Assembly (NCBI RefSeq): GCF_014193695.1
Contig: NZ_JACHZR010000007.1
Span: forward strand, 1 to 64,000
Reading direction: 5' to 3'
Length of the DNA: 64,000 bases
Source: Rhizobium sp. BK316
Lineage (GTDB): Bacteria; Pseudomonadota; Alphaproteobacteria; Rhizobiales; Rhizobiaceae
In this document: positions 1 through 64,000 of the stretch, piece by piece
Layout: every line of letters begins with the position of its first letter
Numbering within the stretch: position 1 is the stretch's first letter
Program-made: the position numbers and the translations under genes
The notes under the pieces: model-generated
What the model saw: the letters and a program-made list of their open reading frames with translations, nothing else
Told to the model about the DNA's origin: nothing
Database searches by the model: none

Positions 1-92
1 CGCAATCCATCACTGACCTCCAAAAGTCAGTGTTGAATCTGATTTGCCACCTCTTGGGAATCTCAATCCGTTAAATCGTCACCACGACCTAG

Positions 93-193
93 AGCATGTC
101 GCGCAAAAGTGTGCAGCGGTTTTGCGATAACGACATGCTAAAATAAGAGCTTAAAGCGTATCAGGCGAATCTGAAAGATCGCGATACGCTTTA
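93..193. repeat. Tandem palindromic intergenic repeat (RIME-like)
   Basis: Two adjacent palindromes are visible. The first pairs AGCATGTCG (93-101) with CGACATGCT (131-139) and has an inner CGCAAAA/TTTTGCG stem. The second pairs TAAAGCGTATC (152-162) with GATACGCTTTA (183-193). Short mosaic palindromes of this kind are scattered between genes in rhizobia (RIME elements); the family assignment is from memory and was not checked. The right arm contains the TAA stop of the methyltransferase gene on the minus strand, so the element also forms that transcript's 3' end. Bases 1-92 hold nothing I recognise. Confidence 0.65.
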
Positions 194-838
194 AGGCCTG
201 AACCGCCAGACGGTCGTCTTCTTGACCTCGCTGTCTTCAAGCGCCCGGGTGACGGGCACTTCATAGACGGCGCAGAATTCCAGCCTGTCCTTTGGTAGAT
301 AGGCCCGCCCGGGATCGCCGACCAGCACATCCTTGCCCTCGGCAGCGAGCGTTTCGAACCAAGGCACCAGCGCACCGGCGAAGGATTTGTCGTAGAAAAC
401 GTCGCCGGCAAGAACCACATCCGCATCGACATTCTGACCGATGAGATCGGCTCTGGTGAAATCCAGCGAGACGGAATTGACGGCCGCATTCAGCCGCACC
501 GCCGTCTGCGACCACGGATCGATATCAGCCGCCGTCACCCTGGCCGCGCCAGCCTGGCTTGCGGCAATTCCTACCAATCCGGAACCGCTCGCGAAATCGA
601 GGACGCGCCTGCCACGGACCGTTTCGGGGTGATCGAGAACATAACGCGCCAACCCCTGCCCGCCCGCCCAGGCGAAGGCCCAGAAGGGTGGCGGCAGGCC
701 GATCGCCTCCAGCTCCTCTTCCGTCTTCAGCCAGAGTTCATGGGCTTCGCTCGCGAGATACAGCCGGATCTCCGGCACATGCGGCGGCGCAAGCAGGCTG
801 GTATTGGCGCGGATGAAGGTTTCCGGGTCGGTTTTCAA
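191..838 (-). CDS. Class I SAM-dependent methyltransferase
   Basis: 215 residues. A glycine-rich SAM-binding motif I (VLDFASGSGLVGIAA, about residues 79-93) is followed by an acidic motif II (AADIDPWS), typical of a Rossmann-fold methyltransferase. The N-terminal part (TWRF-like ending and FWAFAWAGGQGLARY) resembles the nicotinamide N-methyltransferase/ETF-beta lysine methyltransferase-like family (COG3897). The substrate cannot be told from sequence; a protein target is possible. It is the last gene of the minus-strand tsaD-gpsA-YciI-EVE run, 6 bases after the EVE gene, so probably co-transcribed. Its stop codon lies within a palindromic repeat. Confidence 0.85.
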   Translation of the reverse strand: MKTDPETFIRANTSLLAPPHVPEIRLYLASEAHELWLKTEEELEAIGLPPPFWAFAWAGGQGLARYVLDHPETVRGRRVLDFASGSGLVGIAASQAGAARVTAADIDPWSQTAVRLNAAVNSVSLDFTRADLIGQNVDADVVLAGDVFYDKSFAGALVPWFETLAAEGKDVLVGDPGRAYLPKDRLEFCAVYEVPVTRALEDSEVKKTTVWRFRP

Positions 839-844
839 AGCTGC

Positions 845-1276
845 TCAGCGCGGCGGATTGTCGAAACCGCCCATGCGGCAGACCTCGGCCCATTCGTCAT
901 CCGTCACCGGCTGCACGGAAAGCCGCATCGAGGTGACCAGCGACATCTTGGACAGTTTCTCGTTTGCCTTGATGTCCTTCAGCGTCACCGGCTTCGGCAC
1001 ATCCATGACGGCGCGGATATCGACGCAATCCCAGCGATCGTCACCCTTCGCCGTCGAATCGGGATGCGAGAGCGCGCAGACCTCGACGATACCGACGATC
1101 TCCAGCCCGTCATTGGAATGGTAGAAGAAACCCTTGTCGCCGATCTGCATTGCCCGCATATTGTTGCGCGCTAGGTAGTTGCGCACGCCTGTCCATTCGG
1201 TGCCCTTCTCTCCGGCTGCCTTCTGCTGTTCCCAGGACCAAGCAGCAGGCTCGGACTTGTATAGCCAATGCGCCAT
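845..1276 (-). CDS. EVE domain-containing protein
   Basis: 143 residues, almost entirely one EVE domain (PUA-like fold). The N-terminal WLYKSEP and the WTGVRNYLARNNMRAMQIGDKGFFYHS block are the family signature. Related EVE and YTH domains bind modified bases in RNA or DNA; some EVE proteins are linked to modified-DNA restriction. Here it is a stand-alone housekeeping copy inside the tsaD-gpsA cluster, as in many alphaproteobacteria, so a role with modified nucleic acid is only an inference. It sits between the YciI gene (5 bases upstream) and the methyltransferase gene. Confidence 0.88.
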   Translation of the reverse strand: MAHWLYKSEPAAWSWEQQKAAGEKGTEWTGVRNYLARNNMRAMQIGDKGFFYHSNDGLEIVGIVEVCALSHPDSTAKGDDRWDCVDIRAVMDVPKPVTLKDIKANEKLSKMSLVTSMRLSVQPVTDDEWAEVCRMGGFDNPPR

Positions 1277-1281
1277 CCCGC

Positions 1282-1575
1282 TTAAGCCTCCGGCTTGTTG
1301 AAGACCCAGTTGAAGGGCTTGATCTCAACGCTTTCGAACAAGCCGGCCAGCGCATAGGGATCGGCAGCGCCGAGCGCCTTGGCATCATCAGCCGTTTCTG
1401 CATGAACGATGACGAGACTGCCATTCGGCTTGCCTTCGGCATCGAGGAATGGACCAGCCATGGCAAGCTTGCCTTCGGCATTCAGCTTGTTGAGATAATC
1501 GAGATGGGTCGGACGCGTTTCCATGCGCACGTTGAGATGGCCGGGCTTATCCTTGCAGAGGAGGGCGAAAAGCAT
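1282..1575 (-). CDS. YciI-like protein
   Basis: 97 residues of a YciI/YCII-related ferredoxin-like fold. Seen: MLFALLCKDKPG at the start, a conserved HLDYLN segment with the family histidine, GKLAMAGPFLD, and the C-terminal DPYALAGLFESVEIKPFNWV. Relatives include a dechlorinating enzyme, but most members have no assigned reaction and are small dimeric proteins. It lies 9 bases downstream of gpsA and 5 upstream of the EVE gene on the same strand, which suggests one operon. Confidence 0.88.
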   Translation of the reverse strand: MLFALLCKDKPGHLNVRMETRPTHLDYLNKLNAEGKLAMAGPFLDAEGKPNGSLVIVHAETADDAKALGAADPYALAGLFESVEIKPFNWVFNKPEA

Positions 1576-1584
1576 GTCTGTCTC

Positions 1585-2568
1585 CTATTCGGTCGTAATC
1601 GGACGTGTCATCAATTGTTCGATGGCTTCGGATATGCCGAGCTTGCCTTCGATGATCGCTGAAACCGCATCGGTGATCGGCATCTCGACACCAAGCTCCC
1701 TGGCAAGCCGCGACGCGACAGCCGCGGCGAAAGCCCCTTCCACCAGCTCGCCACGGGACGGATCGACCTTTTCGCCACGCCCGAGCGCAATGCCGAAACG
1801 CAGGTTGCGCGACTGATGGCTGGTTGCCGTCAGCACTAGATCGCCGAGGCCGGAAAGCCCGCGCGCCGTATCGGCATGGCCGCCCTTGGCGACGATGAAG
1901 CGTGACATCTCGGCGAGACCACGGGCAATCAGCGCCGCACGCGCCGAATCGCCGATACCGCCGCCTTCGACGATGCCGCAGGCAATCGCCAGCACATTCT
2001 TCAAAGCGCCGCCAAGCTGCACGCCGATGCGGTCCGCCGATGCATAGAGCCGGAAGGTGCGACCCGAAATCGCCTGCGCCAGCCGTTCGGCAACCTGCAT
2101 GTCGGCAGCGGCAATCGCCATGGCCGTCGGCAAACCCTTGGCGATATCGGCGGCAAAGCCCGGACCGGAGAGCACGGCTACCGGATGATCCGGCAGTTCC
2201 CGCTCCAGCATATCGGTCAGCAGCGCGCCGGTTGTCCGCTCGATACCCTTTGCACAGGTGACGACGATGGCATCCTTAGCCAGATAAGGACCATATCTCC
2301 GCGCCGCATCTGCTTGTGCCTGCGAGGGCATGGCAAAGAGTACGATATCCGCATCGCCGATCGCGTCGGCTTCGGCAGAAAATTCCAGTGTTTCCGGCAG
2401 CGCAATGCCGGGCAGAACAGCATCATGTAGCCGCTCCGCCTTGAGATCTTCGATCAGCGACGGATTGCGGCCGACGAGGATAACCGAGTTGCGCCCTGTC
2501 AGCGCGATGACGGCCGCGAGTGCCGTGCCGAAAGCTCCCGATCCGACGACGGCGATGCGCTCGCTCAT
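1585..2568 (-). CDS. gpsA: Glycerol-3-phosphate dehydrogenase [NAD(P)+]
   Basis: 327 residues. GpsA reduces dihydroxyacetone phosphate to sn-glycerol 3-phosphate for phospholipid synthesis. The N-terminal dinucleotide-binding loop GSGAFGTA (residues 9-16) opens the Rossmann domain. [16 protein letters not shown], the catalytic lysine region [14 protein letters not shown] and [14 protein letters not shown] are classic GpsA blocks. The length is normal. The start codon overlaps the tsaD stop by 4 bases, so the two genes are translationally coupled; YciI and EVE genes follow. Confidence 0.96.
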
Positions 2569-3662
2569 GCCTTGGCTCCCCGCTTTCCGGACCCAAGCAC
2601 GGTCGCTGCGTTGGAATCGAGCGGCCAGCGCGAACGCGGCTGCACGTCGAGATCGTCAGGCGCAACACCCTTCGCCATACGTTCTAACCCGGCCCAGGCG
2701 ATCATCACGGCATTGTCGGTGCAAAGCCGAAGCGGCGGCGCGATGAAGCGGAAGCCGTTCTTATCGCAAAGCGTCTGCAGCGTGCTGCGGATTTCCAGAT
2801 TGGCGGCGACGCCGCCAGCCACCACCAGCGCCGGCTTTTCGGAAAGGTTCGGGAATTCCGTTTTGAACCGCTGCAGGCCACGGCCGATACGATCCTTCAT
2901 CGTACGGGAAATCGCTTTTTGGAATGAGGCACAGATATCGGCGACATCCTGATCCGTCAGTGGCGCAATCCCAATTGCCGCCTGCCGCACGGCCGTTTTA
3001 AGGCCGGAGAACGAAAAGTCGAGCCGCGCCTCGCCCACCAGCGGTCGAGGGAATTTGAATCGATCGGCATTGCCGCCCTTCGCCATTCGCTCCACCGCCG
3101 GTCCACCTGGATAGGGAAGGCCGAGCAGCTTTGCCGTCTTGTCGAAGGCTTCGCCCAGCGCATCGTCGATCGTCGTGCCCCAGCGCTCATACTCGCCGAT
3201 GCCGCGCACGAGGATGAGCTGCGTGTGACCGCCGGAGACGAGCAGCATCAGATAAGGAAAGGAAAGACCATCCGTCAGCCGCGCCGTCAGTGCGTGGCCT
3301 TCCAGATGGTTGACGGCATAGAGTGGCTTTCCAGCGGCCTTGGCGATCGCCTTGCCGGTCATCAGCCCCACCAACAAACCACCGATCAGTCCGGGACCCG
3401 AAGTCGCGGCGATCGCATCGACATCGGAGAGCGACACATTGGCGCGCTTCAACGCCTCGTCGATCAACTCATCCAGCGCTTCCACATGGGCGCGCGCTGC
3501 AATCTCCGGCACCACGCCACCATAGGCGCTATGCTCGTCCAGCTGGGAAAGAACGATATCCGATAGTATATTGGAGCGACCTTCCGCATCGCGCTCGACG
3601 ACGGCAGCAGCGGTTTCGTCGCAGCTTGTCTCGATACCGAGGATGCGCAGAAAGGGAGCCAT
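2565..3662 (-). CDS. tsaD: tRNA N6-adenosine threonylcarbamoyltransferase
   Basis: 365 residues. TsaD (formerly Gcp) transfers threonylcarbamoyl to A37 of tRNAs that read ANN codons. The ASKHA-fold start [14 protein letters not shown], the metal-binding H119-x3-H123 (NHLEGH), LVSGGHTQL and the C-terminal [12 protein letters not shown] are all present. It is the first gene of the minus-strand cluster and diverges from hemC across about 70 bases. MtaB, which methylthiolates the TsaD product, is encoded near 45-46 kb in the same window. Confidence 0.97.
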
Positions 3663-3734
3663 GAAACCTGTTCGTTGATTGCGATAGGGGTTAAACCTGT
3701 TTACGAGAACTCCGGTAACAACGGATCAAAGCGG

Positions 3735-4664
3735 ATGCAAACAAAACCTTTCCGGATCGGCACGCGCGGCAGCCCGCTGGCGCTCGCACAGGCGCACGAA
3801 GCCCGCGACCGGCTGATGGCAGCCCATAACCTGCCGGAGGAGATGTTCGAAATCGTCGTGCTGACGACCAAGGGCGATCGTATCACCGACCGTTCGCTGG
3901 CCGAGATCGGCGGCAAGGGGCTTTTCACCGAAGAGCTGGAGCAGCAGCTCATCGCCGGCGATCTCGATTTCGCCGTGCATTCCAGCAAGGACATGCCGAC
4001 CACCCTGCCGGAAGGCCTCTATCTCTCCGCCTACCTGCCGCGCGAAGATATCCGCGACGCGGTCGTCGGCCGCACCGCGCCAAAGCTGATCGACCTGCCG
4101 CATGGTGCGACCGTCGGCTCGTCCTCGCTTCGCCGTCAGGCGCTCATCCGCCGCATGCGGCCGGATATCAACGTCATCACCTTCCGCGGTCTCGTGGAAA
4201 CGCGCCTGCGCAAGCTGCAGGAAGGCCAGGTCGACGCGACGCTTCTGGCGCTCGCTGGCCTCAAGCGTCTCGGCAAGGTCGACGTCATTACCGATATCCT
4301 CGACCCCGACAATTTTCCGCCCGCACCGGCGCAAGGGGCGATCTGTCTTGAAAGCCGCATTGGCGACAGCAGGATCGACGATCTGCTGGCGCCGATCAAC
4401 GATTCGCCGACCTTCGACACGGTCTCCTGCGAACGCGCCTTCCTTGGCGCCCTCGACGGCTCCTGCCGGACACCGATCGGCGGCTATGCCGTCTGCGAAG
4501 GTGATCAGATACGATTCTCGGGCCTCATCATCACGCCTGACGGCCGCCACCACCATGCCATCACCATCGACGGCCATCGCCGAGATGCAGCGGCACTCGG
4601 CACCCGCGCCGGACAGGACGTCCGCGAAAGGGCTGGCAGCAGCTTCTTCGAGGACTGGAGCTAG
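3735..4664 (+). CDS. hemC: Hydroxymethylbilane synthase (porphobilinogen deaminase)
   Basis: 309 residues from ATG 3735. Upstream in-frame codons exist back to 3675, but the family begins at [15 protein letters not shown]. HemC joins four porphobilinogens into hydroxymethylbilane using a covalent dipyrromethane cofactor. The cofactor-bearing cysteine is C244 in [13 protein letters not shown]; the substrate-binding motifs SSKDMPT and [11 protein letters not shown] are clear. hemD follows after 5 bases, so the next two steps of uroporphyrinogen III synthesis are coupled. Confidence 0.96.
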
Positions 4665-4669
4665 CCTAC

Positions 4670-5377
4670 ATGCGCGTGCTCGTCACCCGTCCGGCGCATT
4701 CGGGCGAGCGCACCGCTCAACGTTTGCGCGAGCTGGGTCATGAGCCGTTGCTGCTGCCGCTCGCCCATCCCGTCCACGACATGGTAGCTGCTCGGCTGGC
4801 TCTGGAAACATCAACCGGGTCAATCGCCATAACGAGCGCCGAAGCGGTGCGCACCTTGCAGGCTTTAGGCGAGGCACTTTCACCTCACCTTTCTCGCAGC
4901 CTTTTTGCCGTTGGCGAAACGACGGCCGACGAGGCACGCAAGCTGGGCTTCCATTCTGTCACCGCATCGTCAGGTAGCGGCCGTGCGCTTGCCGAACTGA
5001 TCGCTGCAAGTAACGCAGGAGAGCTTCTCTATCTCGCCGGCAATCCGCGCGCCGGGACCTTCGAGACGCGACTGGCGGAGCTCGGGCACAATGTCTCGAT
5101 TGCCGAATGTTACCGGATGGAGCCCGCCGCACCCAACCCGGAAGCCGTCACGACGCTCCTGACAGAGAATGCTCCGGATGCGGTTCTTTTTTACTCCCGC
5201 CAGACCGCTGGCAATTTCTTTCACATCCCGCAGGTAGAGTCCCTTTTTCTGCAGCAGCCGAAAATCCGTCTCATTTGTCTCAGCAACACTGTTGCGGAAG
5301 CTGTTCCACCGGTCTTGAAGAGAGCCCTGGAGATTTCGCCAATGCCGGATGAAAAAAGCCTTTTGTCGCTGCTTTGA
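4670..5377 (+). CDS. hemD: Uroporphyrinogen-III synthase
   Basis: 235 residues. HemD cyclises hydroxymethylbilane with inversion of ring D. Sequence conservation in the family is low. Recognisable features are MRVLVTRPAHSGERTAQRL, ITSAEAVRTL, FAVGETTADEARKLGF, LAGNPRAGTFETRL, the YRMEP motif and DAVLFYSRQTAGNF. The position directly after hemC and before the mitofilin-like gene is the usual alphaproteobacterial arrangement. Function is supported by both sequence and context. Confidence 0.93.
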   Translation: MRVLVTRPAHSGERTAQRLRELGHEPLLLPLAHPVHDMVAARLALETSTGSIAITSAEAVRTLQALGEALSPHLSRSLFAVGETTADEARKLGFHSVTASSGSGRALAELIAASNAGELLYLAGNPRAGTFETRLAELGHNVSIAECYRMEPAAPNPEAVTTLLTENAPDAVLFYSRQTAGNFFHIPQVESLFLQQPKIRLICLSNTVAEAVPPVLKRALEISPMPDEKSLLSLL

Positions 5378-5466
5378 AGGCTTTAGCCGCCCAAATTTGA
5401 TCTAACCTCTTCCCTTAATTGTCATCCCTGTCTAGTTTCGTTGCAATGCAGGATAATGAGGACCTC

Positions 5467-6717
5467 ATGGTATCGGGAAATCCGCCACGCCACTCGAAGA
5501 GCTCCGACGAACCGGTCACGATCGACTTGGACGCGCAAGACTTCGCCTCGGCGAACGACCCCGAAAAACCTGCCGAAACGTCAGCGGAAGTAGCCGGTGA
5601 TGCGCCAGCCACCGAAGCCGTAGCGGCTGCGGAAGCCAGCGGTGAGCCCCTTTCGGAACATGAGAGCGAGCGAGCCGCAGGAGCACAGGAAGAACCGCCG
5701 GCCAAAGAGCCTCCCCTGAGCGAACCTGTGCGGCCAGCACCTCAGAAGGGTGCGGGCACTTCGGGTCTTATCGCCGCTGGCATCTTCGGCGGCCTCGTCG
5801 CCCTGCTTGGCGCTGGCGCGATCCAGTATGCCGGCTATTTGCCGAGCTCCTCGACCCAGCAGACGAACTCGGGTGAATTAGCCGATCTCTCTAGCGAGAT
5901 CGAAGGCCTCAAGCAATCGGTCGCGAGCCTTGCCGCCAACCCACCACCGGCCGCCGATAGCAGTGCGCTCGAAAAGCGCGTCGCTGCTCTCGAAGCGGCC
6001 CCTCCGGCGCCGGCACCCGGCACATCGATCGGCTCGGCCGATGCCGAAGCGCTCAACCAGAAGATTGCAGATTTGACAGCTGAGATCGATCAGCTGAAGA
6101 CGAGCCTTGCGCAGACCACCGAGCAGCAGGCTTCAAACGACGCCGATGTTTCGAGCCGCCTCGCCGAAGCCGAAAAGAAGCTGAACGAACCGCGCGAGGA
6201 TGTCGCCGTCGCTCGCGCCATCGCTGCTGCGGCTCTGAAGGCCGCGATCGACCGCGGCGGCCCCTTCATCGCGGAACTCGATACGTTTGCGGGCGTCGCC
6301 CCTGATGATCCGGCCGCGATCGATCTGCGCAACTTTGCCGAAACCGGCGTGCCCTCGCGCGCCGAGCTGATCCGACAGGTTCCCGATGTCGCCACGGCCA
6401 TCGTCGAATCCGTCAACCAGCCCGATCCCAACCAGAGCTGGTCGGACCGGCTGATGTCGAGCGCCAAATCGCTGGTGTCGGTCCGCCCCGTCGGCAATGT
6501 CGAAGGCGAAAGTGTCGAAGCGATCGCCGCGCGCATGGAGGACAAGGTGAAAAACGGCGATCTGCCCGGTGCAGCCACCGAATGGAACAGCCTGCCCGCA
6601 ACGGCAAAACAGGCTTCCGCCGCCTTCAAGCAGTCGCTCGAAGCCCGCATCCGCGTCGAAGATCTCGTTGGCGGTGCTCTCTCCAAGGCCGTTTCCGGCA
6701 CCGGCAAGGAAGGATGA
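5467..6717 (+). CDS. Mitofilin/MIC60-like inner-membrane protein (COG4223)
   Basis: 416 residues from ATG 5467; an upstream in-frame ATG at 5419 is also possible. The protein has a long acidic, Ala/Glu/Pro-rich cytoplasmic stretch, one membrane segment (GLIAAGIFGGLVALLGAGA, about residues 98-116) and a coiled-coil region (SSEIEGLKQSV, LNQKIADLTAEIDQLKTSL). A globular C-terminal part follows. Alphaproteobacterial members of this family, encoded between hemD and hemY, are regarded as relatives of mitochondrial MIC60, which shapes inner membranes and contacts outer-membrane proteins. The stop overlaps the hemY start by 4 bases. Confidence 0.85.
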   Translation: MVSGNPPRHSKSSDEPVTIDLDAQDFASANDPEKPAETSAEVAGDAPATEAVAAAEASGEPLSEHESERAAGAQEEPPAKEPPLSEPVRPAPQKGAGTSGLIAAGIFGGLVALLGAGAIQYAGYLPSSSTQQTNSGELADLSSEIEGLKQSVASLAANPPPAADSSALEKRVAALEAAPPAPAPGTSIGSADAEALNQKIADLTAEIDQLKTSLAQTTEQQASNDADVSSRLAEAEKKLNEPREDVAVARAIAAAALKAAIDRGGPFIAELDTFAGVAPDDPAAIDLRNFAETGVPSRAELIRQVPDVATAIVESVNQPDPNQSWSDRLMSSAKSLVSVRPVGNVEGESVEAIAARMEDKVKNGDLPGAATEWNSLPATAKQASAAFKQSLEARIRVEDLVGGALSKAVSGTGKEG

Positions 6718-8327
6718 GTATGGTCCGCCTGGTTATCTTCGCGCTCCTCGTCCTTGTTCTTGCTTATGGTTTCTCCTGGCTTGCCGACCGCCCTGGCGAT
6801 CTGTCGCTGATCTGGGAAGGTCAGATCTACCAGACCAAGCTGATCGTTGCGGCAAGCGCCATCATCGCGTTGATTGCCGCCGTCATGGTGGCTTGGTGGT
6901 TCGTCCGCCTCATCTGGACCTCGCCGCATTCGGTGACGCGTTATTTCCGTGCCCGCAAGCGTGATCGCGGCTATCAGGCGCTGTCGACCGGCCTCATCGC
7001 TGCCGGCGCGGGAAACTCCCTGCTCGCCCGCAAGATGGCGGCCCGCTCACGCGGTCTCATCCGCGCCGATCAGGAACCGCTGATCAATCTTCTGGAAGCA
7101 CAGGCCGCTCTCATCGAAGGCCGCTATGACGAGGCACGCTCCAAGTTCGAGGCGATGGCCAATGACCCCGAAACACGCGAGCTCGGCCTGCGCGGTCTTT
7201 ATCTGGAGGCCAAGCGCCTCGGTGCCAACGAAGCCGCCCGTCAATACGCGGAAAAAGCCGCCGACAACGCGCCCTACCTGCCCTGGGCCGCACAGGCGAC
7301 GCTCGAATATCGCAGCCAGTCCGGTCGCTGGGATGACGCTATCCGTCTGCTGGAACAGCAAAAGGCCGCCAAGGTCGTCGAAAAGGCCGAAGCCAATCGC
7401 CTGCATGCCGTACTTCTGACCGCCCGCGCCGATGACAAGCTGGAAAGCGACCCCGTCGGCGCTCGCGACGATGCCCAGCAGGCGCTGAAACTCTCCGCCG
7501 ATTTCGTGCCGGCCGCGCTTATTGCCGCCAAGGCGCTTTTCCGTGAAGGCGGTATACGTAAGGCAGCCTCCATTCTCGAACAAACGTGGAGGGCCGGGCC
7601 GCATCCGGAGATCGGCCGCATCTACGTTCGCGCCCGCAGCGGCGACTCCACGCTCGACCGCCTGAAGCGCGCCGAGCGGCTAGAGAGTATGCGACCGAAT
7701 AATGTGGAATCCCTCCTCATCGTCGCTCAGGCGGCGCTCGACGCGCAGGAATTTGCCAAGGCCCGCGCCAAGGCAGAAGCCGCCGCTCGTATCGAACCGC
7801 GCGAAGCAGCCTTCCTTCTGCTTGCGGATATCGAGGAAGCCGAAACCGGCGATCAGGGCCGTATGCGCCATTGGCTGGCACAGGCGCTGAAGGCACCGCG
7901 CGATCCGGCCTGGGTTGCCGATGGTTTCGTCTCCGACAAATGGCTTCCCGTCTCGCCCGTAACCGGCCGTCTCGACGCCTTCGAATGGAAGGCGCCTTTC
8001 GGTCAGCTGGAAGGACCGGTGGAGGAGGGTTCGACCGCCCCCCTTGAAACGGCGCTGAAGACCTTGCCGCCATTGCGTGAAACCCGGCCGGAAAGCGTGG
8101 TCAACGACCACCGCATCATCGAGCTGGAGCGGGCCGCAACGATTGCCGAAGCCGTGCGTCCGGCAACTCCTGCACCCGCACCGGCAAAAGCCGCCGACCC
8201 GTCTGCCTCCCGGCCGGTTCCTCCGACACTTGAACCAAAACCCTTCTTTGGCGGCCTGCCAGATGATCCCGGTGTCCGTGACCCCAAAGTGGAACCGGAA
8301 CCGAAGACACGGCTCCGTCTTTTCTGA
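6714..8327 (+). CDS. hemY: HemY-type heme biosynthesis TPR membrane protein
   Basis: 537 residues from ATG 6714, which overlaps the previous stop as ATGA; ATG 6720 is an alternative. Two N-terminal membrane helices (VIFALLVLVLAYGFSWL and IVAASAIIALIAAVMVAWW) are followed by a HemY_N region and a TPR-like helical array (repeated AARQYAEKAAD- and AAKALFREGGIRKA-type pairs). The Pro/Ala-rich tail ends in PKTRLRLF. This is the gammaproteobacterial-type HemY, not the protoporphyrinogen oxidase of Bacillus. It may help organise the late heme pathway, but its biochemistry is unsettled. Confidence 0.88.
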   Translation: MSMVRLVIFALLVLVLAYGFSWLADRPGDLSLIWEGQIYQTKLIVAASAIIALIAAVMVAWWFVRLIWTSPHSVTRYFRARKRDRGYQALSTGLIAAGAGNSLLARKMAARSRGLIRADQEPLINLLEAQAALIEGRYDEARSKFEAMANDPETRELGLRGLYLEAKRLGANEAARQYAEKAADNAPYLPWAAQATLEYRSQSGRWDDAIRLLEQQKAAKVVEKAEANRLHAVLLTARADDKLESDPVGARDDAQQALKLSADFVPAALIAAKALFREGGIRKAASILEQTWRAGPHPEIGRIYVRARSGDSTLDRLKRAERLESMRPNNVESLLIVAQAALDAQEFAKARAKAEAAARIEPREAAFLLLADIEEAETGDQGRMRHWLAQALKAPRDPAWVADGFVSDKWLPVSPVTGRLDAFEWKAPFGQLEGPVEEGSTAPLETALKTLPPLRETRPESVVNDHRIIELERAATIAEAVRPATPAPAPAKAADPSASRPVPPTLEPKPFFGGLPDDPGVRDPKVEPEPKTRLRLF

Positions 8328-8345
8328 AATGGAACGAAAAACCGC

Positions 8346-8831
8346 ATGCTCGAACGCTTTCAGGCCTTTTTCCAGCATCTGACCGCCGACCGTCCGAAGT
8401 CAGGCTTTGCCCCCGATGATCCGCGCATCGCGGTAGCCGCGCTCTGTATGCAGGTCATGGAGGCCGACGGCCAGATCAAGGACAGCGAGAAGAAGCGACT
8501 GCGCAAGCTCCTGAGGGAGCAGTACGCGCTTGATGGTAAGCAGCTCGACGCGCTGATGGCCGCGGGGCGGGAAGCCGAAAGCTCGGCGGTTGATTATTTC
8601 CGCTTCACATCCGATCTTAAGAGGCATCTCAATACCGAACAGCGACTGGAGCTGATCGGCATTCTCTGGGATATCGTCTATGCCGATGGCGAGCGCAGCG
8701 AGATGGAAGACCATGTGATCTGGCGTATCGCCGATCTCCTGGGTGTTTCTTCCCGTGAGCGTATTCAGAAGCGGCAGGAGGCGGCCGCGCGGGTTACGGA
8801 CGCACAGGTGGTGCAGGACGATGCCGACTGA
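8346..8831 (+). CDS. TerB-like (tellurite resistance B) domain protein
   Basis: 161 residues forming a small all-helical TerB-fold protein. The two symmetry-related acidic helix pairs are visible: ALCMQVMEADGQIKDSEKKRLRKLL and LIGILWDIVYADGERSEMEDHVIWRIADLLGVS. TerB domains bind divalent metal through acidic residues, and many members have nothing to do with tellurite. It starts 18 bases after hemY and overlaps the amidotransferase start by 11 bases, so it is probably in the same operon. The specific role is unknown. Confidence 0.85.
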   Translation: MLERFQAFFQHLTADRPKSGFAPDDPRIAVAALCMQVMEADGQIKDSEKKRLRKLLREQYALDGKQLDALMAAGREAESSAVDYFRFTSDLKRHLNTEQRLELIGILWDIVYADGERSEMEDHVIWRIADLLGVSSRERIQKRQEAAARVTDAQVVQDDAD

Positions 8832-9597
8832 CAGAATTATGAGACGCGACAAGCGTCCCATTCTCATCATTCTTCATCAGGAGCGTTCCAGCCCTGGTCG
8901 TGTCGGCCAGCTTCTCATCGAGAAAGGCTATGATCTCGATATCCGCCGCCCGGTACTCGGCGATAAGTTGCCCTCCACGCTCGATGATCATGCCGGTGCA
9001 GTGGTTTTCGGCGGCCCGATGAGCGCCAACGATCCCGATGAGTTCGTGAAAGCGGAGATCGACTGGCTGGAGATACCGCTCAAGGAAAACCGCCCCTATC
9101 TCGGCATCTGCCTTGGTGCACAGATGCTGGCGCGCCAGCTCGGCAGCAAGGTCACTGCCAATTGTGACGGGTCCACCGAGATCGGCTGGTATCCGCTGCA
9201 TACGACCGAAAGGGGTCGGCTGCTGATGCACTGGCCGAAAATGGTCTATCACTTCCACCGGGAAGGATTTGAACTGCCGCATGGTGCCGAGCTGCTGGCA
9301 TCCGGCGACGCTTATCCCAATCAGGCCTTCCGCTACAATGGCAACGCCTGGGGCCTGCAGTTCCACGCGGAGCTGACACGGGTGATGATGCATCGCTGGG
9401 TGGTGCACGGCGCCCACCGCTTCATCCTGCCGAATGCACAGCAGGGGCGCGAACATCTCGAAGGTCGCATGCTGTTCGATGCGCCGCTGAAAGCCTGGCT
9501 CGACGAGTTTCTTGACGTCGTCTTCGAAGGCAAGGCGATAGTAGCAGAAGCTAAGCCGCTTCCCGCACAGGCGCATCGAGCGTATCGATCTTCCTGA
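8821..9597 (+). CDS. Class I glutamine amidotransferase-like protein
   Basis: 258 residues from ATG 8821 (ATG 8839 is an alternative). The nucleophile-elbow GICLGAQMLARQL holds the catalytic cysteine. QFHAELT holds the histidine, with an acidic partner two residues on, giving a GATase1 triad. The family is the GMP-synthase-glutaminase-like COG0518 type that occurs without a synthetase domain; some members hydrolyse gamma-glutamyl compounds. The acceptor is unknown. Its 3' end overlaps the 3' end of the convergent MFS gene by 47 bases. Confidence 0.88.
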   Translation: MPTDRIMRRDKRPILIILHQERSSPGRVGQLLIEKGYDLDIRRPVLGDKLPSTLDDHAGAVVFGGPMSANDPDEFVKAEIDWLEIPLKENRPYLGICLGAQMLARQLGSKVTANCDGSTEIGWYPLHTTERGRLLMHWPKMVYHFHREGFELPHGAELLASGDAYPNQAFRYNGNAWGLQFHAELTRVMMHRWVVHGAHRFILPNAQQGREHLEGRMLFDAPLKAWLDEFLDVVFEGKAIVAEAKPLPAQAHRAYRSS

Positions 9598-10795
9598 GTT
9601 TCGGAAAACCGGTCGCCCAGAGCGCGGCGACGGCAAGCGTGCCGATCCCGCCGATGATGACGGCCGGGACAGCGCCGAAGACCGAAGCCATCGTGCCCGC
9701 CCTGAATTCTCCGAGCTCGTTGGACGCACCGACGAAGACCGTATTGACCGCGTTGACGCGACCGCGCAGATGATCCGGCGTCCAGAGCGCAATCAGGCTT
9801 TCGCGGACATAGACGGAGATCATGTCCGCAGCCCCCATGATGGCGAGGGCAGCGATGGAAACCTCGGTATTCGTCGACAGGCCGAACACGATCGTGCCGA
9901 GGCCGAAGATAGCCACGCCGATGAACATGTAGATCCCCGCCTTATGCTTCAGCGGATAGGCGGCAAGGAAGATTGCCATTATGATGGCGCCGACACCCGG
10001 TGCCGAACGAAGCAGACCAAGGCCCCAAGGTCCAAGTGTCAGGATGTCACGCGCAAAAATCGGCATTAGCGCAGTGGCGCCGCCGAGCAAAACAGCGAAG
10101 AGATCGAGCGAGATGGCGCCGAGCACCACCTTCTCCTCCCGGATATAGCGGAAGCCGCCGAGGATCATATCCCAGCTCTTGGCCTCGCCTGCCGTCTTCT
10201 GCGGCGGTTTGGGGATCATGTAGAGCAGGATCGCGCCGAGTGCGGAGAAGACGACGGCAACGACATAGGCGGTTGATGCGCTAACGCCATAAAGCAGACC
10301 GCCGAGCACAGGGCCGGTGATAGCCGCAAGCTGCCAGGAGGATGAGTTCCAGGCAATCGCGTTGGAAAGATCCCTTTCCGGTACGAGGTTCGGCGCGAGC
10401 GACTGCACGGCGGGCGTCATAAAAGCGCGCTCGATGCCGAAGATCAACAGCACAATGAAGACCGGGATCGGTGAAAATGTGCCGGTAATCGTCATTCCCA
10501 AGAGCGCAAGCGTGCAGAGCGCGCTGACCAGAGAACAGATCGAAGCGATGGCGCGACGATTGTGCTGATCGGCAGCGGAGCCGGTAACAAGGATCAGCAA
10601 GAGTGACGGCAGGAACTGCACGAGCCCGATCAGCCCGAGATAGATTGCGCTCCCTGTCTGATCATACATCTGCCAGCCGACCGCGACGCTGACGATCTGC
10701 TGCGAGAAGGAAAGCAGAAACTTCGCGAAGAAGAAACGGGTGTAGGACGGATGCCGGAACGCGGCAAAACGGTCTCCGGTGGGCGAAAGCGACAT
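9551..10795 (-). CDS. MFS transporter, EntS/enterobactin-exporter-like
   Basis: 414 residues from ATG 10795 (MSLSPTGDRFAAFRHPSYTRFF); longer in-frame starts add a non-conserved, non-hydrophobic leader. About 11-12 hydrophobic helices are evident. The loop GSAADQHNRRAIAS after helix 2 is the MFS motif A equivalent, and DHLRGRVNAVNTVFVGASNELGEFRAG is typical of the DUF894/EntS group. The substrate is unknown; siderophore or drug efflux are common in relatives, but no siderophore genes are nearby. It converges on the amidotransferase gene. Confidence 0.85.
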   Translation of the reverse strand: MSLSPTGDRFAAFRHPSYTRFFFAKFLLSFSQQIVSVAVGWQMYDQTGSAIYLGLIGLVQFLPSLLLILVTGSAADQHNRRAIASICSLVSALCTLALLGMTITGTFSPIPVFIVLLIFGIERAFMTPAVQSLAPNLVPERDLSNAIAWNSSSWQLAAITGPVLGGLLYGVSASTAYVVAVVFSALGAILLYMIPKPPQKTAGEAKSWDMILGGFRYIREEKVVLGAISLDLFAVLLGGATALMPIFARDILTLGPWGLGLLRSAPGVGAIIMAIFLAAYPLKHKAGIYMFIGVAIFGLGTIVFGLSTNTEVSIAALAIMGAADMISVYVRESLIALWTPDHLRGRVNAVNTVFVGASNELGEFRAGTMASVFGAVPAVIIGGIGTLAVAALWATGFPKLRKIDTLDAPVREAA

Positions 10796-10933
10796 ACAAG
10801 CTTTTCCGAGGAAACGGCGCCAAAGCCGTGCAAAAGCGGCCGTTAAACATGATTCATCGTGCGGTTCCACACGGCACTTGCTCGTTTAGTCGCCAATGTC
10901 TACATGTCTGTCAACAACGAATTGGAGACGACG

Positions 10934-11224
10934 ATGATTGCGCTGTTTCAAACCATTGATTTGGCTTTGCAACTTTATACTTGGATCCTGATTGCCAGCG
11001 CTATCTTCTCCTGGCTCTATGCATTCAACGTCATCAATTCCAGCAATCAGTTCGTCAATCAGGTCGGAACGTTCCTCTATAACGTCACTGAACCCCTGCT
11101 GCGCCCGATCCGTCGCCTGCTGCCCAATCTCGGCGGCATCGACATCTCGCCGATCATCCTTTTGCTGATCATCTTCTTCCTGCGTTCCTTCCTCTGGACG
11201 ACGATCTATCCGCTCGTCGCTTGA
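10934..11224 (+). CDS. YggT family membrane protein
   Basis: 96 residues from ATG 10934, chosen because a GGAG Shine-Dalgarno sequence lies at 10924-10927 and family homology starts here. Two hydrophobic segments ([16 protein letters not shown] and [18 protein letters not shown]) flank the conserved [12 protein letters not shown] motif. YggT proteins are found next to cell-division or DUF167 genes; osmotic or potassium-related roles were proposed for some. The downstream DUF167 gene overlaps it by 4 bases. Confidence 0.9.
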
Positions 11225-11532
11225 CCTCGCCCTGGAAGAAATTTGACGATCATATCCGCCTGGCCGTCCGGCTGACGCCGAATGGTGGGCGGAATGCCGT
11301 TGACGGAATCGAAGCCGATGGCGAAGGCGGGATGCTGCTGAAGGTCCGCGTCACTGCTGTCCCTGAAAAGGGAAAAGCCAACAAGGCGCTCATTGTCCTC
11401 GTTTCCAAATCGCTCGGCATCGCCAAATCCTCCGTCGATCTCGTCTCCGGCGACACATCGCGTAAAAAAATCCTCCGGATCGATGGCGACCCGGAGGATT
11501 TGATCAAAAAGCTTGAAACGCTTGTCGCCTGA
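11221..11532 (+). CDS. DUF167 (YggU) family protein
   Basis: 103 residues beginning at a TTG codon that overlaps the YggT stop (TTGA). The core [34 protein letters not shown] and [16 protein letters not shown] match the DUF167 fold. No reaction is known for the family. The yggT-DUF167 pair is conserved in many proteobacteria, and the overlap suggests translational coupling. The ppa gene converges on it from the other strand, with stop codons 3 bases apart. Confidence 0.9.
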
Positions 11533-11535
11533 AGA

Positions 11536-12072
11536 TCAGGCCTTTTCCTTCTTGGCGCGTTCGATCGCTTCGAGGATGAGCGCGCCGGCTTCCTTGGAAT
11601 CGCCCCAGCCGTAGATCTTCACCCATTTGCCGGGTTCCAGATCCTTGTAGTGCTCGAAGAAGTGCTCGATCTGCTTCAGCGTAATTTCCGGAAGGTCGGT
11701 GTAGTCCGTGACCTTCTCATAGCGCAGCGTCAGCTTGGGCGACGGAACGGCAATGATCTTTTCGTCCTTGCCGGAATTGTCTTCCATCTTCAGAACGCCG
11801 ATCGGGCGGACGTTGATGACACAGCCCGGGACCAGCGGGCGGGTGCTGGCGATCAGGACGTCGATCGGGTCGCCGTCTTCCGAGAGCGTATGCGGTACAA
11901 AGCCATAGTTACCCGGATAGGTCATCGGCGTGTAGAGGAAACGGTCGACAACCAGCGTGCCGGCTTCCTTGTCCATTTCATACTTGATCGGATGACCGCC
12001 GACCGGAACCTCGACGATAACGTTGACATCTTCTGGTGGATTATTACCGATTGAAACGGCATCGATGCGCAT
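11536..12072 (-). CDS. ppa: Inorganic pyrophosphatase (family I)
   Basis: 178 residues, a normal length for a soluble hexameric family I pyrophosphatase. It hydrolyses pyrophosphate to orthophosphate and so drives biosynthesis. The metal-binding signature appears as DGDPIDVLI (about residues 66-74), with KYEMDKE and the substrate-binding [17 protein letters not shown] block before it and KVTDYTDLP after it. The gene is monocistronic by position: YggT/DUF167 converge from the left, and 148 bases of non-coding sequence lie upstream. Confidence 0.97.
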
Positions 12073-12220
12073 AGGAAACTCCCGCGAGGTTGAATTGCTC
12101 GCAGCCAGTTAATCGGTTTCATCCCGCAACGCAACATGCCTCGCAAGCAATGCTTAATATGCAAGGACACTCAAAAGTAGAATATTTGCAGCGTAAAATG
12201 GATCGGTTGCGAAGCCGTAA

Positions 12221-12727
12221 TCAGTTCCAGATGAAGCCGATCTTTTTGATCTGCTTATGGTCGAAATTTTCCATGCCTTCGCAGAAATCGATACCGCCAT
12301 GATCGCGATAAAAGCTGGCAGCCGTCTCGTTTTCTTCCAGGCACCAGACGACCATCCCGTTGCAACCGAGGGACTTCAGCAGTCGCCGGGCTTCGCCGAA
12401 AAGCAGTTTACCGAGGCCGATGCCCTGGTATTCCGGACGGAGGTAAAGCTCGTAGATTTCGCCTTCCTGCGGCAGCGCGCGGGCGCGATTGAGGCCGAGG
12501 GTCGCATAGCCCGCGACAGTGCCCGCCACATCGAGAACAAGCAACGTGGCAGGGCCACGTGTCGCCTTGCGCCACCAATTTTCCCCGCGGCGTTCGATCA
12601 TCTGGGTGAGTGCGCGATGCGGAATGATGCCTGCATAAGTATGCTGCCATGAAAGCCGATGGGCTTCCGAAATGGCTCGGGCATCATGCGGTTCGGCCCG
12701 CCGGACATCAATCGACAACGTCTTCAT
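12221..12727 (-). CDS. GNAT family N-acetyltransferase
   Basis: 168 residues from ATG 12727 (MKTLSIDVRRAEP); the longer open frame upstream is low in family similarity. The acetyl-CoA-binding motif A is ELYLRPEYQGIGLGKLLFGEARRLL, preceded by the beta4 strand VAGYATLGLNRA and followed by VWCLEENETAASFYRDHGG. The acceptor is unknown. A 16-base CtrA-type site lies about 100 bases upstream, next to a GAATC (GANTC) site, so cell-cycle control is possible but unproven. Confidence 0.87.
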   Translation of the reverse strand: MKTLSIDVRRAEPHDARAISEAHRLSWQHTYAGIIPHRALTQMIERRGENWWRKATRGPATLLVLDVAGTVAGYATLGLNRARALPQEGEIYELYLRPEYQGIGLGKLLFGEARRLLKSLGCNGMVVWCLEENETAASFYRDHGGIDFCEGMENFDHKQIKKIGFIWN

Positions 12728-12825
12728 AACGCTTACTCTGGTCCTGCCGGAGGCAATTAACCATATGCGCTGACCGCATCGTGATCGATTGCCCACAGAC
12801 TTGATATGTGGACGACAGATAAATT

Positions 12826-12841
12826 TTAACGCTTTTTTAAC
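12826..12841 (+). promoter_or_regulatory. Candidate CtrA-binding site
   Basis: TTAA (12826-12829), seven bases, TTAAC (12837-12841) matches the alphaproteobacterial CtrA consensus TTAA-N7-TTAAC exactly. It lies between the typA terminator and the divergent start of the GNAT gene at 12727, so the GNAT gene is the only plausible target. A GAATC methylation-type site follows at 12857. An AT-rich chance match cannot be excluded. Confidence 0.45.
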
Positions 12842-12876
12842 GATTGTCACAAGCCGGAATCGACGCAGCGCACAAT

Positions 12877-12906
12877 AAAAAACCCCGGCGCAACGGCCGG
12901 GGTTTT
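12877..12906 (-). terminator. Rho-independent terminator of typA
   Basis: The inverted repeat AACCCCGGC/GCCGGGGTT with a short loop ends in a run of T on the minus strand, 20 bases past the typA stop. It is the only clear stem-loop between typA and the GNAT gene. Confidence 0.85.
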
Positions 12907-12925
12907 AAGGGATGGCTCAAGGCTC

Positions 12926-14746
12926 TTAGAGCGCCGCCTTCGACTTTTCGAACCGCTTGCGGTCGTTTGCGTCGAGATACATCTTGCGAAGACGAATATT
13001 CTTCGGCGTCACTTCCATCAGCTCGTCGTCTTGGATCCAGGAGAGCGCACGATCAAGCGTCATGCGGATCGGCGGCGTCAGCTTCACCGCTTCGTCCTTG
13101 CCGGCGGCGCGGATGTTGGTGAGCTGCTTGCCCTTCAGGACGTTTACCTCAAGGTCGTTGTCGCGCGAATGGATGCCGATGATCATCCCGGCATAGACCT
13201 TTTCGCCCGGCTCGATGATCATCGGGCCACGATCTTCCAGGTTGAACATCGCATAAGCGACGGCTTCGCCGGAACCGTTGGCGAGCAGCACGCCATTGAC
13301 GCGGCCACCGATCACACCCTTGTAGGGCTGGTAGTCATGGAACAGGCGGTTCATGATCGCCGTGCCGCGCGTATCCGTCAGCAGCTCCGACTGGTAGCCG
13401 ATCAGGCCACGGGTCGGTGCGTAGAAACGCAGGCGAAGGCGGTTGCCGCCCGACGGGCGCAGCTCAGCCATTTCGGCCTTGCGCTCGGACATCTTCTGGA
13501 CGACGACACCGGAATGTTCTTCGTCGACGTCGATGACGACTTCTTCGATCGGCTCCAGAAGCTGGCCGCTTTCGTCCTTGTGCATCACGACGCGCGGACG
13601 TGACACGGCAAGCTCGAAGCCTTCACGACGCATGGTTTCGATGAGAACGGCGAGCTGAAGTTCGCCGCGGCCGGAAACGTAGAACGAATCCTTGCCTTCG
13701 GCTTCTTCGATCTTCAGGGCGACGTTGCCCTCGGCTTCCTTGAAGAGACGGTCGCGGATGACGCGGCTCGTCACCTTGTCGCCTTCGGTGCCCGCCAGCG
13801 GGCTGTCGTTGACGATGAAGGACATGGTAACCGTTGGCGGGTCGATTGGCTGCGCCTTCATGGCTTCCGAGACGGACGGATCGCAGAACGTATCGGCGAC
13901 AGTACCCTTGGAGAGACCAGCAATCGCGACGATGTCGCCCGCCTGCGCATCGTCGATCGGCTGACGCTCGATGCCGCGGAAGGCGAGGATCTTGGAAATA
14001 CGACCGGTTTCGATCAGCTTGCCATCCTGGCCGAGAACCTTGACGGCCTGGTTCGGCTTGATCGAGCCCGATGCGATACGGCCGGTGATGATACGGCCGA
14101 GGAAGGGGTTGGCTTCGAGAATGGTGCCGATCATGCGGAACGGACCTTCTTCGACGGTCGGCTCCGGAACATGCTTCAGCACTAGGTCGAGAAGCGGCGC
14201 AAGACCCTCATCCTTCGGTCCCTCTGGATTGACGTTCATCCAGCCGTCGCGGCCCGAACCGTACATGATCGGGAAGTCGAGCTGTTCGTCGGTTGCGTCG
14301 AGGTTTGCAAAGAGGTCGAAGACTTCGTTGATGACTTCTTCATGGCGGCCATCGGGGCGGTCGATTTTGTTGATCGCGACGATCGGGCGAAGGCCGACCT
14401 TCAGTGCCTTGGAGACGACGAACTTCGTCTGCGGCATCGGGCCTTCGGAGGAATCGACCAGAACGATCGCGCCATCCACCATCGAGAGAATGCGCTCGAC
14501 CTCACCGCCGAAGTCGGCGTGGCCGGGGGTGTCGACGATGTTGATACGGACACCCTTCCACTCGACCGAGGTCGCCTTGGCGAGAATGGTGATGCCGCGT
14601 TCCTTTTCGAGATCGTTCGAGTCCATCACGCGTTCTGCAACGCGCTGGTTCTCGCGGAACGAGCCGGACTGTTTCAGGAGCTCGTCGACGAGGGTCGTTT
14701 TGCCATGGTCAACGTGCGCGATGATCGCGATGTTGCGAAGTGCCAT
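12926..14746 (-). CDS. typA: Translational GTPase TypA/BipA
   Basis: 606 residues. TypA is a ribosome-binding GTPase of the EF-G family involved in stress growth and 50S assembly. G1 HVDHGKTT (residues 11-18), RGITI (50-54), G3 DTPGH (72-76) and G4 NKID (126-129) are intact. The EF-G-like domains and the TypA-specific C-terminal domain (TPPIRMTLDRALSWIQDDELMEVTPKNIRLRK) follow. The length is normal. It is monocistronic, with its own terminator. Confidence 0.97.
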   Translation of the reverse strand: MALRNIAIIAHVDHGKTTLVDELLKQSGSFRENQRVAERVMDSNDLEKERGITILAKATSVEWKGVRINIVDTPGHADFGGEVERILSMVDGAIVLVDSSEGPMPQTKFVVSKALKVGLRPIVAINKIDRPDGRHEEVINEVFDLFANLDATDEQLDFPIMYGSGRDGWMNVNPEGPKDEGLAPLLDLVLKHVPEPTVEEGPFRMIGTILEANPFLGRIITGRIASGSIKPNQAVKVLGQDGKLIETGRISKILAFRGIERQPIDDAQAGDIVAIAGLSKGTVADTFCDPSVSEAMKAQPIDPPTVTMSFIVNDSPLAGTEGDKVTSRVIRDRLFKEAEGNVALKIEEAEGKDSFYVSGRGELQLAVLIETMRREGFELAVSRPRVVMHKDESGQLLEPIEEVVIDVDEEHSGVVVQKMSERKAEMAELRPSGGNRLRLRFYAPTRGLIGYQSELLTDTRGTAIMNRLFHDYQPYKGVIGGRVNGVLLANGSGEAVAYAMFNLEDRGPMIIEPGEKVYAGMIIGIHSRDNDLEVNVLKGKQLTNIRAAGKDEAVKLTPPIRMTLDRALSWIQDDELMEVTPKNIRLRKMYLDANDRKRFEKSKAAL

Positions 14747-14905
14747 TTGTCATAATCTCTGAGGCTGGGGCGCTACGCTTAGTGGACGCGCCATTTATGT
14801 TTGGCGCGCTCATACCGTTTTTTTCGCGATTGCGAAAGGGGGTGGCACGCGAAAGCTGCGGCATGGCCGTCACCATGCCGCTTTGCTCTATGTCATCAAA
14901 CTGTC

Positions 14906-16993
14906 TTATGCGTCGCTACCTGTCAATTCCTCGAAGGTCGCAAGCCCCTTTTTGACGAGCATGGCGTCGGGGCTCGGCAGCTTGCCGCGGAAAGCCTTGT
15001 AGGCATCTTCCGGATCGACGGAGCCACCGGTGGAGTAGATGTTCTCGCGAAGCTTCCTGGCCATTTCGCCATTAAAGGCATCGCCCGTCTCTTCGAAGGC
15101 GGCGAAGGCATCGGCATCGAGCACTTCAGACCACATGTAGGAATAGTAGCCTGCCGAATAGCCGCCGGAGAAAATATGCTGGAAGTGCGGCGTGGCATGA
15201 CGCATGACGATCGATTTCGGCATGCCGATCTCCGAGAGCACCTCAGCCTGGACTGCCATCGGATCATCCACCTTGTCACGCGTATGGAAAGCCATGTCGA
15301 CAAGCGCCGAAGAGGTAAACTCCACCGTGTTAAAGCCGGAATTGAAGGTACGCGCTGCCAGGACCTTGTCGAGCAGCGCCTGCGGCATCGGTTCCCCGGT
15401 TTCGAAATGCACAGCATATTTCTTGAGGACATCGGGAACCGTCAGCCAGTGTTCGTAGAGCTGTGAGGGTAGCTCCACGAAATCGCGCGAGACGGCTGTG
15501 CCGGCGACCGAGGGATAGGTGACGTTGGACAAGATACCGTGCAGCGCGTGGCCGAACTCATGGAACAGGGTGCGCGCATCATCAAGTGAAAGCAGAGCCG
15601 GCTTGCCTTCGGCAGGCTTTGCGAAGTTACAGACATTGTAGATGATCGGCAGCTCGCCGTGATGACCGTTCTTCAGCACCAGCTTGTGCTGCGACTGGAA
15701 GGAACTCATCCAGGCACCTGAACGCTTCGAGCCGCGGGCGAAATAGTCGCCGAGGAAGAGGGCGACCAGCTTGTCGTCGCGGTCGCGGATCTCGAAGACG
15801 CGCACGTCGGGATGATAGGCAGCAATGCCCTTCTTCTCCACGGCACGAATGCCGAACAGCCGGCCGGCAACGTCAAAGCAGGCATCGATGATCTTTTCGA
15901 GCTGCAGATAGGGTTTCAATTCCGCTTCCGAGAAATTGAACCGCTGCGCCCGGATCTTCTCCGCATAATGGCGCCAGTCCCAGGGCATAACCTCATGGTT
16001 CTTGCCCTCGGCAGCGATCAAACCGGCAATATCGGCTTCCTCCTCCTTGGCACGCTTCACGGCCCTTGCCCAGACGGCACGCAGCAGATCGTTCACGGCC
16101 TCTGGCGTCTTTGCCATCGTGTTGTCGAGCTTCAGTTCCGCAAAATTGCCGTATCCAAGGAGCTTCGCCACCTCGTCACGGAGAGCAAGCGTCTCGCGAA
16201 TGATGCTCCTGTTGTCAGTCGCGCCGGCATTTTCACCGCGCGCCACCCAAGCTTTGAAGGCCTGCTCGCGAAGATCGCGCCGCTCCGAAAAAGTGAGGAA
16301 TGGCTCGATGATCGAGCGCGACAGCGTTACGGCATATCTGCCGTCCTCGCCGCGCTCGCGGGCAGCAGCCGCCATCGCGTCGCGCAGGAAATCGGGAATG
16401 CCGGCGAGTTCGTCTTCACTGGAGAGGATCAGTGACCAGCTCTTCTCGTCGGCCAGCACGTTCTGTCCGAAGCCGGTGCTGAGGCCGGCGAGTTTTTCAT
16501 TGATCGCAGCAAGCTTCTCCTGCTCCGCCTTAGGCAGCTTGGCGCCGGATTTGACGAAGCCTTTCCAATGCCGTTCCAGCACCCGCGTCTGTTCCAGCGT
16601 CAGCCCAAGGCTTTCACGTTTTTCCCAGAGCGCATCGATGCGTTTGAACAGGTCGGCATTCATGCCAATCTTCGAATAATGCCGCGACATCTTCGGCGAA
16701 ATATCCCGTTCCAGTGCCTGAATGACGTCGTTGGTATGGGCACCAGCGCGGTTCCAGAAAAGAGCGGAAACGCGCGACAGCTCATCGCCGGCGATTTCGA
16801 GCGCTACGACCGTATTGTCGAAGGTCGGTTCCTGCCCGTTACCGGCGATCTCGTCGATCTCTCTTTCGTGCGAGGCAAGAGCAGCCTCGAAGGCAGCCTC
16901 GAAATCGCCATCGGCAACCGCATCAAAACGCGGCAGTCCATGAAGGCCATTCCAGCTGACAAGTGCCTGATTGAATTGACTGGGAGAAGACAT
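14906..16993 (-). CDS. M3 family oligopeptidase (Dcp/PrlC-like zinc metallopeptidase)
   Basis: 695 residues, typical of M3A peptidases. The zinc-binding HEFGH is at residues 478-482 (TLFHEFGHALHGIL), and the third ligand region follows. GAWMSSFQSQHK and the C-terminal FQHIFSGGYSAGYYSYMWSEVLDADAF block are strongly conserved in this family. No signal peptide is seen, so the enzyme is cytoplasmic and probably degrades short peptides. It could be annotated as peptidyl-dipeptidase Dcp or oligopeptidase A; sequence alone does not settle which. Confidence 0.93.
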   Translation of the reverse strand: MSSPSQFNQALVSWNGLHGLPRFDAVADGDFEAAFEAALASHEREIDEIAGNGQEPTFDNTVVALEIAGDELSRVSALFWNRAGAHTNDVIQALERDISPKMSRHYSKIGMNADLFKRIDALWEKRESLGLTLEQTRVLERHWKGFVKSGAKLPKAEQEKLAAINEKLAGLSTGFGQNVLADEKSWSLILSSEDELAGIPDFLRDAMAAAARERGEDGRYAVTLSRSIIEPFLTFSERRDLREQAFKAWVARGENAGATDNRSIIRETLALRDEVAKLLGYGNFAELKLDNTMAKTPEAVNDLLRAVWARAVKRAKEEEADIAGLIAAEGKNHEVMPWDWRHYAEKIRAQRFNFSEAELKPYLQLEKIIDACFDVAGRLFGIRAVEKKGIAAYHPDVRVFEIRDRDDKLVALFLGDYFARGSKRSGAWMSSFQSQHKLVLKNGHHGELPIIYNVCNFAKPAEGKPALLSLDDARTLFHEFGHALHGILSNVTYPSVAGTAVSRDFVELPSQLYEHWLTVPDVLKKYAVHFETGEPMPQALLDKVLAARTFNSGFNTVEFTSSALVDMAFHTRDKVDDPMAVQAEVLSEIGMPKSIVMRHATPHFQHIFSGGYSAGYYSYMWSEVLDADAFAAFEETGDAFNGEMARKLRENIYSTGGSVDPEDAYKAFRGKLPSPDAMLVKKGLATFEELTGSDA

Positions 16994-17119
16994 ATGAAAG
17001 TCCTTTATGCCGGCAAGTGGATCGGTAATATAGGAAGGCCGTCACAGAATTGATATGTGGGTAACTTGGACTTTTGCCCGCCTGGCTGAATCTTAAGGGC
17101 AAGAATTGATACATGAAAA

Positions 17120-17135
17120 TTAACCAATCGTTAAC
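17120..17135 (+). promoter_or_regulatory. Candidate CtrA-binding site
   Basis: TTAA (17120-17123), CCAATCG, TTAAC (17131-17135) is an exact TTAA-N7-TTAAC match, 58 bases before the start of the unknown 17,193 gene. GAATC (GANTC, CcrM-type) sites flank it at 17088 and 17145. The combination is what cell-cycle promoters of alphaproteobacteria look like, but regulation is inferred. Confidence 0.5.
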
Positions 17136-17192
17136 GATTGACGCGAATCGGGCCGAGACGCTAGTTTCCCTTTAATCTTCATGTAAGAGGAC

Positions 17193-17645
17193 ATGCGCAT
17201 GGAAATTTTTTCCCTGCGGTCTTCTCAGACTTTGCTATTCAAAAACAATCCCAATAATAACGCAAAAAGTTCGAAGACCGCTGATATTACAATCGGACCC
17301 AAGCCGGCTGTCACCCAAGGTTCGTTCCAGATCGACGATTCTGACAAAGGGCAGGCGCTCGATTTTACGGCCGTCAGCCCGGGTGAATTGCGCAGCTATG
17401 CACGCCAGAGCTACGATAACGGCCTGATCGATCAGAAAACGTTTGCAGCAATATCCGAACCGCTTCCGATGCACGCGATCGATCCGCTCGGCAATGTCAT
17501 CGATCTATCCAACGTCACCGACGGCACGAGCTTCAACTTCCTCGACTACTATCGCAGCCAGCTTCAGATCGCCATGTCGATCGGCGATCCGAACGAGGTT
17601 CAGACGCTGAATTCGGTCGTTGGTTTCCTGGGCAGTGAGGCCTGA
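17193..17645 (+). CDS. Conserved-looking hypothetical protein, possible CtrA target
   Basis: 150 residues (148 from ATG 17199); AGAGGA precedes the start. I do not recognise a family. The N-terminal third is polar and Asn/Lys-rich (KNNPNNNAKSSK), so probably disordered. The rest looks folded: SPGELRSYARQSYDNGLIDQ and FNFLDYYRSQLQIAMSIGD. There is no signal peptide or membrane segment. Codon use matches the neighbours, which argues for a real gene. A CtrA-type site lies just upstream. It abuts, tail to tail, the LysE gene on the other strand. Confidence 0.75.
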   Translation: MRMEIFSLRSSQTLLFKNNPNNNAKSSKTADITIGPKPAVTQGSFQIDDSDKGQALDFTAVSPGELRSYARQSYDNGLIDQKTFAAISEPLPMHAIDPLGNVIDLSNVTDGTSFNFLDYYRSQLQIAMSIGDPNEVQTLNSVVGFLGSEA

Positions 17646-18287
17646 TCAGGCCTTCCGCCAGCCGAGCAGACCGGGCGTGGCGTGCCACAGCGCCTGCACG
17701 GCAAAACCCATGAAGAGCACGCCCGAGCAACGGACGATCAAACGTTCATGCGCGCGGTAGAAGCGGCGCACAACGCCGGCGCCGATGATGCCGATCAGGA
17801 TGATATCCGCCGTGATGAAGCCCACGAAGGAAACACTGAGCAACATCGGCAGCGCCTGGAAATCGAGCGCGTTCGCAGAGCCCGCAACTAATGCCGTGAA
17901 CGTGGCGAGCGCCACTGGATAGCCCTTCGGATTGGTGACGCCGAAGATCAGCCCACGTCGGAAAGGCCGCTCCACCACCATCAATGCCTGCCCCTCCGCT
18001 TTCGGCTTAGCATTGACGGCGCTCCAGCCGATCCAGGCAAGATAGAAACCGCAGGCGAGCCCGAGCAGGTCGAACACGAAAGTGCCTATGGTCTTCGCCC
18101 CGACGATCGCGACCAGCGCCAGTCCCGACCAGATAAGATCGCCGACGAGATGGCCCATCATGAAGAAGGCGCCTGCCTTGCGGCCCTGCCCGGCGCCAAT
18201 GCCGAGAAGCTGCAGGAAGGCCGGACCGGGAATGAGCACATAGAAAAGCGCCGCCAGAAAGGCGCTGAGAAGCAGGGATTGCGGCAT
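17646..18287 (-). CDS. LysE/RhtB family amino-acid exporter
   Basis: 213 residues from ATG 18287 (MPQSLLLSAFLAALF). Six hydrophobic helices, the early PGPAFLQLLGIGAGQGRKAG segment and GVTNPKGYPVALATFTAL are LysE-family features. It exports an amino acid or derivative; the substrate is not determinable. A second, distinct LysE-family gene lies at 20.8 kb. Transcription from argG is probably stopped by the long hairpin just upstream. Confidence 0.88.
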   Translation of the reverse strand: MPQSLLLSAFLAALFYVLIPGPAFLQLLGIGAGQGRKAGAFFMMGHLVGDLIWSGLALVAIVGAKTIGTFVFDLLGLACGFYLAWIGWSAVNAKPKAEGQALMVVERPFRRGLIFGVTNPKGYPVALATFTALVAGSANALDFQALPMLLSVSFVGFITADIILIGIIGAGVVRRFYRAHERLIVRCSGVLFMGFAVQALWHATPGLLGWRKA

Positions 18288-18373
18288 GGAAATGCTCCAG
18301 TGATGACGGCTCAGCTTATGCGACAGCCCTGCCGCGTCAAGACGTAGCAACCTGCAATCGGTGCGAAAAAGAA

Positions 18374-18453
18374 AAGGCCCGCGTTCCGTGAACTGCCCCC
18401 GAAGGTTGTCGTCCAACTTTCGGGGGTCAGTTCACGGAGCGGCGGGCCTCTTT
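18374..18453 (-). terminator. Unusually long hairpin terminator downstream of argG
   Basis: Left arm 18375-18408 and right arm 18412-18450 pair over more than 30 bases (for example CCGTGAACTG with CAGTTCACGG, and CCCCCGAA with TTCGGGGG), with a very short loop. On the minus strand the stem is followed by TTTTCTTTTT, so it acts as a terminator for argG. On the plus strand a weaker T run also follows. Confidence 0.8.
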
Positions 18454-18472
18454 GAGATCGGTCTGAAGCCGC

Positions 18473-19696
18473 TTACTTCTTCAGGTTACGCTTGCCGAGC
18501 GTGCGAAGACGCAGCGCGTTGAGCTTAATGAAGCCCGCAGCATCCTTCTGATCGTAAGCGCCCTGATCGTCTTCGAAGGTAACGAGCTTGTCGGAATAGA
18601 GCGACTTTTCGCTCTCGCGGCCGATGACCATGACATTGCCCTTGTAGAGCTTCAGCGTCACTTCACCTTCGACATGCTCCTGGCTCTTGTCGATGAGAGC
18701 CTGCAGCATCTCGCGTTCCGGCGAGAACCAGAAGCCGTAATAGATGAGTTCGGCATAACGTGGCATCAGCTCATCCTTGAGGTGAGCAGCACCACGGTCG
18801 AGCGTGATCGACTCGATGGCGCGATGCGCCGCAAGCAGGATCGTGCCGCCGGGGGTCTCGTAGACACCGCGCGACTTCATGCCGACGTAGCGATTTTCGA
18901 CGAGGTCGAGGCGGCCGATACCGTTGTCGCGGCCGTAATTGTTGAGCGCCGCAAGCAGCGTCGCAGGGGACATCTCGACACCGTTGATCGAAACGGCGTC
19001 GCCCTTGCGGAAGCCGACCTTAATGGTGGTCGCTTTGTCGGGCGCCGCTTCCGGCGAGATGGTGCGCATATGCACATATTCAGGTGCTTCCTGCGCCGGA
19101 TCTTCCAGAACCTTACCCTCGGAAGAGGAGTGCAGCAGGTTAGCGTCGACCGAGAAGGGCGCTTCGCCCTTCTTGTCCTTTGCGACCGGGATCTGATGCT
19201 TCTCGGCGAATTCAAGCAGGTCGGTACGGCTCTTGAAGGCCCAGTCGCGCCACGGCGCGATGATTTTGATATCGGGGTTCAATGCATAGGCCGAAAGCTC
19301 GAAACGGACCTGGTCGTTGCCTTTACCGGTCGCGCCATGCGCGATCGCATCGGCGCCAGTCTTTCGGGCGATATCGATGAGATGCTTGGAGATCAGCGGA
19401 CGGGCAATCGACGTGCCGAGCAGATAGACGCCCTCATAGACGGCATTGGCGCGGAACATCGGAAAGACGAAATCGCGCACGAATTCTTCGCGCACGTCCT
19501 CGATGTAGATCTCCTTGATGCCGAGCATCTCGGCCTTCTTGCGCGCCGGCTCCAGCTCTTCGCCCTGGCCGAGATCGGCCGTGAAGGTGACGACTTCGGC
19601 GCCGAGTTCGGTCTGCAGCCATTTCAGGATGATCGAGGTATCGAGGCCGCCCGAATAAGCGAGCACGACTTTCTTCACGTCTTTGTGTGATGCCAT
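18473..19696 (-). CDS. argG: Argininosuccinate synthase
   Basis: 407 residues from ATG 19696 ([21 protein letters not shown]); in-frame sequence further upstream is not part of the family. ArgG condenses citrulline and aspartate using ATP. The PP-loop [15 protein letters not shown], the [14 protein letters not shown] segment, [16 protein letters not shown] and [14 protein letters not shown] are diagnostic. The gene is monocistronic, ends in the long hairpin, and diverges from the SDR gene. Confidence 0.97.
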
Positions 19697-19884
19697 GATG
19701 ATGAGGTCCGTTGCATGAAGGCCGCGGCACACCCGCAAAGCCCAGTATCCCGGCACTTTTAGCGAGATTGGCGCGTGACGCAAGGGCAACGAGGACGGCA
19801 ACCGGCCCGATAGGGTTTGACAGCGCAAACCGTGAGCCCATATTCGGCAACGTCCGAACAATGCTCCGAGGAGAGGCTAGGCCC

Positions 19885-20736
19885 GTGACAAATATTCAAG
19901 ACATTTTCAAGCAATCCAATGTTGCCGTCATCACCGGCGGTGCGTCCGGCATCGGCCTTGCGGCCGCAAAGCACTTTGCCAAGGCCGGCATGAGTGTCGT
20001 CATCGCCGATCTGGGCGGCGACAAGCTGGCGGAAGCGCGCGCCGAACTGGAAGCGATCGCCGGCCAGGAACATGTAATGGCCGTCGAGACCGACGTTTCG
20101 CAGAAAGAACAGATCGAAGCTCTCGAACGCGCCGTCATCCAACGCTTCGGCCGCGTTCACGTGCTGATGAACAATGCCGGCATCGGCCCGGAAACATCAA
20201 TTTTCAGCGCCCAGGCCGGTTGGGACAATATACTCGCCGTCAATCTTCTCGGCGTCATCAACGGCGTCAGAACCTTCGGCCCTGGCATGATCGCCCATAA
20301 CGAACCGGGCCTCATCATCAATACCGGCTCCAAGCAGGGCATCACCACGCCGCCCGGCAACCCCGCCTACAATATTTCAAAAGCCGGCGTGAAGGTTTTC
20401 ACAGAAGCGCTCGAGCATGAACTGCGCAACACCGCAGGTGCAGGCATTTCCGCGCATCTCCTGATCCCCGGTTTCGTCTTCACCGGCCTCACCAAAGGTG
20501 ACCGCAGCGAAAAACCTGCCGGCGCCTGGACGCCGGAGCAGACCGTCGATTTCATGGTTGAAAGCCTGGAGCGCGGCGACTTCTACATCCTCTGCCCCGA
20601 CAATGACGTAGCCCGCCCCGTCGATGAACGCCGCATGGCCTGGGCGATCGGCGACATCATCGAGAATCGTCCGCCGCTGTCACGCTGGCACAAGGATTAC
20701 GCCGACAAGTTCAAGGCCTTCCTCGAACAGAAGTAA
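19885..20736 (+). CDS. SDR family NAD(P)-dependent oxidoreductase
   Basis: 283 residues from GTG 19885, chosen because AGGAGAGG lies about 9 bases upstream; ATG 19861 would add eight residues. The cofactor loop TGGASGIG, the NNAG strand motif, the catalytic serine region NTGSKQG and YNISK (Tyr-x3-Lys) form a classical short-chain dehydrogenase active site. The substrate is unknown. The C-terminal part (RMAWAIGDIIENRPPLSRWHKDY) is extended relative to minimal SDRs. Confidence 0.88.
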   Translation: MTNIQDIFKQSNVAVITGGASGIGLAAAKHFAKAGMSVVIADLGGDKLAEARAELEAIAGQEHVMAVETDVSQKEQIEALERAVIQRFGRVHVLMNNAGIGPETSIFSAQAGWDNILAVNLLGVINGVRTFGPGMIAHNEPGLIINTGSKQGITTPPGNPAYNISKAGVKVFTEALEHELRNTAGAGISAHLLIPGFVFTGLTKGDRSEKPAGAWTPEQTVDFMVESLERGDFYILCPDNDVARPVDERRMAWAIGDIIENRPPLSRWHKDYADKFKAFLEQK

Positions 20737-20823
20737 TCGGCGCCATAACAAGGTTTGATTGGTAATTTTCTGAAAGCCGGATAAGAGATCCGTCAGATCT
20801 TTTTCCAGCTTTCAGAGCAGACC

Positions 20824-21465
20824 ATGGATTTCCTGCCGAGCTTTCCGACGCTTATTGCCTTTGCCGCCGCCACCCTGTTGCTTGCGGCAACTCCCGGCCC
20901 TGACATGACGCTGTCGATCAGCCGTGCGCTTGCGCAGGGCAAGAAGGCAGCGCTCTTCGTCGTTCTCGGCACCAGCCTCGGCATCGTCGTGCACACGATG
21001 CTGGTCGCCTTCGGCATCTCGGCGCTGATCACTGCGTCCCCGACCGCCTTCCTGATCCTGAAGACCGGAGGTGCGGCCTATCTCTTCTGGCTGGCCATCC
21101 AGGCGATCCGCTTCGGCTCGAAGCTGACGGTTGCCAAGGTCGAAGGCCCGAAGGGGACGATCCTCTCGAACGTCTCCTCAGGCTTCTGGGTCAATCTGCT
21201 GAACCCGAAGGTCATCATCTTCTTCATGACCTTCCTGCCGCAGTTCGTCAGCGCCAGCGATCCCGCCGTCACGCACAAGCTGCTCTTCCTCGGCTTCTGC
21301 TTCATCGTGATCGGGATGCCGGTCAACGCAGCCGTTGTCATGGCGGCCGACTGGCTGGCGAGCTGGCTGCAGAAGAACAGGAAGGTGCTACGTGGCATGG
21401 ATTATACCTTCGCCGGCGTCTTCTCGGTTTTCGCCGCCAAGATCCTGCTCACCCAAGCCCGCTAA
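20824..21465 (+). CDS. LysE/RhtB family translocator
   Basis: 213 residues with six predicted helices. The start MDFLPSFPTLIAFAAATLLLAATPGPDMTLSISRALAQGKKAAL contains the family TPGPD motif, and LNPKVIIFFMTFLPQFV is the conserved mid-protein signature of RhtB-type homoserine/threonine or related exporters. The substrate is unknown. It lies 87 bases after the SDR gene on the same strand and converges on the ABC genes. Confidence 0.9.
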   Translation: MDFLPSFPTLIAFAAATLLLAATPGPDMTLSISRALAQGKKAALFVVLGTSLGIVVHTMLVAFGISALITASPTAFLILKTGGAAYLFWLAIQAIRFGSKLTVAKVEGPKGTILSNVSSGFWVNLLNPKVIIFFMTFLPQFVSASDPAVTHKLLFLGFCFIVIGMPVNAAVVMAADWLASWLQKNRKVLRGMDYTFAGVFSVFAAKILLTQAR

Positions 21466-21489
21466 TCAACCGATCAGCACGCTGTCGGC

Positions 21490-22284
21490 TTAGCCGATCA
21501 GCAGGGCATCGTCATCGAGCGTCTGGCCGCGCATCTTGCGGAACATGGCGATCAGGTCTTCGACCTGCAGGTTCTTCCTGTTGTCGCCGGCGACATCGAG
21601 AACGATCTCGCCGCCATGTAGCATGATCGTGCGGTGACCGTAGTCTAGTGCCTGACGCATGGAATGCGTGACCATCATCGTCGTCAGCTTGCGTTCAGAA
21701 ACGATCTTCTGGGTGAGGTTCATGACGAACTCGGCCATGCCTGGATCGAGTGCTGCCGTATGCTCGTCGAGCAGCAACACTTCAGAGCCGGCAAGCGTCG
21801 CCATGACCAGCGAAACTGCTTGACGCTGCCCACCGGACAGCAGGTCCATACGGTCTTTCAGCCGGTTTTCCAGCCCGAGATTAAGCTCGGCGATTCGCTC
21901 CTTGAAATAGTCGCGGCGGCTTCCACCGAGTGCTGCGCCGAGCCCGCGCTTTTCACCACGCCGGGCGGCCAGAGCGAGGTTCTCCTCGATCGACAGCGCA
22001 CCGCAGCTTCCGGTCAATGGATCTTGGAAAACGCGCGCCACCAGACCGGCGCGGGCCGATGTAGACTTGCGCGTCACGTCGGTCTTGCCGATCAGCACCG
22101 AGCCTTCGCTCGGCATGACATCACCGGCGAGCACGCCGAGCAGTGTCGATTTGCCGGCGCCGTTGGAGCCGATGACGGTGACGAAAGAGCCTTCCTCGAT
22201 GGTCAGGCTGACGCCGTTCAGCGCCTGTTTCTGCAGCGGTGTACCGCGTCCGAAAACGACCTTGATGTCCTTGACGCTGATCAT
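21490..22284 (-). CDS. ABC transporter ATP-binding protein (COG1101 type)
   Basis: 264 residues. Walker A GSNGAGKST, signature LSGGQRQAVSLVMA and Walker B LLLDEHTAALDP are present. The Walker B loop reads DEHT where most ABC importers have DEPT; this variant is usual in the family paired with COG2984 binding proteins and COG4120 permeases. It is the last gene of a binding protein-permease-ATPase set and overlaps the permease stop by 4 bases. Streptococcal relatives have been linked to tryptophan or tyrosine uptake; here the substrate is unknown. Confidence 0.9.
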   Translation of the reverse strand: MISVKDIKVVFGRGTPLQKQALNGVSLTIEEGSFVTVIGSNGAGKSTLLGVLAGDVMPSEGSVLIGKTDVTRKSTSARAGLVARVFQDPLTGSCGALSIEENLALAARRGEKRGLGAALGGSRRDYFKERIAELNLGLENRLKDRMDLLSGGQRQAVSLVMATLAGSEVLLLDEHTAALDPGMAEFVMNLTQKIVSERKLTTMMVTHSMRQALDYGHRTIMLHGGEIVLDVAGDNRKNLQVEDLIAMFRKMRGQTLDDDALLIG

Positions 22285-23159
22285 GATGCGGCACCTCGGC
22301 GAAGGCGGGGAAGAATGAGCGCGACGGTCACGAGCACGGCCGTCACGAAATTGAGATCGGAGGCCTGCAGGCCGACGACATCACTCGAAAGCGCAAGCTG
22401 GATGGCGATGCGGTAGATGATCGAGCCGAACACGCATCCAACAAGCGCAATCAGCAGCCCGCGGCGACCGAGCAGAGTCTCACCGATGATGACGGCGGCA
22501 AGGCCGACGACGATGGTACCGACGCCCGAAGTCACATCGGCAAAGCCGTTGGTCTGTGCAAAGAGTGCGCCTCCAAGTGCCACCAGCGCATTGGAAATCG
22601 CCATGCCTAGATAGATCTGCCTGCTGGTATCGACACCCTGAGCGCGGGCCATGCGGGCATTGGCGCCGGTTGCGCGCATCGCAAGCCCGCCATCGCTTTC
22701 CAGAAAGCGCCAGACGACGATGACGGCGACAACGACCAGAACGCCGACGAAAAACGGACGCACGTAAAAATCCCTCAGACCATGACCGAAGAAGGGGCTG
22801 ATCATCGTATCGGCATTGATAAGCGCGACATTCGGTTTGCCCATCACCCGCAGGTTAACGGAGAAGAGCGCGATCATCGTCAGGATCGAGGCGAGGAGAT
22901 TCAGGATCTTGAAGCGTACATTGAGGAGCGCCGTCACCATGCCTGCCGCAGCACCTGCACTCATCGCAATCAGAGCCGCAAGCCAGGCGTTGACGCCAGC
23001 AATGATCAACACTGCAGTCACCGCCGCGCCAAGCGGAAACGAACCGTCCACTGTCAGATCCGGGAAATCGAGGACACGGAAGGCAAGATAGACGCCGAGA
23101 GCGACGAAGGAATAGACTAGGCCGAGCTCGACGGCCCCCCAGAATGCGATTTGGCTCAA
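22281..23159 (-). CDS. ABC transporter permease (COG4120 type)
   Basis: 292 residues with about eight hydrophobic helices, in the BPD_transp_2 superfamily that includes branched-chain amino acid permeases. VLDFPDLTVDGSFPLGAAV near the N-terminus and GVDTSRQIYLGMAISNALVALGGALFAQTNGFADV are typical of the partners of COG2984 binding proteins. It is separated from the binding-protein gene by 223 bases rich in hairpins, and coupled to the ATPase gene by a 4-base overlap. Confidence 0.9.
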   Translation of the reverse strand: MSQIAFWGAVELGLVYSFVALGVYLAFRVLDFPDLTVDGSFPLGAAVTAVLIIAGVNAWLAALIAMSAGAAAGMVTALLNVRFKILNLLASILTMIALFSVNLRVMGKPNVALINADTMISPFFGHGLRDFYVRPFFVGVLVVVAVIVVWRFLESDGGLAMRATGANARMARAQGVDTSRQIYLGMAISNALVALGGALFAQTNGFADVTSGVGTIVVGLAAVIIGETLLGRRGLLIALVGCVFGSIIYRIAIQLALSSDVVGLQASDLNFVTAVLVTVALILPRLRRGAAS

Positions 23160-23214
23160 GGCTTTCAGCCCCTTCTTGTTTCCGTTCCGCCCGTCGCGAA
23201 ACCGGAGCCTTTTA

Positions 23215-23262
23215 GCGCATAACCCCTTAAATCGGAACCGATTTAAGGAAAGGATTATGCGC
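23215..23262. repeat. Palindromic repeat between ABC genes
   Basis: GCGCATAA (23215-23222) pairs with TTATGCGC (23255-23262), and an inner CTTAAATCGG/CCGATTTAAG pairs around AA. I recall this GCGCATAA...TTATGCGC pattern as a common rhizobial intergenic repeat; not checked. It lies just upstream of the permease gene. Confidence 0.7.
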
Positions 23263-23275
23263 AGTTTTTACATTG

Positions 23276-23316
23276 TTACAGCGTCCTTGCGCGCCATCTG
23301 GCGCGCGGCGCTGTAA
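23276..23316. repeat. Palindromic repeat between ABC genes (second unit)
   Basis: TTACAGCG (23276-23283) pairs with CGCTGTAA (23309-23316), and GCGCGCC (23289-23295) pairs with GGCGCGC (23300-23306) around ATCT. A 5-versus-2-base bulge separates the two stems. Confidence 0.7.
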
Positions 23317-23321
23317 TGCAA

Positions 23322-23351
23322 CAGCCGCCCCCGTGCAAACGGGAGCGGCTG
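23322..23351 (-). terminator. Hairpin after the ABC binding-protein gene (attenuator or mRNA stabiliser)
   Basis: CAGCCGC...GCGGCTG with an inner CCCGT/ACGGG stem around GCAA gives 12 base pairs with one mismatch, about 30 bases past the binding-protein stop. The following T run on the minus strand is weak. It may cause partial termination or protect the 3' end of the upstream message, favouring binding protein over permease. Confidence 0.55.
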
Positions 23352-23382
23352 ATTGTCACTAAGACCTTGGAACGACGGTCGT

Positions 23383-24336
23383 TTATTCAATAACCTTGTT
23401 GGCGCGTGAAATAACGCTATCCGGCAGAGTCACGCCCATTTTGGTTGCGGCAGCCTTGTTGATGACGAGGTCGCTGCCAGCTGCGGTCTTCACCGCGATA
23501 TCGCCCGGGTTTTCACCCTTCAGCACCCGCACGACGATCTCTCCCGTCTGCTTGCCGACATCATAATAGTTGAAGCCGAGCGCTGCGATCGAGCCGCGAG
23601 AAACGGAGTCCGTATCAGCAGTGAAGAGTGGCAGCTTGCTCTCTTCGGCGACGGCAACGGCACCTTCGAGCGCCGAGATGATCGTGTTATCGGTCGGGAT
23701 GTAGATCGCATCGGCACGGCCGACCAGCGCGCGGGCAGCGCCCTGCACTTCGGCAGACTTCGTGGCAGCCGATTCAACGATGGTGATGCCGGCCTTGTCG
23801 GCTTCGGCCTTCAGCGCTGCCAGCAGCGAGACGGAGTTCGCCTCGCCGGAATTGTAGAGGTAACCGATCGTTTTCACGTCAGGCAGGATTTCCTTGATCA
23901 GCGCAATATGCTCGCCGACCGGCGACATGTCGGAAAGACCAGTCACGTTACCGCCGGGCTTGTCCATGTTCTTGACGAGTTGCGCGCCGAGCGGATCGGA
24001 CACGGCGGTGAAGACGACAGGGATATCGCGCGTCGCGGAAACGACGGCCTGGGCGGACGGCGTGGAGATCGGCACGATGACGTTGGGCTCATCGCCCGCG
24101 AACTGGCGGGCGATCTGGGCTGCCGTTGCGGGATTGCCCTGTGCGGATTCGAAGACGAACTTGAGGTTTTCGCCTTCCTTGTAGCCGGCAGCGGCCAGCG
24201 CATCCCTCACGCCGTTACGGGCTGCATCGAGTGCCGGATGTTCGACGATCGCGGTTACGGCAACCGTAACGTCATCGGCCTTCGCCGGCAGCGTCAGGGC
24301 CAAAGTTGCGGCAAAAGCCAGAAGAATTGAACGCAT
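23383..24336 (-). CDS. ABC transporter substrate-binding protein (COG2984 type)
   Basis: 317 residues from ATG 24336 (MRSILLAFAATLALTLPAKA), a Sec signal peptide with cleavage expected after AKA. The mature protein has two Rossmann-like lobes: VAVTAIVEHPALDAARNGVRDALAAAGYKEG and VIVPISTPSAQAVVSATRDIPVVFTAVSDPLGAQLV are family hallmarks. Relatives bind aromatic amino acids in some bacteria, but the ligand here is unknown. It is the first gene of the minus-strand importer operon. Confidence 0.92.
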   Translation of the reverse strand: MRSILLAFAATLALTLPAKADDVTVAVTAIVEHPALDAARNGVRDALAAAGYKEGENLKFVFESAQGNPATAAQIARQFAGDEPNVIVPISTPSAQAVVSATRDIPVVFTAVSDPLGAQLVKNMDKPGGNVTGLSDMSPVGEHIALIKEILPDVKTIGYLYNSGEANSVSLLAALKAEADKAGITIVESAATKSAEVQGAARALVGRADAIYIPTDNTIISALEGAVAVAEESKLPLFTADTDSVSRGSIAALGFNYYDVGKQTGEIVVRVLKGENPGDIAVKTAAGSDLVINKAAATKMGVTLPDSVISRANKVIE

Positions 24337-24429
24337 GAGTGTCCTCCACGATGATTTTGAGGGCATTTTTAGGAAAAGTGCCCTCGATAATCAATCGCGG
24401 AGAATTGTAATGAAGATCAAACTTGCTGA

Positions 24430-25665
24430 TCAGTCGTCGGCTCCGTGATTGGCGATCATCATCGCCTCGAACGCAAGACGTTCCGTCTTTCGCATGCGCT
24501 CGGATTCCGACTTGAGCTGACCGCAGGCCGCCAGAATGTCACGGCCGCGCGGCGTGCGGATCGGCGAAGCGTAACCGGCCGAATTGATGAAATCGGCAAA
24601 CTTCTCGATCTGCGCCCAGTCGGAGCACTGGTAGTTGGTGCCCGGCCACGGATTGAAGGGGATGAGGTTGATCTTCGCCGGCACGCCTTTCAGGAGCTGG
24701 ATCAGTCCCTTGGCGTCTTCCAGGCTGTCATTGACGTCCTTCAGCATCACATATTCGAAGGTGATACGCCTCGCGTTCGAAAGCCCCGGATAGTTCCGGC
24801 AGGCCTCGATCAGTTCCTTCAGCGGATACTTCTTGTTGATCGGCACGAGAATATCGCGCAGGTCATCGCGAACGGCATGCAGCGAGATCGCCAGCATGAC
24901 GCCGATTTCGTCACCGGTGCGGAGAATTTCGGGTACGACGCCTGACGTGGACAGCGTCACGCGGCGCTTGGACAACGACAGGCCGTCACCATCCGTGGCG
25001 ATCAACAACGCTTGCTTGACGGCATCGAAGTTATAGAGCGGCTCGCCCATACCCATCATCACGATATTGCTGACTTTGCGGCCTTCGGAGGGCACTACGG
25101 CGCCGACAGGCACGTCGCGGTCCGGGAAGTCGCCCAGCCGGTCGCGGGCCAGCAGAAGCTGGGACAGGATTTCCTCGGCAGTCAGGTTACGCACCAGCCG
25201 CTGCGTGCCGGTGTGACAGAAGGAACAGGTGAGCGTGCAGCCGACCTGGCTGGAAATGCAGAGCGTACCACGGCCTTCTTCGGGAATATAGACAGCCTCG
25301 ATCTCGACCGGCCGGCCGGCGCCGCGGGGCGGAAACCGCAGCAGCCACTTACGTGTGCCGTCATTGGAAATCTGTTCCTCGACGATCTCAGGCCGGGCGA
25401 TGGTGAAATGCTGCTTCAGCATCTCGCGCATGTCCTTGGCGACATTCGTCATGTGGTCGAAATCGGAAACGCCGCGCACGTAGATCCAGTTCCAGAGCTG
25501 CGAGACACGCATCTTGATCTGCTTGTCCGGCACGCCCTTTTCGCGCAGTGCCGCAGCCATTTCCTCGCGCGTCAGACCGATCAGCGACGGCTTTGGCGAA
25601 AGCTCAACGCCGAGAGGCGCCCGGGTGGCGGGCTTGGCAACGGTCATCGCATCCATGACGGACAT
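24430..25665 (-). CDS. rlmN: 23S rRNA (adenine2503-C2)/tRNA (adenine37-C2) methyltransferase
   Basis: 411 residues. RlmN is a radical-SAM enzyme that methylates A2503 of 23S rRNA and A37 of some tRNAs. The cluster-binding CTLTCSFC (C-x3-C-x2-C), the [12 protein letters not shown] motif and the C-terminal LAACGQL containing the second catalytic cysteine are present. The N-terminal RlmN domain ([18 protein letters not shown]) is complete. The gene stands alone. Confidence 0.96.
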
Positions 25666-25860
25666 AATCTTCTAATCCCGAACTCAACATGGCAACCATC
25701 CCGGGAAGCCGGAAGACTTACGGGGCCGTTGACGCATGATTGCAGAAAATGAATGGCGGAGCGGCGATGAGACCGCCATCTTTCCGCAGTTGCGCGCCGC
25801 TTTAGCATCATTTTTGGCCCACGTCACTAGACATGGAAGCGTCACTATAGATGGAAACGA

Positions 25861-25887
25861 CAAAGGCCGGCGCAAGGCCGGCCTTTG
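25861..25887 (-). terminator. Terminator of the IalB-family gene
   Basis: CAAAGGCCGGC (25861-25871) and GCCGGCCTTTG (25877-25887) form a perfect 11-bp stem with a 5-base loop, 23 bases past the stop, followed on the minus strand by a mixed T-rich tract. Confidence 0.8.
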
Positions 25888-25910
25888 AAACATTGGCCCG
25901 AAACGCGAGC

Positions 25911-26426
25911 TTACTTGCAGCTTTCGATCTGCTTCAGCGCAGCCGAGATGCCGGACAGAGAGTAGCTGTAGGAGGTACCGGTACCCTTGCGCGAGGTAGC
26001 GCTGACAGTCATCGAATGACCGGTCTTCATGGCTGCGACGAGCGCCGGCTCCTGAGCCGCGTTCTCGACCCATCCGGCCTTGTCCTTGGTGAACATCACG
26101 AAAGTTTTATTGTCGATCGTAACGTTGATCTTCGAATTTTCCTTCACCGTATAGCCCATCATCGCCTGCGGCTCATAGGAGATGTTCTGGCCGGGGCGCT
26201 GCGACACGATGAAGAAGTTATCGCCATGGTCGACGCTTGCCGGCTGCTTGGCGGTCGGCACCGAAAGCACGTAGCAAACGGTGGAGGCGCCGGACTTGTA
26301 GGAATAGGCGCCCCATGCCTGGAACTGCTGAATGCGGGTCGGTGCTGCTGCCGCCTGCTGCGCTGCCGCCACTCCGGTCATAGCAACTGTGAGGGCGAAA
26401 GCGGATACGATACTTTTTACAAACAT
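25911..26426 (-). CDS. Invasion-associated locus B (IalB) family protein
   Basis: 171 residues with a Sec signal peptide (MFVKSIVSAFALTVAMTGVAAAQQ). The mature part shows the IalB pattern: VCYVLSVPTAKQP, FFIVSQRPGQNISYEPQAMMGY, MFTKDKAGWVENAAQEPALVAAMK and SRKGTGTSYSYSLSG. A cysteine at the C-terminal end (ESCK) can pair with the one in VCYVL. The Bartonella prototype helps erythrocyte invasion, but the family is widespread in free-living rhizobia, where it is a periplasmic protein of unknown role. Confidence 0.9.
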   Translation of the reverse strand: MFVKSIVSAFALTVAMTGVAAAQQAAAAPTRIQQFQAWGAYSYKSGASTVCYVLSVPTAKQPASVDHGDNFFIVSQRPGQNISYEPQAMMGYTVKENSKINVTIDNKTFVMFTKDKAGWVENAAQEPALVAAMKTGHSMTVSATSRKGTGTSYSYSLSGISAALKQIESCK

Positions 26427-26753
26427 GGAATTCCTGCCGGTTCTTGCGGTTCAAGGCCCGAAGCGATCATTGCGGGCGGCGCATGATCACGATCTGCTTT
26501 ATTTTGACTTAATTCAGGTTACCAAATGGTCAACAATGGCTGCGAATTGTATCTGACTGTTTCATTTTCGCCCGACTGTTAATTTGCGAACCGACAGCGG
26601 CGCGTAGGGTTACACGCTGCCTTGATGGCTGAGCCCATCCGTTCGGCTGAATTTAAGACACAAAGATTCAGGCAAGAGTTTGACCTTTCTAAAATCCGTT
26701 GTAGGTCGTTAAGGTGAGGAAATTCGGATCGAAATCTTGGCTGCGGGGAGTTC
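26427..26753. other. Divergent intergenic region, IalB gene / ECF sigma gene
   Basis: 327 bases without a gene. It must hold the promoters of both flanking genes. TTGACC near 26690 is a possible -35 element for the sigma gene, but no convincing -10 follows, and I see no clear ECF-type motif, repeat or RNA. Confidence 0.5.
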
Positions 26754-27323
26754 GTGAGAGGGATGGATGCCGAGGAAAGACAGCGTTTCGCTGCCCTCGC
26801 AAAGGCCGTTGCCGATGAACGCGACGAGTCGGCATTCTCCATACTCTTCGACCATTTCGCGCCTCGCCTGAAATCGTGGCTGATGCGCCAGAAAATGACA
26901 TCAGGCGAGGCTGAGGAACTGGTGCAGGAGATCATGATCGTTCTCTGGCATAAGGCCGATCTCTACGATCCCACCCGCTCCTCCTTCTCTACTTGGCTTT
27001 TCCGCATCGCCCGCAATCGGCGCATCGATCTCCAGCGCCGCGCGCTGGTACGCGTTTTCGATGAGAAGGATCCGACGCTTCAGCCACCGGAAGAAATGAG
27101 CGCCGACGAAATCGTCGCCAATGATGACCGTGACGCCAAGGTACGCGATGCCATCGCCCAACTCCCGCAGGAACAGCGAGCGCTGCTGCAGGCCGCCTTC
27201 TTCCTTGGCCAGTCGCATACCGAAATCGCCGAAGCGACCGGCCTGCCGCTTGGCACGGTCAAGTCGCGCATCAGGCTTGCCTTCGGCAAGCTCCGAAACC
27301 TGGTGGAACGGGAAGAGGCCTAA
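26754..27323 (+). CDS. ECF-type RNA polymerase sigma factor (ECF11/RpoE-ChrR-like)
   Basis: 189 residues from GTG 26754 (186 from ATG 26763). Sigma region 2 is seen in FDHFAPRLKSWLMRQKM...AEELVQEIMIVLWHKADLYDPTRSSFSTWLFRIARNRRID. Region 4 is LPQEQRALLQAAFFLGQSHTEIAEATGLPLGTVKSRIRLAFGKLR. The sequence resembles the singlet-oxygen-responsive RpoE group, whose genes normally sit beside a zinc-binding ChrR anti-sigma gene. None is present: the next gene is a YkvA-type gene on the opposite strand, its stop overlapping by 4 bases. Confidence 0.9.
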   Translation: MRGMDAEERQRFAALAKAVADERDESAFSILFDHFAPRLKSWLMRQKMTSGEAEELVQEIMIVLWHKADLYDPTRSSFSTWLFRIARNRRIDLQRRALVRVFDEKDPTLQPPEEMSADEIVANDDRDAKVRDAIAQLPQEQRALLQAAFFLGQSHTEIAEATGLPLGTVKSRIRLAFGKLRNLVEREEA

Positions 27324-27742
27324 ATCGTCTTCATGCCGTCTTCGGAACGCTCGGCAAGAACGCGATCGGCCGCCTCATAATGGCTCGGTCGGATATTGCC
27401 CCTGATCATGGCAAATGCCGCCGACAGGACGGCGATATCGTCAGAAAAGCCGATAACGGCAAAGATATCCGGGATGATGTCGACAGGCATGACGAAATAG
27501 GCAAGGGCCGCCAGGAGCACGCCGCGCACTCTGGTGGGCGTCTGCGGATCGAGCGCGCAATAAAAGCCGGCGACCACATCGCGTGAAAACGGAATCTGCC
27601 GCACCGCACGACGAAAGGTCGGCCAGAATTTCTGCCGCACCGTCTCCTCGCGCCGGTTCTGCGTATCCTCGTCGCCCGGCAACAGGATCTCTCCGTATTT
27701 GACCTCGTCCATCCCGATATCCCTTTTCGTCGCTCCGATCAT
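27320..27742 (-). CDS. YkvA/DUF1232 family membrane-associated protein
   Basis: 140 residues. The DUF1232 core is LLAALAYFVMPVDIIPDIFAVIGFSDDIAVLSAAFAMI, with the conserved P-x-D-x-I-P-D motif in a hydrophobic hairpin. The N-terminal half is basic and cytoplasmic in character. No biochemical function is known for the family. The gene ends tail to tail against the sigma factor gene. Confidence 0.87.
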   Translation of the reverse strand: MIGATKRDIGMDEVKYGEILLPGDEDTQNRREETVRQKFWPTFRRAVRQIPFSRDVVAGFYCALDPQTPTRVRGVLLAALAYFVMPVDIIPDIFAVIGFSDDIAVLSAAFAMIRGNIRPSHYEAADRVLAERSEDGMKTI

Positions 27743-27776
27743 ATGGTGATGGCCCGAGCTGAATCAATCGGCCGAT

Positions 27777-28082
27777 TCAATCGGTCCGTCTTGCCGCCGC
27801 CTTCTCCATGGCCTTTGCCAGCTTGAAGTCCAGCTCCGTCAACCCACTGGCATCATGGGTGTTGAGCTTCACCTCGACACGGGAATAGACGTTGAACCAT
27901 TCCGGATGATGGTTGAGCTTCTCGGCGGCAAGCGCCGATTCAGCCATGAAACCGAAAGCTTCCACGAAACTCGCGAATTTGAACGTCTTCGAAATCGAGC
28001 TTGCGGAATCGTCGAGCGCCCAGCCCTTGAGCTCGCCGAGCAATTGGTTGATTGCCGATCTTTCCAGCTTTTCCATTTTCAT
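27777..28082 (-). CDS. phhB: 4a-hydroxytetrahydrobiopterin dehydratase
   Basis: 101 residues, the normal length for pterin-4a-carbinolamine dehydratase, which recycles the pterin cofactor after aromatic amino-acid hydroxylation. The catalytic histidine motif [21 protein letters not shown] is complete. No phenylalanine hydroxylase gene is in the window; many bacteria carry this gene without one, and a role in molybdopterin metabolism has been suggested for some. Confidence 0.93.
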
Positions 28083-28117
28083 GCCATGCTCCTTTCATCC
28101 TTCCGTCGGATCCTCAG

Positions 28118-28618
28118 ATGAAACGTATCAGTCTCCTCTTTGTTTGCATGGGCAATATCTGCCGCTCTCCACTCGCCGAGGGAATATTCGATCACGTTGT
28201 GGGCGAGGCAGGCCTTGGCAATGCACTCCGCATCGATTCCGCCGGCCTCGGCGGCTGGCATCAGGGAAAACTGCCCGACCCTCGCTCGATCGCCACGGCC
28301 AGCGCGCATGGCATCGACATTACCGGGCAGCGCGCCCGAAAGATCTTGCCCGAGGATTTTGACGATTTCGATCTGATCGTCGCCATGGACCGCTCGAATG
28401 TCGTGGAACTGCGCCGCCGTTCGCCACACGCAGACAACACTCATCTCTTCGGCGATTTCGCGCTTGGCACCGGCGAAGATATTCCGGACCCCTATTATGG
28501 CGGCCCGGAAGATTTTGAACTCGTCTATGCGAGGCTCTTGGCCGGCTGCAGCACGCTGGTCGAAAGGCTCGGCGCCATCAGCGGCTCGTGGAGCGGGAAG
28601 ACTTCCTCGGTCAGGTAA
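28118..28618 (+). CDS. Low-molecular-weight protein-tyrosine phosphatase
   Basis: 166 residues from ATG 28118 (MKRISLLFVCMGNICRSPLAEG). The active-site loop CMGNICRSP (Cys-x5-Arg-Ser) and the acid loop DIPDPYYGG with the general-acid aspartate are intact, so an active phosphatase is expected. Bacterial relatives dephosphorylate tyrosine kinases of polysaccharide export or small molecules; nothing nearby shows which. Its last 94 bases overlap the 3' end of the convergent thpR gene. Confidence 0.92.
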   Translation: MKRISLLFVCMGNICRSPLAEGIFDHVVGEAGLGNALRIDSAGLGGWHQGKLPDPRSIATASAHGIDITGQRARKILPEDFDDFDLIVAMDRSNVVELRRRSPHADNTHLFGDFALGTGEDIPDPYYGGPEDFELVYARLLAGCSTLVERLGAISGSWSGKTSSVR

Positions 28619-29118
28619 GGCCCGCCGCCGACCGATTCGCGCGACGACAGAAGCACGAAACGCGGCACGGTGAAGGTAGAAGTCTGGAAGTTGCCGCGGC
28701 CGGCGAGATAGTGAACCACATCATCGACACGCGAATATTTCAGCCGGGCCAGCGTGACATGCGGCGTGAATTTGCGCGGATCCGGCGGCAGGCCGATGCG
28801 TTGGCAGATCCGCTCGATCTCGCCTTGAAGGGCGTACATTTCCGGCGAAGGAGAAACGCCAGCCCAGATCGAATGCGGTTTCTTGGAGCCGAAAGAGCCG
28901 ATACCATCGAGCCGGAGCTGGAATTCCGGCCGGTCGATCCGGTCAAGGCGCTCGACGATTTCATCTGCGGTGCGGCCATCGACATCGCCGATGAAGCGAA
29001 GTGTGATGTGGTAATTCTCCACATCGATCCATCGTGCTCCGGGAAGACCACCGCGCAACAATGACAGGCTCATCGCCGCATTGCGCGGAATTTCGAGGGC
29101 GGTAAATAGTCTCGGCAT
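28525..29118 (-). CDS. thpR: RNA 2',3'-cyclic phosphodiesterase
   Basis: 197 residues from ATG 29118 (MPRLFTALEIP). The 2H phosphoesterase fold is identified by its two motifs HITLRFIG and HVTLARL. Family members open 2',3'-cyclic phosphates and ligate tRNA halves in vitro; the cellular role is unclear. The C-terminal region overlaps the phosphatase gene by 94 bases on the opposite strand, so both proteins' C-termini share DNA. Confidence 0.9.
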   Translation of the reverse strand: MPRLFTALEIPRNAAMSLSLLRGGLPGARWIDVENYHITLRFIGDVDGRTADEIVERLDRIDRPEFQLRLDGIGSFGSKKPHSIWAGVSPSPEMYALQGEIERICQRIGLPPDPRKFTPHVTLARLKYSRVDDVVHYLAGRGNFQTSTFTVPRFVLLSSRESVGGGPYLTEEVFPLHEPLMAPSLSTSVLQPAKSLA

Positions 29119-29186
29119 AACGAGCACTCCCCGAATCTTTTGCAGGTGCTCACACGGAATCACGCATTACAAACCTGTGCAAGCCC

Positions 29187-29831
29187 CTATTTCTTCACAG
29201 AAGAAATCGTGTCGACGAATTTTGTGACAGCCGGCTCCATCTTCTCCACCATCACGTCCACGCCCTTGGCATTGGGATGCATGCCATCATCGAGCTTCAG
29301 GCCCGCATCGAGCACCACACCGTCGAGGAAGAATGGATAGAGCTCAACCCCATGTTTTTCCGCAAGTTTTTGGTAGATCGGGTTGAAGCGTTCGGCGTAG
29401 TCCGCACCCATGTTCGGCGGCGCCATCATGCCGGCAAGGAGCACGGCAATGCCACGCTCTTTTAACCGGCTTATCATCTGGTCGAGATTTTTTTCACTCT
29501 GTTCCGGCGGGATACCGCGAAGCGCATCATTGGCGCCAAGTTCGAGGATCACCCCGTGGGTTCCGTCAGGAATGGACCAGTCGATTCGCGCCAGCCCGCC
29601 CGTCGTCGTATCGCCGGACACGCCGGCATTGGTGATCGAAACGTCAATCCCCCTGGCCTTCAGCGCCGCCTGCAGCCTCTCGGGAAAGCCGTCGCCTGGC
29701 GGCAACTGGTAACCTGCCATCAGGCTATCGCCGAAACCGACCAGATTGATCGTACGCGCTTCGGCAACTGTCGAGAAAATCAGCGAGAAGATGATGACAG
29801 CGAAGTGAAGGGCGGCAACTTTAAATCTCAT
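29187..29831 (-). CDS. GDSL/SGNH arylesterase (TesA-like)
   Basis: 214 residues with an N-terminal signal sequence (ALHFAVIIFSLIFSTVAEA). SGNH blocks are present: GFGDSLMAGYQLPPGDGFPERL with the catalytic serine, AGVSGDTTTGGLARIDW, ELGANDALRGI and the C-terminal DGMHPNAKGVDVM with the Asp-x2-His pair. It is a periplasmic esterase/thioesterase of the TesA type. It diverges from the YbbA/YbbP-like ABC genes; the tesA-ybbAP arrangement is conserved in proteobacteria. Confidence 0.92.
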   Translation of the reverse strand: MRFKVAALHFAVIIFSLIFSTVAEARTINLVGFGDSLMAGYQLPPGDGFPERLQAALKARGIDVSITNAGVSGDTTTGGLARIDWSIPDGTHGVILELGANDALRGIPPEQSEKNLDQMISRLKERGIAVLLAGMMAPPNMGADYAERFNPIYQKLAEKHGVELYPFFLDGVVLDAGLKLDDGMHPNAKGVDVMVEKMEPAVTKFVDTISSVKK

Positions 29832-29903
29832 AATGCTTTCCCTAGATTGGCTAGGTGCCGTTATGCGGCCATTCGGTTAGGGAATTATATAGGGCGATTT
29901 CTG

Positions 29904-30611
29904 TTGGCCAAAACCATCATCGATCTGAAACACGCCGATTTGACGCTCGGTAATGCTGCCGCCTCCGTTCATGTGCTGAAGGGCATCGATCTGGAGATCA
30001 GCGCCGGCGAATCCGTCGGCATCGTCGGCCCCTCGGGCTCCGGCAAGTCGACGCTGCTGATGGTGCTTGCGGGCCTGGAAAAGCTCGACAGCGGCGAGAT
30101 CAACATCAATGACACACCGCTTCACGCGCTGAGCGAGGATCAGGTCGCAGATTTCCGCGGCCGCAACATCGGCATCGTCTTCCAGTCCTTCCATCTGATT
30201 GCCAACATGACGGCGCTGGAAAACGTCGCGGTGCCGCTCGAACTTGCCAATATTCCCAACCCCTTCGAGATCGCCCAACGCGAGCTGAATTCCGTCGGCC
30301 TCGGCGAACGCCTGAGCCACTACCCCGGCCAGCTCTCCGGCGGCGAACAGCAGCGTGTGGCGATCGCCCGCGCGCTGGCACCATCTCCCGCCCTGCTGAT
30401 CGCCGACGAGCCGACCGGCAATCTCGACACCGATACCGGCCGGCAGATTGCCGACCTCCTGTTTTCCAAGCAGGCCGAACGCGGCACGACCCTGCTGCTG
30501 GTGACCCATGATATCGGCCTTGCCAACCGCTGCTCACGCCAGATCCGTGTCCGCTCCGGCCGCATCGAAGGCGATAGTGCCGTCCGCCAATCCGAGGCGG
30601 CGATTGCATGA
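29904..30611 (+). CDS. ABC transporter ATP-binding protein (YbbA/LolD-like)
   Basis: 235 residues from TTG 29904; no ATG or GTG exists between the upstream stop region and the Walker A motif, so a TTG (or CTG 29901) start is required. Walker A GPSGSGKST, the Q-loop FQSFHLIANMTALENV, signature LSGGEQQRVAIARAL and DEPTGNLD are standard for the MacB/LolD group. The stop overlaps the start of the large FtsX-type permease by 4 bases. The pair probably works as an extractor or mechanotransmission system rather than an importer. Confidence 0.9.
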   Translation: MAKTIIDLKHADLTLGNAAASVHVLKGIDLEISAGESVGIVGPSGSGKSTLLMVLAGLEKLDSGEININDTPLHALSEDQVADFRGRNIGIVFQSFHLIANMTALENVAVPLELANIPNPFEIAQRELNSVGLGERLSHYPGQLSGGEQQRVAIARALAPSPALLIADEPTGNLDTDTGRQIADLLFSKQAERGTTLLLVTHDIGLANRCSRQIRVRSGRIEGDSAVRQSEAAIA

Positions 30612-33151
30612 CGATCGTCACCCCGCACATCTCGCTCGCCTTCCGCCTGGCCCTGCGCGAGCTGCGCGGCGGCCTGAAGGGCTTTTACATTTTCCTCGCC
30701 TGCATCGCACTCGGCACTGCGGCAATCGCCGCCGTCAATTCGGTGTCGCAGTCGATCACAGATACGATCGCTTCGCAGGGGCAGGAGCTTCTCGCCGGCG
30801 ACGTTCGTTTCGAGCTCAACAACCGTGAAGCCACACCAGAGGAGATGAATTTCCTGCGCGGCCTCGGAGAAGTCTCCGTCTCCACCGGCCTTCGCTCCAT
30901 GGCCCGCAAGCCTGACGGATCCGATCAAGCGTTGGTCGAGGTCAAGGCCGTCGACGAGGCCTATCCTCTCTACGGCACCTTCGAAGCGGAACCGAACTAT
31001 CCGCTCGCCTCCATGCTATCGGGAGAAGGCGGCACCTACGGCGCCATTGTTGCCCCGCTGCTACTGGAGCGGCTGAGGCTGCAGATCGGCGATGAATTGC
31101 TGCTCGGCAACGTCAAGCTCAGCATCACGGGCACCGTCAAGACGGAACCGGATGCGCTCTCGGAAGGCTTCGGTTTCGCCCCCCGCATGCTGGTCAGCCG
31201 GAACGCGCTTCAAGCCTCCGGGCTGATCCAGACAGGCAGCCTTGTGGAGCATGCCTACAAGATCAAGCTCGAAGACCGCGGCACGATGGCTGGCATCCAG
31301 GCCCGCGCTACCAGAGAATTTCCTTCGGCCGGCTGGTCGATCCGCACCAGTGATCGTGCAGCACCGTCGCTGACGGAGAACATCACCCGCTTCTCACAGT
31401 TCCTGACGCTGGTCGGCCTGACCGCGCTGATCGTCGGCGGCGTCGGCGTCGCCAACGCGGTACGCGCCTTCCTCGACGCCAAACGAACCACGATCGCGAC
31501 CTTCAAATGCCTCGGCGCGCCGGCGGCCGTCGTGGTGTGGATCTATCTGTTCCAGATCGCCATCATCGCGGCGGGCGGCGTCGTGATCGGCCTGGTGCTT
31601 GGCGCGCTGTCACCAATGCTGGCCGCGCAGTTCCTTGCCCAATTCCTGCCAGTTTCTACCGATCCGACCCTCTATCCCGGCGCGCTGTTGCTTGCGGCCC
31701 TCTTCGGCATACTGACGACACTCGCCTTCGCCATCCTGCCGCTCGGCCATGCACGCGAGGTTCCGGCAACCGCGCTCTTCCGCGAGCAAGGCTTTGAAGC
31801 CCGCCGCCTGCCCTCCTGGCCCTATGTGCTGCTGGCCGTGCTCTTCTTGGCCGCATTGGCCGGCCTTGCCATCTTTACCGCCTATGACCGCTTCATTGCT
31901 GTGGTCTTCGTCGGAGCCATCATCTTCGCCTTCGTCATTCTGCGCCTCGTCGCGGCTCTGATCGCCTGGCTGGCGCGCAGGTGCCCGCGCGTAAGCTCGC
32001 CGGCGCTCCGGCTGGCGATCGGCAATATCCATCGCCCGGGCGCTTTGACACCCTCCGTCGTCCTTTCGCTCGGCCTCGGCCTTGCACTGCTGGTGACCCT
32101 GACGCTGATCGACGGCAACCTGCGCCAGCAGTTGACCGGCCGCATGAACGAAGGTGCACCGAATTTCTTTTTCGTCGACATCCAGAGCGCCGAGGTCGAC
32201 GCCTTTCGCAACCTGATCCACGCCCAGTCGCCGAACGGCAAGCTGGTGGAAGTGCCGATGCTGCGCGGCCGCATCATTGCCTTCAACGGTCAGGACGTGA
32301 CCAAGATGAATGTTCCGGCGGCGGGCCGCTGGGTGCTGAATGGCGACCGCGGCATTACCTACGAGGAAAGCCTGCCGGAGAATTCGGCACTCGTCGAAGG
32401 GCAATGGTGGGGAAAGAATTATAGCGGCGAGCCGCTCGTCTCCTTCTCGGCGGAAGAGGCCCATGAGCTCGGCCTCAAGATCGGCGACACCGTCACCGTC
32501 AACGTGCTTGGCCGCAACATCAGCGCCAAGATCGCCAATCTCCGGCGGGTCGAGTGGGAATCGCTGTCGATCAACTTCGTCATGGTCTTCTCGCCGAATA
32601 CCTTCCGCGGCGCGCCGCATGCTTGGCTTGCGACACTGACCGATCCCGCATCGACCGAGACTGAAGACGCCGCAATCCTGAAGTCGGTGACCAATGCTTA
32701 TCCGACGATTACGAGCGTACGCGTCAAGGATGCGATCGATATCGTCAATCAACTGATCGGCGAGCTTGCAACCGCGATCCGCGCTGCAGCTTCCGTCGCC
32801 CTCATCGCTTCCGTCCTCGTGCTGGCTGGTGCACTTGCCGCCGGCAATCGCGCGCGAACGCATGATGCGGTGGTGTTGAAAACGCTTGGTGCGACGAGAA
32901 CCATGCTGATCCGTGCCTTCAGCTACGAATATCTGATCCTCGGCCTCGCCACCGCCATCTTCGCACTCTTTGCCGGCGGCGTGGCAGCCTGGTTCATCGT
33001 CAGCCGCATCATGCGCCTGCCCTCCAGCTTCATGCCCGATGTTGCCGGCCTTACCCTCGTCACGGCGCTCGTCCTGACCGTCGGCATCGGCCTGATCGGC
33101 ACCTGGCGCATCCTCGGACAGAAGGCAGCACCCGTTTTGCGCGAGCTGTAG
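30608..33151 (+). CDS. FtsX-like ABC permease (YbbP-like)
   Basis: 847 residues, the expected size for YbbP-type permeases. An N-terminal membrane helix (FYIFLACIALGTAAIAAVNSVSQ) and MacB_PCD-like periplasmic domain are followed by FtsX blocks: FLTLVGLTALIVGGVGVANAVRAFLDAKRTTIATFKCLGA and, near the C-terminus, NRARTHDAVVLKTLGATRTMLIRAF. A second periplasmic domain lies between them. About ten helices are expected. With the adjacent ATPase and the divergent SGNH esterase this matches the E. coli ybbA-ybbP-tesA set; its substrate is not known. Confidence 0.9.
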   Translation: MTIVTPHISLAFRLALRELRGGLKGFYIFLACIALGTAAIAAVNSVSQSITDTIASQGQELLAGDVRFELNNREATPEEMNFLRGLGEVSVSTGLRSMARKPDGSDQALVEVKAVDEAYPLYGTFEAEPNYPLASMLSGEGGTYGAIVAPLLLERLRLQIGDELLLGNVKLSITGTVKTEPDALSEGFGFAPRMLVSRNALQASGLIQTGSLVEHAYKIKLEDRGTMAGIQARATREFPSAGWSIRTSDRAAPSLTENITRFSQFLTLVGLTALIVGGVGVANAVRAFLDAKRTTIATFKCLGAPAAVVVWIYLFQIAIIAAGGVVIGLVLGALSPMLAAQFLAQFLPVSTDPTLYPGALLLAALFGILTTLAFAILPLGHAREVPATALFREQGFEARRLPSWPYVLLAVLFLAALAGLAIFTAYDRFIAVVFVGAIIFAFVILRLVAALIAWLARRCPRVSSPALRLAIGNIHRPGALTPSVVLSLGLGLALLVTLTLIDGNLRQQLTGRMNEGAPNFFFVDIQSAEVDAFRNLIHAQSPNGKLVEVPMLRGRIIAFNGQDVTKMNVPAAGRWVLNGDRGITYEESLPENSALVEGQWWGKNYSGEPLVSFSAEEAHELGLKIGDTVTVNVLGRNISAKIANLRRVEWESLSINFVMVFSPNTFRGAPHAWLATLTDPASTETEDAAILKSVTNAYPTITSVRVKDAIDIVNQLIGELATAIRAAASVALIASVLVLAGALAAGNRARTHDAVVLKTLGATRTMLIRAFSYEYLILGLATAIFALFAGGVAAWFIVSRIMRLPSSFMPDVAGLTLVTALVLTVGIGLIGTWRILGQKAAPVLREL

Positions 33152-33214
33152 CAGGTTGGATACTCAAATCCCTTCACCTTACGGCGATTTAACCGAACGG
33201 CTGATTGTAAAGGC

Positions 33215-33243
33215 CTTGTCTGAAAAGGTCGAAAGCCTCATAT
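33215..33243 (+). promoter_or_regulatory. Possible housekeeping promoter of the Bax-inhibitor-1 gene
   Basis: CTTGTC (33215-33220), 17 bases, TCATAT (33238-33243) is close to the rhizobial CTTGAC-N17-CTATAT pattern, 87 bases before the start codon. Confidence 0.35.
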
Positions 33244-33329
33244 TGTCAGCAGGCATGCTGAAGCTCCGCAGCGGCGCCCGGGTCGTGAACCCGACACCGT
33301 ATTTCCATCGGAGCTTGTAAGAGGAAACT

Positions 33330-34058
33330 ATGGCTGATCTTCGTAACTACCAAAGCCGTGCACAAACCGGCGAAGTGATTGATCAAGGCCTCCGCGCTTA
33401 TATGCTCAAGGTCTACAACCTGATGGCGCTGGGTTTGGCGATCACCGGTGTGGCCGCCTATCTGTCATTCCAGTTCGCTTTCGCCAATGGTGAGCTAACC
33501 GCATTCGGTCAGGCGATTTATGCGAGCCCGCTTCGGTGGGTTGTGATCCTTGCACCGCTTGCTGCCGTGTTCTTCCTGAGCTTCCGTATCAACCGGATGA
33601 GCGTGGCTGCAGCGCAGACCACCTTCTGGATCTATTCCGCACTGGTTGGGCTGTCCCTCTCGTCGATCTTCATAATCTATACGGGCCAGAGCATCGTACA
33701 AACCTTCTTCGTGACGGCCGCCTCCTTCGGTGCGCTGTCGCTTTACGGCTACACGACAAAGCGCGACCTGTCGGCAATGGGTTCGTTCCTGATCATGGGT
33801 CTCTTCGGCCTGATCATCGCTTCGATAGTCAACATCTTCCTGGCTTCGTCCGCCGTGCAGTTCGCGATCTCCGCGATCGGCGTGCTGATCTTCGCAGGCC
33901 TCACCGCCTACGATACCCAGCGGATCAAGGAAATGTATTTTGAAGCAGACGGTTATGACGTCGCTGGCCGCAAGGCCATCATGGGCGCGCTGACGCTCTA
34001 CCTCGACTTCATCAACCTCTTCATGTTCCTGCTGCAGTTCATGGGCAACCGGAAATAA
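33330..34058 (+). CDS. Bax inhibitor-1/YccA family membrane protein
   Basis: 242 residues with seven hydrophobic helices. The family features are AYMLKVYNLMALGLAITGVAAYLS at the start, GYTTKRDLSAMGSFLIMGLFGLIIASIVNIFL, the YDTQRIKEM motif after helix 6 and LYLDFINLFMFLLQFMGNRK at the end. TMBIM-family proteins form pH-sensitive calcium leaks in some bacteria and associate with FtsH in E. coli. The gene is monocistronic, with a good RBS and its own terminator. Confidence 0.95.
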   Translation: MADLRNYQSRAQTGEVIDQGLRAYMLKVYNLMALGLAITGVAAYLSFQFAFANGELTAFGQAIYASPLRWVVILAPLAAVFFLSFRINRMSVAAAQTTFWIYSALVGLSLSSIFIIYTGQSIVQTFFVTAASFGALSLYGYTTKRDLSAMGSFLIMGLFGLIIASIVNIFLASSAVQFAISAIGVLIFAGLTAYDTQRIKEMYFEADGYDVAGRKAIMGALTLYLDFINLFMFLLQFMGNRK

Positions 34059-34078
34059 ACGGCTCACACTGAAAACGG

Positions 34079-34107
34079 AAAAGGCGGCTTCGGCCGCCTT
34101 TTTTGTT
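34079..34107 (+). terminator. Terminator of the Bax-inhibitor-1 gene
   Basis: AAGGCGGC, TTCG tetraloop, GCCGCCTT, then a T run: a textbook Rho-independent terminator 20 bases past the stop. Confidence 0.92.
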
Positions 34108-34169
34108 GCGAGCGGCTGACCGGAGTGCTTCAACAGGAGCCTTCCTTCAACCGTGCCGATCGATCCGAA

Positions 34170-34727
34170 ATGCCCCCTATTCTACGCGACGCTCTTCCTT
34201 CCGATTTTCCCGCCATTACTGAAATCTACCGCGAGTCCGTGCTGAACGGTACGTCCAGCTACGAGATCGTACCGCCGACGCAGGCAGAAATCGCAGCCCG
34301 CTTCTCCGCCATCCGCGAGCAGAGCTATCCGTACATTGCTGCCACGGGCGAAGACGGAACCCTGCTTGGCTATGCCTATGCCTCCGCCTTCCGCACGCGG
34401 CCAGCCTATCGCTGGCTGGTCGAGGATTCGATTTATCTCAGCACGGAGGCGCGCGGAAAGGGCATCGGCAAGCTGCTGCTCGCAGAGCTGATCTTCCGCT
34501 GCACTGTGTCTGGCTTCCGACAGATGACCGCAGTCATCGGCGGCGCGAGCCCGGCTTCGATCGCGCTTCACCGCTCGCTCGGTTTCGAAGTGATCGGCCT
34601 GATGAAGGGTGCTGGCTACAAGCATGGCCGCTGGCTGGACACGATGCTGATGCAACGGGAGCTCGGCGAAGGGACGGAAACCCATCCCGATCCCGAGGCC
34701 TATCCCGGTACGCTGTTCAAGGGATGA
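34170..34727 (+). CDS. GNAT N-acetyltransferase, phosphinothricin-acetyltransferase-like
   Basis: 185 residues from ATG 34170 (MPPILRDALPSDFPAITEIY). The PAT-type pattern is clear: YRESVLNGTSSYEIVPPTQAEIAARF, GYAYASAFRTRPAYRWLVEDSIYLSTEARGKGIGKLLL with the acetyl-CoA loop, VIGGASPASIALHRSLGFEVIG, and GRWLDTMLMQREL. Relatives acetylate phosphinothricin, methionine sulfoximine or methionine sulfone. The physiological substrate here is unknown. Confidence 0.92.
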   Translation: MPPILRDALPSDFPAITEIYRESVLNGTSSYEIVPPTQAEIAARFSAIREQSYPYIAATGEDGTLLGYAYASAFRTRPAYRWLVEDSIYLSTEARGKGIGKLLLAELIFRCTVSGFRQMTAVIGGASPASIALHRSLGFEVIGLMKGAGYKHGRWLDTMLMQRELGEGTETHPDPEAYPGTLFKG

Positions 34728-34733
34728 GCTTGT

Positions 34734-35135
34734 CTACTTATCGACGAGCTTCAACGACTTGTCGAAGACCTTCAGCACCGGTCCGAGCTCGTGACCGCGC
34801 TTCAGGATCATGCCGCTGAAATTCACGACGGAAAAAGCGCCCTGCTTTGCGGCAAGCTTCGGGTTCTTCTCGATTCGGAAGAGAGGCATTTCGCCTGAGC
34901 GCTTGAAGACGGAGAAGACTGCCTTCTCCTTGGTGTGGTCGATGGCATAGTCTTTCCACTCGCCCTCGCCCACCATTCGACCGTAGATCCACAAGATCTG
35001 GTCGAGTTCTCGCCGGTGAAACGTCACCGGCATCGGCTCCTTGTTTTGTCTGTATTCCCTGAGATCAACGACGGTTGAAGAGTTATTGTCGACGGAGCGG
35101 CTTTCGCCGTGTCGCAAATCCGGCGTATCTGTCAT
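34734..35135 (-). CDS. DUF2794 family protein
   Basis: 133 residues from ATG 35135. After a polar leader comes the DUF2794 core: PVTFHRRELDQILWIYGRMVGEGEWKDYAIDHTKEKAVFSVFKRSGEMPLFRIEKNPKL, then QGAFSVVNFSGMILKRGHELGPVLKVFDKSL. The family is restricted to alphaproteobacteria and has no known function. There is no signal or membrane segment. It converges on the acetyltransferase gene with 6 bases between stop codons. Confidence 0.88.
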   Translation of the reverse strand: MTDTPDLRHGESRSVDNNSSTVVDLREYRQNKEPMPVTFHRRELDQILWIYGRMVGEGEWKDYAIDHTKEKAVFSVFKRSGEMPLFRIEKNPKLAAKQGAFSVVNFSGMILKRGHELGPVLKVFDKSLKLVDK

Positions 35136-35408
35136 CAGAATCCCAAGACCTCCACGTGTGACAGGAGAGTGACAGTTTGCCCGAGCCGCGGCAAAATGCA
35201 AGGCCACGGACTGCCACACTGGGGACGAAACCGGCTTTCTCCGCCGTGCCGCATTTCAGTCAAAACAGCGCCTCATTTCCAAGAGAACTATAGGTCCCAG
35301 TTTGGCGCCAGCGCGCCAAAGGGCCCGGCGGAGCGTATCGACCTTAACCCCAGCCCCGAATACGCTTGGCCGGGCCGCCTGACATTCATCTGCAAGCAGA
35401 TGAAATTC

Positions 35409-36149
35409 TTAGATATTTTTTCCAGCCATGACGACGGCCGCGCCGAGGATTGCTCCCGGATCGCCGTTAGCTGTCGCAGACTGCAAGAGAATCGCCGACC
35501 CCTCCAGATCAGGTTTTTCCATCACGCTCGCCGGCAGGGTGAGCGTCGTGGCCTTGCCATCCCACATGCCGACGGTCTCCACATCGGTCACGCTGTGGAG
35601 GTAAGAAATCTTCTTGCCGCTGTTTTCGCCCTTCTCGACATCGATCGTTTTTTCCTTCTCGAAATAGACGATCACGACATTGGCCTTGCCCTGTCCGGCG
35701 CCGAGCTTGATCTCCAACTCATCGCCGCTCATGCGCGCGCTGACAGGTATAGTCAGGCCTTTACCCTCGTTGGCATAGCCGTTTATCTTGCCGTTGATGC
35801 CGGCGAGATCCGCACCTGCAAGATGGTCACGGCCATTGACGATCACCTGCGGCGTATAGACGTTGCTGCGGCCCATCATGCGAGCATAGCCATACTGCCG
35901 CTCGGTATTTTCCTTTGAGCTCAGCGTGTCGGCCCAGCCGAGATAATTCCAGTAGTCGACATGATAGGCGAGTGCGATGACATTGCCCTGGCTGACGAGC
36001 TTGCGGAATGCGGCATCGGCCGGCGGACAGGAGGCACAGCCCTGCGCCGTGAACAGCTCAACGACGCCTTTCGGCGTGCCGTCTTCGGCCAAGAGCGGAC
36101 CTGCAAAGGCAAGCCCGGCGACCAGCGGGATCAGAAAACGCGGGGACAT
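35409..36149 (-). CDS. DUF1223 family secreted thioredoxin-like protein
   Basis: 246 residues with a signal peptide (MSPRFLIPLVAGLAFAGPLLA). The DUF1223 domain starts at VVELFTAQGCASCPPADAAFRKL, with a thioredoxin-like C-A-S-C pair, and continues YHVDYWNYLGWADTLSSKENTERQYGYARMMGRSNVYTPQVIVNGRDHLAG. A beta-rich C-terminal part follows. Probably periplasmic; redox activity is plausible from the CxxC motif but not shown for most members. The 273 bases upstream of DUF2794 and the 236 bases before it hold no other gene. Confidence 0.9.
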   Translation of the reverse strand: MSPRFLIPLVAGLAFAGPLLAEDGTPKGVVELFTAQGCASCPPADAAFRKLVSQGNVIALAYHVDYWNYLGWADTLSSKENTERQYGYARMMGRSNVYTPQVIVNGRDHLAGADLAGINGKINGYANEGKGLTIPVSARMSGDELEIKLGAGQGKANVVIVYFEKEKTIDVEKGENSGKKISYLHSVTDVETVGMWDGKATTLTLPASVMEKPDLEGSAILLQSATANGDPGAILGAAVVMAGKNI

Positions 36150-36334
36150 TCACCAGCACCTCTTTTTCAGCGCCGGCAACAGTCCTGAACCGCCGGCTCT
36201 GAGATATGAACGTACGAATAATCCTTCCAGGTCCAAACGCAAAGTCACGAACGGGTGAGACGGAGCCGCAGGCGGAGTGCAGCCGAAACACATCACCGTG
36301 AGCAGTGAAACACCCTCGTTTTCCGCAAAGGAAA

Positions 36335-36360
36335 ACCGCCGGAAATTGCTTTCCGGCGGT
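36335..36360 (-). terminator. Terminator of acnA
   Basis: ACCGCCGGAAA (36335-36345) pairs perfectly with TTTCCGGCGGT (36350-36360) around a 4-base loop, then TTTTCC on the minus strand, 26 bases past the acnA stop. Confidence 0.88.
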
Positions 36361-36385
36361 CATTATCAGGCAAGTATCTTAACAA

Positions 36386-39076
36386 TCAGGCTGCAAGATC
36401 GCGCAGAACTGTCTGCAGGATGCCGCCATTGTTGAGGTAGACGACCTCGTCCAGCGTATCGACGCGCGACAGCAGCGGAACATCCTTCACCGTGCCGTCG
36501 GCATAGGTGATCTTGGCGATCTTCTTTTCGCGCGGCTTAATGTTTTCGAGGCCCTCGATGGTGACGAGTTCGTCGCCCTTCAGGTTGAGGCTCTGCCAGG
36601 TCGTGCCCTCTTCGAAGACGAAGGGGATGACACCCATGCCGACCAGGTTCGAACGATGGATACGCTCGAAGCTCTGGGCGATCACGGCCTTGACGCCGAG
36701 CAGGTTCGTGCCCTTTGCAGCCCAGTCACGCGAAGAACCGTTGCCATATTCCACGCCAGCGAAGATGACGAGCGGAACGCCTTCGGCCTTGTACTGCATG
36801 GCCGCGTCGTAGATCGAGGTCTCTTCCTTGGACGGATAGTGGATGGTGTAACCACCTTCCTTGCCGTTCGCACCGAGCATGAAGTTGCGGATGCGGATAT
36901 TGGCGAAGGTGCCACGCATCATGACCTCATGGTTGCCGCGACGCGTACCATACTGGTTGAAGTCGGCGACTGCGACGTCATGGCCGAGCAGGTAGGCGCC
37001 GGCCGGCGAAGCAGCCTTGATCGAACCGGCCGGAGAAATGTGGTCGGTCGTGATCTTGTCGCCGAAGAGGCCAAGAACGCGTGCGCCCTTGATGTCCGAC
37101 GTGCCGGTACCCTTCTTGCCCATGCCGACAAAGTATGGCGGGTTCTGGACGTAGGTCGAGTCGTCGTCCCAGGCATAGGTCTGGCCTGGAGGAACCTGAA
37201 CGGCCTGCCAATTTTCGTCGCCCTTGAAGACGTCGGCATACTTGGTTTCGTAGAGCTCGCGGGTCACGTACTTCTGGATGAAGTCCTGCACCTCGTGCGA
37301 GGTCGGCCAAATGTCCTTCAGATAGACCGGATTGCCGTTCTGGTCTTCACCGATCGGCTCCTTCGTCAGATCCTTCTGAACCGTGCCGGCAAGCGCGTAG
37401 GCGACGACGAGCGGCGGCGAAGCGAGGTAGTTCGCCTGGACGTCAGGAGAAATACGGCCTTCAAAGTTACGGTTGCCCGAAAGCACGCCGGAGACGATCA
37501 GGCCCTTGTCATTGATTGTCTTGGAGATCGGCGCCGGCAGCGGACCGGAATTGCCGATGCAGGTCGTGCAGCCGAAACCGACGAGGTTGAAACCGAGCTT
37601 GTCGAGATCGGCCTGCAGGCCGGACTTGGCAAGATATTCGCCGACCACCTGCGATCCCGGAGCAAGCGAAGTCTTGACCCACGGCTTGGTCTTCAGACCC
37701 TTGGCAACGGCGTTGCGGGCAAGAAGGCCGGCAGCGATCAGAACCGACGGGTTGGAGGTGTTGGTGCACGACGTGATGGCGGCAATCGCCACGTCGCCAT
37801 GGCCGAGATCAAAATCCGTGCCTTCGACCGCATAGCGGTTGGAAAGTTGGCCGGGCTTCTTGTAGTCGGCATCCATCGAGCCGGCGAAGCCGGAAGCGAT
37901 GTTTTCGAGCGCGATGCGGCCTTCCGGACGCTTCGGACCGGCCATCGACGGAACGACGTCGCCGAGATCGAGTTCCAGTGTGTCGGTGAAGACGAGGTCG
38001 GAACCGTCGCCTTCGCGCCACATGCCCTGAGCCTTCGAATAGGCTTCGACGAGCGCGATCCGGTCATGCGTACGGCCGGACATGGTGAGGTAGTTGATGG
38101 TTTCGCCGTCGACCGGGAAGAAGCCGCAGGTCGCGCCATATTCCGGACCCATGTTACCGATCGTCGCGCGGTCGGCGAGCGGCATGTTGTCCATGCCCGG
38201 GCCGAAGAATTCGACGAACTTGGAAACGACGCCCTTCTTGCGCAGCATCTGCACGACGGTCAGAACGAGGTCGGTCGCGGTTACGCCTTCCTTGAGCTTG
38301 CCGGTCAGCTTGAAGCCGATGACTTCGGGCAGAAGCATCGAGACCGGCTGGCCGAGCATGGCGGCTTCAGCTTCGATACCGCCAACACCCCAGCCGAGAA
38401 CGCCGAGGCCGTTGATCATCGTCGTGTGCGAGTCGGTGCCGACGCAGGTATCCGGATAGGCGATCGTTTCGCCGTCCTCTTCCTTCGTCCAGACGGTCTG
38501 GCCGAGATATTCGAGATTGACCTGGTGACAGATGCCAGTCCCCGGAGGAACGACGCGGAAGTTCTTGAATGCCTGCTGGCCCCACTTCAGGAAGCGGTAG
38601 CGCTCCCCGTTGCGCTGGTATTCCAGCTCGACGTTCTTGGCGAAAGCCTGCGGCGTGCCGAATTCATCGACGATGACGGAGTGGTCGATGACGAGATCGA
38701 CGGGAACGAGCGGGTTGATCTTTTCCGGATCGCCACCGAGAGAAACCATCGCGTCGCGCATTGCGGCCAAGTCGACGACGGCGGGAACGCCGGTGAAGTC
38801 CTGCATCAGCACGCGGGCCGGGCGGTAGGCAATCTCGTTCTCGACGGCGCCCTTGTTGTTCAGCCACTCAGCAACGGCAAGGATGTGCTCCTTGGTGACC
38901 GATTGACCATCCTCGAAGCGCAGCAGATTTTCCAGCAGCACCTTCATCGAATAGGGGAGCTTCGATACGCCCGGCAGGCCGTTTGCCTCAGCCTTCGGCA
39001 GACTGTAGTAGACGTAGTCCTTTCCACCAACGGAAAGCTTGGACCGACAATTGAAACTGTCAAGAGATTTAGACAC
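36386..39076 (-). CDS. acnA: Aconitate hydratase A
   Basis: 896 residues, normal for an AcnA/IRP-type aconitase of the TCA cycle. The three [4Fe-4S] cysteines lie in [13 protein letters not shown] and [34 protein letters not shown] and the C-terminal swivel-domain [14 protein letters not shown] are invariant blocks. It is monocistronic and diverges from ccmA across 261 bases that hold both promoters. IRP-like RNA binding by apo-AcnA is known in other bacteria; nothing here shows it. Confidence 0.98.
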
Positions 39077-39337
39077 GAGAGACCCCGTTTCTGATAGCCA
39101 ACACAGTCGTGCGAACGCCTATGCACTTAATGCACATCAGGATGCGGGTACGGCCATTTCCGCTGTCCGCACGTGAGGAGAAGACCCCAAGTTCGGCGCA
39201 AGGATGAAATTCACGCCGACCGCTGGCGTGGTTGCAGGTCTTATAGATAATTTCGTAAAGACTTGCCATACCGACAAAGGTCAAAATTGGACATTTTTTG
39301 AGCCTGCCCGAGAGCGTAACGAAGAAAGAGCCGATGC

Positions 39338-39982
39338 ATGCATCTTACCGCTGAAAATCTGGCTGCCCGGCGCGGGGAAGATCTGATTTTCGTTAACGTT
39401 TCCTTTCACTTGCAGGCCGGCGAGGCGCTTATTTTGACGGGTAAAAACGGATCGGGAAAATCCACTTTATTGCGCGTGGTGGCGGGTCTTCTAAGGGCTG
39501 AGAAAGGCTCCGTCACAGTCACTGATTCTCACGGTGGCGAGAGCGGCCCGGCAGCCGAAGCGAGCCACTACCTTGGTCATCGCAATGCGATGAAGAATGA
39601 ACTTACGGTTGCAGAAAATCTGGATTTCTGGCGATCCTTTCTTGGACCCGGCAAAACCGCAAGCCCGAGCATCGAAGAAGCCGCCGAAGCGGTAGGCCTG
39701 CCCGGCATCACGCATCTTCCCTTCGGCTATCTCTCCGCAGGCCAGCAGCGCCGCTTTGCCTTTGCCAAGCTTTTGGTCGCACATCGCCCGATCTGGATCC
39801 TCGACGAGCCGACGGCAGCACTCGATGCCAGCGCAGACAAGTTGTTTGCGGGACTGATCGAAACGCATCGCCGCGAAGGCGGCATCGTGATTGCCGCGAC
39901 GCATCAGCCGCTTGGACTCGAAAATGCCGGAGAATTGCGCATGACCGGCTTTGCTGGCGTCGACCACGGAGTATGGGGATGA
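39338..39982 (+). CDS. ccmA: Heme exporter ATP-binding protein CcmA
   Basis: 214 residues. Walker A LTGKNGSGKSTLLRVVAGLL, signature YLSAGQQRRFAFAKLL and Walker B IWILDEPTAALD identify the ATPase of the CcmABCD complex, which powers release of holo-CcmE during cytochrome c maturation. The stop overlaps the ccmB start (ATGA). It is the first gene of ccmABCDG, divergent from acnA. ccmE, ccmF and ccmH are not in this window and must lie elsewhere. Confidence 0.96.
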   Translation: MHLTAENLAARRGEDLIFVNVSFHLQAGEALILTGKNGSGKSTLLRVVAGLLRAEKGSVTVTDSHGGESGPAAEASHYLGHRNAMKNELTVAENLDFWRSFLGPGKTASPSIEEAAEAVGLPGITHLPFGYLSAGQQRRFAFAKLLVAHRPIWILDEPTAALDASADKLFAGLIETHRREGGIVIAATHQPLGLENAGELRMTGFAGVDHGVWG

Positions 39983-40638
39983 TCGCCCTTTTCCTTCGCG
40001 ACCTCAAGCTTTCCATTCGCGCCGGCGGTGGTGCCTTGATCGGCATTCTCTTCTTTCTGACGATCGTTGCCGTCATTCCCTTTGGCGTTGGCCCCGATCT
40101 TGCGCTTCTTTCACGCATCGGCCCGGCCATCGTCTGGATCGGCGCTCTGCTTGCGGCCCTTCTCGGGCTCGATCGCCTGTTCCAGGCGGAGCGCGACGAT
40201 GGCTCGCTCGATCTGATGCTCATGCAGGAAACGCCGCTGGTGCTGACCGTGCTCGTCAAATGCGCTGCGCACTGGACGGCAACCAGCCTGCCGCTCGTCA
40301 TCGCCTCCCCATTGCTCGGCCTCTTCATGAACATGAACGAGACGGCGATCGGCGCGACCATGCTCACCCTTCTCGTCGGCTCGCCGGCGATCACCTTCAT
40401 CGGCGCCGTCGGTGCAGCCGTTGCCGTTGCGCTGCCGCGCGGTGGCCTGCTGGTCTCGGTGCTGATCCTGCCGCTGACGATCCCCGTGCTGATTTTCGGT
40501 GTCAGCGCCACCTATGCAGCAGTCGTGGGACCGTCGCCCTTCCTGCCACCCTTTCTTATCCTCATTGCCCTGACGCTTTTCTTCGCGGTCATTGGTCCGG
40601 CGGCTGCAGTCCTTGCACTCAGAAACACGGCGGATTGA
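39979..40638 (+). CDS. ccmB: Heme exporter membrane protein CcmB
   Basis: 219 residues from ATG 39979, preferred over 39973 because it gives the ATGA overlap with ccmA. Six hydrophobic helices and the CcmB-specific GVGPDLALLSRIGPAIVWIGALLAALLGLDRLFQAERDDGSLDLMLM segment are present. It forms the membrane part of the CcmAB ATPase complex with CcmC and CcmD. Confidence 0.96.
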   Translation: MIALFLRDLKLSIRAGGGALIGILFFLTIVAVIPFGVGPDLALLSRIGPAIVWIGALLAALLGLDRLFQAERDDGSLDLMLMQETPLVLTVLVKCAAHWTATSLPLVIASPLLGLFMNMNETAIGATMLTLLVGSPAITFIGAVGAAVAVALPRGGLLVSVLILPLTIPVLIFGVSATYAAVVGPSPFLPPFLILIALTLFFAVIGPAAAVLALRNTAD

Positions 40639-40686
40639 TCGGCGCTTCGATTGCGGCTCCGGGCGGATCAAGGTAAGGAAGCGGAT

Positions 40687-41448
40687 ATGAACGAAACGAG
40701 CCTTGCCATCAGCAAATTCAGCGACCTCGCCAACCCGACGCGGTTTCTGGCGCTGGCATCGCGTGTCATTCCATGGCTGGCCGGCATCACCGCCCTCTGT
40801 TTTATCATCGGCCTCTATCTGAGCTTCTCGACGGAAGGGGATTACCAGCAGGGCGAGACCGTGCGCATCATGTATGTGCATGTACCCGCCGCCTGGCTCT
40901 CCATGATGTGCTATACGGTCATGAGCATTTCGGCGATCGGCACACTCGTCTGGCGCCATCCGCTGGCCGATGTGTCGGCCAAGGCCGCCGCCCCGCTCGG
41001 AGCCGCCTTCACCCTGCTTGCACTCGTCACCGGCTCGCTCTGGGGCAAGCCCATGTGGGGCACATGGTGGGTCTGGGATGCGCGGCTGACCTCGGTCTTC
41101 ATTCTCTTCCTGATGTATCTCGGCCTGATCGCGCTGAACCGCGCCATGGATGAACCCTCCAAGGCTGCGCGCGTCACCGCCGTCCTCATCCTCGTTGGCT
41201 TCGTCAATATCCCGATCATCAAGTTCTCGGTCGACTGGTGGAACACGCTGCATCAGTCGGCAAGCGTCATGCGCCTCGATGGCCCGGCGATCGATCCGGA
41301 ATTCCTGCGCCCGCTGCTGATCATGGCGATCGCCTTCACCCTGCTGTTCTTCACGCTGCATCTAATGGCGATGAGGAACGAGATCTGGCGCCGCCGCATC
41401 GCCTCCCAGCGCCGCATGGCTGCCCGTATGGCAGGTCGGGAGGAATAG
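40687..41448 (+). CDS. ccmC: Heme-handling protein CcmC
   Basis: 253 residues from ATG 40687. CcmC binds heme and passes it to CcmE. The tryptophan-rich motif [18 protein letters not shown] between helices and the histidine regions ([11 protein letters not shown] and [11 protein letters not shown]) are intact; six helices are expected. It starts 48 bases after ccmB and ends 2 bases before ccmD. Confidence 0.97.
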
Positions 41449-41450
41449 CG

Positions 41451-41624
41451 ATGGGTAGTAGCTACGCTTTCTACGTCTACGGCTCCTACGGCTTCGCCGC
41501 CCTGGTAACGATTGCGGTAACGCTCTGGACCTGGTCTGACGGGCGGGCGCGCCGGAAGGAATTGGCAGCGCTCGAAGCCGCCGGCATCCGCCGCCGTTCC
41601 GCCAGACCGAGGGACGGCGAATGA
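41451..41624 (+). CDS. ccmD: Heme exporter small membrane protein CcmD
   Basis: 57 residues, too short for most gene callers but placed exactly where ccmD belongs. One helix ([17 protein letters not shown]) follows the typical [10 protein letters not shown] start, and the basic tail [20 protein letters not shown] is cytoplasmic. CcmD stabilises the CcmABC-CcmE complex. Its stop overlaps the ccmG start by 4 bases. Confidence 0.92.
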
Positions 41625-42229
41625 CCGAGGCTCCACAAGAAAATAGACCGAAGAGCCGCGGCCTCAGCCGCTATGCACTTGCTCTGATCCCGCTGGTCGT
41701 TTTCGGCGGCATTGCCGCGACTGCAGCAAAAATGCTCTACGATCAGGATTTCCACGGCAAGAACGTCGCCGAGATTCCCTCCGCCTTGATCGGCACCAAG
41801 GCACCATCGCTGAACCTGCCGCCGCTCGAAGGCTCTGGCCTGCCGGCGCTGACGGATGAGGCGGTCAAGGGCAAGCTCACCCTCGTCAACGTCTTCGCCT
41901 CCTGGTGCATTCCCTGCCGCGACGAACATCCTCTCCTGAAGCAGCTCGCCGAGGATGGGCAGCTGAATATCGTCGCCATCAACTACAAGGATAAAAACGA
42001 CAACGCCCTGCGTTTCCTCGGTGAACTCGGCAATCCCTATCGAGCCATCGGCATAGACCCGAACGGCAAGGCAGCGATCGACTGGGGTGTCTACGGCATT
42101 CCGGAAAGCTATCTCGTCGCGCCTGACGGCACGATCATTTACAAGCGTGTCGGCCCCTTCGACGATCTCAGCCTGAAGGAAGGCCTCTTTCCGGCAATGG
42201 AAAAGGCGCTGGGCAAGCCGGTTTCTTAA
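41621..42229 (+). CDS. ccmG: Thiol:disulfide interchange protein CcmG/DsbE (CycY)
   Basis: 202 residues with an N-terminal membrane anchor ([19 protein letters not shown]) and a periplasmic thioredoxin fold. The redox motif is WCIPC in [20 protein letters not shown]; the cis-proline region [13 protein letters not shown] and the CcmG-specific insert follow. It reduces the heme-ligating cysteines of apocytochrome c. It is the last gene of ccmABCDG and overlaps the DUF2585 gene by 4 bases, tail to tail. Confidence 0.95.
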
Positions 42230-42813
42230 GCCCCGCTCTGCCAGACCTTGATCGCTTCGACAGGCCAGATCAACATCAGCACATTCAGCGTCAGATTGTC
42301 CCGGATCACGTAACCGGTGAAAATCTCGAAGAAGATTGCGATCGCCACCGTCAGCGCCACGGGCGCCCTTGATGCAAAGAAGAAGCCGACAGCCATGAAG
42401 ATCGTATCCATGACCGAATTGATGATGCTGTCGCCGTAGTAATCGAGCGAGATCGTCGCCGTGCGGTAGCGATCGATGATCAGAGGCGAATTTTCCAGAA
42501 GCTCCCAGCCGGATTCGACGAGCATAGCTAGAAGCAGCCTCGCCGCCAGCGGCTTGCCGCGAAGCAGGAGGTGCGCAAGCCCGTAGAACAGAAAGCCATG
42601 GATGATGTGCGACGGCGTGTACCAGTCGGACAGGTGCTGGGAATTGCCGCTGGAATTGACCGTGCCTTCCCAGAGTTTGACGTAACCGCAGGTGCAGATC
42701 GGCACCCGGCCCATCAGATATTCGGCGACGATCTGGACGACCAGCACCGCAAGGCATGCAGAAAACCAGAAGACCTGATGCCGCGCTCGGTCGGCGCCGT
42801 CGATGACAGTCAC
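42226..42813 (-). CDS. DUF2585 family membrane protein
   Basis: 195 residues with four or five hydrophobic helices. Recognisable are [49 protein letters not shown] and [36 protein letters not shown], the DUF2585 (UPF0314) signature with conserved Cys, His and Glu residues. Function is unknown. Its start overlaps the yciB stop by 4 bases, so it ends the dapF-mtaB-ftsY-yciB run. Confidence 0.88.
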
Positions 42814-43454
42814 TTTTCGCTTTCCGCCTCGGTGGAAATGCTGTGCTTCAGCACCAGCGGCATCTGCGCCATCGTGAAGATGATGGTGATCGGCATCGTG
42901 CCCCAGACCTTGAAGGCGATCCAGAAATTATCCGAGAAATTGCGCCAGACGACCTCGTTCAGCACCGCGAGGAAGAGGAAGAAGATGCCCCAGCGGATCG
43001 TCAGCTTGCGCCAGCCTTCGGCATCGAGCTGGAAGGCAGCGTTGAAGACATAGCCGAGAAGCGACTTGCCGAAGGCAAGGCCGCCGAGCAGGGCAAAGCC
43101 GAAGAGCGCGTTGACGATGGTCGGCTTCATCTTGATGAAGGTTTCGTTCTGCAGCCAGATCGACAAAGAACCGAAGATCAGCACGACGATGCCTGAAACG
43201 AAGGGCATGATCGGCAGATGGCCAAGCATGATCTTGGAAACCACCAGCGAGAGAATGGTCGCGCCCATGAAGAGGCCGGTCGCCACGAAGAGCGGACCAC
43301 CGAGTTCGGCCAATGCCGGAAAACGCGCGACGAGCCATTCACCACGCAGATTGGCAAAGAAAAAGACCATAAGCGGCCCGAGTTCCAGCGCCAGTTTCAG
43401 AAGCGGATGATGCCGGTCTGCGGCGCTGGGAGTAATATCGCTTTCAGTCGTCAT
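42810..43454 (-). CDS. yciB: Inner-membrane septation protein YciB/IspZ
   Basis: 214 residues, six hydrophobic helices. [59 protein letters not shown] and the mid-protein [26 protein letters not shown] are the YciB family pattern. The family affects intracellular septation and cell-envelope synthesis. It lies 59 bases after ftsY and overlaps DUF2585. Confidence 0.93.
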
Positions 43455-43513
43455 GCTTCTTCAAACCTGCTTTTTTGCAATGCATGCAAGCCATCAACGG
43501 CTAATCTGTGGCA

Positions 43514-45079
43514 TCATTGGCCAATGCCGGCAATGGCCTGCGCAAAATCCTCGGCCTCGAACGGTTCGAGATCGTCGACCCCTTCCCCGACGCCGATGAA
43601 ATAGACCGGCAGCTTATGCTTGGCGGAGATCGCCACCAGGATGCCGCCGCGCGCCGTGCCGTCAAGCTTGGTCATGATCAGCCCGCTGACACCGGCGACA
43701 TTGCGGAAGATCTCAACCTGATTGAGCGCATTCTGACCCGTCGTCGCATCGAGTGTCTGGAGCACGGTATGCGGCGCATCGGGATCGAGCTTACCGAGCA
43801 CGCGCACGATCTTTTCCAGCTCGGCCATCAGCTCCGCCTTGTTCTGCAGGCGGCCCGCCGTATCAATGATCAGCACATCGCACTTCTTGGCTTTCGCCTG
43901 CTCGAAAGCGTCATAGGCAAGCCCCGCCGCATCCGCGCCGAGCTTGGTGCCGATGAATTCGGATTTGGTGCGATCGGCCCAGATCTTCAACTGCTCGATG
44001 GCGGCAGCGCGGAACGTATCGCCAGCCGCCACCATCACCTTGAGTCCGGCGCCGGAAAGCTTGGCTGCCAGCTTGCCGATCGTTGTCGTCTTGCCGGTAC
44101 CATTAACACCGACGACGAGAATGACATGCGGCTTGTGCGAGAGATCGAGCTGCAGCGGCTTGGCAACCGGCTTCAATACCTTGGCGATTTCACTCGCCAT
44201 GATGCGGCTGACATCCTCACCGGTCACATCCTTGCCGTAACGCTCGGAGGCGAGTGTATCGGTAACACGCATCGCCGTCTCGACACCAAGATCGGCCTGG
44301 ATCAGCAAGTCCTCGAGATCCTGCAGCGTGTCGTCATCCAGCTTGCGCTTGGTGAAGAGCGCGGCGATCTGGCCGGTAAGCTGAGAAGAGGTGCGCGCGA
44401 GACCATTGCGCAGGCGCTGGAACCAGGAAAGCCTCGGCTGCGGCGCGACCACGGGTTCGGGTTCGGCTTCCGGTCCGGTGGCAAAGCCTCTGGGAAGGAT
44501 GGGATTCGGCGCCGATTCGGCGGGGGTGACACCCCCCTCTGTCCTGCCGGATATCTCCCCCACAAGGGGGGAGATTGGCAAGGATTGAGAATCCTGCACT
44601 ACCTTAGCTGGAATTTCCTGGGCGTCACGAGTTGGAATCTCTTCCGGAAATGCCTCGGTTGGCTCGACTCTGCCTTCCTCTCTCACGGCAGCGTCATCCT
44701 CCAAACGATCTCCCTCCTTGTGGGGGAGATGTCCCGAAGGGACAGAGGGGGGTGCTGCCGCAGCGTCGTCTGCACTCGCTTCCGCCTCGGCTTCCAACAG
44801 CGACAAAGGGACAACGCCCATGTCGCCCAGATCATCGGCAGTAGGGAGTAATTCGGACCGGGCTTCAACCGGTTCTTGCTCCGCGAGAGCTTCCTCGATA
44901 TCCGCCGCCGGACCGCCGGCCGTATCCATTTCCTCAGCTAGGACCGGATCAGCAGCAACCGGCAGATCTTCGTCGCGCGAGCGCGGCTCCAATTCCTTCT
45001 CCACGGCTTCCGGCACGAGCTCTTCAGCCGGCTTGTCCTTGCCGAAAGTGAAGACCTTTTTGATGAAACTGAGTGCCAT
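43514..45079 (-). CDS. ftsY: Signal recognition particle receptor FtsY
   Basis: 521 residues. The first ~215 residues are acidic and Ala/Glu-rich (A domain). The NG domain follows: G324-VNGTGKTTTIGKLA (G1), GDTFRAAA (G2), DTAGRLQNKAELM (G3) and TKLDGTARGG (G4). FtsY docks Ffh-bound ribosomes at the membrane. Two inverted copies of a rhizobial palindromic repeat are translated within the A domain, at about residues 110-126 and 166-185. The NG domain is unaffected. mtaB and dapF lie just upstream. Confidence 0.96.
   Translation of the reverse strand: MALSFIKKVFTFGKDKPAEELVPEAVEKELEPRSRDEDLPVAADPVLAEEMDTAGGPAADIEEALAEQEPVEARSELLPTADDLGDMGVVPLSLLEAEAEASADDAAAAPPSVPSGHLPHKEGDRLEDDAAVREEGRVEPTEAFPEEIPTRDAQEIPAKVVQDSQSLPISPLVGEISGRTEGGVTPAESAPNPILPRGFATGPEAEPEPVVAPQPRLSWFQRLRNGLARTSSQLTGQIAALFTKRKLDDDTLQDLEDLLIQADLGVETAMRVTDTLASERYGKDVTGEDVSRIMASEIAKVLKPVAKPLQLDLSHKPHVILVVGVNGTGKTTTIGKLAAKLSGAGLKVMVAAGDTFRAAAIEQLKIWADRTKSEFIGTKLGADAAGLAYDAFEQAKAKKCDVLIIDTAGRLQNKAELMAELEKIVRVLGKLDPDAPHTVLQTLDATTGQNALNQVEIFRNVAGVSGLIMTKLDGTARGGILVAISAKHKLPVYFIGVGEGVDDLEPFEAEDFAQAIAGIGQ
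44525..44580 (+). repeat. Palindromic repeat, copy 1, inside ftsY
   Basis: The core ACCCCCCTCTGTCC is followed by an internal stem-loop (ATCTCCC...GGGAGAT, around CCCACAAGGG). It reads in frame as part of FtsY (SPLVGEISGRTEGGV on the minus strand). It is homologous to the inverted copy at 44704-44757. Confidence 0.8.
44704..44757 (-). repeat. Palindromic repeat, copy 2 (inverted), inside ftsY
   Basis: This is the reverse complement of copy 1 with few differences, including one base of length around TGCCGG versus CTTCGGG. It is translated in FtsY as PPSVPSGHLPHKEGDRL. Copies 1 and 2 can pair with each other across about 125 bases in the ftsY message. Confidence 0.8.
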
Positions 45080-45095
45080 GAAGCTGTCCGTGAAG

Positions 45096-46370
45096 TCAGG
45101 CCGCCGCGGCAGCCGTCAATTGCATGTCGAGATGCTTGCCATTGTGGCCAGTGATCGTCGCTTCGACGATATCGCGCGGACGAAGACCGGGCACCGCGAC
45201 AAGCGTGAAGTTTTCCGTATGGGCAAGACCGTTATTTTCCACCAGCAGCCATTGCCGCGTTCCGACCATCTTGTCCAGATGGCGCTGGTGCAGCATCTGT
45301 CCAGTGGCACGGAGGCAAGCGGCGCGATCCTTGATGAGCGAGCGATCGAGCTGTGGCATGCGCGCGGCGGGCGTGCCGGGGCGCGGGCTATAGGGGAAGA
45401 CGTGCAGATGCGCGATGTCAGCCTCTTCCGCCAGCCGCACCGCATTTTCGAACATCTCTGCGGTCTCTGTCGGGAAACCGGCGATCATGTCCGCACCAAA
45501 ACTCATCTCCGGCCGCAGCCGACGCACGTCTTCGATGAATCGCAGGGCGTCAGCCCGCAGATGCCGGCGTTTCATGCGCTTGAGGATCATGTCGTCGCCA
45601 TGTTGCAGCGATAGGTGCAGATGCGGCATGAAGCGCTGCTCGTCGGCGATCAGATCCATGAGATGGCGATCGGCCTCGATGCTGTCGATGGAAGACAGCC
45701 GCAGGCGGCGGATATCGGGCACCTGCTTCAGCAGCGTTTTTGCCAGCAGACCGAGCGTCGGCTGGCCGGGAAGATCGTCGCCGTAACTCGTGGCGTCGAC
45801 GCCGGTCAGCACGATTTCGCGATAGCCGCTTTCGACGAGGTTGCGCGCCTGATCGACCACCGCCCCCATCGGCACGGAACGCGAATTGCCCCGGCCATAG
45901 GGAATGATGCAGAAAGTGCAGCGATGGTCGCAGCCGTTCTGCACCTGGATGAAGGCGCGCACATGGCCGTCGATATGCCTGACCATCTGCGGCGCGGTGT
46001 GGCGCACACTCATGATGTCGTTGACGCGCAGCTTCTCTTCCGCCGAAACGCCGAAATCCGGAAGCGCGCTATAAGAGGCAGCCTTCAGCTTCTCCTCATT
46101 GCCGAGCACGGCATCGACCTCGGCCATTTCGGCAAAGGTCTGCTTTTCCGTCTGCGCCGCACAGCCGGTGACGATGATGCGGGCATGCGGATTGTCGCGG
46201 CGCGCACGGCGGATCGCCTGGCGGGCCTGGCGCACGGCTTCGCCGGTCACGGCACAGGTATTGACCAGGATGGCGTTGTTGAGCCCGGCTGCTTCCGCCT
46301 GCGATCTCATCACTTCGGATTCATAAGTATTGAGACGACAGCCGAAGGTGATGACCTCGACGCCGCTCAC
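45096..46370 (-). CDS. mtaB: tRNA (t6A37)-methylthiotransferase
   Basis: 424 residues. The MiaB-like layout is complete. An N-terminal UPF0004 domain has three cysteines ([30 protein letters not shown]). A radical-SAM cluster [15 protein letters not shown] and a C-terminal TRAM domain follow. MtaB converts t6A37, made with TsaD, to ms2t6A37. It overlaps dapF by 4 bases and ends 16 bases before ftsY. Confidence 0.95.
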
Positions 46371-47269
46371 CGCGCTTCCGCTCCGCGTTCGGCATCACGC
46401 GACCATGTGCCGGTCGACGGATCGAGCGTGCCGGACCATTCCCATTCGGCAGGACCGGTCATGACCACGTGATCGTCCTCGCGCCAGTCGATAACGAGCG
46501 GCTGGCGGATCGGGCTGGAGGCGACGTCGATCGTCACCTTGCGGCCGGTACGACCAGTGCGCGCAGCACTGACGGCGGAGGCGCAGGCGGCCGAACCGCA
46601 GGCGAGCGTCAGACCTGCTCCGCGCTCCCAGGTGCGCGTCCGCAGCGCCGAGTCCGAGATGACCTGCGCCAACGTGATATTGGCCTTTTCCGGGAAGATC
46701 GGATGGTTTTCGAGCAGCGGCCCGAAACGTTCGAGATCGAAGCTCATCGGATCGCGATCGACCCAGAAGATCGCATGCGGATTGCCCATGGACATGGCCG
46801 AAGGCGAATGCAGCACGGGATTGTCGATCGGCCCGATCTGCAGCTCGATACGGCTCGTATCGTGGAATTCTTCGGCGAGCGGAATACGGTTCCATTCGAA
46901 AACTGGCAGGCCCATGTCGACAGAGATCGTGCCGTCTTCATGCTCGACGGCATTCAGAATGCCGGCGACCGTCTGGAAGGTGAAGGCCTTCTTGCCGGTT
47001 TCAGCGGCCAACGCCTGCACGACGCAGCGCGTACCGTTGCCGCAGGCCTGCGCCTTGGATCCGTCGGAATTGAGGATATCGATATAGACGTCGGTGCCCT
47101 GCGCCTTCGGATCATGGATTGCCATGATCTGATCGAACTGGGTCGCGGCATCGGCATTGAGCGCGACTGCCGCCTGCGGCGTCACCTTGTCGGTCCGCCC
47201 GCGCATGTCGACAACCAGGATCTTGTTGCCAAGCCCGTTCATCTTCGCGAATTCGACCGTATTGCTCAT
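46367..47269 (-). CDS. dapF: Diaminopimelate epimerase
   Basis: 300 residues. DapF makes meso-diaminopimelate for lysine and peptidoglycan. The paired active-site cysteines are in [10 protein letters not shown] and [29 protein letters not shown] and [11 protein letters not shown] are family blocks. It is the first gene of the dapF-mtaB-ftsY-yciB-DUF2585 run, and its promoter must lie in the long intergenic region to the right. Confidence 0.96.
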
Positions 47270-47438
47270 CTGACTATTTCCGCTGCGTTTCGGCTGTATA
47301 TGGCGGAAATGCGCAGGGATTACCAGTGGGTGAGCGCCAAGCGAGGTCCGTCCTTTTTCTTACGCGCAAAGCAGAAGCCCCGCGAAATCACAACGGGTAC
47401 GGCACAGTCAGCCTTTATAAACCAGGCCAAATCCAGAC

Positions 47439-47642
47439 CTACCGCACCGTCCCATCGGAATTGAGGGACGCCGCGTGGGCTTCGACGATAGCAGCGGTAA
47501 TGACCTTTCTGAGCTCGTAGACCAGCAAGCGAGACCGTTTGCGATCCAGGTCCTGTGCCGCCTTCGCCAAATTCAGGCCTTCCTTCAGAACTATATTATG
47601 GGCGCGAGCCAACGCCCAGCTTTCTATATCCGGGTTTATCAT
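47439..47642 (-). CDS. Small hypothetical helical protein
   Basis: 67 residues from ATG 47642 (74 from 47663). I do not recognise it. The sequence is strongly helical and amphipathic (SWALARAHNIVLKEGLNLAKAAQDLDRKRSRLLVYELRKVITAAIVEAH), with no signal or membrane segment. Composition fits a real small protein, but no Shine-Dalgarno sequence or operon partner supports it. It lies 169 bases upstream of dapF on the same strand, so a role in a dapF leader is also possible. Confidence 0.45.
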   Translation of the reverse strand: MINPDIESWALARAHNIVLKEGLNLAKAAQDLDRKRSRLLVYELRKVITAAIVEAHAASLNSDGTVR

Positions 47643-47663
47643 TTGATATCTCCGCCGATTCAT

Positions 47664-47935
47664 TCGGCATCAAGGATATTCACGAATCATTTTACAGAAT
47701 TTACTTAAGTAGAAAGTAGAATCAGAAGCGGAATATTTTGCAACTGGCTTTTAGCGCGAATTCGGCTCACCGATCGAAATATTCTACCAGACATCGGCGA
47801 ATTCTAAAGCGAATATGTTAGTATATATAGATATATACTTCCGTCGTCGCGACCGGCTGCGTGATGTATCATCCCTCGCCATTCCTGCCGTTCGGCTTCA
47901 GAAAAGCCCGCAACGACGTCGCCAGACGCATTCGC
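47664..47935. other. AT-rich non-coding segment
   Basis: About 270 bases with much lower GC than the surroundings, including a TATATATAGATATATA-like run near 47822-47837. No plausible gene. It may hold the promoter of the small minus-strand ORF or act as an upstream element for the leader RNA at 47.97 kb. Confidence 0.5.
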
Positions 47936-47964
47936 CTTGACTTTCCCGCAACTTTCCTGTTTAT
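47936..47964 (+). promoter_or_regulatory. Candidate promoter upstream of ffh leader/small RNA
   Basis: CTTGAC (47936-47941) matches the rhizobial -35 consensus exactly; after 17 bases GTTTAT (47959-47964) matches four of six -10 positions. Transcription would begin near 47971. Confidence 0.5.
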
Positions 47965-47970
47965 CGCGCC

Positions 47971-48064
47971 AAATCCGCGACGAGTAACAGACTCCGAGCC
48001 GCCGACCGGGACTAGATTCCGGAGGTCAACACCCGACAGCGCGTCGCGCCCTCGGGTGCTTTTT
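47971..48064 (+). ncRNA. Candidate small RNA or ffh transcription attenuator
   Basis: A transcript from the promoter at 47936-47964 would contain a hairpin CCGGGA/TTCCGG (48006-48022). It would end in a terminator-like stem CACCCGA (48030-48036)/TCGGGTG (48052-48058) plus CTTTTT. No gene on this strand precedes the terminator, so it closes either a ~95-base RNA or an attenuated ffh leader. I looked for the SRP RNA domain IV motif and did not find it, so this is not ffs. Expression is inferred. Confidence 0.45.
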
Positions 48065-48147
48065 GGCTTTGCGTCTTGTTTTCGTCAAGGAAAAGCACGA
48101 CGTTCGGGACATCCCAAAACTCCCCGAAACGTAGCAAGGAAGAGCCG

Positions 48148-49731
48148 ATGTTTGAGAACCTCCAGGACCGTCTTGGTTCCATCCTGAATGGACTGACAGG
48201 CCGTGGCGCGCTTTCGGAAAATGATGTTTCCGCAGCGCTGCGGGAGGTTCGCCGTGCGCTTCTGGAAGCCGACGTCTCGCTGGAAGTGGTCCGCTCCTTT
48301 ACCGACCGCGTCCGTGAAAAGGCCGTCGGCGCCGAGATCCTGAAGTCGATCAAGCCCGGCCAGATGGTCGTCAAGATCGTCCATGACGAACTGATCGAGA
48401 TGCTGGGTGGCGAAGGCGTTGGCGTCGATTTGCACGCGGCCGCCCCGGTCGTCATCATGATGGTCGGCCTGCAGGGCTCCGGTAAGACGACGACGACGGC
48501 AAAGATTGCCAACCGGCTGACGACGCGCGAGAAGAAGAAGGTGCTGATGGCATCGCTCGACACGCGCCGTCCGGCGGCACAAGAGCAGCTTCGCCAGCTC
48601 GGTGCCCAGGCGAATATCGACACGCTGCCGGTCATTGCTGGTCAGTCGCCAACCGATATCGCTGCTCGTGCCGTTCAGGCCGCAAAGCTTGGCGGCCATG
48701 ATGTCGTCATCCTCGACACCGCCGGCCGCACTCATATCGACGAACCCTTGATGGCCGAAATGGCCGACATCAAGAAGAAGTCGAATCCGCACGAAATCCT
48801 GCTGGTCGCCGATAGCCTGACCGGTCAGGACGCCGTGAATCTTGCGCGCAGCTTCGATGAACGCGTCGGCATCACCGGCCTCGTCCTGACCCGTATGGAC
48901 GGCGACGGCCGCGGTGGTGCTGCCCTTTCCATGCGAGCCGTCACCGGCAAGCCGATCAAGCTGATCGGCGTCGGCGAACGAATGGGCGAGCTGGAAGAAT
49001 TCCATCCCCGCCGTATCGCCGACCGCATTCTCGGCATGGGCGATATCATCTCGCTCGTCGAAAAGGCGGCCGAAAACATCGACGCCGAAAAGGCGGCCGC
49101 CATGGCCGCCAAGATGGCCAAGGGTAAGTTCGACCTGAATGACCTCGCCGACCAGCTGAAGCAGATGCAGAAGATGGGCGGCATGGGCGGCATCATGGGC
49201 CTGATGCCCGGCATGAGCGGCATGAAGGACAAGATGGCAGCCGCCGGCCTCGACGACCGCCTCTTCAAGCGCCAGCTCGCCATCATCTCCTCGATGACCA
49301 AGGCCGAGCGCGCCAATCCCGACATGCTCAAGCATTCGCGCAAGAAGCGCATTGCCGCCGGTTCCGGCACCGATGCTGCTGACATCAACAAGCTTCTGAA
49401 GATGCACCGCCAGATGGCGGACATGATGAAGATGATGGGCGGCAAGGGCAAAGGCGGCATGATGAAGCAGATGATGGGCGGCCTCGCCGGCAAGATGGGG
49501 CTGGGGGGCCTCGGCGGCATGGGCGGCATGCCCGATCTCTCGAATATCGACCCGAAGCAGCTGGAAGCCTTGCAGAAGCAGGCGGAAGCTGCGGGTCTCG
49601 GAAAGCCGGGTGGGGGTATGCCCGGTCTAGGCGGAGGCTTGCCGGGCGGATTGCCCGGTCTTGGCGGCGCAAAGCTGCCGGGCCTCGGTGGTGGTTTCCC
49701 GGGTCTGCCCGGATTGCCCAAGAAGAAGTGA
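48148..49731 (+). CDS. ffh: Signal recognition particle protein Ffh
   Basis: 527 residues from ATG 48148 (MFENLQDRLGSILNGL), preceded by AAGGAAGAG; upstream in-frame codons are not conserved. N domain residues 1-90, then the G domain: G107-LQGSGKTTTTAKI, DTRRPAAQEQL, DTAGRTHID and TRMDGDGRGGAAL. The methionine-rich M domain (LPGMSGMKDKMAAAGL...MLKHSRKKRIAAGSG) binds SRP RNA and signal peptides. A Gly/Met/Pro-rich tail of about 80 residues is longer than in E. coli. It heads the operon with chorismate mutase, rpsP, rimM, trmD and rplS. Confidence 0.97.
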   Translation: MFENLQDRLGSILNGLTGRGALSENDVSAALREVRRALLEADVSLEVVRSFTDRVREKAVGAEILKSIKPGQMVVKIVHDELIEMLGGEGVGVDLHAAAPVVIMMVGLQGSGKTTTTAKIANRLTTREKKKVLMASLDTRRPAAQEQLRQLGAQANIDTLPVIAGQSPTDIAARAVQAAKLGGHDVVILDTAGRTHIDEPLMAEMADIKKKSNPHEILLVADSLTGQDAVNLARSFDERVGITGLVLTRMDGDGRGGAALSMRAVTGKPIKLIGVGERMGELEEFHPRRIADRILGMGDIISLVEKAAENIDAEKAAAMAAKMAKGKFDLNDLADQLKQMQKMGGMGGIMGLMPGMSGMKDKMAAAGLDDRLFKRQLAIISSMTKAERANPDMLKHSRKKRIAAGSGTDAADINKLLKMHRQMADMMKMMGGKGKGGMMKQMMGGLAGKMGLGGLGGMGGMPDLSNIDPKQLEALQKQAEAAGLGKPGGGMPGLGGGLPGGLPGLGGAKLPGLGGGFPGLPGLPKKK

Positions 49732-49747
49732 AAGGATCGCCTGCCCC

Positions 49748-50068
49748 ATGATTGATCCAGACGTCAAAGTCCAGCTTTCGAGCTACCGCCAATCGATCGA
49801 CAATATCGATGCAGCGCTCGTCCACATTCTGGCCGAACGCTTCCGCTGCACCAAAGAAGTCGGCGTGCTGAAGGCCAAGTACAAGTTGCCGCCGGCCGAT
49901 CCGGCGCGCGAGGAATACCAGATCGCCCGTCTTCGTCAGCTTGCCGAAGATGCGCATCTGGACCCGGATTTCGCCGAGAAGTTCCTGAACTTCGTCATCA
50001 AGGAAGTCATCCGGCATCATGAGCAGATCGCTGCGGACCACGCTGAACAGAGCGCCGCAGCCCGATAA
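49748..50068 (+). CDS. Chorismate mutase (AroQ class)
   Basis: 106 residues from ATG 49748. It converts chorismate to prephenate for phenylalanine and tyrosine. The AroQ helical pattern is present: LSSYRQSIDNIDAALVHILAERFRCTKEVGVLKAKYKLPPADPAREEYQIARLRQLAE, with the conserved arginine, lysine and glutamate positions, then LDPDFAEKFLNFVIKEVIRHHEQIA. It is monofunctional and cytoplasmic (no signal). Located between ffh and rpsP, an arrangement common in Rhizobiales. Confidence 0.93.
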   Translation: MIDPDVKVQLSSYRQSIDNIDAALVHILAERFRCTKEVGVLKAKYKLPPADPAREEYQIARLRQLAEDAHLDPDFAEKFLNFVIKEVIRHHEQIAADHAEQSAAAR

Positions 50069-50117
50069 CCACGCCGCCCAACGAAGCGGCTCAAGAAAAG
50101 CCTAAGGAGTAAAGAAC

Positions 50118-50486
50118 ATGGCACTGAAAATTCGTCTCGCACGCGGTGGTTCCAAGAAGCGCCCGTATTACCACGTCGTTCTCGCCGATGCCCGCAGCCC
50201 GCGTGACGGCCGTTTCCTTGAGAATCTCGGTTCTTGGAACCCGATGCTCGCCAAGAACGACGAGAAGCGCGTTCAGCTGAACGGCGAGCGCATCAAGCAC
50301 TGGCTCGACCAGGGCGCCCTGCCGACCGACCGCGTCCTGCGCTTCCTCGACGAAGCCGGCATCTCCAAGCGCGAAACCCGCAACAACCCGGTAAAGGCAA
50401 AGCCGGGCAAGAAGGCTCAGGAGCGCGCTGCCGAGAAGGCTCAGAAGGCTGCTGACGCCGCTGAAGCTGCTGCTTCCGCCGAATAA
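50118..50486 (+). CDS. rpsP: 30S ribosomal protein S16
   Basis: 122 residues. [42 protein letters not shown] is the S16 signature. The C-terminal ~35 residues are an Ala/Lys/Glu-rich helical extension ([23 protein letters not shown]) usual in alphaproteobacteria. AAGGAG precedes the start. A strong hairpin lies after it, before rimM. Confidence 0.97.
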
Positions 50487-50504
50487 TGATTTCGACCTCA
50501 TCTG

Positions 50505-50537
50505 AACGGGCGGCATGGCGACATGCCGCCCGTTTTC
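50505..50537 (+). terminator. Hairpin between rpsP and rimM (partial terminator)
   Basis: AACGGGCGGCATG (50505-50517) pairs perfectly with CATGCCGCCCGTT (50522-50534) around GCGA, followed by TTCGTTT. It could end part of the transcription after rpsP, setting ribosomal protein above RimM/TrmD expression. Confidence 0.8.
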
Positions 50538-50611
50538 GTTTCCATTCCCGCGCACTTCGTTTATGAGAGGCGTGATTTCAGCTTCCTGCCAGCGTTCGGA
50601 TGAAGGAACCC

Positions 50612-51181
50612 ATGACCAAGCTTGAAAACCCGGTGCTGATGGCAACCATCGGCGGCGCCCAGGGCATTCGCGGCGAGGTGCGTGTAAAGGCCTATACGGC
50701 CGATCCGACCGCGCTCGGCGACTATGGCCACCTGCACAGCATGGATGGACGCGTTTTCGAAATTCTCGAATTGCGCGAGATGAAGAACATGGTCGTGGTC
50801 CGATTCCGCGGCGTCAACGACCGCAATGCTGCCGAGGCGCTGAACGGCCTGGAGCTCTATATGGAGCGCGACAGCCTGCCGGATGAGGAGCTGGAGGACG
50901 ACGAGTTCTTCTATGCCGATTTGGAAGGGCTGGAAGCCTATGACGACCAGGGCGTCAACTACGGCACCGTGACCGGCGTCTTCGATTTCGGCGCCGGCGA
51001 TCTGCTGGAGCTCAAAGGCCCTGGCAAACGTCCCGTCCTGATCCCTTTCTCGGAAGCCTCCGTACTGGAAATCGATCTCGAAGCCGGCAAGCTGCTCATC
51101 GACCCGCTTGCAGCGGGCCTCATCGACGATCCTGACGATCTGAAGGGGCTTGCTCCCGACAGGCCGAAGAAAAAGAAGTAA
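50612..51181 (+). CDS. rimM: Ribosome maturation factor RimM
   Basis: 189 residues from ATG 50612 ([26 protein letters not shown]), preceded by AAGGA; ATG 50600 is an alternative. RimM assists 30S head assembly by binding S19. The N-terminal beta-barrel ([44 protein letters not shown]) and the PRC-barrel C-domain ([37 protein letters not shown]) are complete. The basic tail PKKKK ends the protein. trmD begins 5 bases later. Confidence 0.95.
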
Positions 51182-51186
51182 GCGCC

Positions 51187-51888
51187 ATGGCGTTCCGGGC
51201 GACCGTGCTGACCCTCTATCCGGAAATGTTTCCGGGCCACCTTGGCTTCTCTCTCGCCGGCAAGGCGGCCGAACGCGGGCAATGGTCGCTCGATACCGTG
51301 CAGATCCGTGATTTTGCCACCGACAAGCACCGCACCGTCGATGACACACCTGCCGGCGGCGGTGCCGGCATGGTGCTGAAGCCCGACGTGCTCGCCCGGG
51401 CAATCGACAGCACCTCCGAAAATGACACCCGCCCACGTCTGCTGATGAGCCCGCGCGGCAAACCGCTGACACAGGAGCGCGTGCGCCAGCTGGCGACCGG
51501 TGATGGCGTCATCATCGTTTGCGGCCGTTTCGAAGGCGTCGACCAGCGGGTGATCGAGGCGCGCGAACTCGAAGAAGTCTCGATCGGCGACTACGTACTG
51601 TCGGGCGGCGAGCCAGCCGCGCTGATCGTGCTCGACGCGATCGTGCGCATTCTGCCGGGCGTGATGGGCAATGATCTCTCGGGCCTGCACGAGAGTTTCG
51701 AAGGCGGGCTTTTGGAACATCCGCACTACACCCGCCCGCAGGAATGGGAAGGCCACGAGATTCCGGCAATCCTGACATCGGGCAATCACGGCGCCATCGA
51801 GAAATGGCGGCACGAACAAGCGGTCGTGCTGACAAAGGAAAGACGGCCGGACCTGATTGCGGCGCAAAAGGCCGGAAAAGCCGGTTGA
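51187..51888 (+). CDS. trmD: tRNA (guanine37-N1)-methyltransferase
   Basis: 233 residues of a SPOUT-class enzyme that methylates G37 to prevent frameshifting. Diagnostic are [47 protein letters not shown], the knot motif [25 protein letters not shown] and [29 protein letters not shown]. It sits in the rpsP-rimM-trmD-rplS cluster. The 198 bases to rplS hold no gene. Confidence 0.97.
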
Positions 51889-52086
51889 TTTCACAAATTT
51901 GTCGTCCTAGGGATGACAAGCGGAAGTCTTTCGTGTAATGGCCCACGCGGAAATGGGGCTAGCCCCGTCTGCCAGCAAACAAAGAATGGCGAATCCGCTC
52001 CCGCCCGCAAGGGCAAACTCCGGAGGCATCGACCGAAGGACAGTGTGAGCGCTCTGGCTGTTTCAGAAGAACCAAAGGTTAAGACG

Positions 52087-52623
52087 ATGAACATCATTCA
52101 GCAGCTCGAGGCCGAACAGGCCGCCAAGATCGAAGCCAAGCGCACCCTTCCTGAGTTTTCCCCGGGCGACACCGTCCGCGTCAACGTGAAGGTTACGGAA
52201 GGCAACCGTACCCGCGTTCAGGCCTATGAAGGCGTTTGCATTGCTCGCTCCGGCGGCGGTCTGCAGGAAAACTTCACGGTCCGCAAGATCTCCTACGGCG
52301 AAGGCGTCGAGCGCGTATTCCCGGTTTACTCCCCGATGATCGAAAGCGTCGAAGTCGTTCGCCGCGGTAAGGTCCGTCGCGCCAAGCTCTACTATCTGCG
52401 CGACCGTCGCGGTAAGTCGGCTCGTATCGTCGAGAACACCGGCACCCGCGCCCGCAAGCTCAACGATGCAGAGCGCGCAGCCATTGCCGAGGAAAAGGCA
52501 CGTATCGAAGCTGAAAAGGTTGCAGCAGCTCAGGCTCTCGCCGCCGAAAAGGCAGCAGCGGAAGCCGCTGAAGCAAAGGCCGCCGCAGAAGCTGCAGCCG
52601 CTGCTGAAGGTTCGGCTGAATAA
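52087..52623 (+). CDS. rplS: 50S ribosomal protein L19
   Basis: 178 residues from ATG 52087 ([15 protein letters not shown]); the frame stays open 174 bases upstream, but that part is not conserved. The L19 core ([60 protein letters not shown] and [20 protein letters not shown]) is followed by an Ala/Glu/Lys-rich tail of about 50 residues that E. coli L19 lacks. The tail is typical of rhizobia. The operon ends here with a terminator. Confidence 0.97.
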
Positions 52624-52653
52624 GCATCTCGCGAAAGCGAAATCATTGCATGG

Positions 52654-52686
52654 GAAAGGCGGTCTTTGGGCCGCCTTTTCTTTTTT
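52654..52686 (+). terminator. Terminator of the ffh-rplS operon
   Basis: GAAAGGCGG (52654-52662) and CCGCCTTTTC (52671-52680) form the stem, followed by TTTTTT, 30 bases after the rplS stop. Confidence 0.9.
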
Positions 52687-52769
52687 GCGCCGGTGCGTAG
52701 CGCCTGCAGCCTTGCCATATCAGTATCTTCCATGACAATTCTGCCGTTCAAATATTGGGGAGCCACACC

Positions 52770-53567
52770 ATGTTCTTTCGCCGCACCGTTCTCGCCGGTC
52801 TAACGGCCGCTATGCTTTCGCCGCTCGGAGCCTTTGCCGCCGGCCTGCCGGATCTCGGTGGCAAGACTGTCATCGTGGTGACCGAAAATGCCTATCCGCC
52901 GCTGCAGTTCGTCGACCCCAAGTCCGGCAAGGCGATCGGCTGGGAATATGACGCGATGAACGAGATCGCCAAGCGGCTGAACTTCAAGGTCGAGTACCAG
53001 AACACGAGCTGGGACGCGATGATCCAGGCTGTGTCCGACGGACAATACAATATCGGCATGACCGGCATCACCATCAAGGACGATCGCAAGCAGAAGGTCG
53101 ACTTTTCCGATCCCTACATGCGTTCGCAGCAGTTCATGCTGGTGCGGGGTGATGAGAAGCGCTTCACCGACGCCAAAAGCTTCGGGGCCTTCAACGACGG
53201 CCTGATCGGCGCCCAGCCCGGCACTTCGCCCTTCTATACGGCCGTCTATGAAATTCTCGACGGCAACGAACAGAACCCGCGCATCAAGCTCTTCGAAACC
53301 TTTGGTGCAACCGTACAAGCTCTGAAGACCGGAGACGTCGACCTCGTCCTGACAGACAGTGTCGCCGCAAAGGGCTATGTCGATTCCTCGAATGGCGGGT
53401 TGAAGGTCGTCGGCGAACCGCTCGGCACCGAGGACTTCGGCTTCATCTTCCCGAAGGGTTCCGACCTAGTCGCACCCGTCAATGCCGCTATCGCTGCGCT
53501 GAAGTCGGACGGTACCTTCGATGCGCTGAACAAGACGTGGTTCCTCGACTATAAGATGGGCCAGTAA
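52770..53567 (+). CDS. Amino-acid ABC transporter substrate-binding protein
   Basis: 265 residues from ATG 52770 with a signal peptide (MFFRRTVLAGLTAAMLSPLGAFA). The SBP_bac_3 fold is evident: IVVTENAYPPLQFVDPKSGKAIGWEYDAMNEIAKRLN, DAMIQAVSDGQYNIGMTGITIKDDRKQKVDFSDPYMRSQQFM, and the C-terminal FGFIFPKGSDLVAPVNAAIAALKSDGTFDALNKTWF. It binds a polar or basic amino acid by family, but the exact ligand is unknown. The permease gene follows after 18 bases. Confidence 0.93.
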   Translation: MFFRRTVLAGLTAAMLSPLGAFAAGLPDLGGKTVIVVTENAYPPLQFVDPKSGKAIGWEYDAMNEIAKRLNFKVEYQNTSWDAMIQAVSDGQYNIGMTGITIKDDRKQKVDFSDPYMRSQQFMLVRGDEKRFTDAKSFGAFNDGLIGAQPGTSPFYTAVYEILDGNEQNPRIKLFETFGATVQALKTGDVDLVLTDSVAAKGYVDSSNGGLKVVGEPLGTEDFGFIFPKGSDLVAPVNAAIAALKSDGTFDALNKTWFLDYKMGQ

Positions 53568-53585
53568 TCCCCCGAGCGATCGCAG

Positions 53586-54404
53586 ATGGCACTACCACCA
53601 TCCCCGCGACACGAGAAGGACGACCGTCCCTGGTGGCTGGTTGTCCTTGTTCTGATCGGCATCGTTCTCGCGGTCGTCATCATCACCAACGACATCTACG
53701 CGCAGGTCTTCCGGACGGTCGTGAATGGTGCCGGTATTACCGTGTTCGTGACACTCTTGGCCTTTGTGCTGGCGACCGTGCTCGGTCTGGGCATCGCGTT
53801 ACTTGGCCTCTCCGACAATATCGTGCTGCGCCAGATCGCCCGCTTCTACATCGAGATTATCAGAGGCATTCCGATCCTCGTCCTGCTGTTCTACATAGCC
53901 TTCGTCGGCGCGCCGGGCGTTGTCGCCGCCTATAATTTTTTGATCACGCCCTTCGTGAAGGCCGGTTTTGCAGAACCGATCCTCGTGCGCGACCTGTCGC
54001 TGATGTGGCGCGCCATCATCGCGCTCATGATCGGCTATTCGTCCTTCATCGCCGAAATTTTCCGCGCCGGTTTTCAGTCGGTCGATATCGGCCAGATCGA
54101 GGCGGCCAAGTCGCTTGGCCTGTCGCGCTATCGCCGCTTCCGCCTCGTCGTCTTTCCGCAGGCAATCCGGGTGATCTTCCCGCCGCTCTCCAACGACTTC
54201 GTCTCGATGGTGAAGGATTCCTCGCTCGTCTCCGTCCTCGGAGTCGCCGACATCACACAGATGGGCAAGGTCTATGCCTCCGGCTCCTTCCGCTTCTTCG
54301 AAACCTACTCGATCGTCACCTATATCTATCTGATCCTGACGATCGGCCTGTCGCTCTTCCTGCGGCGGATCGAGAAGAAGATGAAGCAGATGCCGCGGCG
54401 CTAG
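53586..54404 (+). CDS. Amino-acid ABC transporter permease
   Basis: 272 residues. Membrane helices include WWLVVLVLIGIVLAVVII and the HisM/GlnP-type core. The EAA loop is SVDIGQIEAAKSLGLSRYRRFRLVVFPQAIRVIFPPLSNDFVSMVKDSSL, the contact site for the ATPase. A single permease is present, so it probably works as a homodimer. No ATP-binding gene follows: leuC is next, so the ATPase must be encoded elsewhere. Confidence 0.93.
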   Translation: MALPPSPRHEKDDRPWWLVVLVLIGIVLAVVIITNDIYAQVFRTVVNGAGITVFVTLLAFVLATVLGLGIALLGLSDNIVLRQIARFYIEIIRGIPILVLLFYIAFVGAPGVVAAYNFLITPFVKAGFAEPILVRDLSLMWRAIIALMIGYSSFIAEIFRAGFQSVDIGQIEAAKSLGLSRYRRFRLVVFPQAIRVIFPPLSNDFVSMVKDSSLVSVLGVADITQMGKVYASGSFRFFETYSIVTYIYLILTIGLSLFLRRIEKKMKQMPRR

Positions 54405-54645
54405 GCCCTCAACGATTCGAATTGCCGTTTCGATCAAAAATCGCTATATCCGGCCCCATGGAATCCAAGTTCAGATGCATCGGTGCGCATATTTTCGTGC
54501 TGCAGGACCATTATCGCCTGCCGGCACGCTTCTTTGCGTCCGTTTCCGGTGCGCTCAACAGCCGACTTCGTTGATCGAATGACGGCCGGCGGAGCCTGTC
54601 CGCCACACCCCCAATTCCATGCTCCAGCCAAAACGGACATTAGCC

Positions 54646-56055
54646 ATGAGCGCACCGCGTACCCTTTACGACAAGATCTGGGCCGACCATCTGGTCGACG
54701 AACAGGAAGACGGCACCTGTCTTCTCTACATCGACCGTCACCTGGTCCACGAAGTCACTTCGCCGCAGGCTTTCGAAGGCCTGCGCATGTCCGGCCGCAA
54801 GGTCCGCGCGCCCGAAAAGACGCTTGCCGTCGTCGACCATAACGTTCCAACGTCGGCTGACCGCCATCTCGGCATCAAGAACGAGGAAAGCCGCATCCAG
54901 GTCGAGCAGCTCGCCAAGAACGCCGCCGAGTTCAACGTCGAATATTATTCCGAGAACGACAAGCGCCAGGGCATCGTCCACATCATCGGACCGGAACAGG
55001 GCTTCACCCTGCCGGGCATGACGATCGTTTGCGGCGATAGCCACACCTCCACGCACGGCGCCTTCGGTTCGCTCGCCCACGGTATCGGCACGTCGGAAGT
55101 CGAGCACGTTCTCGCGACCCAGACGCTGATCCAGAAGAAGGCGAAGAACATGCTGGTGCAGGTCGACGGCCAGCTGCCGGCAGGCGTCACCGCCAAGGAC
55201 ATCGTTCTTGCCATCATCGGCGAGATCGGCACCGCCGGCGGTACTGGCTATGTCATCGAATATGCCGGCGAAGCCATTCGCTCGCTGTCGATGGAAGGCC
55301 GCATGACGATCTGCAACATGTCGATCGAAGGCGGCGCCCGCGCCGGCCTGATCGCGCCTGATGAGATCACCTTCGAATATATCAAGGGCAAGCCGCGTGC
55401 GCCGAAGGGCGAGGCGCTGGAACAGGCAATCGCCTACTGGAAGACGCTGAAGTCTGACGAAGGCGCCCATTTCGACCGCATCGTCAAGCTGAACGCAGCC
55501 GAATTGCCGCCGATCGTCTCCTGGGGCTCCTCGCCGGAAGACGTCGTCTCCGTTCAGGGTATCGTACCGAACCCGGATGAGATCCAGGACGAGACGAAGC
55601 GCGCCTCCAAGTGGCGCGCGCTCGACTATATGGGCCTGAAGCCGGGCACGAAGATGACGGACATTGCTGTCGACCGCGTCTTCATCGGCTCCTGCACCAA
55701 CGGCCGTATCGAAGACCTGCGCGCCGCTGCCAAGATCGTTGAAGGCAAGACCGTTGCCTCGACCGTCGATGCCATGATCGTACCGGGCTCCGGTCTCGTG
55801 AAGGAACAGGCGGAAGCCGAAGGACTCGACAAGATCTTCAAGGCTGCCGGTTTCGACTGGCGCGAGCCGGGTTGCTCCATGTGCCTTGCCATGAATGACG
55901 ACCGCCTGAAGCCGGGCGAGCGTTGCGCCTCGACCTCGAACCGCAACTTTGAAGGCCGCCAGGGCTTCAAGGGCCGCACGCATCTCGTCTCGCCGGCCAT
56001 GGCCGCCGCAGCCGCGATTGCCGGTCACTTCGTCGATATCCGCGAGTGGAACTGA
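54646..56055 (+). CDS. leuC: 3-isopropylmalate dehydratase large subunit
   Basis: 469 residues from ATG 54646 ([20 protein letters not shown]). LeuC with LeuD isomerises 2- to 3-isopropylmalate in leucine synthesis. The [4Fe-4S] ligands are in [13 protein letters not shown] and [39 protein letters not shown] is the aconitase-family block. leuD is not adjacent. Upstream, 241 bases contain only a 38-codon ORF without the leucine run of a classical attenuator. Confidence 0.97.
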
Positions 56056-56079
56056 TCTCTCTCGCACATCCGAGATGAT

Positions 56080-56112
56080 AAAAGCCCGGCGCGCGAGCGC
56101 CGGGCTTTTTTA
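56080..56112 (+). terminator. Terminator of leuC
   Basis: AAAGCCCGGCGC, GCGA loop, GCGCCGGGCTTT and a T run, about 25 bases after the leuC stop. Confidence 0.93.
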
Positions 56113-56138
56113 ATTGCGCGAGGCTGAGAAGACGGCGC

Positions 56139-56969
56139 TTAGAACGTCGCCGTGTACGGATCCGGACCCATGCGAGCGCCGGCGCTATCGAGCTTGGCAA
56201 TCGCGGCCATGTCTTCGCCATCCAGCTTGAAATCGAAGACGTTGAAATTCTCCTCGATGCGCGAGGGCGTCACCGACTTCGGAATAACGACGAGGCCGGT
56301 ATCGATGTGCCAGCGTATTATCACCTGCGCCGGCGTCTTGCCGTGCTTGGCAGCAATCTGACCGATGACCGGATTGGAAATGAAACGGCCCTGGCCGAGC
56401 GGGCTCCAGGATTCCGTGACGATGTTCAGTTTCTTATGCGCTTCCTGCGCCGCTTTCTGCTGAAAGTCCGGATGCAACTCGATCTGGTTGATAACAGGAA
56501 CCACGCCTGTATCGCCGACGATATGGTCGAGATGGTCCGGATAGAAGTTCGACACGCCGATGGAGCGGACGCGGCCTTCTTCCTTCAAGCGCACGAAAGC
56601 CTTCCAGGTTTCGCGGTAAAGCCCGCGATGCGGCGACGGCCAGTGAATGAGATAGAGATCGATATAGTCGCTGCCGAGCTTCTTCAGGCTGACCTCGAAG
56701 GCACGCAATGTATTGTCATAGCCCTGGTCGGTATTGCGCAGTTTCGTGGTGACAAAGATATCCTTGCGGTCGATGCCGGAGGAGCGGATGCCTTCGCCGA
56801 CGCCCTCTTCGTTGTCATAACCGGACGCCGTATCGATGTGGCGATAGCCGGCGGCAAGTGCGGTGCGCACGGTCGGAGCCGCGATATCCTGCGGCGTCTG
56901 CCAAACGCCGAGACCCACCTGGGGAATGGAATGTCCGTCGTGGAAAGTCATGATGGGCTGAGTGGTCAC
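56139..56969 (-). CDS. Aldo/keto reductase
   Basis: 276 residues from GTG 56969, chosen because GGAG lies 8 bases upstream; ATG 56951 gives 270 residues. The start MTFHDGHSIPQVGLGVWQTPQ, the catalytic tetrad segments (DTASGYDNEEGVGEGIR with Asp and Tyr, VTTKLRNTDQGYDNTL with Lys, and LYLIHWPSP with His) and the NADPH site VVIPKSVTPSRIEENFNVFDF are complete. It resembles 2,5-diketo-D-gluconate reductase-like enzymes; the substrate is unknown. Confidence 0.92.
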   Translation of the reverse strand: MTTQPIMTFHDGHSIPQVGLGVWQTPQDIAAPTVRTALAAGYRHIDTASGYDNEEGVGEGIRSSGIDRKDIFVTTKLRNTDQGYDNTLRAFEVSLKKLGSDYIDLYLIHWPSPHRGLYRETWKAFVRLKEEGRVRSIGVSNFYPDHLDHIVGDTGVVPVINQIELHPDFQQKAAQEAHKKLNIVTESWSPLGQGRFISNPVIGQIAAKHGKTPAQVIIRWHIDTGLVVIPKSVTPSRIEENFNVFDFKLDGEDMAAIAKLDSAGARMGPDPYTATF

Positions 56970-57115
56970 AATATATCTCCGGAAGTTTGAAGGATTGGCC
57001 AAAGACACGAATTGAATGGGGCATGAATTGAAGCCGCGAGGCGGTTTTCCCTGGACGCATTGCAGCCCGCGCGCCCGGTCGAAAGTCCATATAGGACAGA
57101 GAGTCCGCAATACAA

Positions 57116-57664
57116 TCAGAGAACGCGGAGGATCGTTCCCTTTCTGATGTGAGGCAGAATGCGACGCATGTCGCGGGCACTGATCGCAACACAGCCGGCG
57201 GTCGACTCGTATCCTGGCCGGATGAGATGGAAAAAGATCGCTGATCCGCGATTGCGCGCCCGGGAGGTCACGTTCCAGTCGAGCACCAGGCAGATATCGT
57301 AAAGCCCGTCCTTCCGCTTCATCTCCTCATGGCTCGGTTTGAATGGCGCCTTAACCAGCCTGTTGTAATTCGCATCGGCAGGCTGATCGCACCACAGCAT
57401 GTCGGACCGGATGCGCTTGATGGGCAGCGCCGTCGGGAGATGGCCGTTTCGTTCGCCGCGCCGGAAACCGTAGAGCAGCCGCATGGCAGCAATCGGCGTC
57501 GCCCCGTCGCCTTCCCGCTTGATCACGGTCCGGCCGCTACGGCCGATCGCGGCGGGCAAGATGAGAGGGCCAAAACGGACGATGGCTCTGTTTGGCTTGC
57601 CTGGCGCGGCACGCACCACGAGCGTTGAGGGCTGCCCATTTCGCTCTCGCCTTGCTTTTTCCAT
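57116..57664 (-). CDS. L,D-transpeptidase (YkuD) family protein
   Basis: 182 residues of the COG3786 type. The catalytic motif is HLIRPGYESTAGCVAI (His...Ser-x2-Gly-Cys), so the nucleophilic cysteine is present. KREGDGATPIAAMRL and the Tyr/Trp-rich centre are shared with relatives. No clear N-terminal signal peptide is visible, which is odd for an enzyme acting on periplasmic peptidoglycan. An upstream start or a non-classical route may be missed. It diverges from the response regulator gene. Confidence 0.87.
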   Translation of the reverse strand: MEKARRERNGQPSTLVVRAAPGKPNRAIVRFGPLILPAAIGRSGRTVIKREGDGATPIAAMRLLYGFRRGERNGHLPTALPIKRIRSDMLWCDQPADANYNRLVKAPFKPSHEEMKRKDGLYDICLVLDWNVTSRARNRGSAIFFHLIRPGYESTAGCVAISARDMRRILPHIRKGTILRVL

Positions 57665-57805
57665 TTTTCTCGCATGTTCTTGAATTGCCTTGGGCTTCGA
57701 TTGAAACCATATGAAACCCTAGGCAGCAACAGCAGCAGATCGCCAATCCTTGCCAAATGTGGAATTTGGCGTAGGAGTATCTGACCAACGCAAGGACGCA
57801 CCCGC

Positions 57806-58489
57806 ATGACCGCACGCACCATTCTTCTGGTGGATGACGACGACGACCTTCGCCAGACACTGACGGAGCAATTGTCGTTGTATGAGGAATTCACGGTTCT
57901 GCAGGAAGCGACCGCGGGCAAGGGCGTCCAGGCCGCCCGTTCCAATCCGGTCGATCTGCTGATCATGGACGTCGGTCTGCCCGATATGGACGGCCGCGAG
58001 GCGGTAAAGCTGCTGCGCAAGGGCGGCTTCAAGGCGCCGATCATCATGCTGACCGGTCATGACACGGATTCGGACACAATCCTTGGCCTTGAGGCCGGCG
58101 CCAACGACTATGTCACCAAGCCCTTCCGTTTCGCCGTGCTTCTGGCTCGCATCCGCGTGCAGCTTCGCCAGCACGAACAGAGCGAAGACGCCACCTTCAC
58201 CGTCGGCCCCTATCTCTTCAAACCGAGCCAGAAGCTGCTGACGACCGACAACGGCCAGAAGATCCGCCTGACGGAAAAAGAAGCGGCGATCATCCGCTAT
58301 CTCTACCGCGCCGAACAGAAGGTCGTCACCCGCGACGTGCTGCTGGAAGAAGTCTGGGGCTACAATTCCGGCGTGACCACCCACACGCTGGAAACCCACG
58401 TTTACCGCCTGCGCCAGAAGATCGAGCGGGACCCATCCAATGCCGAGATCCTCGTGACGGAAAACGGCGGCTACAAGATCATCCCTTAG
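57806..58489 (+). CDS. OmpR-family response regulator
   Basis: 227 residues. The receiver domain has the acidic pocket DDDDD (residues 10-14), phosphoacceptor D55 (LLIMDVGLPDMDG), the switch threonine in MLTGHD and the lysine in YVTKPF. The winged-helix domain ends with THTLETHVYRLRQKIERD. I recall similarity and shared context (cyclic-nucleotide-binding neighbour) with Brucella OtpR/CenR, an envelope regulator, but could not check. No histidine kinase gene is adjacent. The stop is one base from the next start. Confidence 0.92.
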   Translation: MTARTILLVDDDDDLRQTLTEQLSLYEEFTVLQEATAGKGVQAARSNPVDLLIMDVGLPDMDGREAVKLLRKGGFKAPIIMLTGHDTDSDTILGLEAGANDYVTKPFRFAVLLARIRVQLRQHEQSEDATFTVGPYLFKPSQKLLTTDNGQKIRLTEKEAAIIRYLYRAEQKVVTRDVLLEEVWGYNSGVTTHTLETHVYRLRQKIERDPSNAEILVTENGGYKIIP

Positions 58490-58490
58490 C

Positions 58491-58946
58491 ATGTCTCTTT
58501 CTGACGATATCCATCTGCTGTCGCAGCTTCCGCTCTTCAAGGACATGAACGACGATCAACTGCGTCTGATTGCCTTCGGTGCCGACCGTCGCGTGATTGC
58601 CGCCGGGCAGATGCTGTTCCGTCAGGGCTCACCCGGCGAAAGCGCCTATGTGATTACCAGCGGCAGCCTCGAGCTCAGCGTGACGGGATCCGATGGCATG
58701 GGACGGACCGAAGCGATCGCAGGCCCCGGTGCACTGATTTCGGAATTGGCACTCATAACGCTAGTGGAACGCAAGTTCACGGCGATCGCACGCGAGGATA
58801 CCGGCATTATCCGCATCACACGGGCGCTGTTCCATCGCCTGATCGAGGAATATCCCTCGGCCGCGCGCATCATGGAAAACCGTATCCGCGACAGCATTGC
58901 CGATCTTGCGGCGCAAGCCGCAAGCCAGTTTCACCGTTTCAGCTGA
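58491..58946 (+). CDS. Cyclic-nucleotide-binding (CRP-like) domain protein without DNA-binding domain
   Basis: 151 residues made of one cNMP-binding beta-roll: LPLFKDMNDDQLRLIAFGADRRVIAAGQMLFRQGSPGESAYVITSGSLELSV, then GPGALISELALIT in the phosphate-binding cassette position and a C-terminal helix (RIMENRIRDSI). No helix-turn-helix follows. The cassette lacks the usual Arg-Ala pair of cAMP binders (GELALI-type RTA is replaced by SELALITLVER), so ligand binding is uncertain. Directly downstream of, and probably co-transcribed with, the response regulator. Confidence 0.88.
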   Translation: MSLSDDIHLLSQLPLFKDMNDDQLRLIAFGADRRVIAAGQMLFRQGSPGESAYVITSGSLELSVTGSDGMGRTEAIAGPGALISELALITLVERKFTAIAREDTGIIRITRALFHRLIEEYPSAARIMENRIRDSIADLAAQAASQFHRFS

Positions 58947-58952
58947 CTCATG

Positions 58953-59756
58953 TCAGAGATTGAGATGCACGGTCACCGGCACATGGTCGGACGGCCGGTC
59001 CCAGCCGCGCGCTTCCTTCAGCACCTCGATGCGTTGCAGATGCGGACCAAGGTCGGGCGAGGACCAGATATGGTCGAGGCGCCGGCCCTTGTCGGCAGCT
59101 TCCCAATCCTTCGCGCGGTAGCTCCACCACGTGTAGAGCTTCTCATTAGCAGGCACATGCTGGCGCATGAGATCGTGCCAGCCGCCGCGCTTCATCACCT
59201 CGATAAGCCCGTCGGTTTCGACAGGCGTATGGCTGACGATCTTCAGAAGCTGCTTGTGCGACCAGACATCGTGCTCCAGCGGAGCGATATTGAGATCGCC
59301 GACAAGAATGGCTGACGTATTCGGCTCGGCACTGGCCTTCAAGTTCTTCATCTCCTCGATGAAATCGAGCTTGTGGCCGAATTTCGGATTGATCGTACGA
59401 TCCGGCTCGTCACCGCCGGCGGGCACATAGAAATTGTGCAGGCGGATGCGCCGGCTGCCGCGCTCGAAGATTGCCGAAATATGGCGCGCATCACCGACAT
59501 TGCAGTAATCCTGCCGATGGTCTTCAGTCAGAGGCACGCGGGAGGCGATGGCGACCCCGTGATAGCCCTTTTGACCGTGGATGATGATGTGCTCGTAGCC
59601 CATGGCGCGCAGCGGCGCGAGCGGGAAGAGATCGTTCGTTACCTTGGTTTCCTGCAGGCAAATGATATCGGGCCGTTGCTTCAGCACAAGCTGCTCGACG
59701 ATCGGCATGCGCAGCCGCACCGAATTGATGTTCCAGGTGGTGATGGAAAAGCTCAT
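58953..59756 (-). CDS. xthA: Exodeoxyribonuclease III
   Basis: 267 residues from ATG 59756 (MSFSITTWNINSVRLRM). It is an AP endonuclease and 3'-phosphodiesterase of base-excision repair. Active-site blocks are ICLQETKV with the metal-binding Glu, FYVPAGGD, LVGDLNIAPLEHDVW and the C-terminal RLDHIWSSPDL and SDHVPVTVHL with the catalytic Asp-His. The length is normal. It converges on the cNMP-binding gene with 6 bases between stops. Confidence 0.95.
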   Translation of the reverse strand: MSFSITTWNINSVRLRMPIVEQLVLKQRPDIICLQETKVTNDLFPLAPLRAMGYEHIIIHGQKGYHGVAIASRVPLTEDHRQDYCNVGDARHISAIFERGSRRIRLHNFYVPAGGDEPDRTINPKFGHKLDFIEEMKNLKASAEPNTSAILVGDLNIAPLEHDVWSHKQLLKIVSHTPVETDGLIEVMKRGGWHDLMRQHVPANEKLYTWWSYRAKDWEAADKGRRLDHIWSSPDLGPHLQRIEVLKEARGWDRPSDHVPVTVHLNL

Positions 59757-59855
59757 ACCATGCCCTTTCAGATCCCTCTGAAAGGGCTTTAGAGCAAAGG
59801 CGTCGGCGAGAAAACCAGCCGCAGGCAAAAGCGACCGGCGATCAACCGAAAAGCA

Positions 59856-60539
59856 TCAATCGCGGTTTGCCGAGGTGCCCTTGATATCCTCGTAAGGCAC
59901 GCGGAAGACGCGCTGGTCGAAGGCAACGCCGGTCTTCACGTTGAAGATCATCACCGACGTGTCCTTGCCCTGGTTGTCAGTGATCGTCCACTGGCGCAGG
60001 TCATAAGTCTTCGGGTCGAACATCATCGTGATGGTCGAATTGCCGAACACCGTATTGTTGCCTAGCGAGATCGTCGTCAGATCGGACTCTTGCTTCACGC
60101 CCTTCACCATGCCGGCCGAAAGGTCGATACGCGGCGCAAGCAGCAGACTGAGCGGCGTCTTGGAAAGCGGATAGAGATCCCAGGTCTTGAGCTTCACGTT
60201 GCCGATTGCGACGTTCCTGCCGTCGGCAATGACGCGCATCGGTGACGGAGCGTCATAGTTGAAGCGCAGCTTGCCGGGACGCTCGATGAAGAACTTGCCG
60301 CCGGTCTGTTCGCCACGAGGGCCAAACTGCACGAACTCGCCCTGCATGGTGGCGACGCCGGAGAAATGATCGGCAATCGCCTGTGCCGTGGCACTGTTGC
60401 CAGCGGGTGCTGCCGCCTGGGCGACCTGGGCGAGAGCGGGAAACGGTGCGGCGGTTGCAACGGCAGCAGCCGCAAAGACGCCAAGGACATCGCGGCGGGT
60501 TACCGGCAGGCCGGAAAAGATGGGCACGGAGTTGGTCAT
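59856..60539 (-). CDS. lolA: Outer-membrane lipoprotein carrier LolA family protein
   Basis: 227 residues from ATG 60539. The N-terminal targeting region contains TRRDVLG followed by a hydrophobic stretch (VFAAAAVATAAPFPALAQ), which looks like a Tat-type signal. The mature domain has LolA features: GEFVQFGPRGEQTGGKFFIERPGKLRFNYDAPSPMRVIADGRNVAI and a series of beta strands. LolA shuttles lipoproteins across the periplasm. The nearest other Lol genes are not in the window. Confidence 0.88.
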   Translation of the reverse strand: MTNSVPIFSGLPVTRRDVLGVFAAAAVATAAPFPALAQVAQAAAPAGNSATAQAIADHFSGVATMQGEFVQFGPRGEQTGGKFFIERPGKLRFNYDAPSPMRVIADGRNVAIGNVKLKTWDLYPLSKTPLSLLLAPRIDLSAGMVKGVKQESDLTTISLGNNTVFGNSTITMMFDPKTYDLRQWTITDNQGKDTSVMIFNVKTGVAFDQRVFRVPYEDIKGTSANRD

Positions 60540-60674
60540 GTGAACCTCCTGTATGCGATCTGCATGCCGCCGAAAGGCGGCGTCTTCAAGGCGCCGCGAT
60601 CGCCCGGTGAAAGGTAACGGATTACATGCCCCGAGGTTTCCACCGAATGGGCGGCACAGCAAAATTATCCTGTA

Positions 60675-63350
60675 TCAGCGGTCGAGAATATCCCCGTCCG
60701 TCGGCACGAGAATCTCGCGTTTGCCGGCATGGTTGGCAGGGCCGATGATGCCCTCCTGTTCCATGCGTTCGATCAGCGATGCCGCACGATTATAGCCGAT
60801 GCCGAGCCTGCGCTGAACATAGGACGTGGAGGCCTTTCCGTCACGCAGCACGATGGCAACGGCTTGGTCATAGGGATCTTCGGAATCGGAAAGATTTGCC
60901 GTGCCGGCGGGACCGCCACCATAATCACCATCCTCGTCGTCATCGGCTGTGATGGCGTCGAGATATTGCGGCGAGCCCTGTGTCTTCAGATAGGAGACGA
61001 TCTCCTCGACCTCGACGTCGGACACGAAAGGACCATGGACGCGCTGGATGCGGCCGCCGCCGGCCATATAGAGCATGTCGCCCATGCCGAGCAGCTGTTC
61101 AGCGCCCTGTTCGCCGAGGATCGTGCGGCTGTCGATCTTGGAGGTGACCTGGAAGGAAATGCGGGTCGGGAAGTTCGCCTTGATCGTACCAGTAATGACG
61201 TCGACCGAAGGACGCTGCGTTGCCATGATGACATGGATACCGGCCGCACGCGCCATCTGCGCAAGGCGCTGCACGGCACCTTCGATATCCTTGCCTGCGA
61301 CCATCATCAGGTCAGCCATTTCGTCGATGATCACGACGATATAGGGCATCGGCTGCAGATCGAACTCCTCGGTCTCGTAGACCGCTTCGCCGGTCTGCCG
61401 GTCAAAACCGGTCTGCACCGTGCGCGAAATCGTCTCCCCCTTGGCCAGCGCCTGCTCGACGCGCGTGTTGAAGCCATCGATATTGCGCACGCCGATCTTC
61501 GACATCTTCTTGTAGCGCTCTTCCATCTCACGGACGGTCCACTTGAGCGCAACGACCGCCTTCTTGGGATCGGTGACGACGGGCGAAAGCAGATGCGGGA
61601 TGCCGTCATAGACGGAGAGCTCGAGCATCTTCGGGTCGATCATGATGAGACGGCACTGTTCCGGCGTCATGCGGTAGAGCAGCGACAGGATCATGGTGTT
61701 GATGGCGACGGACTTACCCGAGCCGGTCGTACCGGCAACGAGCAGATGCGGCATCTTCGCAAGATCGGCGATGACGGCTTCACCGCCGATCGTCTTGCCG
61801 AGCGCCATTGCGAGCTTTGCCTTGGAGCCTTCGAAGTCGCGCGACCCGATCAACTCGCGCAGATAAACGGTTTCGCGCGTCTGGTTCGGCAGTTCGATAC
61901 CAATTGCGTTGCGGCCCGGGACGACTGCGACACGAGCGGCGATCGCGCTCATCGAGCGGGCAATATCGTCGGCAAGGCCGATAACGCGGGACGACTTGAT
62001 GCCGGGCGCCGGCTCCAGTTCGTAGAGAGTGACGACGGGGCCGGGGCGGACATGGATGATCTCGCCCTTGACGCCGAAATCCTCAAGCACGCCTTCCAGC
62101 ATGCGGGCATTCTGCTCCAGCGCATCGGCCGAAAGCGTGGAATCGCGCACGACATTCTTGGGCTCGGCGAGCAGATGCATGGAGGGAAGCTGGAAACCTT
62201 CCGGCCGGATGAACGAACCCTGCGCCTCGCGTTCGACGCGCGCGCCAGGCTTCGGGCGAGCCGAGGCGGGAATGACGCGCGGCTCGGGCTTGGCGGACGA
62301 TTTCGCCGGTGCGCGGATCATCCAGTCATCGTCATCATCGTCGGGCAGGATATCGGCCGGACGCGGCGGCATGTCGACATAGAACGGCGAATCGTCGTCT
62401 TCGTCCTCATCGTCGTTGAGTGAAATAGAGGGCGTCGAGACGACGCGGCGGCTCGATGTGGCACGCGCCTCCATGGAGGGATCCATCCGCTCGCTCCGCG
62501 CGGCGGGCTTGGCGCGCACCGGCTCGTTCAGCGTACCGAATTCATCGTCGTTGAAATCATAAGGCGATTCGAAATCACTCTGGCGGCGCTTGCGCGGACC
62601 CATGCCGAAAAGCCGACGGAAACGGGCCTGGTTCATGTACCAGGCATGTGTCATGGCACCGCTAAAGGCCATCCAGCGGGACCCATCGTCGTCTTCATCC
62701 TCTTCGCCGACAACGCGCGCCTTGCTGCGCGTATCGACATAATCCTCTTCTTCGTCTTCCTCCTCGTCGAGCTCGCTGCGGCCGACGATACCGGCGGCAA
62801 AGAGCATCATCCAGGCAGTCGGGATAGCGAAGACGCAGCCGACAGCCATAGCGAAAACGCCGGTCGGATAAGCGCCGACAAAGAGCGCCGGAAAGCGCAG
62901 GATCATGTCACCGATAACACCGCCGATACCGTTCGGGATCGGCCAGGTGAGCGGCGGCGGGAAGCAGCCGATGACGGCGGACGAAAGCACCGTGCCGGCA
63001 AGCCAGGCACCGGCACGTGCCGGAATGCGGCTGATTCGGCGGCCGGAGATCAGCGCCAGCGCCCAGGCAACGATCGGCAGCATCGAAACGACGCTTGCCA
63101 ATCCCAGGAACTGCATGGCGACGTCGGCAAAGGCAGCACCGCTATAACCGAGCACATTGGTCGGCAGGTTGCCGGTAGCGTAGGAATAGCTGGGATCGGT
63201 GACGTTCCATGTCGCAAGCGCCGCTACCGCGAGCGCCAAGAGCAGGAAGACCGCAAAGCCCATAAGGGCCTGGATCTGCCGCAGCATGAATGCCGAGAAG
63301 GAGAACCGGTCAGGACGGCCGTCCATTGCCGGAGACGTGCTTCTTGCCAT
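60675..63350 (-). CDS. ftsK: DNA translocase FtsK
   Basis: 891 residues from ATG 63350 ([19 protein letters not shown]). Four or five N-terminal helices anchor it at the septum; an acidic, proline-rich linker spans about residues 230-400. The motor follows with Walker [13 protein letters not shown] and Walker [13 protein letters not shown]. The C-terminal gamma winged helix ([43 protein letters not shown]) reads KOPS sites. FtsK couples chromosome segregation to division. A CtrA-type site lies 89 bases upstream of the start. Confidence 0.97.
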
Positions 63351-63438
63351 GTGTCTAACCCGTCCAATGCCTGTGGGCACGCGAATCGCAAATGCTTCGC
63401 CGCGCCAAATGCGTCCGCTCCACCTAATCAAAGTAGAG

Positions 63439-63454
63439 TTAAAGCGATGTTAAC
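63439..63454 (-). promoter_or_regulatory. Candidate CtrA-binding site upstream of ftsK
   Basis: TTAA (63439-63442), AGCGATG, TTAAC (63450-63454) is an exact match to TTAA-N7-TTAAC (read on the plus strand). The only divergent or downstream promoter here is that of ftsK. A GAATC site at 63383 lies between it and the ftsK start. Confidence 0.55.
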
Positions 63455-63485
63455 CATGCATATGCCGGATCGCTAAAAAGAAAGA

Positions 63486-63512
63486 GGCCCGAACCTTGTC
63501 AGGTCCGGGCCA
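63486..63512 (-). terminator. Terminator of the ammonium transporter gene
   Basis: GGCCCG...CGGGCC with an inner ACC/GGT pair and a short loop, followed on the minus strand by TCTTTCTTTTT. A second GC-rich hairpin (GGCGCCC/GGGCGCC, about 63554-63575) lies between it and the gene. Confidence 0.82.
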
Positions 63513-63588
63513 AGAGCGGCTTATGGTTAGATAGGCCGCGACGGGCCGTTCAGCGGCGCCCTTATGCCGGGCGCCGCAAACCCTGTGA

Positions 63589-64000
63589 TTAAGAGTGGTA
63601 GGCAGCTTCGCCATGCGTTGCGAGGTCGAGACCTTCGCGCTCGGCTTCGACCGAAACGCGCAGACCGATGATGACATCGACGATCTTGTAGAGGATCGCC
63701 GAGCCGATGCCCGACCACAGAAGCGTCGTGAGCACGCCCTTGGCCTGGGCCAGGACCTGCGTTGCCGTGCCGGCATAGGAGGCAGCGAAATCGGCCGTCG
63801 AGTAGTCGACGATACCGGCGCCGCCGAGGGCCGGGTTGACGAGGATACCGGTGCCGAGAGCACCGATGATGCCGCCGATGCAATGGACACCGAAGACGTC
63901 GAGGCTGTCGTCATAGTTGAACTTGTTCTTCACGACGTCGACGAAGAAGTAGCAGACCGGCGAGACGATGAGACCGAGAACGATCGAACCCATCGGGCCG
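63589..64000 (-). CDS. amtB: Ammonium transporter, C-terminal part (runs off window)
   Basis: Partial: the last ~135 residues; the 5' part lies beyond base 64000. The conserved Amt segment DSLDVFGVHCIGGIIGALGTGIL contains the second pore histidine of the twin-His motif. LLWSGIGSAILYKIVDVIIGLRVSVEAEREGLDLATHGEAAYHS is the typical last helix and regulatory C-terminal tail that contacts the PII protein GlnK. A glnK gene would be expected further upstream, outside the window. Confidence 0.93.
   Translation of the reverse strand, partial: GPMGSIVLGLIVSPVCYFFVDVVKNKFNYDDSLDVFGVHCIGGIIGALGTGILVNPALGGAGIVDYSTADFAASYAGTATQVLAQAKGVLTTLLWSGIGSAILYKIVDVIIGLRVSVEAEREGLDLATHGEAAYHS

Follow-up and report, generated by a model that had tools for sequence, protein, structure and literature searches.

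The ftsY gene of Rhizobium sp. BK316, encoding the SRP receptor, contains two short, nearly identical units in opposite orientation, both translated as part of the protein. How did they come to lie in this gene, and are they kept for what their RNA or peptide does or simply tolerated? We addressed these questions in a stretch of 64,000 nts (the window) and by comparison with related genomes.

A paired repeat in the A domain of FtsY

The first-pass annotation had described two inverted copies of a palindromic repeat in the acidic A domain of ftsY, both translated without loss of frame. This was confirmed by the ORF, by a repeat search and by translation of the minus strand, which yields the peptides already proposed, PPSVPSGHLPHKEGD(RL) and PISPLVGEISGRTEGG(V). 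The units are located where they had been placed (44525-44580 and 44704-44757), but their exact ends are better drawn as in Table 1. The inverted pair thus stands, but not as two insertions: we read the units as arms of one element.

The A domain covers approximately residues 1-213 and the NG domain residues 219-516, the segment matched to solved FtsY by phmmer. Acidic, repetitive sequence makes up the A domain, which is also variable. In a weak structure model built from 18 sequences (mean pLDDT 51.7), pLDDT was below 50 over residues 1-213 and the element carried neither helix nor strand. The repeat search paired 44543-44575 with 44708-44740 (88% complementary) and 44530-44544 with 44740-44754 (100% complementary). 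Within the window, the outer end CACCCCCCTCTGTC occurs without mismatch only at the two ftsY places; allowing up to 2 mismatches, 3 sites were found versus 0.36 expected, a number reached in 1 of 100 shuffles. The loop of the first arm (CCCTTCGGGA) has 1 base more than that of the common form, and the peptide therefore begins in frame a and goes on in frame b. A search of Rfam over 43500-45200 gave sub-threshold matches only.

Table 1. Coordinates in the window of ftsY and of the parts of its repeat element
Feature	Position	Strand	Product or basis
ftsY (SRP receptor)	43514..45079	minus	521 aa; ORF, phmmer to solved FtsY, structure model
Composite paired-arm repeat element, 225 nt	44530..44754	minus	translated as FtsY residues ~109-183 (75 codons)
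First arm in gene sense	44708..44754	minus	PPSVPSGHLPHKEGD
Element interior, 128 nt	44580..44707	minus	acidic peptide
Second arm in gene sense	44530..44579	minus	PISPLVGEISGRTEGG

Spread, host genes and replacement of the element

The first-pass annotation had named a lack of other genomic copies as a refuting outcome, but copies of the units do exist elsewhere in the genome. A search with one ftsY unit gave 21 matches (the query's own place counted), and copies outside ftsY reach 94% identity across 54 bases and 98% across 46 bases. Grouped at 320 bp, these form 12 clusters including ftsY, 8 of them inverted pairs (7 FR and 1 FFR). In 11 other genomes of the genus, 80 stretches picked around listed, well-scoring copies, a sample biased to well-kept elements, contained 86 elements: 71 FR, 1 FRFR, 1 FFR and 13 single arms. 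FR elements measure 120-210 nt, chiefly 150-152, 171-178 and 187 nt. The general form is that of two hairpin-capable arms of about 50 nt, inverted and flanking a variable interior, mostly 150-190 nt in total. Since 71 of the 86 sampled elements and 8 of the 12 own clusters are inverted pairs, the ftsY units are the two arms of one element of ordinary architecture with a longer interior. Opposite orientation is the usual arrangement of the arms. The ftsY interior is dissimilar, as judged by eye, to those of intergenic copies, and the pair (225 nt) exceeds the usual length, so that a single insertion as the source of the whole 225 nt is an inference.

At E 1e-6 or better, the unit was detected in 34 of 61 searched genomes: 34 of the 37 of the genus (own included) and none of the 24 from other families of the order. 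Translated queries against 297 genomes of the family matched 87 in frame a, 104 in frame b and 105 in frame c, the frame-a query reaching 40 of 109 genera. At the top of the listed genomes, G132 and G223 gave more than 500 first-look hits each, which are candidates rather than confirmed copies. In a plasmid collection, 184 records carry the element, chiefly from Rhizobium (75) and Sinorhizobium (70). For the best match in 60 listed of these 184 records, 50 have no annotated feature beneath, in a gene table that is incomplete, and 10 are unannotated.

Among 80 named FtsY relatives fetched, 77 were scored together with the own sequence on a tree of the NG region (78 rows). The rows dropped were L047 (element by eye), L101 (none by eye) and L084 (cut); L050, with an N in its right arm, was scored AA by hand, and row L095 is labelled as an Arenimonas MAG. 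The element (A) is present in 45 of the 78 FtsY, 44 with both arms and 1 with a single arm. Another 5 (L036, L038, L039, L040 and L087) carry in the same region a subfamily B with an arm close to ATACCCCCCCTACCCTGCCGGGCGTCCCCCCCACAGGTGGGGGGACT, and one carries A nested in B (L080), giving 51 with A, B or both. The peptides are absent in the other 27, contrary to the refuting case set by the first-pass annotation, in which FtsY of all Rhizobiaceae would carry them. L059 encodes one 609-aa FtsY with B and A at two places. On the tree, presence changed at least 10 times and the four states 15 times. Rhizobium wenxiniae (L092) is without the element while the two rows nearest to it have it, and the FtsY of L082 retains a trace resembling an element end (TEGG). 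Gains and losses are not separable with certainty; the occurrence of half elements and short remnants makes loss plausible, perhaps by way of the hairpin between the arms, as the first-pass annotation suggested.

Three of the 8 paired copies of the own genome lie inside core genes with one open frame, namely ftsY, ribD and cobN. Across the family, 8 internal sites occur among the matches listed: FtsY, RibD, three in CobN, and one each in a CobG-like protein, an ABC protein and an XDH-like protein. RibD and CobN were each found in 60 of 60 genomes of the genus. The Pfam RibD_C domain is interrupted by the element in relatives. Of 29 distinct RibD genes read by eye (L272 left out), 18 have both arms (419-500 aa, stop-to-stop), 1 a shortened right arm and 2 one arm (405 aa), 1 was not classed and 7 are without element (374-378 aa, one 418, stop-to-stop). 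Alignment of ribD DNA with and without the element makes its boundaries visible; no clean, unambiguous target-site duplication was observed in it. Element-less forms bear GAGGGGGGT or a similar sequence at the site, either the target as it was before insertion or a scar left by deletion. The own ribD (L213) has nearly 60 extra bases within the right arm, and L258, L261, L265, L267 and L274 have up to about 15 extra codons within the left arm, the frame being kept in all.

In CobN of the relative L151 (1390 aa), a single Pfam CobN match spans two elements. Its phmmer alignment to the solved CobN 9uk9 is interrupted twice, at query 197-286 and 825-880, leaving three segments, and the elements, at 217-277 and 828-879, coincide with these breaks. 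The remaining sites come from other genera of the family, the third CobN site being seen in L357, L358, L359 and L361. CobG-like NIR_SIR proteins carry the element in L374, between both domains, and also in L364 and L357. In the double ABC ATPase L367 it lies between the ATP-binding domains. In the XDH-like protein L356, which may represent two fused genes, it separates Fer2_2 from the domain that follows. A UvrB (L190) has the right arm only, past the last domain, a possible extra site outside the count of 8.

At CobN, the same protein sites hold different repeats in different species. Repeat classes were set by simple text patterns, two AE rows being read as family E. At site 1, the 30 loci of the genus comprise 14 with A, 4 with a family D, 2 with a family E, 4 empty and 6 unscored; at site 2, 13 have A, 7 a family C, 2 D, 2 are empty and 6 unscored. 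Families C and D are likewise built of inverted arms, and the arms of E match weakly (score 15 versus 38 for C and 31 for D). Family C (ACCCCTCCCCAACCCCTCCCCACAAGGGGGAGGGACT) lies in frame at site 2 of the own cobN (L212, ~3520-3660) and forms nine further clusters in the own genome. C and A may be distantly related, since they have a CCCCACAAGGGGG core in common. Family D is in frame in CobN of L228, L230, L231, L243 and L245; of 389 loci, 11 contain its core ACCTTCTCCCCGNNGGGGAGAAGG, three of them as an inverted pair, two of these overlapping the same place. A possible extension, which we hold to be rather doubtful, is that several palindromic families of Rhizobiaceae would be translatable cassettes repeatedly entering and replacing one another at a few permissive sites. 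The linkers of CobN, RibD and FtsY would then evolve by exchange of mobile-DNA modules, and a resident palindrome might make its site receptive to a later one, through recombination or palindrome-targeted insertion.

Frame use and maintenance of the insert

Of the 162 arms sampled, 156 are stop-free in all six frames, and the consensus arm likewise; when the consensus was shuffled 2000 times with dinucleotides preserved, 18.5% of the shuffles were so. For whole FR elements (n=71), six frames are open in 1, five in 9, four in 19, three in 25 and two or fewer in 17. At all 8 internal sites found, the right arm is read as PISPLVGEMSGRTEGG or near; for the left arm, PPSVLPDISPTRGEI is the usual reading. 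The frame used gives a Cys- and Trp-free peptide rich in Pro, Ser, Gly and Glu; Cys or Trp are encoded in the other frames of the arm. Left-arm exceptions are most Rhizobium FtsY, which change frame in the loop, and a copy in the CobN ORF L361 (residues 247-303), with the left arm in frame c and the right arm in frame a.

If the three frames were equally likely, all eight sites would fall in the same one with a probability of about (1/3)^7 = 5e-4, a value that ignores the choice of candidates. Four of the 8 sites (third CobN, CobG-like, ABC and XDH-like) came from the frame-a query. Frames b and c were searched likewise, and from a subset of the long ORFs among the matches listed, together with ORFs of another set, 18 in these two frames were scanned with Pfam. 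None of the 18 had the element between or after domains: 16 were domainless and 2 had it upstream of a domain (L309 and L312, scanned alongside, proved to be frame a). A separate Pfam scan covered 27 ORFs of a 54-row list. The use of one frame presumably reflects selection against the peptides of the others.

We consider it very probable that the ftsY insert is a MITE-like translatable repeat, tolerated at disordered or linker sites and acting like the Rickettsia palindromic elements. This reading draws on the dispersed pairs, the in-frame presence in core genes, presence, absence and replacement among relatives, the frame use and the finding of no covariation between arms (see below). The element is a dispersed repeat that probably once moved by transposition. 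With stop-free arms, a copy landing in a gene could be read through, given a suitable length and interior. Copies would be retained wherever a protein can accommodate a flexible insert, as in the FtsY A domain, the insert sites of RibD and CobN and domain linkers, and nearly always in the single frame giving a Cys- and Trp-free peptide. The peptide is probably made and little harmful, and in-gene copies would then drift, shrink, get lost or be replaced by other repeats.

Alternatively, the inverted arms could be kept because a long hairpin in the ftsY mRNA, placed after the part for the membrane-binding N terminus and before that for the NG domain, delays translation or changes the stability of the message. 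The hairpin put forward by the first-pass annotation is indeed predicted: RNA of 44505-44780 (minus strand) folds at -138 kcal/mol with the arms paired to each other, versus a shuffle mean of -101.5 (sd 5.3, z -6.9), and 0 of 200 shuffles were as low. Moreover, among 47 FtsY arm pairs, within-species matches exceeded random cross-species pairings in 2000 of 2000 permutations, a comparison that ignores relatedness and mixes subfamilies. This advantage is attributable to relatedness, as it vanishes when each arm is set against that of the nearest relative (18 better, 21 worse and 3 ties of 42), and no covariation was found. Maintenance of the hairpin is further contradicted by 27 of the 78 FtsY genes, which have no such arm-arm element, by single ftsY arms that fold barely better than shuffles (z -0.5 and -1.4), and by the presence of the same arm pairs in ribD and cobN. 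A role of the ftsY hairpin thus appears very unlikely.

The FtsY A domain has a role in membrane contact, and the element peptide, present in 45 of the 78 FtsY, could be a useful part of the protein under selection, through contact with the membrane or SecY or as a spacer of given length. We regard this as improbable as well. Mismatches of ftsY arms to the consensus at codon positions 1, 2 and 3 were.106/.059/.071 for the left arm and.066/.085/.080 for the right arm; the corresponding right-arm places of 69 intergenic elements gave.071/.027/.056. In this crude test on related sequences, ftsY showed no third-position excess. Close relatives are without the peptide or have subfamily B in FtsY, and the same peptide is found in unrelated enzymes. 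The peptide is thus without sign of purifying selection, and the data fit a tolerated insert as far as such coarse tests go. The acidic, repetitive and variable nature of the A domain could also suggest ordinary low-complexity sequence, arisen by chance or by local duplication in ftsY. This is refuted, to near certainty, by the near-identical copies outside ftsY, the unit in 34 of 61 genomes and the same DNA in ribD and cobN.

Known palindromic repeats and gene annotation

Palindromes that encode parts of proteins have been described chiefly in Rickettsia and Wolbachia, and intragenic REPs in several other bacteria. The likeness to Rickettsia palindromic elements (RPEs) noted at first inspection holds as a mode of action, a dispersed palindrome in frame in core genes. 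RPEs are palindromic repeats of about 100-150 bp inside ORFs, including core genes, whose frame they leave intact (PMC3767692, PMC10969869). Different RPE groups lie at or near one place in some orthologues, a pattern similar to that at the CobN sites and described for RPE-4, RPE-6 and RPE-7 of R. japonica (PMC3767692); hotspots or a common origin have been proposed (PMC3767692, PMC10969869). The Rhizobium element is likewise palindromic and in frame, inside ftsY, ribD and cobN of the own genome and at further sites in relatives. However, RPE hosts are obligate intracellular Rickettsia whereas the present family has many free-living, plant-associated members. The element here has two arms, with most sampled copies outside genes, and is likened to RPEs by behaviour.

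Intragenic GTAG/CGTC REPs are short palindromes, often dimers, translated within ORFs of several bacteria, and different REPs occupy roughly one site in Xanthomonas recB (PMC3733652). As in the intragenic dimers that this source describes, the arms of the Rhizobium element are short, palindromic and translated; unlike REPs, the GTAG/CGTC end tag is missing, by eye, from both ends and both strands of the arm. Among rhizobia, the REP literature includes work on Bradyrhizobium and a remark on rhizobial GTAG-3 elements. RIMEs are palindromic repeats dispersed through the genomes of rhizobia and have been annotated in Sinorhizobium meliloti (PMC2573895). Compared by description, the element resembles them as a dispersed palindromic rhizobial repeat and may belong to the RIME family, but RIMEs are described as intergenic while the element also lies inside genes. 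RIME1, of about 108 bp with two large palindromes, would fit in form. The element is MITE-like in its terminal inverted arms, dispersed copies and presence/absence variation; the ribD alignment showed no unambiguous target duplication.

Among the listed results of searches in open-licence PMC papers, none described repeats of this sort inserted in frame into genes of Rhizobiaceae. Bacteria of the Rhizobium family appear to extend working proteins with peptides that stem from mobile-looking DNA, in a manner similar to Rickettsia. Here this behaviour is seen in core genes throughout a family in which many species are sequenced and genetics is well developed, and presence, absence and replacement are visible between relatives. 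This makes it testable how mobile-looking DNA turns into protein: whether the peptide is made, at what cost, and why in one frame.

For annotation, element peptides (PPSVLPDISPTRGEI, SPLVGEMSGRTEGG) can make unrelated proteins match each other when homologues are sought, and copies between genes yield long spurious ORFs. L286 (1019 aa), L290 (475 aa) and L173 (411 aa) were rejected as genes, having no Pfam match and lying over the gap that separates two genes. Read by eye and with no database match, L286 DNA comprises a HutH-like end and an N-formylglutamate-deformylase-like start. The element recurs in seemingly the same gap in L173, L286, L287, L290, L291 and L325, where long spurious ORFs arise. 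Internal sites were also rejected where the element lies upstream of every domain, taken as 5′ flank: the SLT_2 transglycosylases L136, L152, L183 and L210, DUF1697 (L192), DUF2277 (L166), Tex (L302, L309), ExoVII (L381), permeases (L292, L315), NMT1 (L371) and DNA ligase (L288). In several genomes (L010, L136, L152, L183 and L210), the element is found immediately 5′ of a lytic transglycosylase gene, probably as its 5′ flank.
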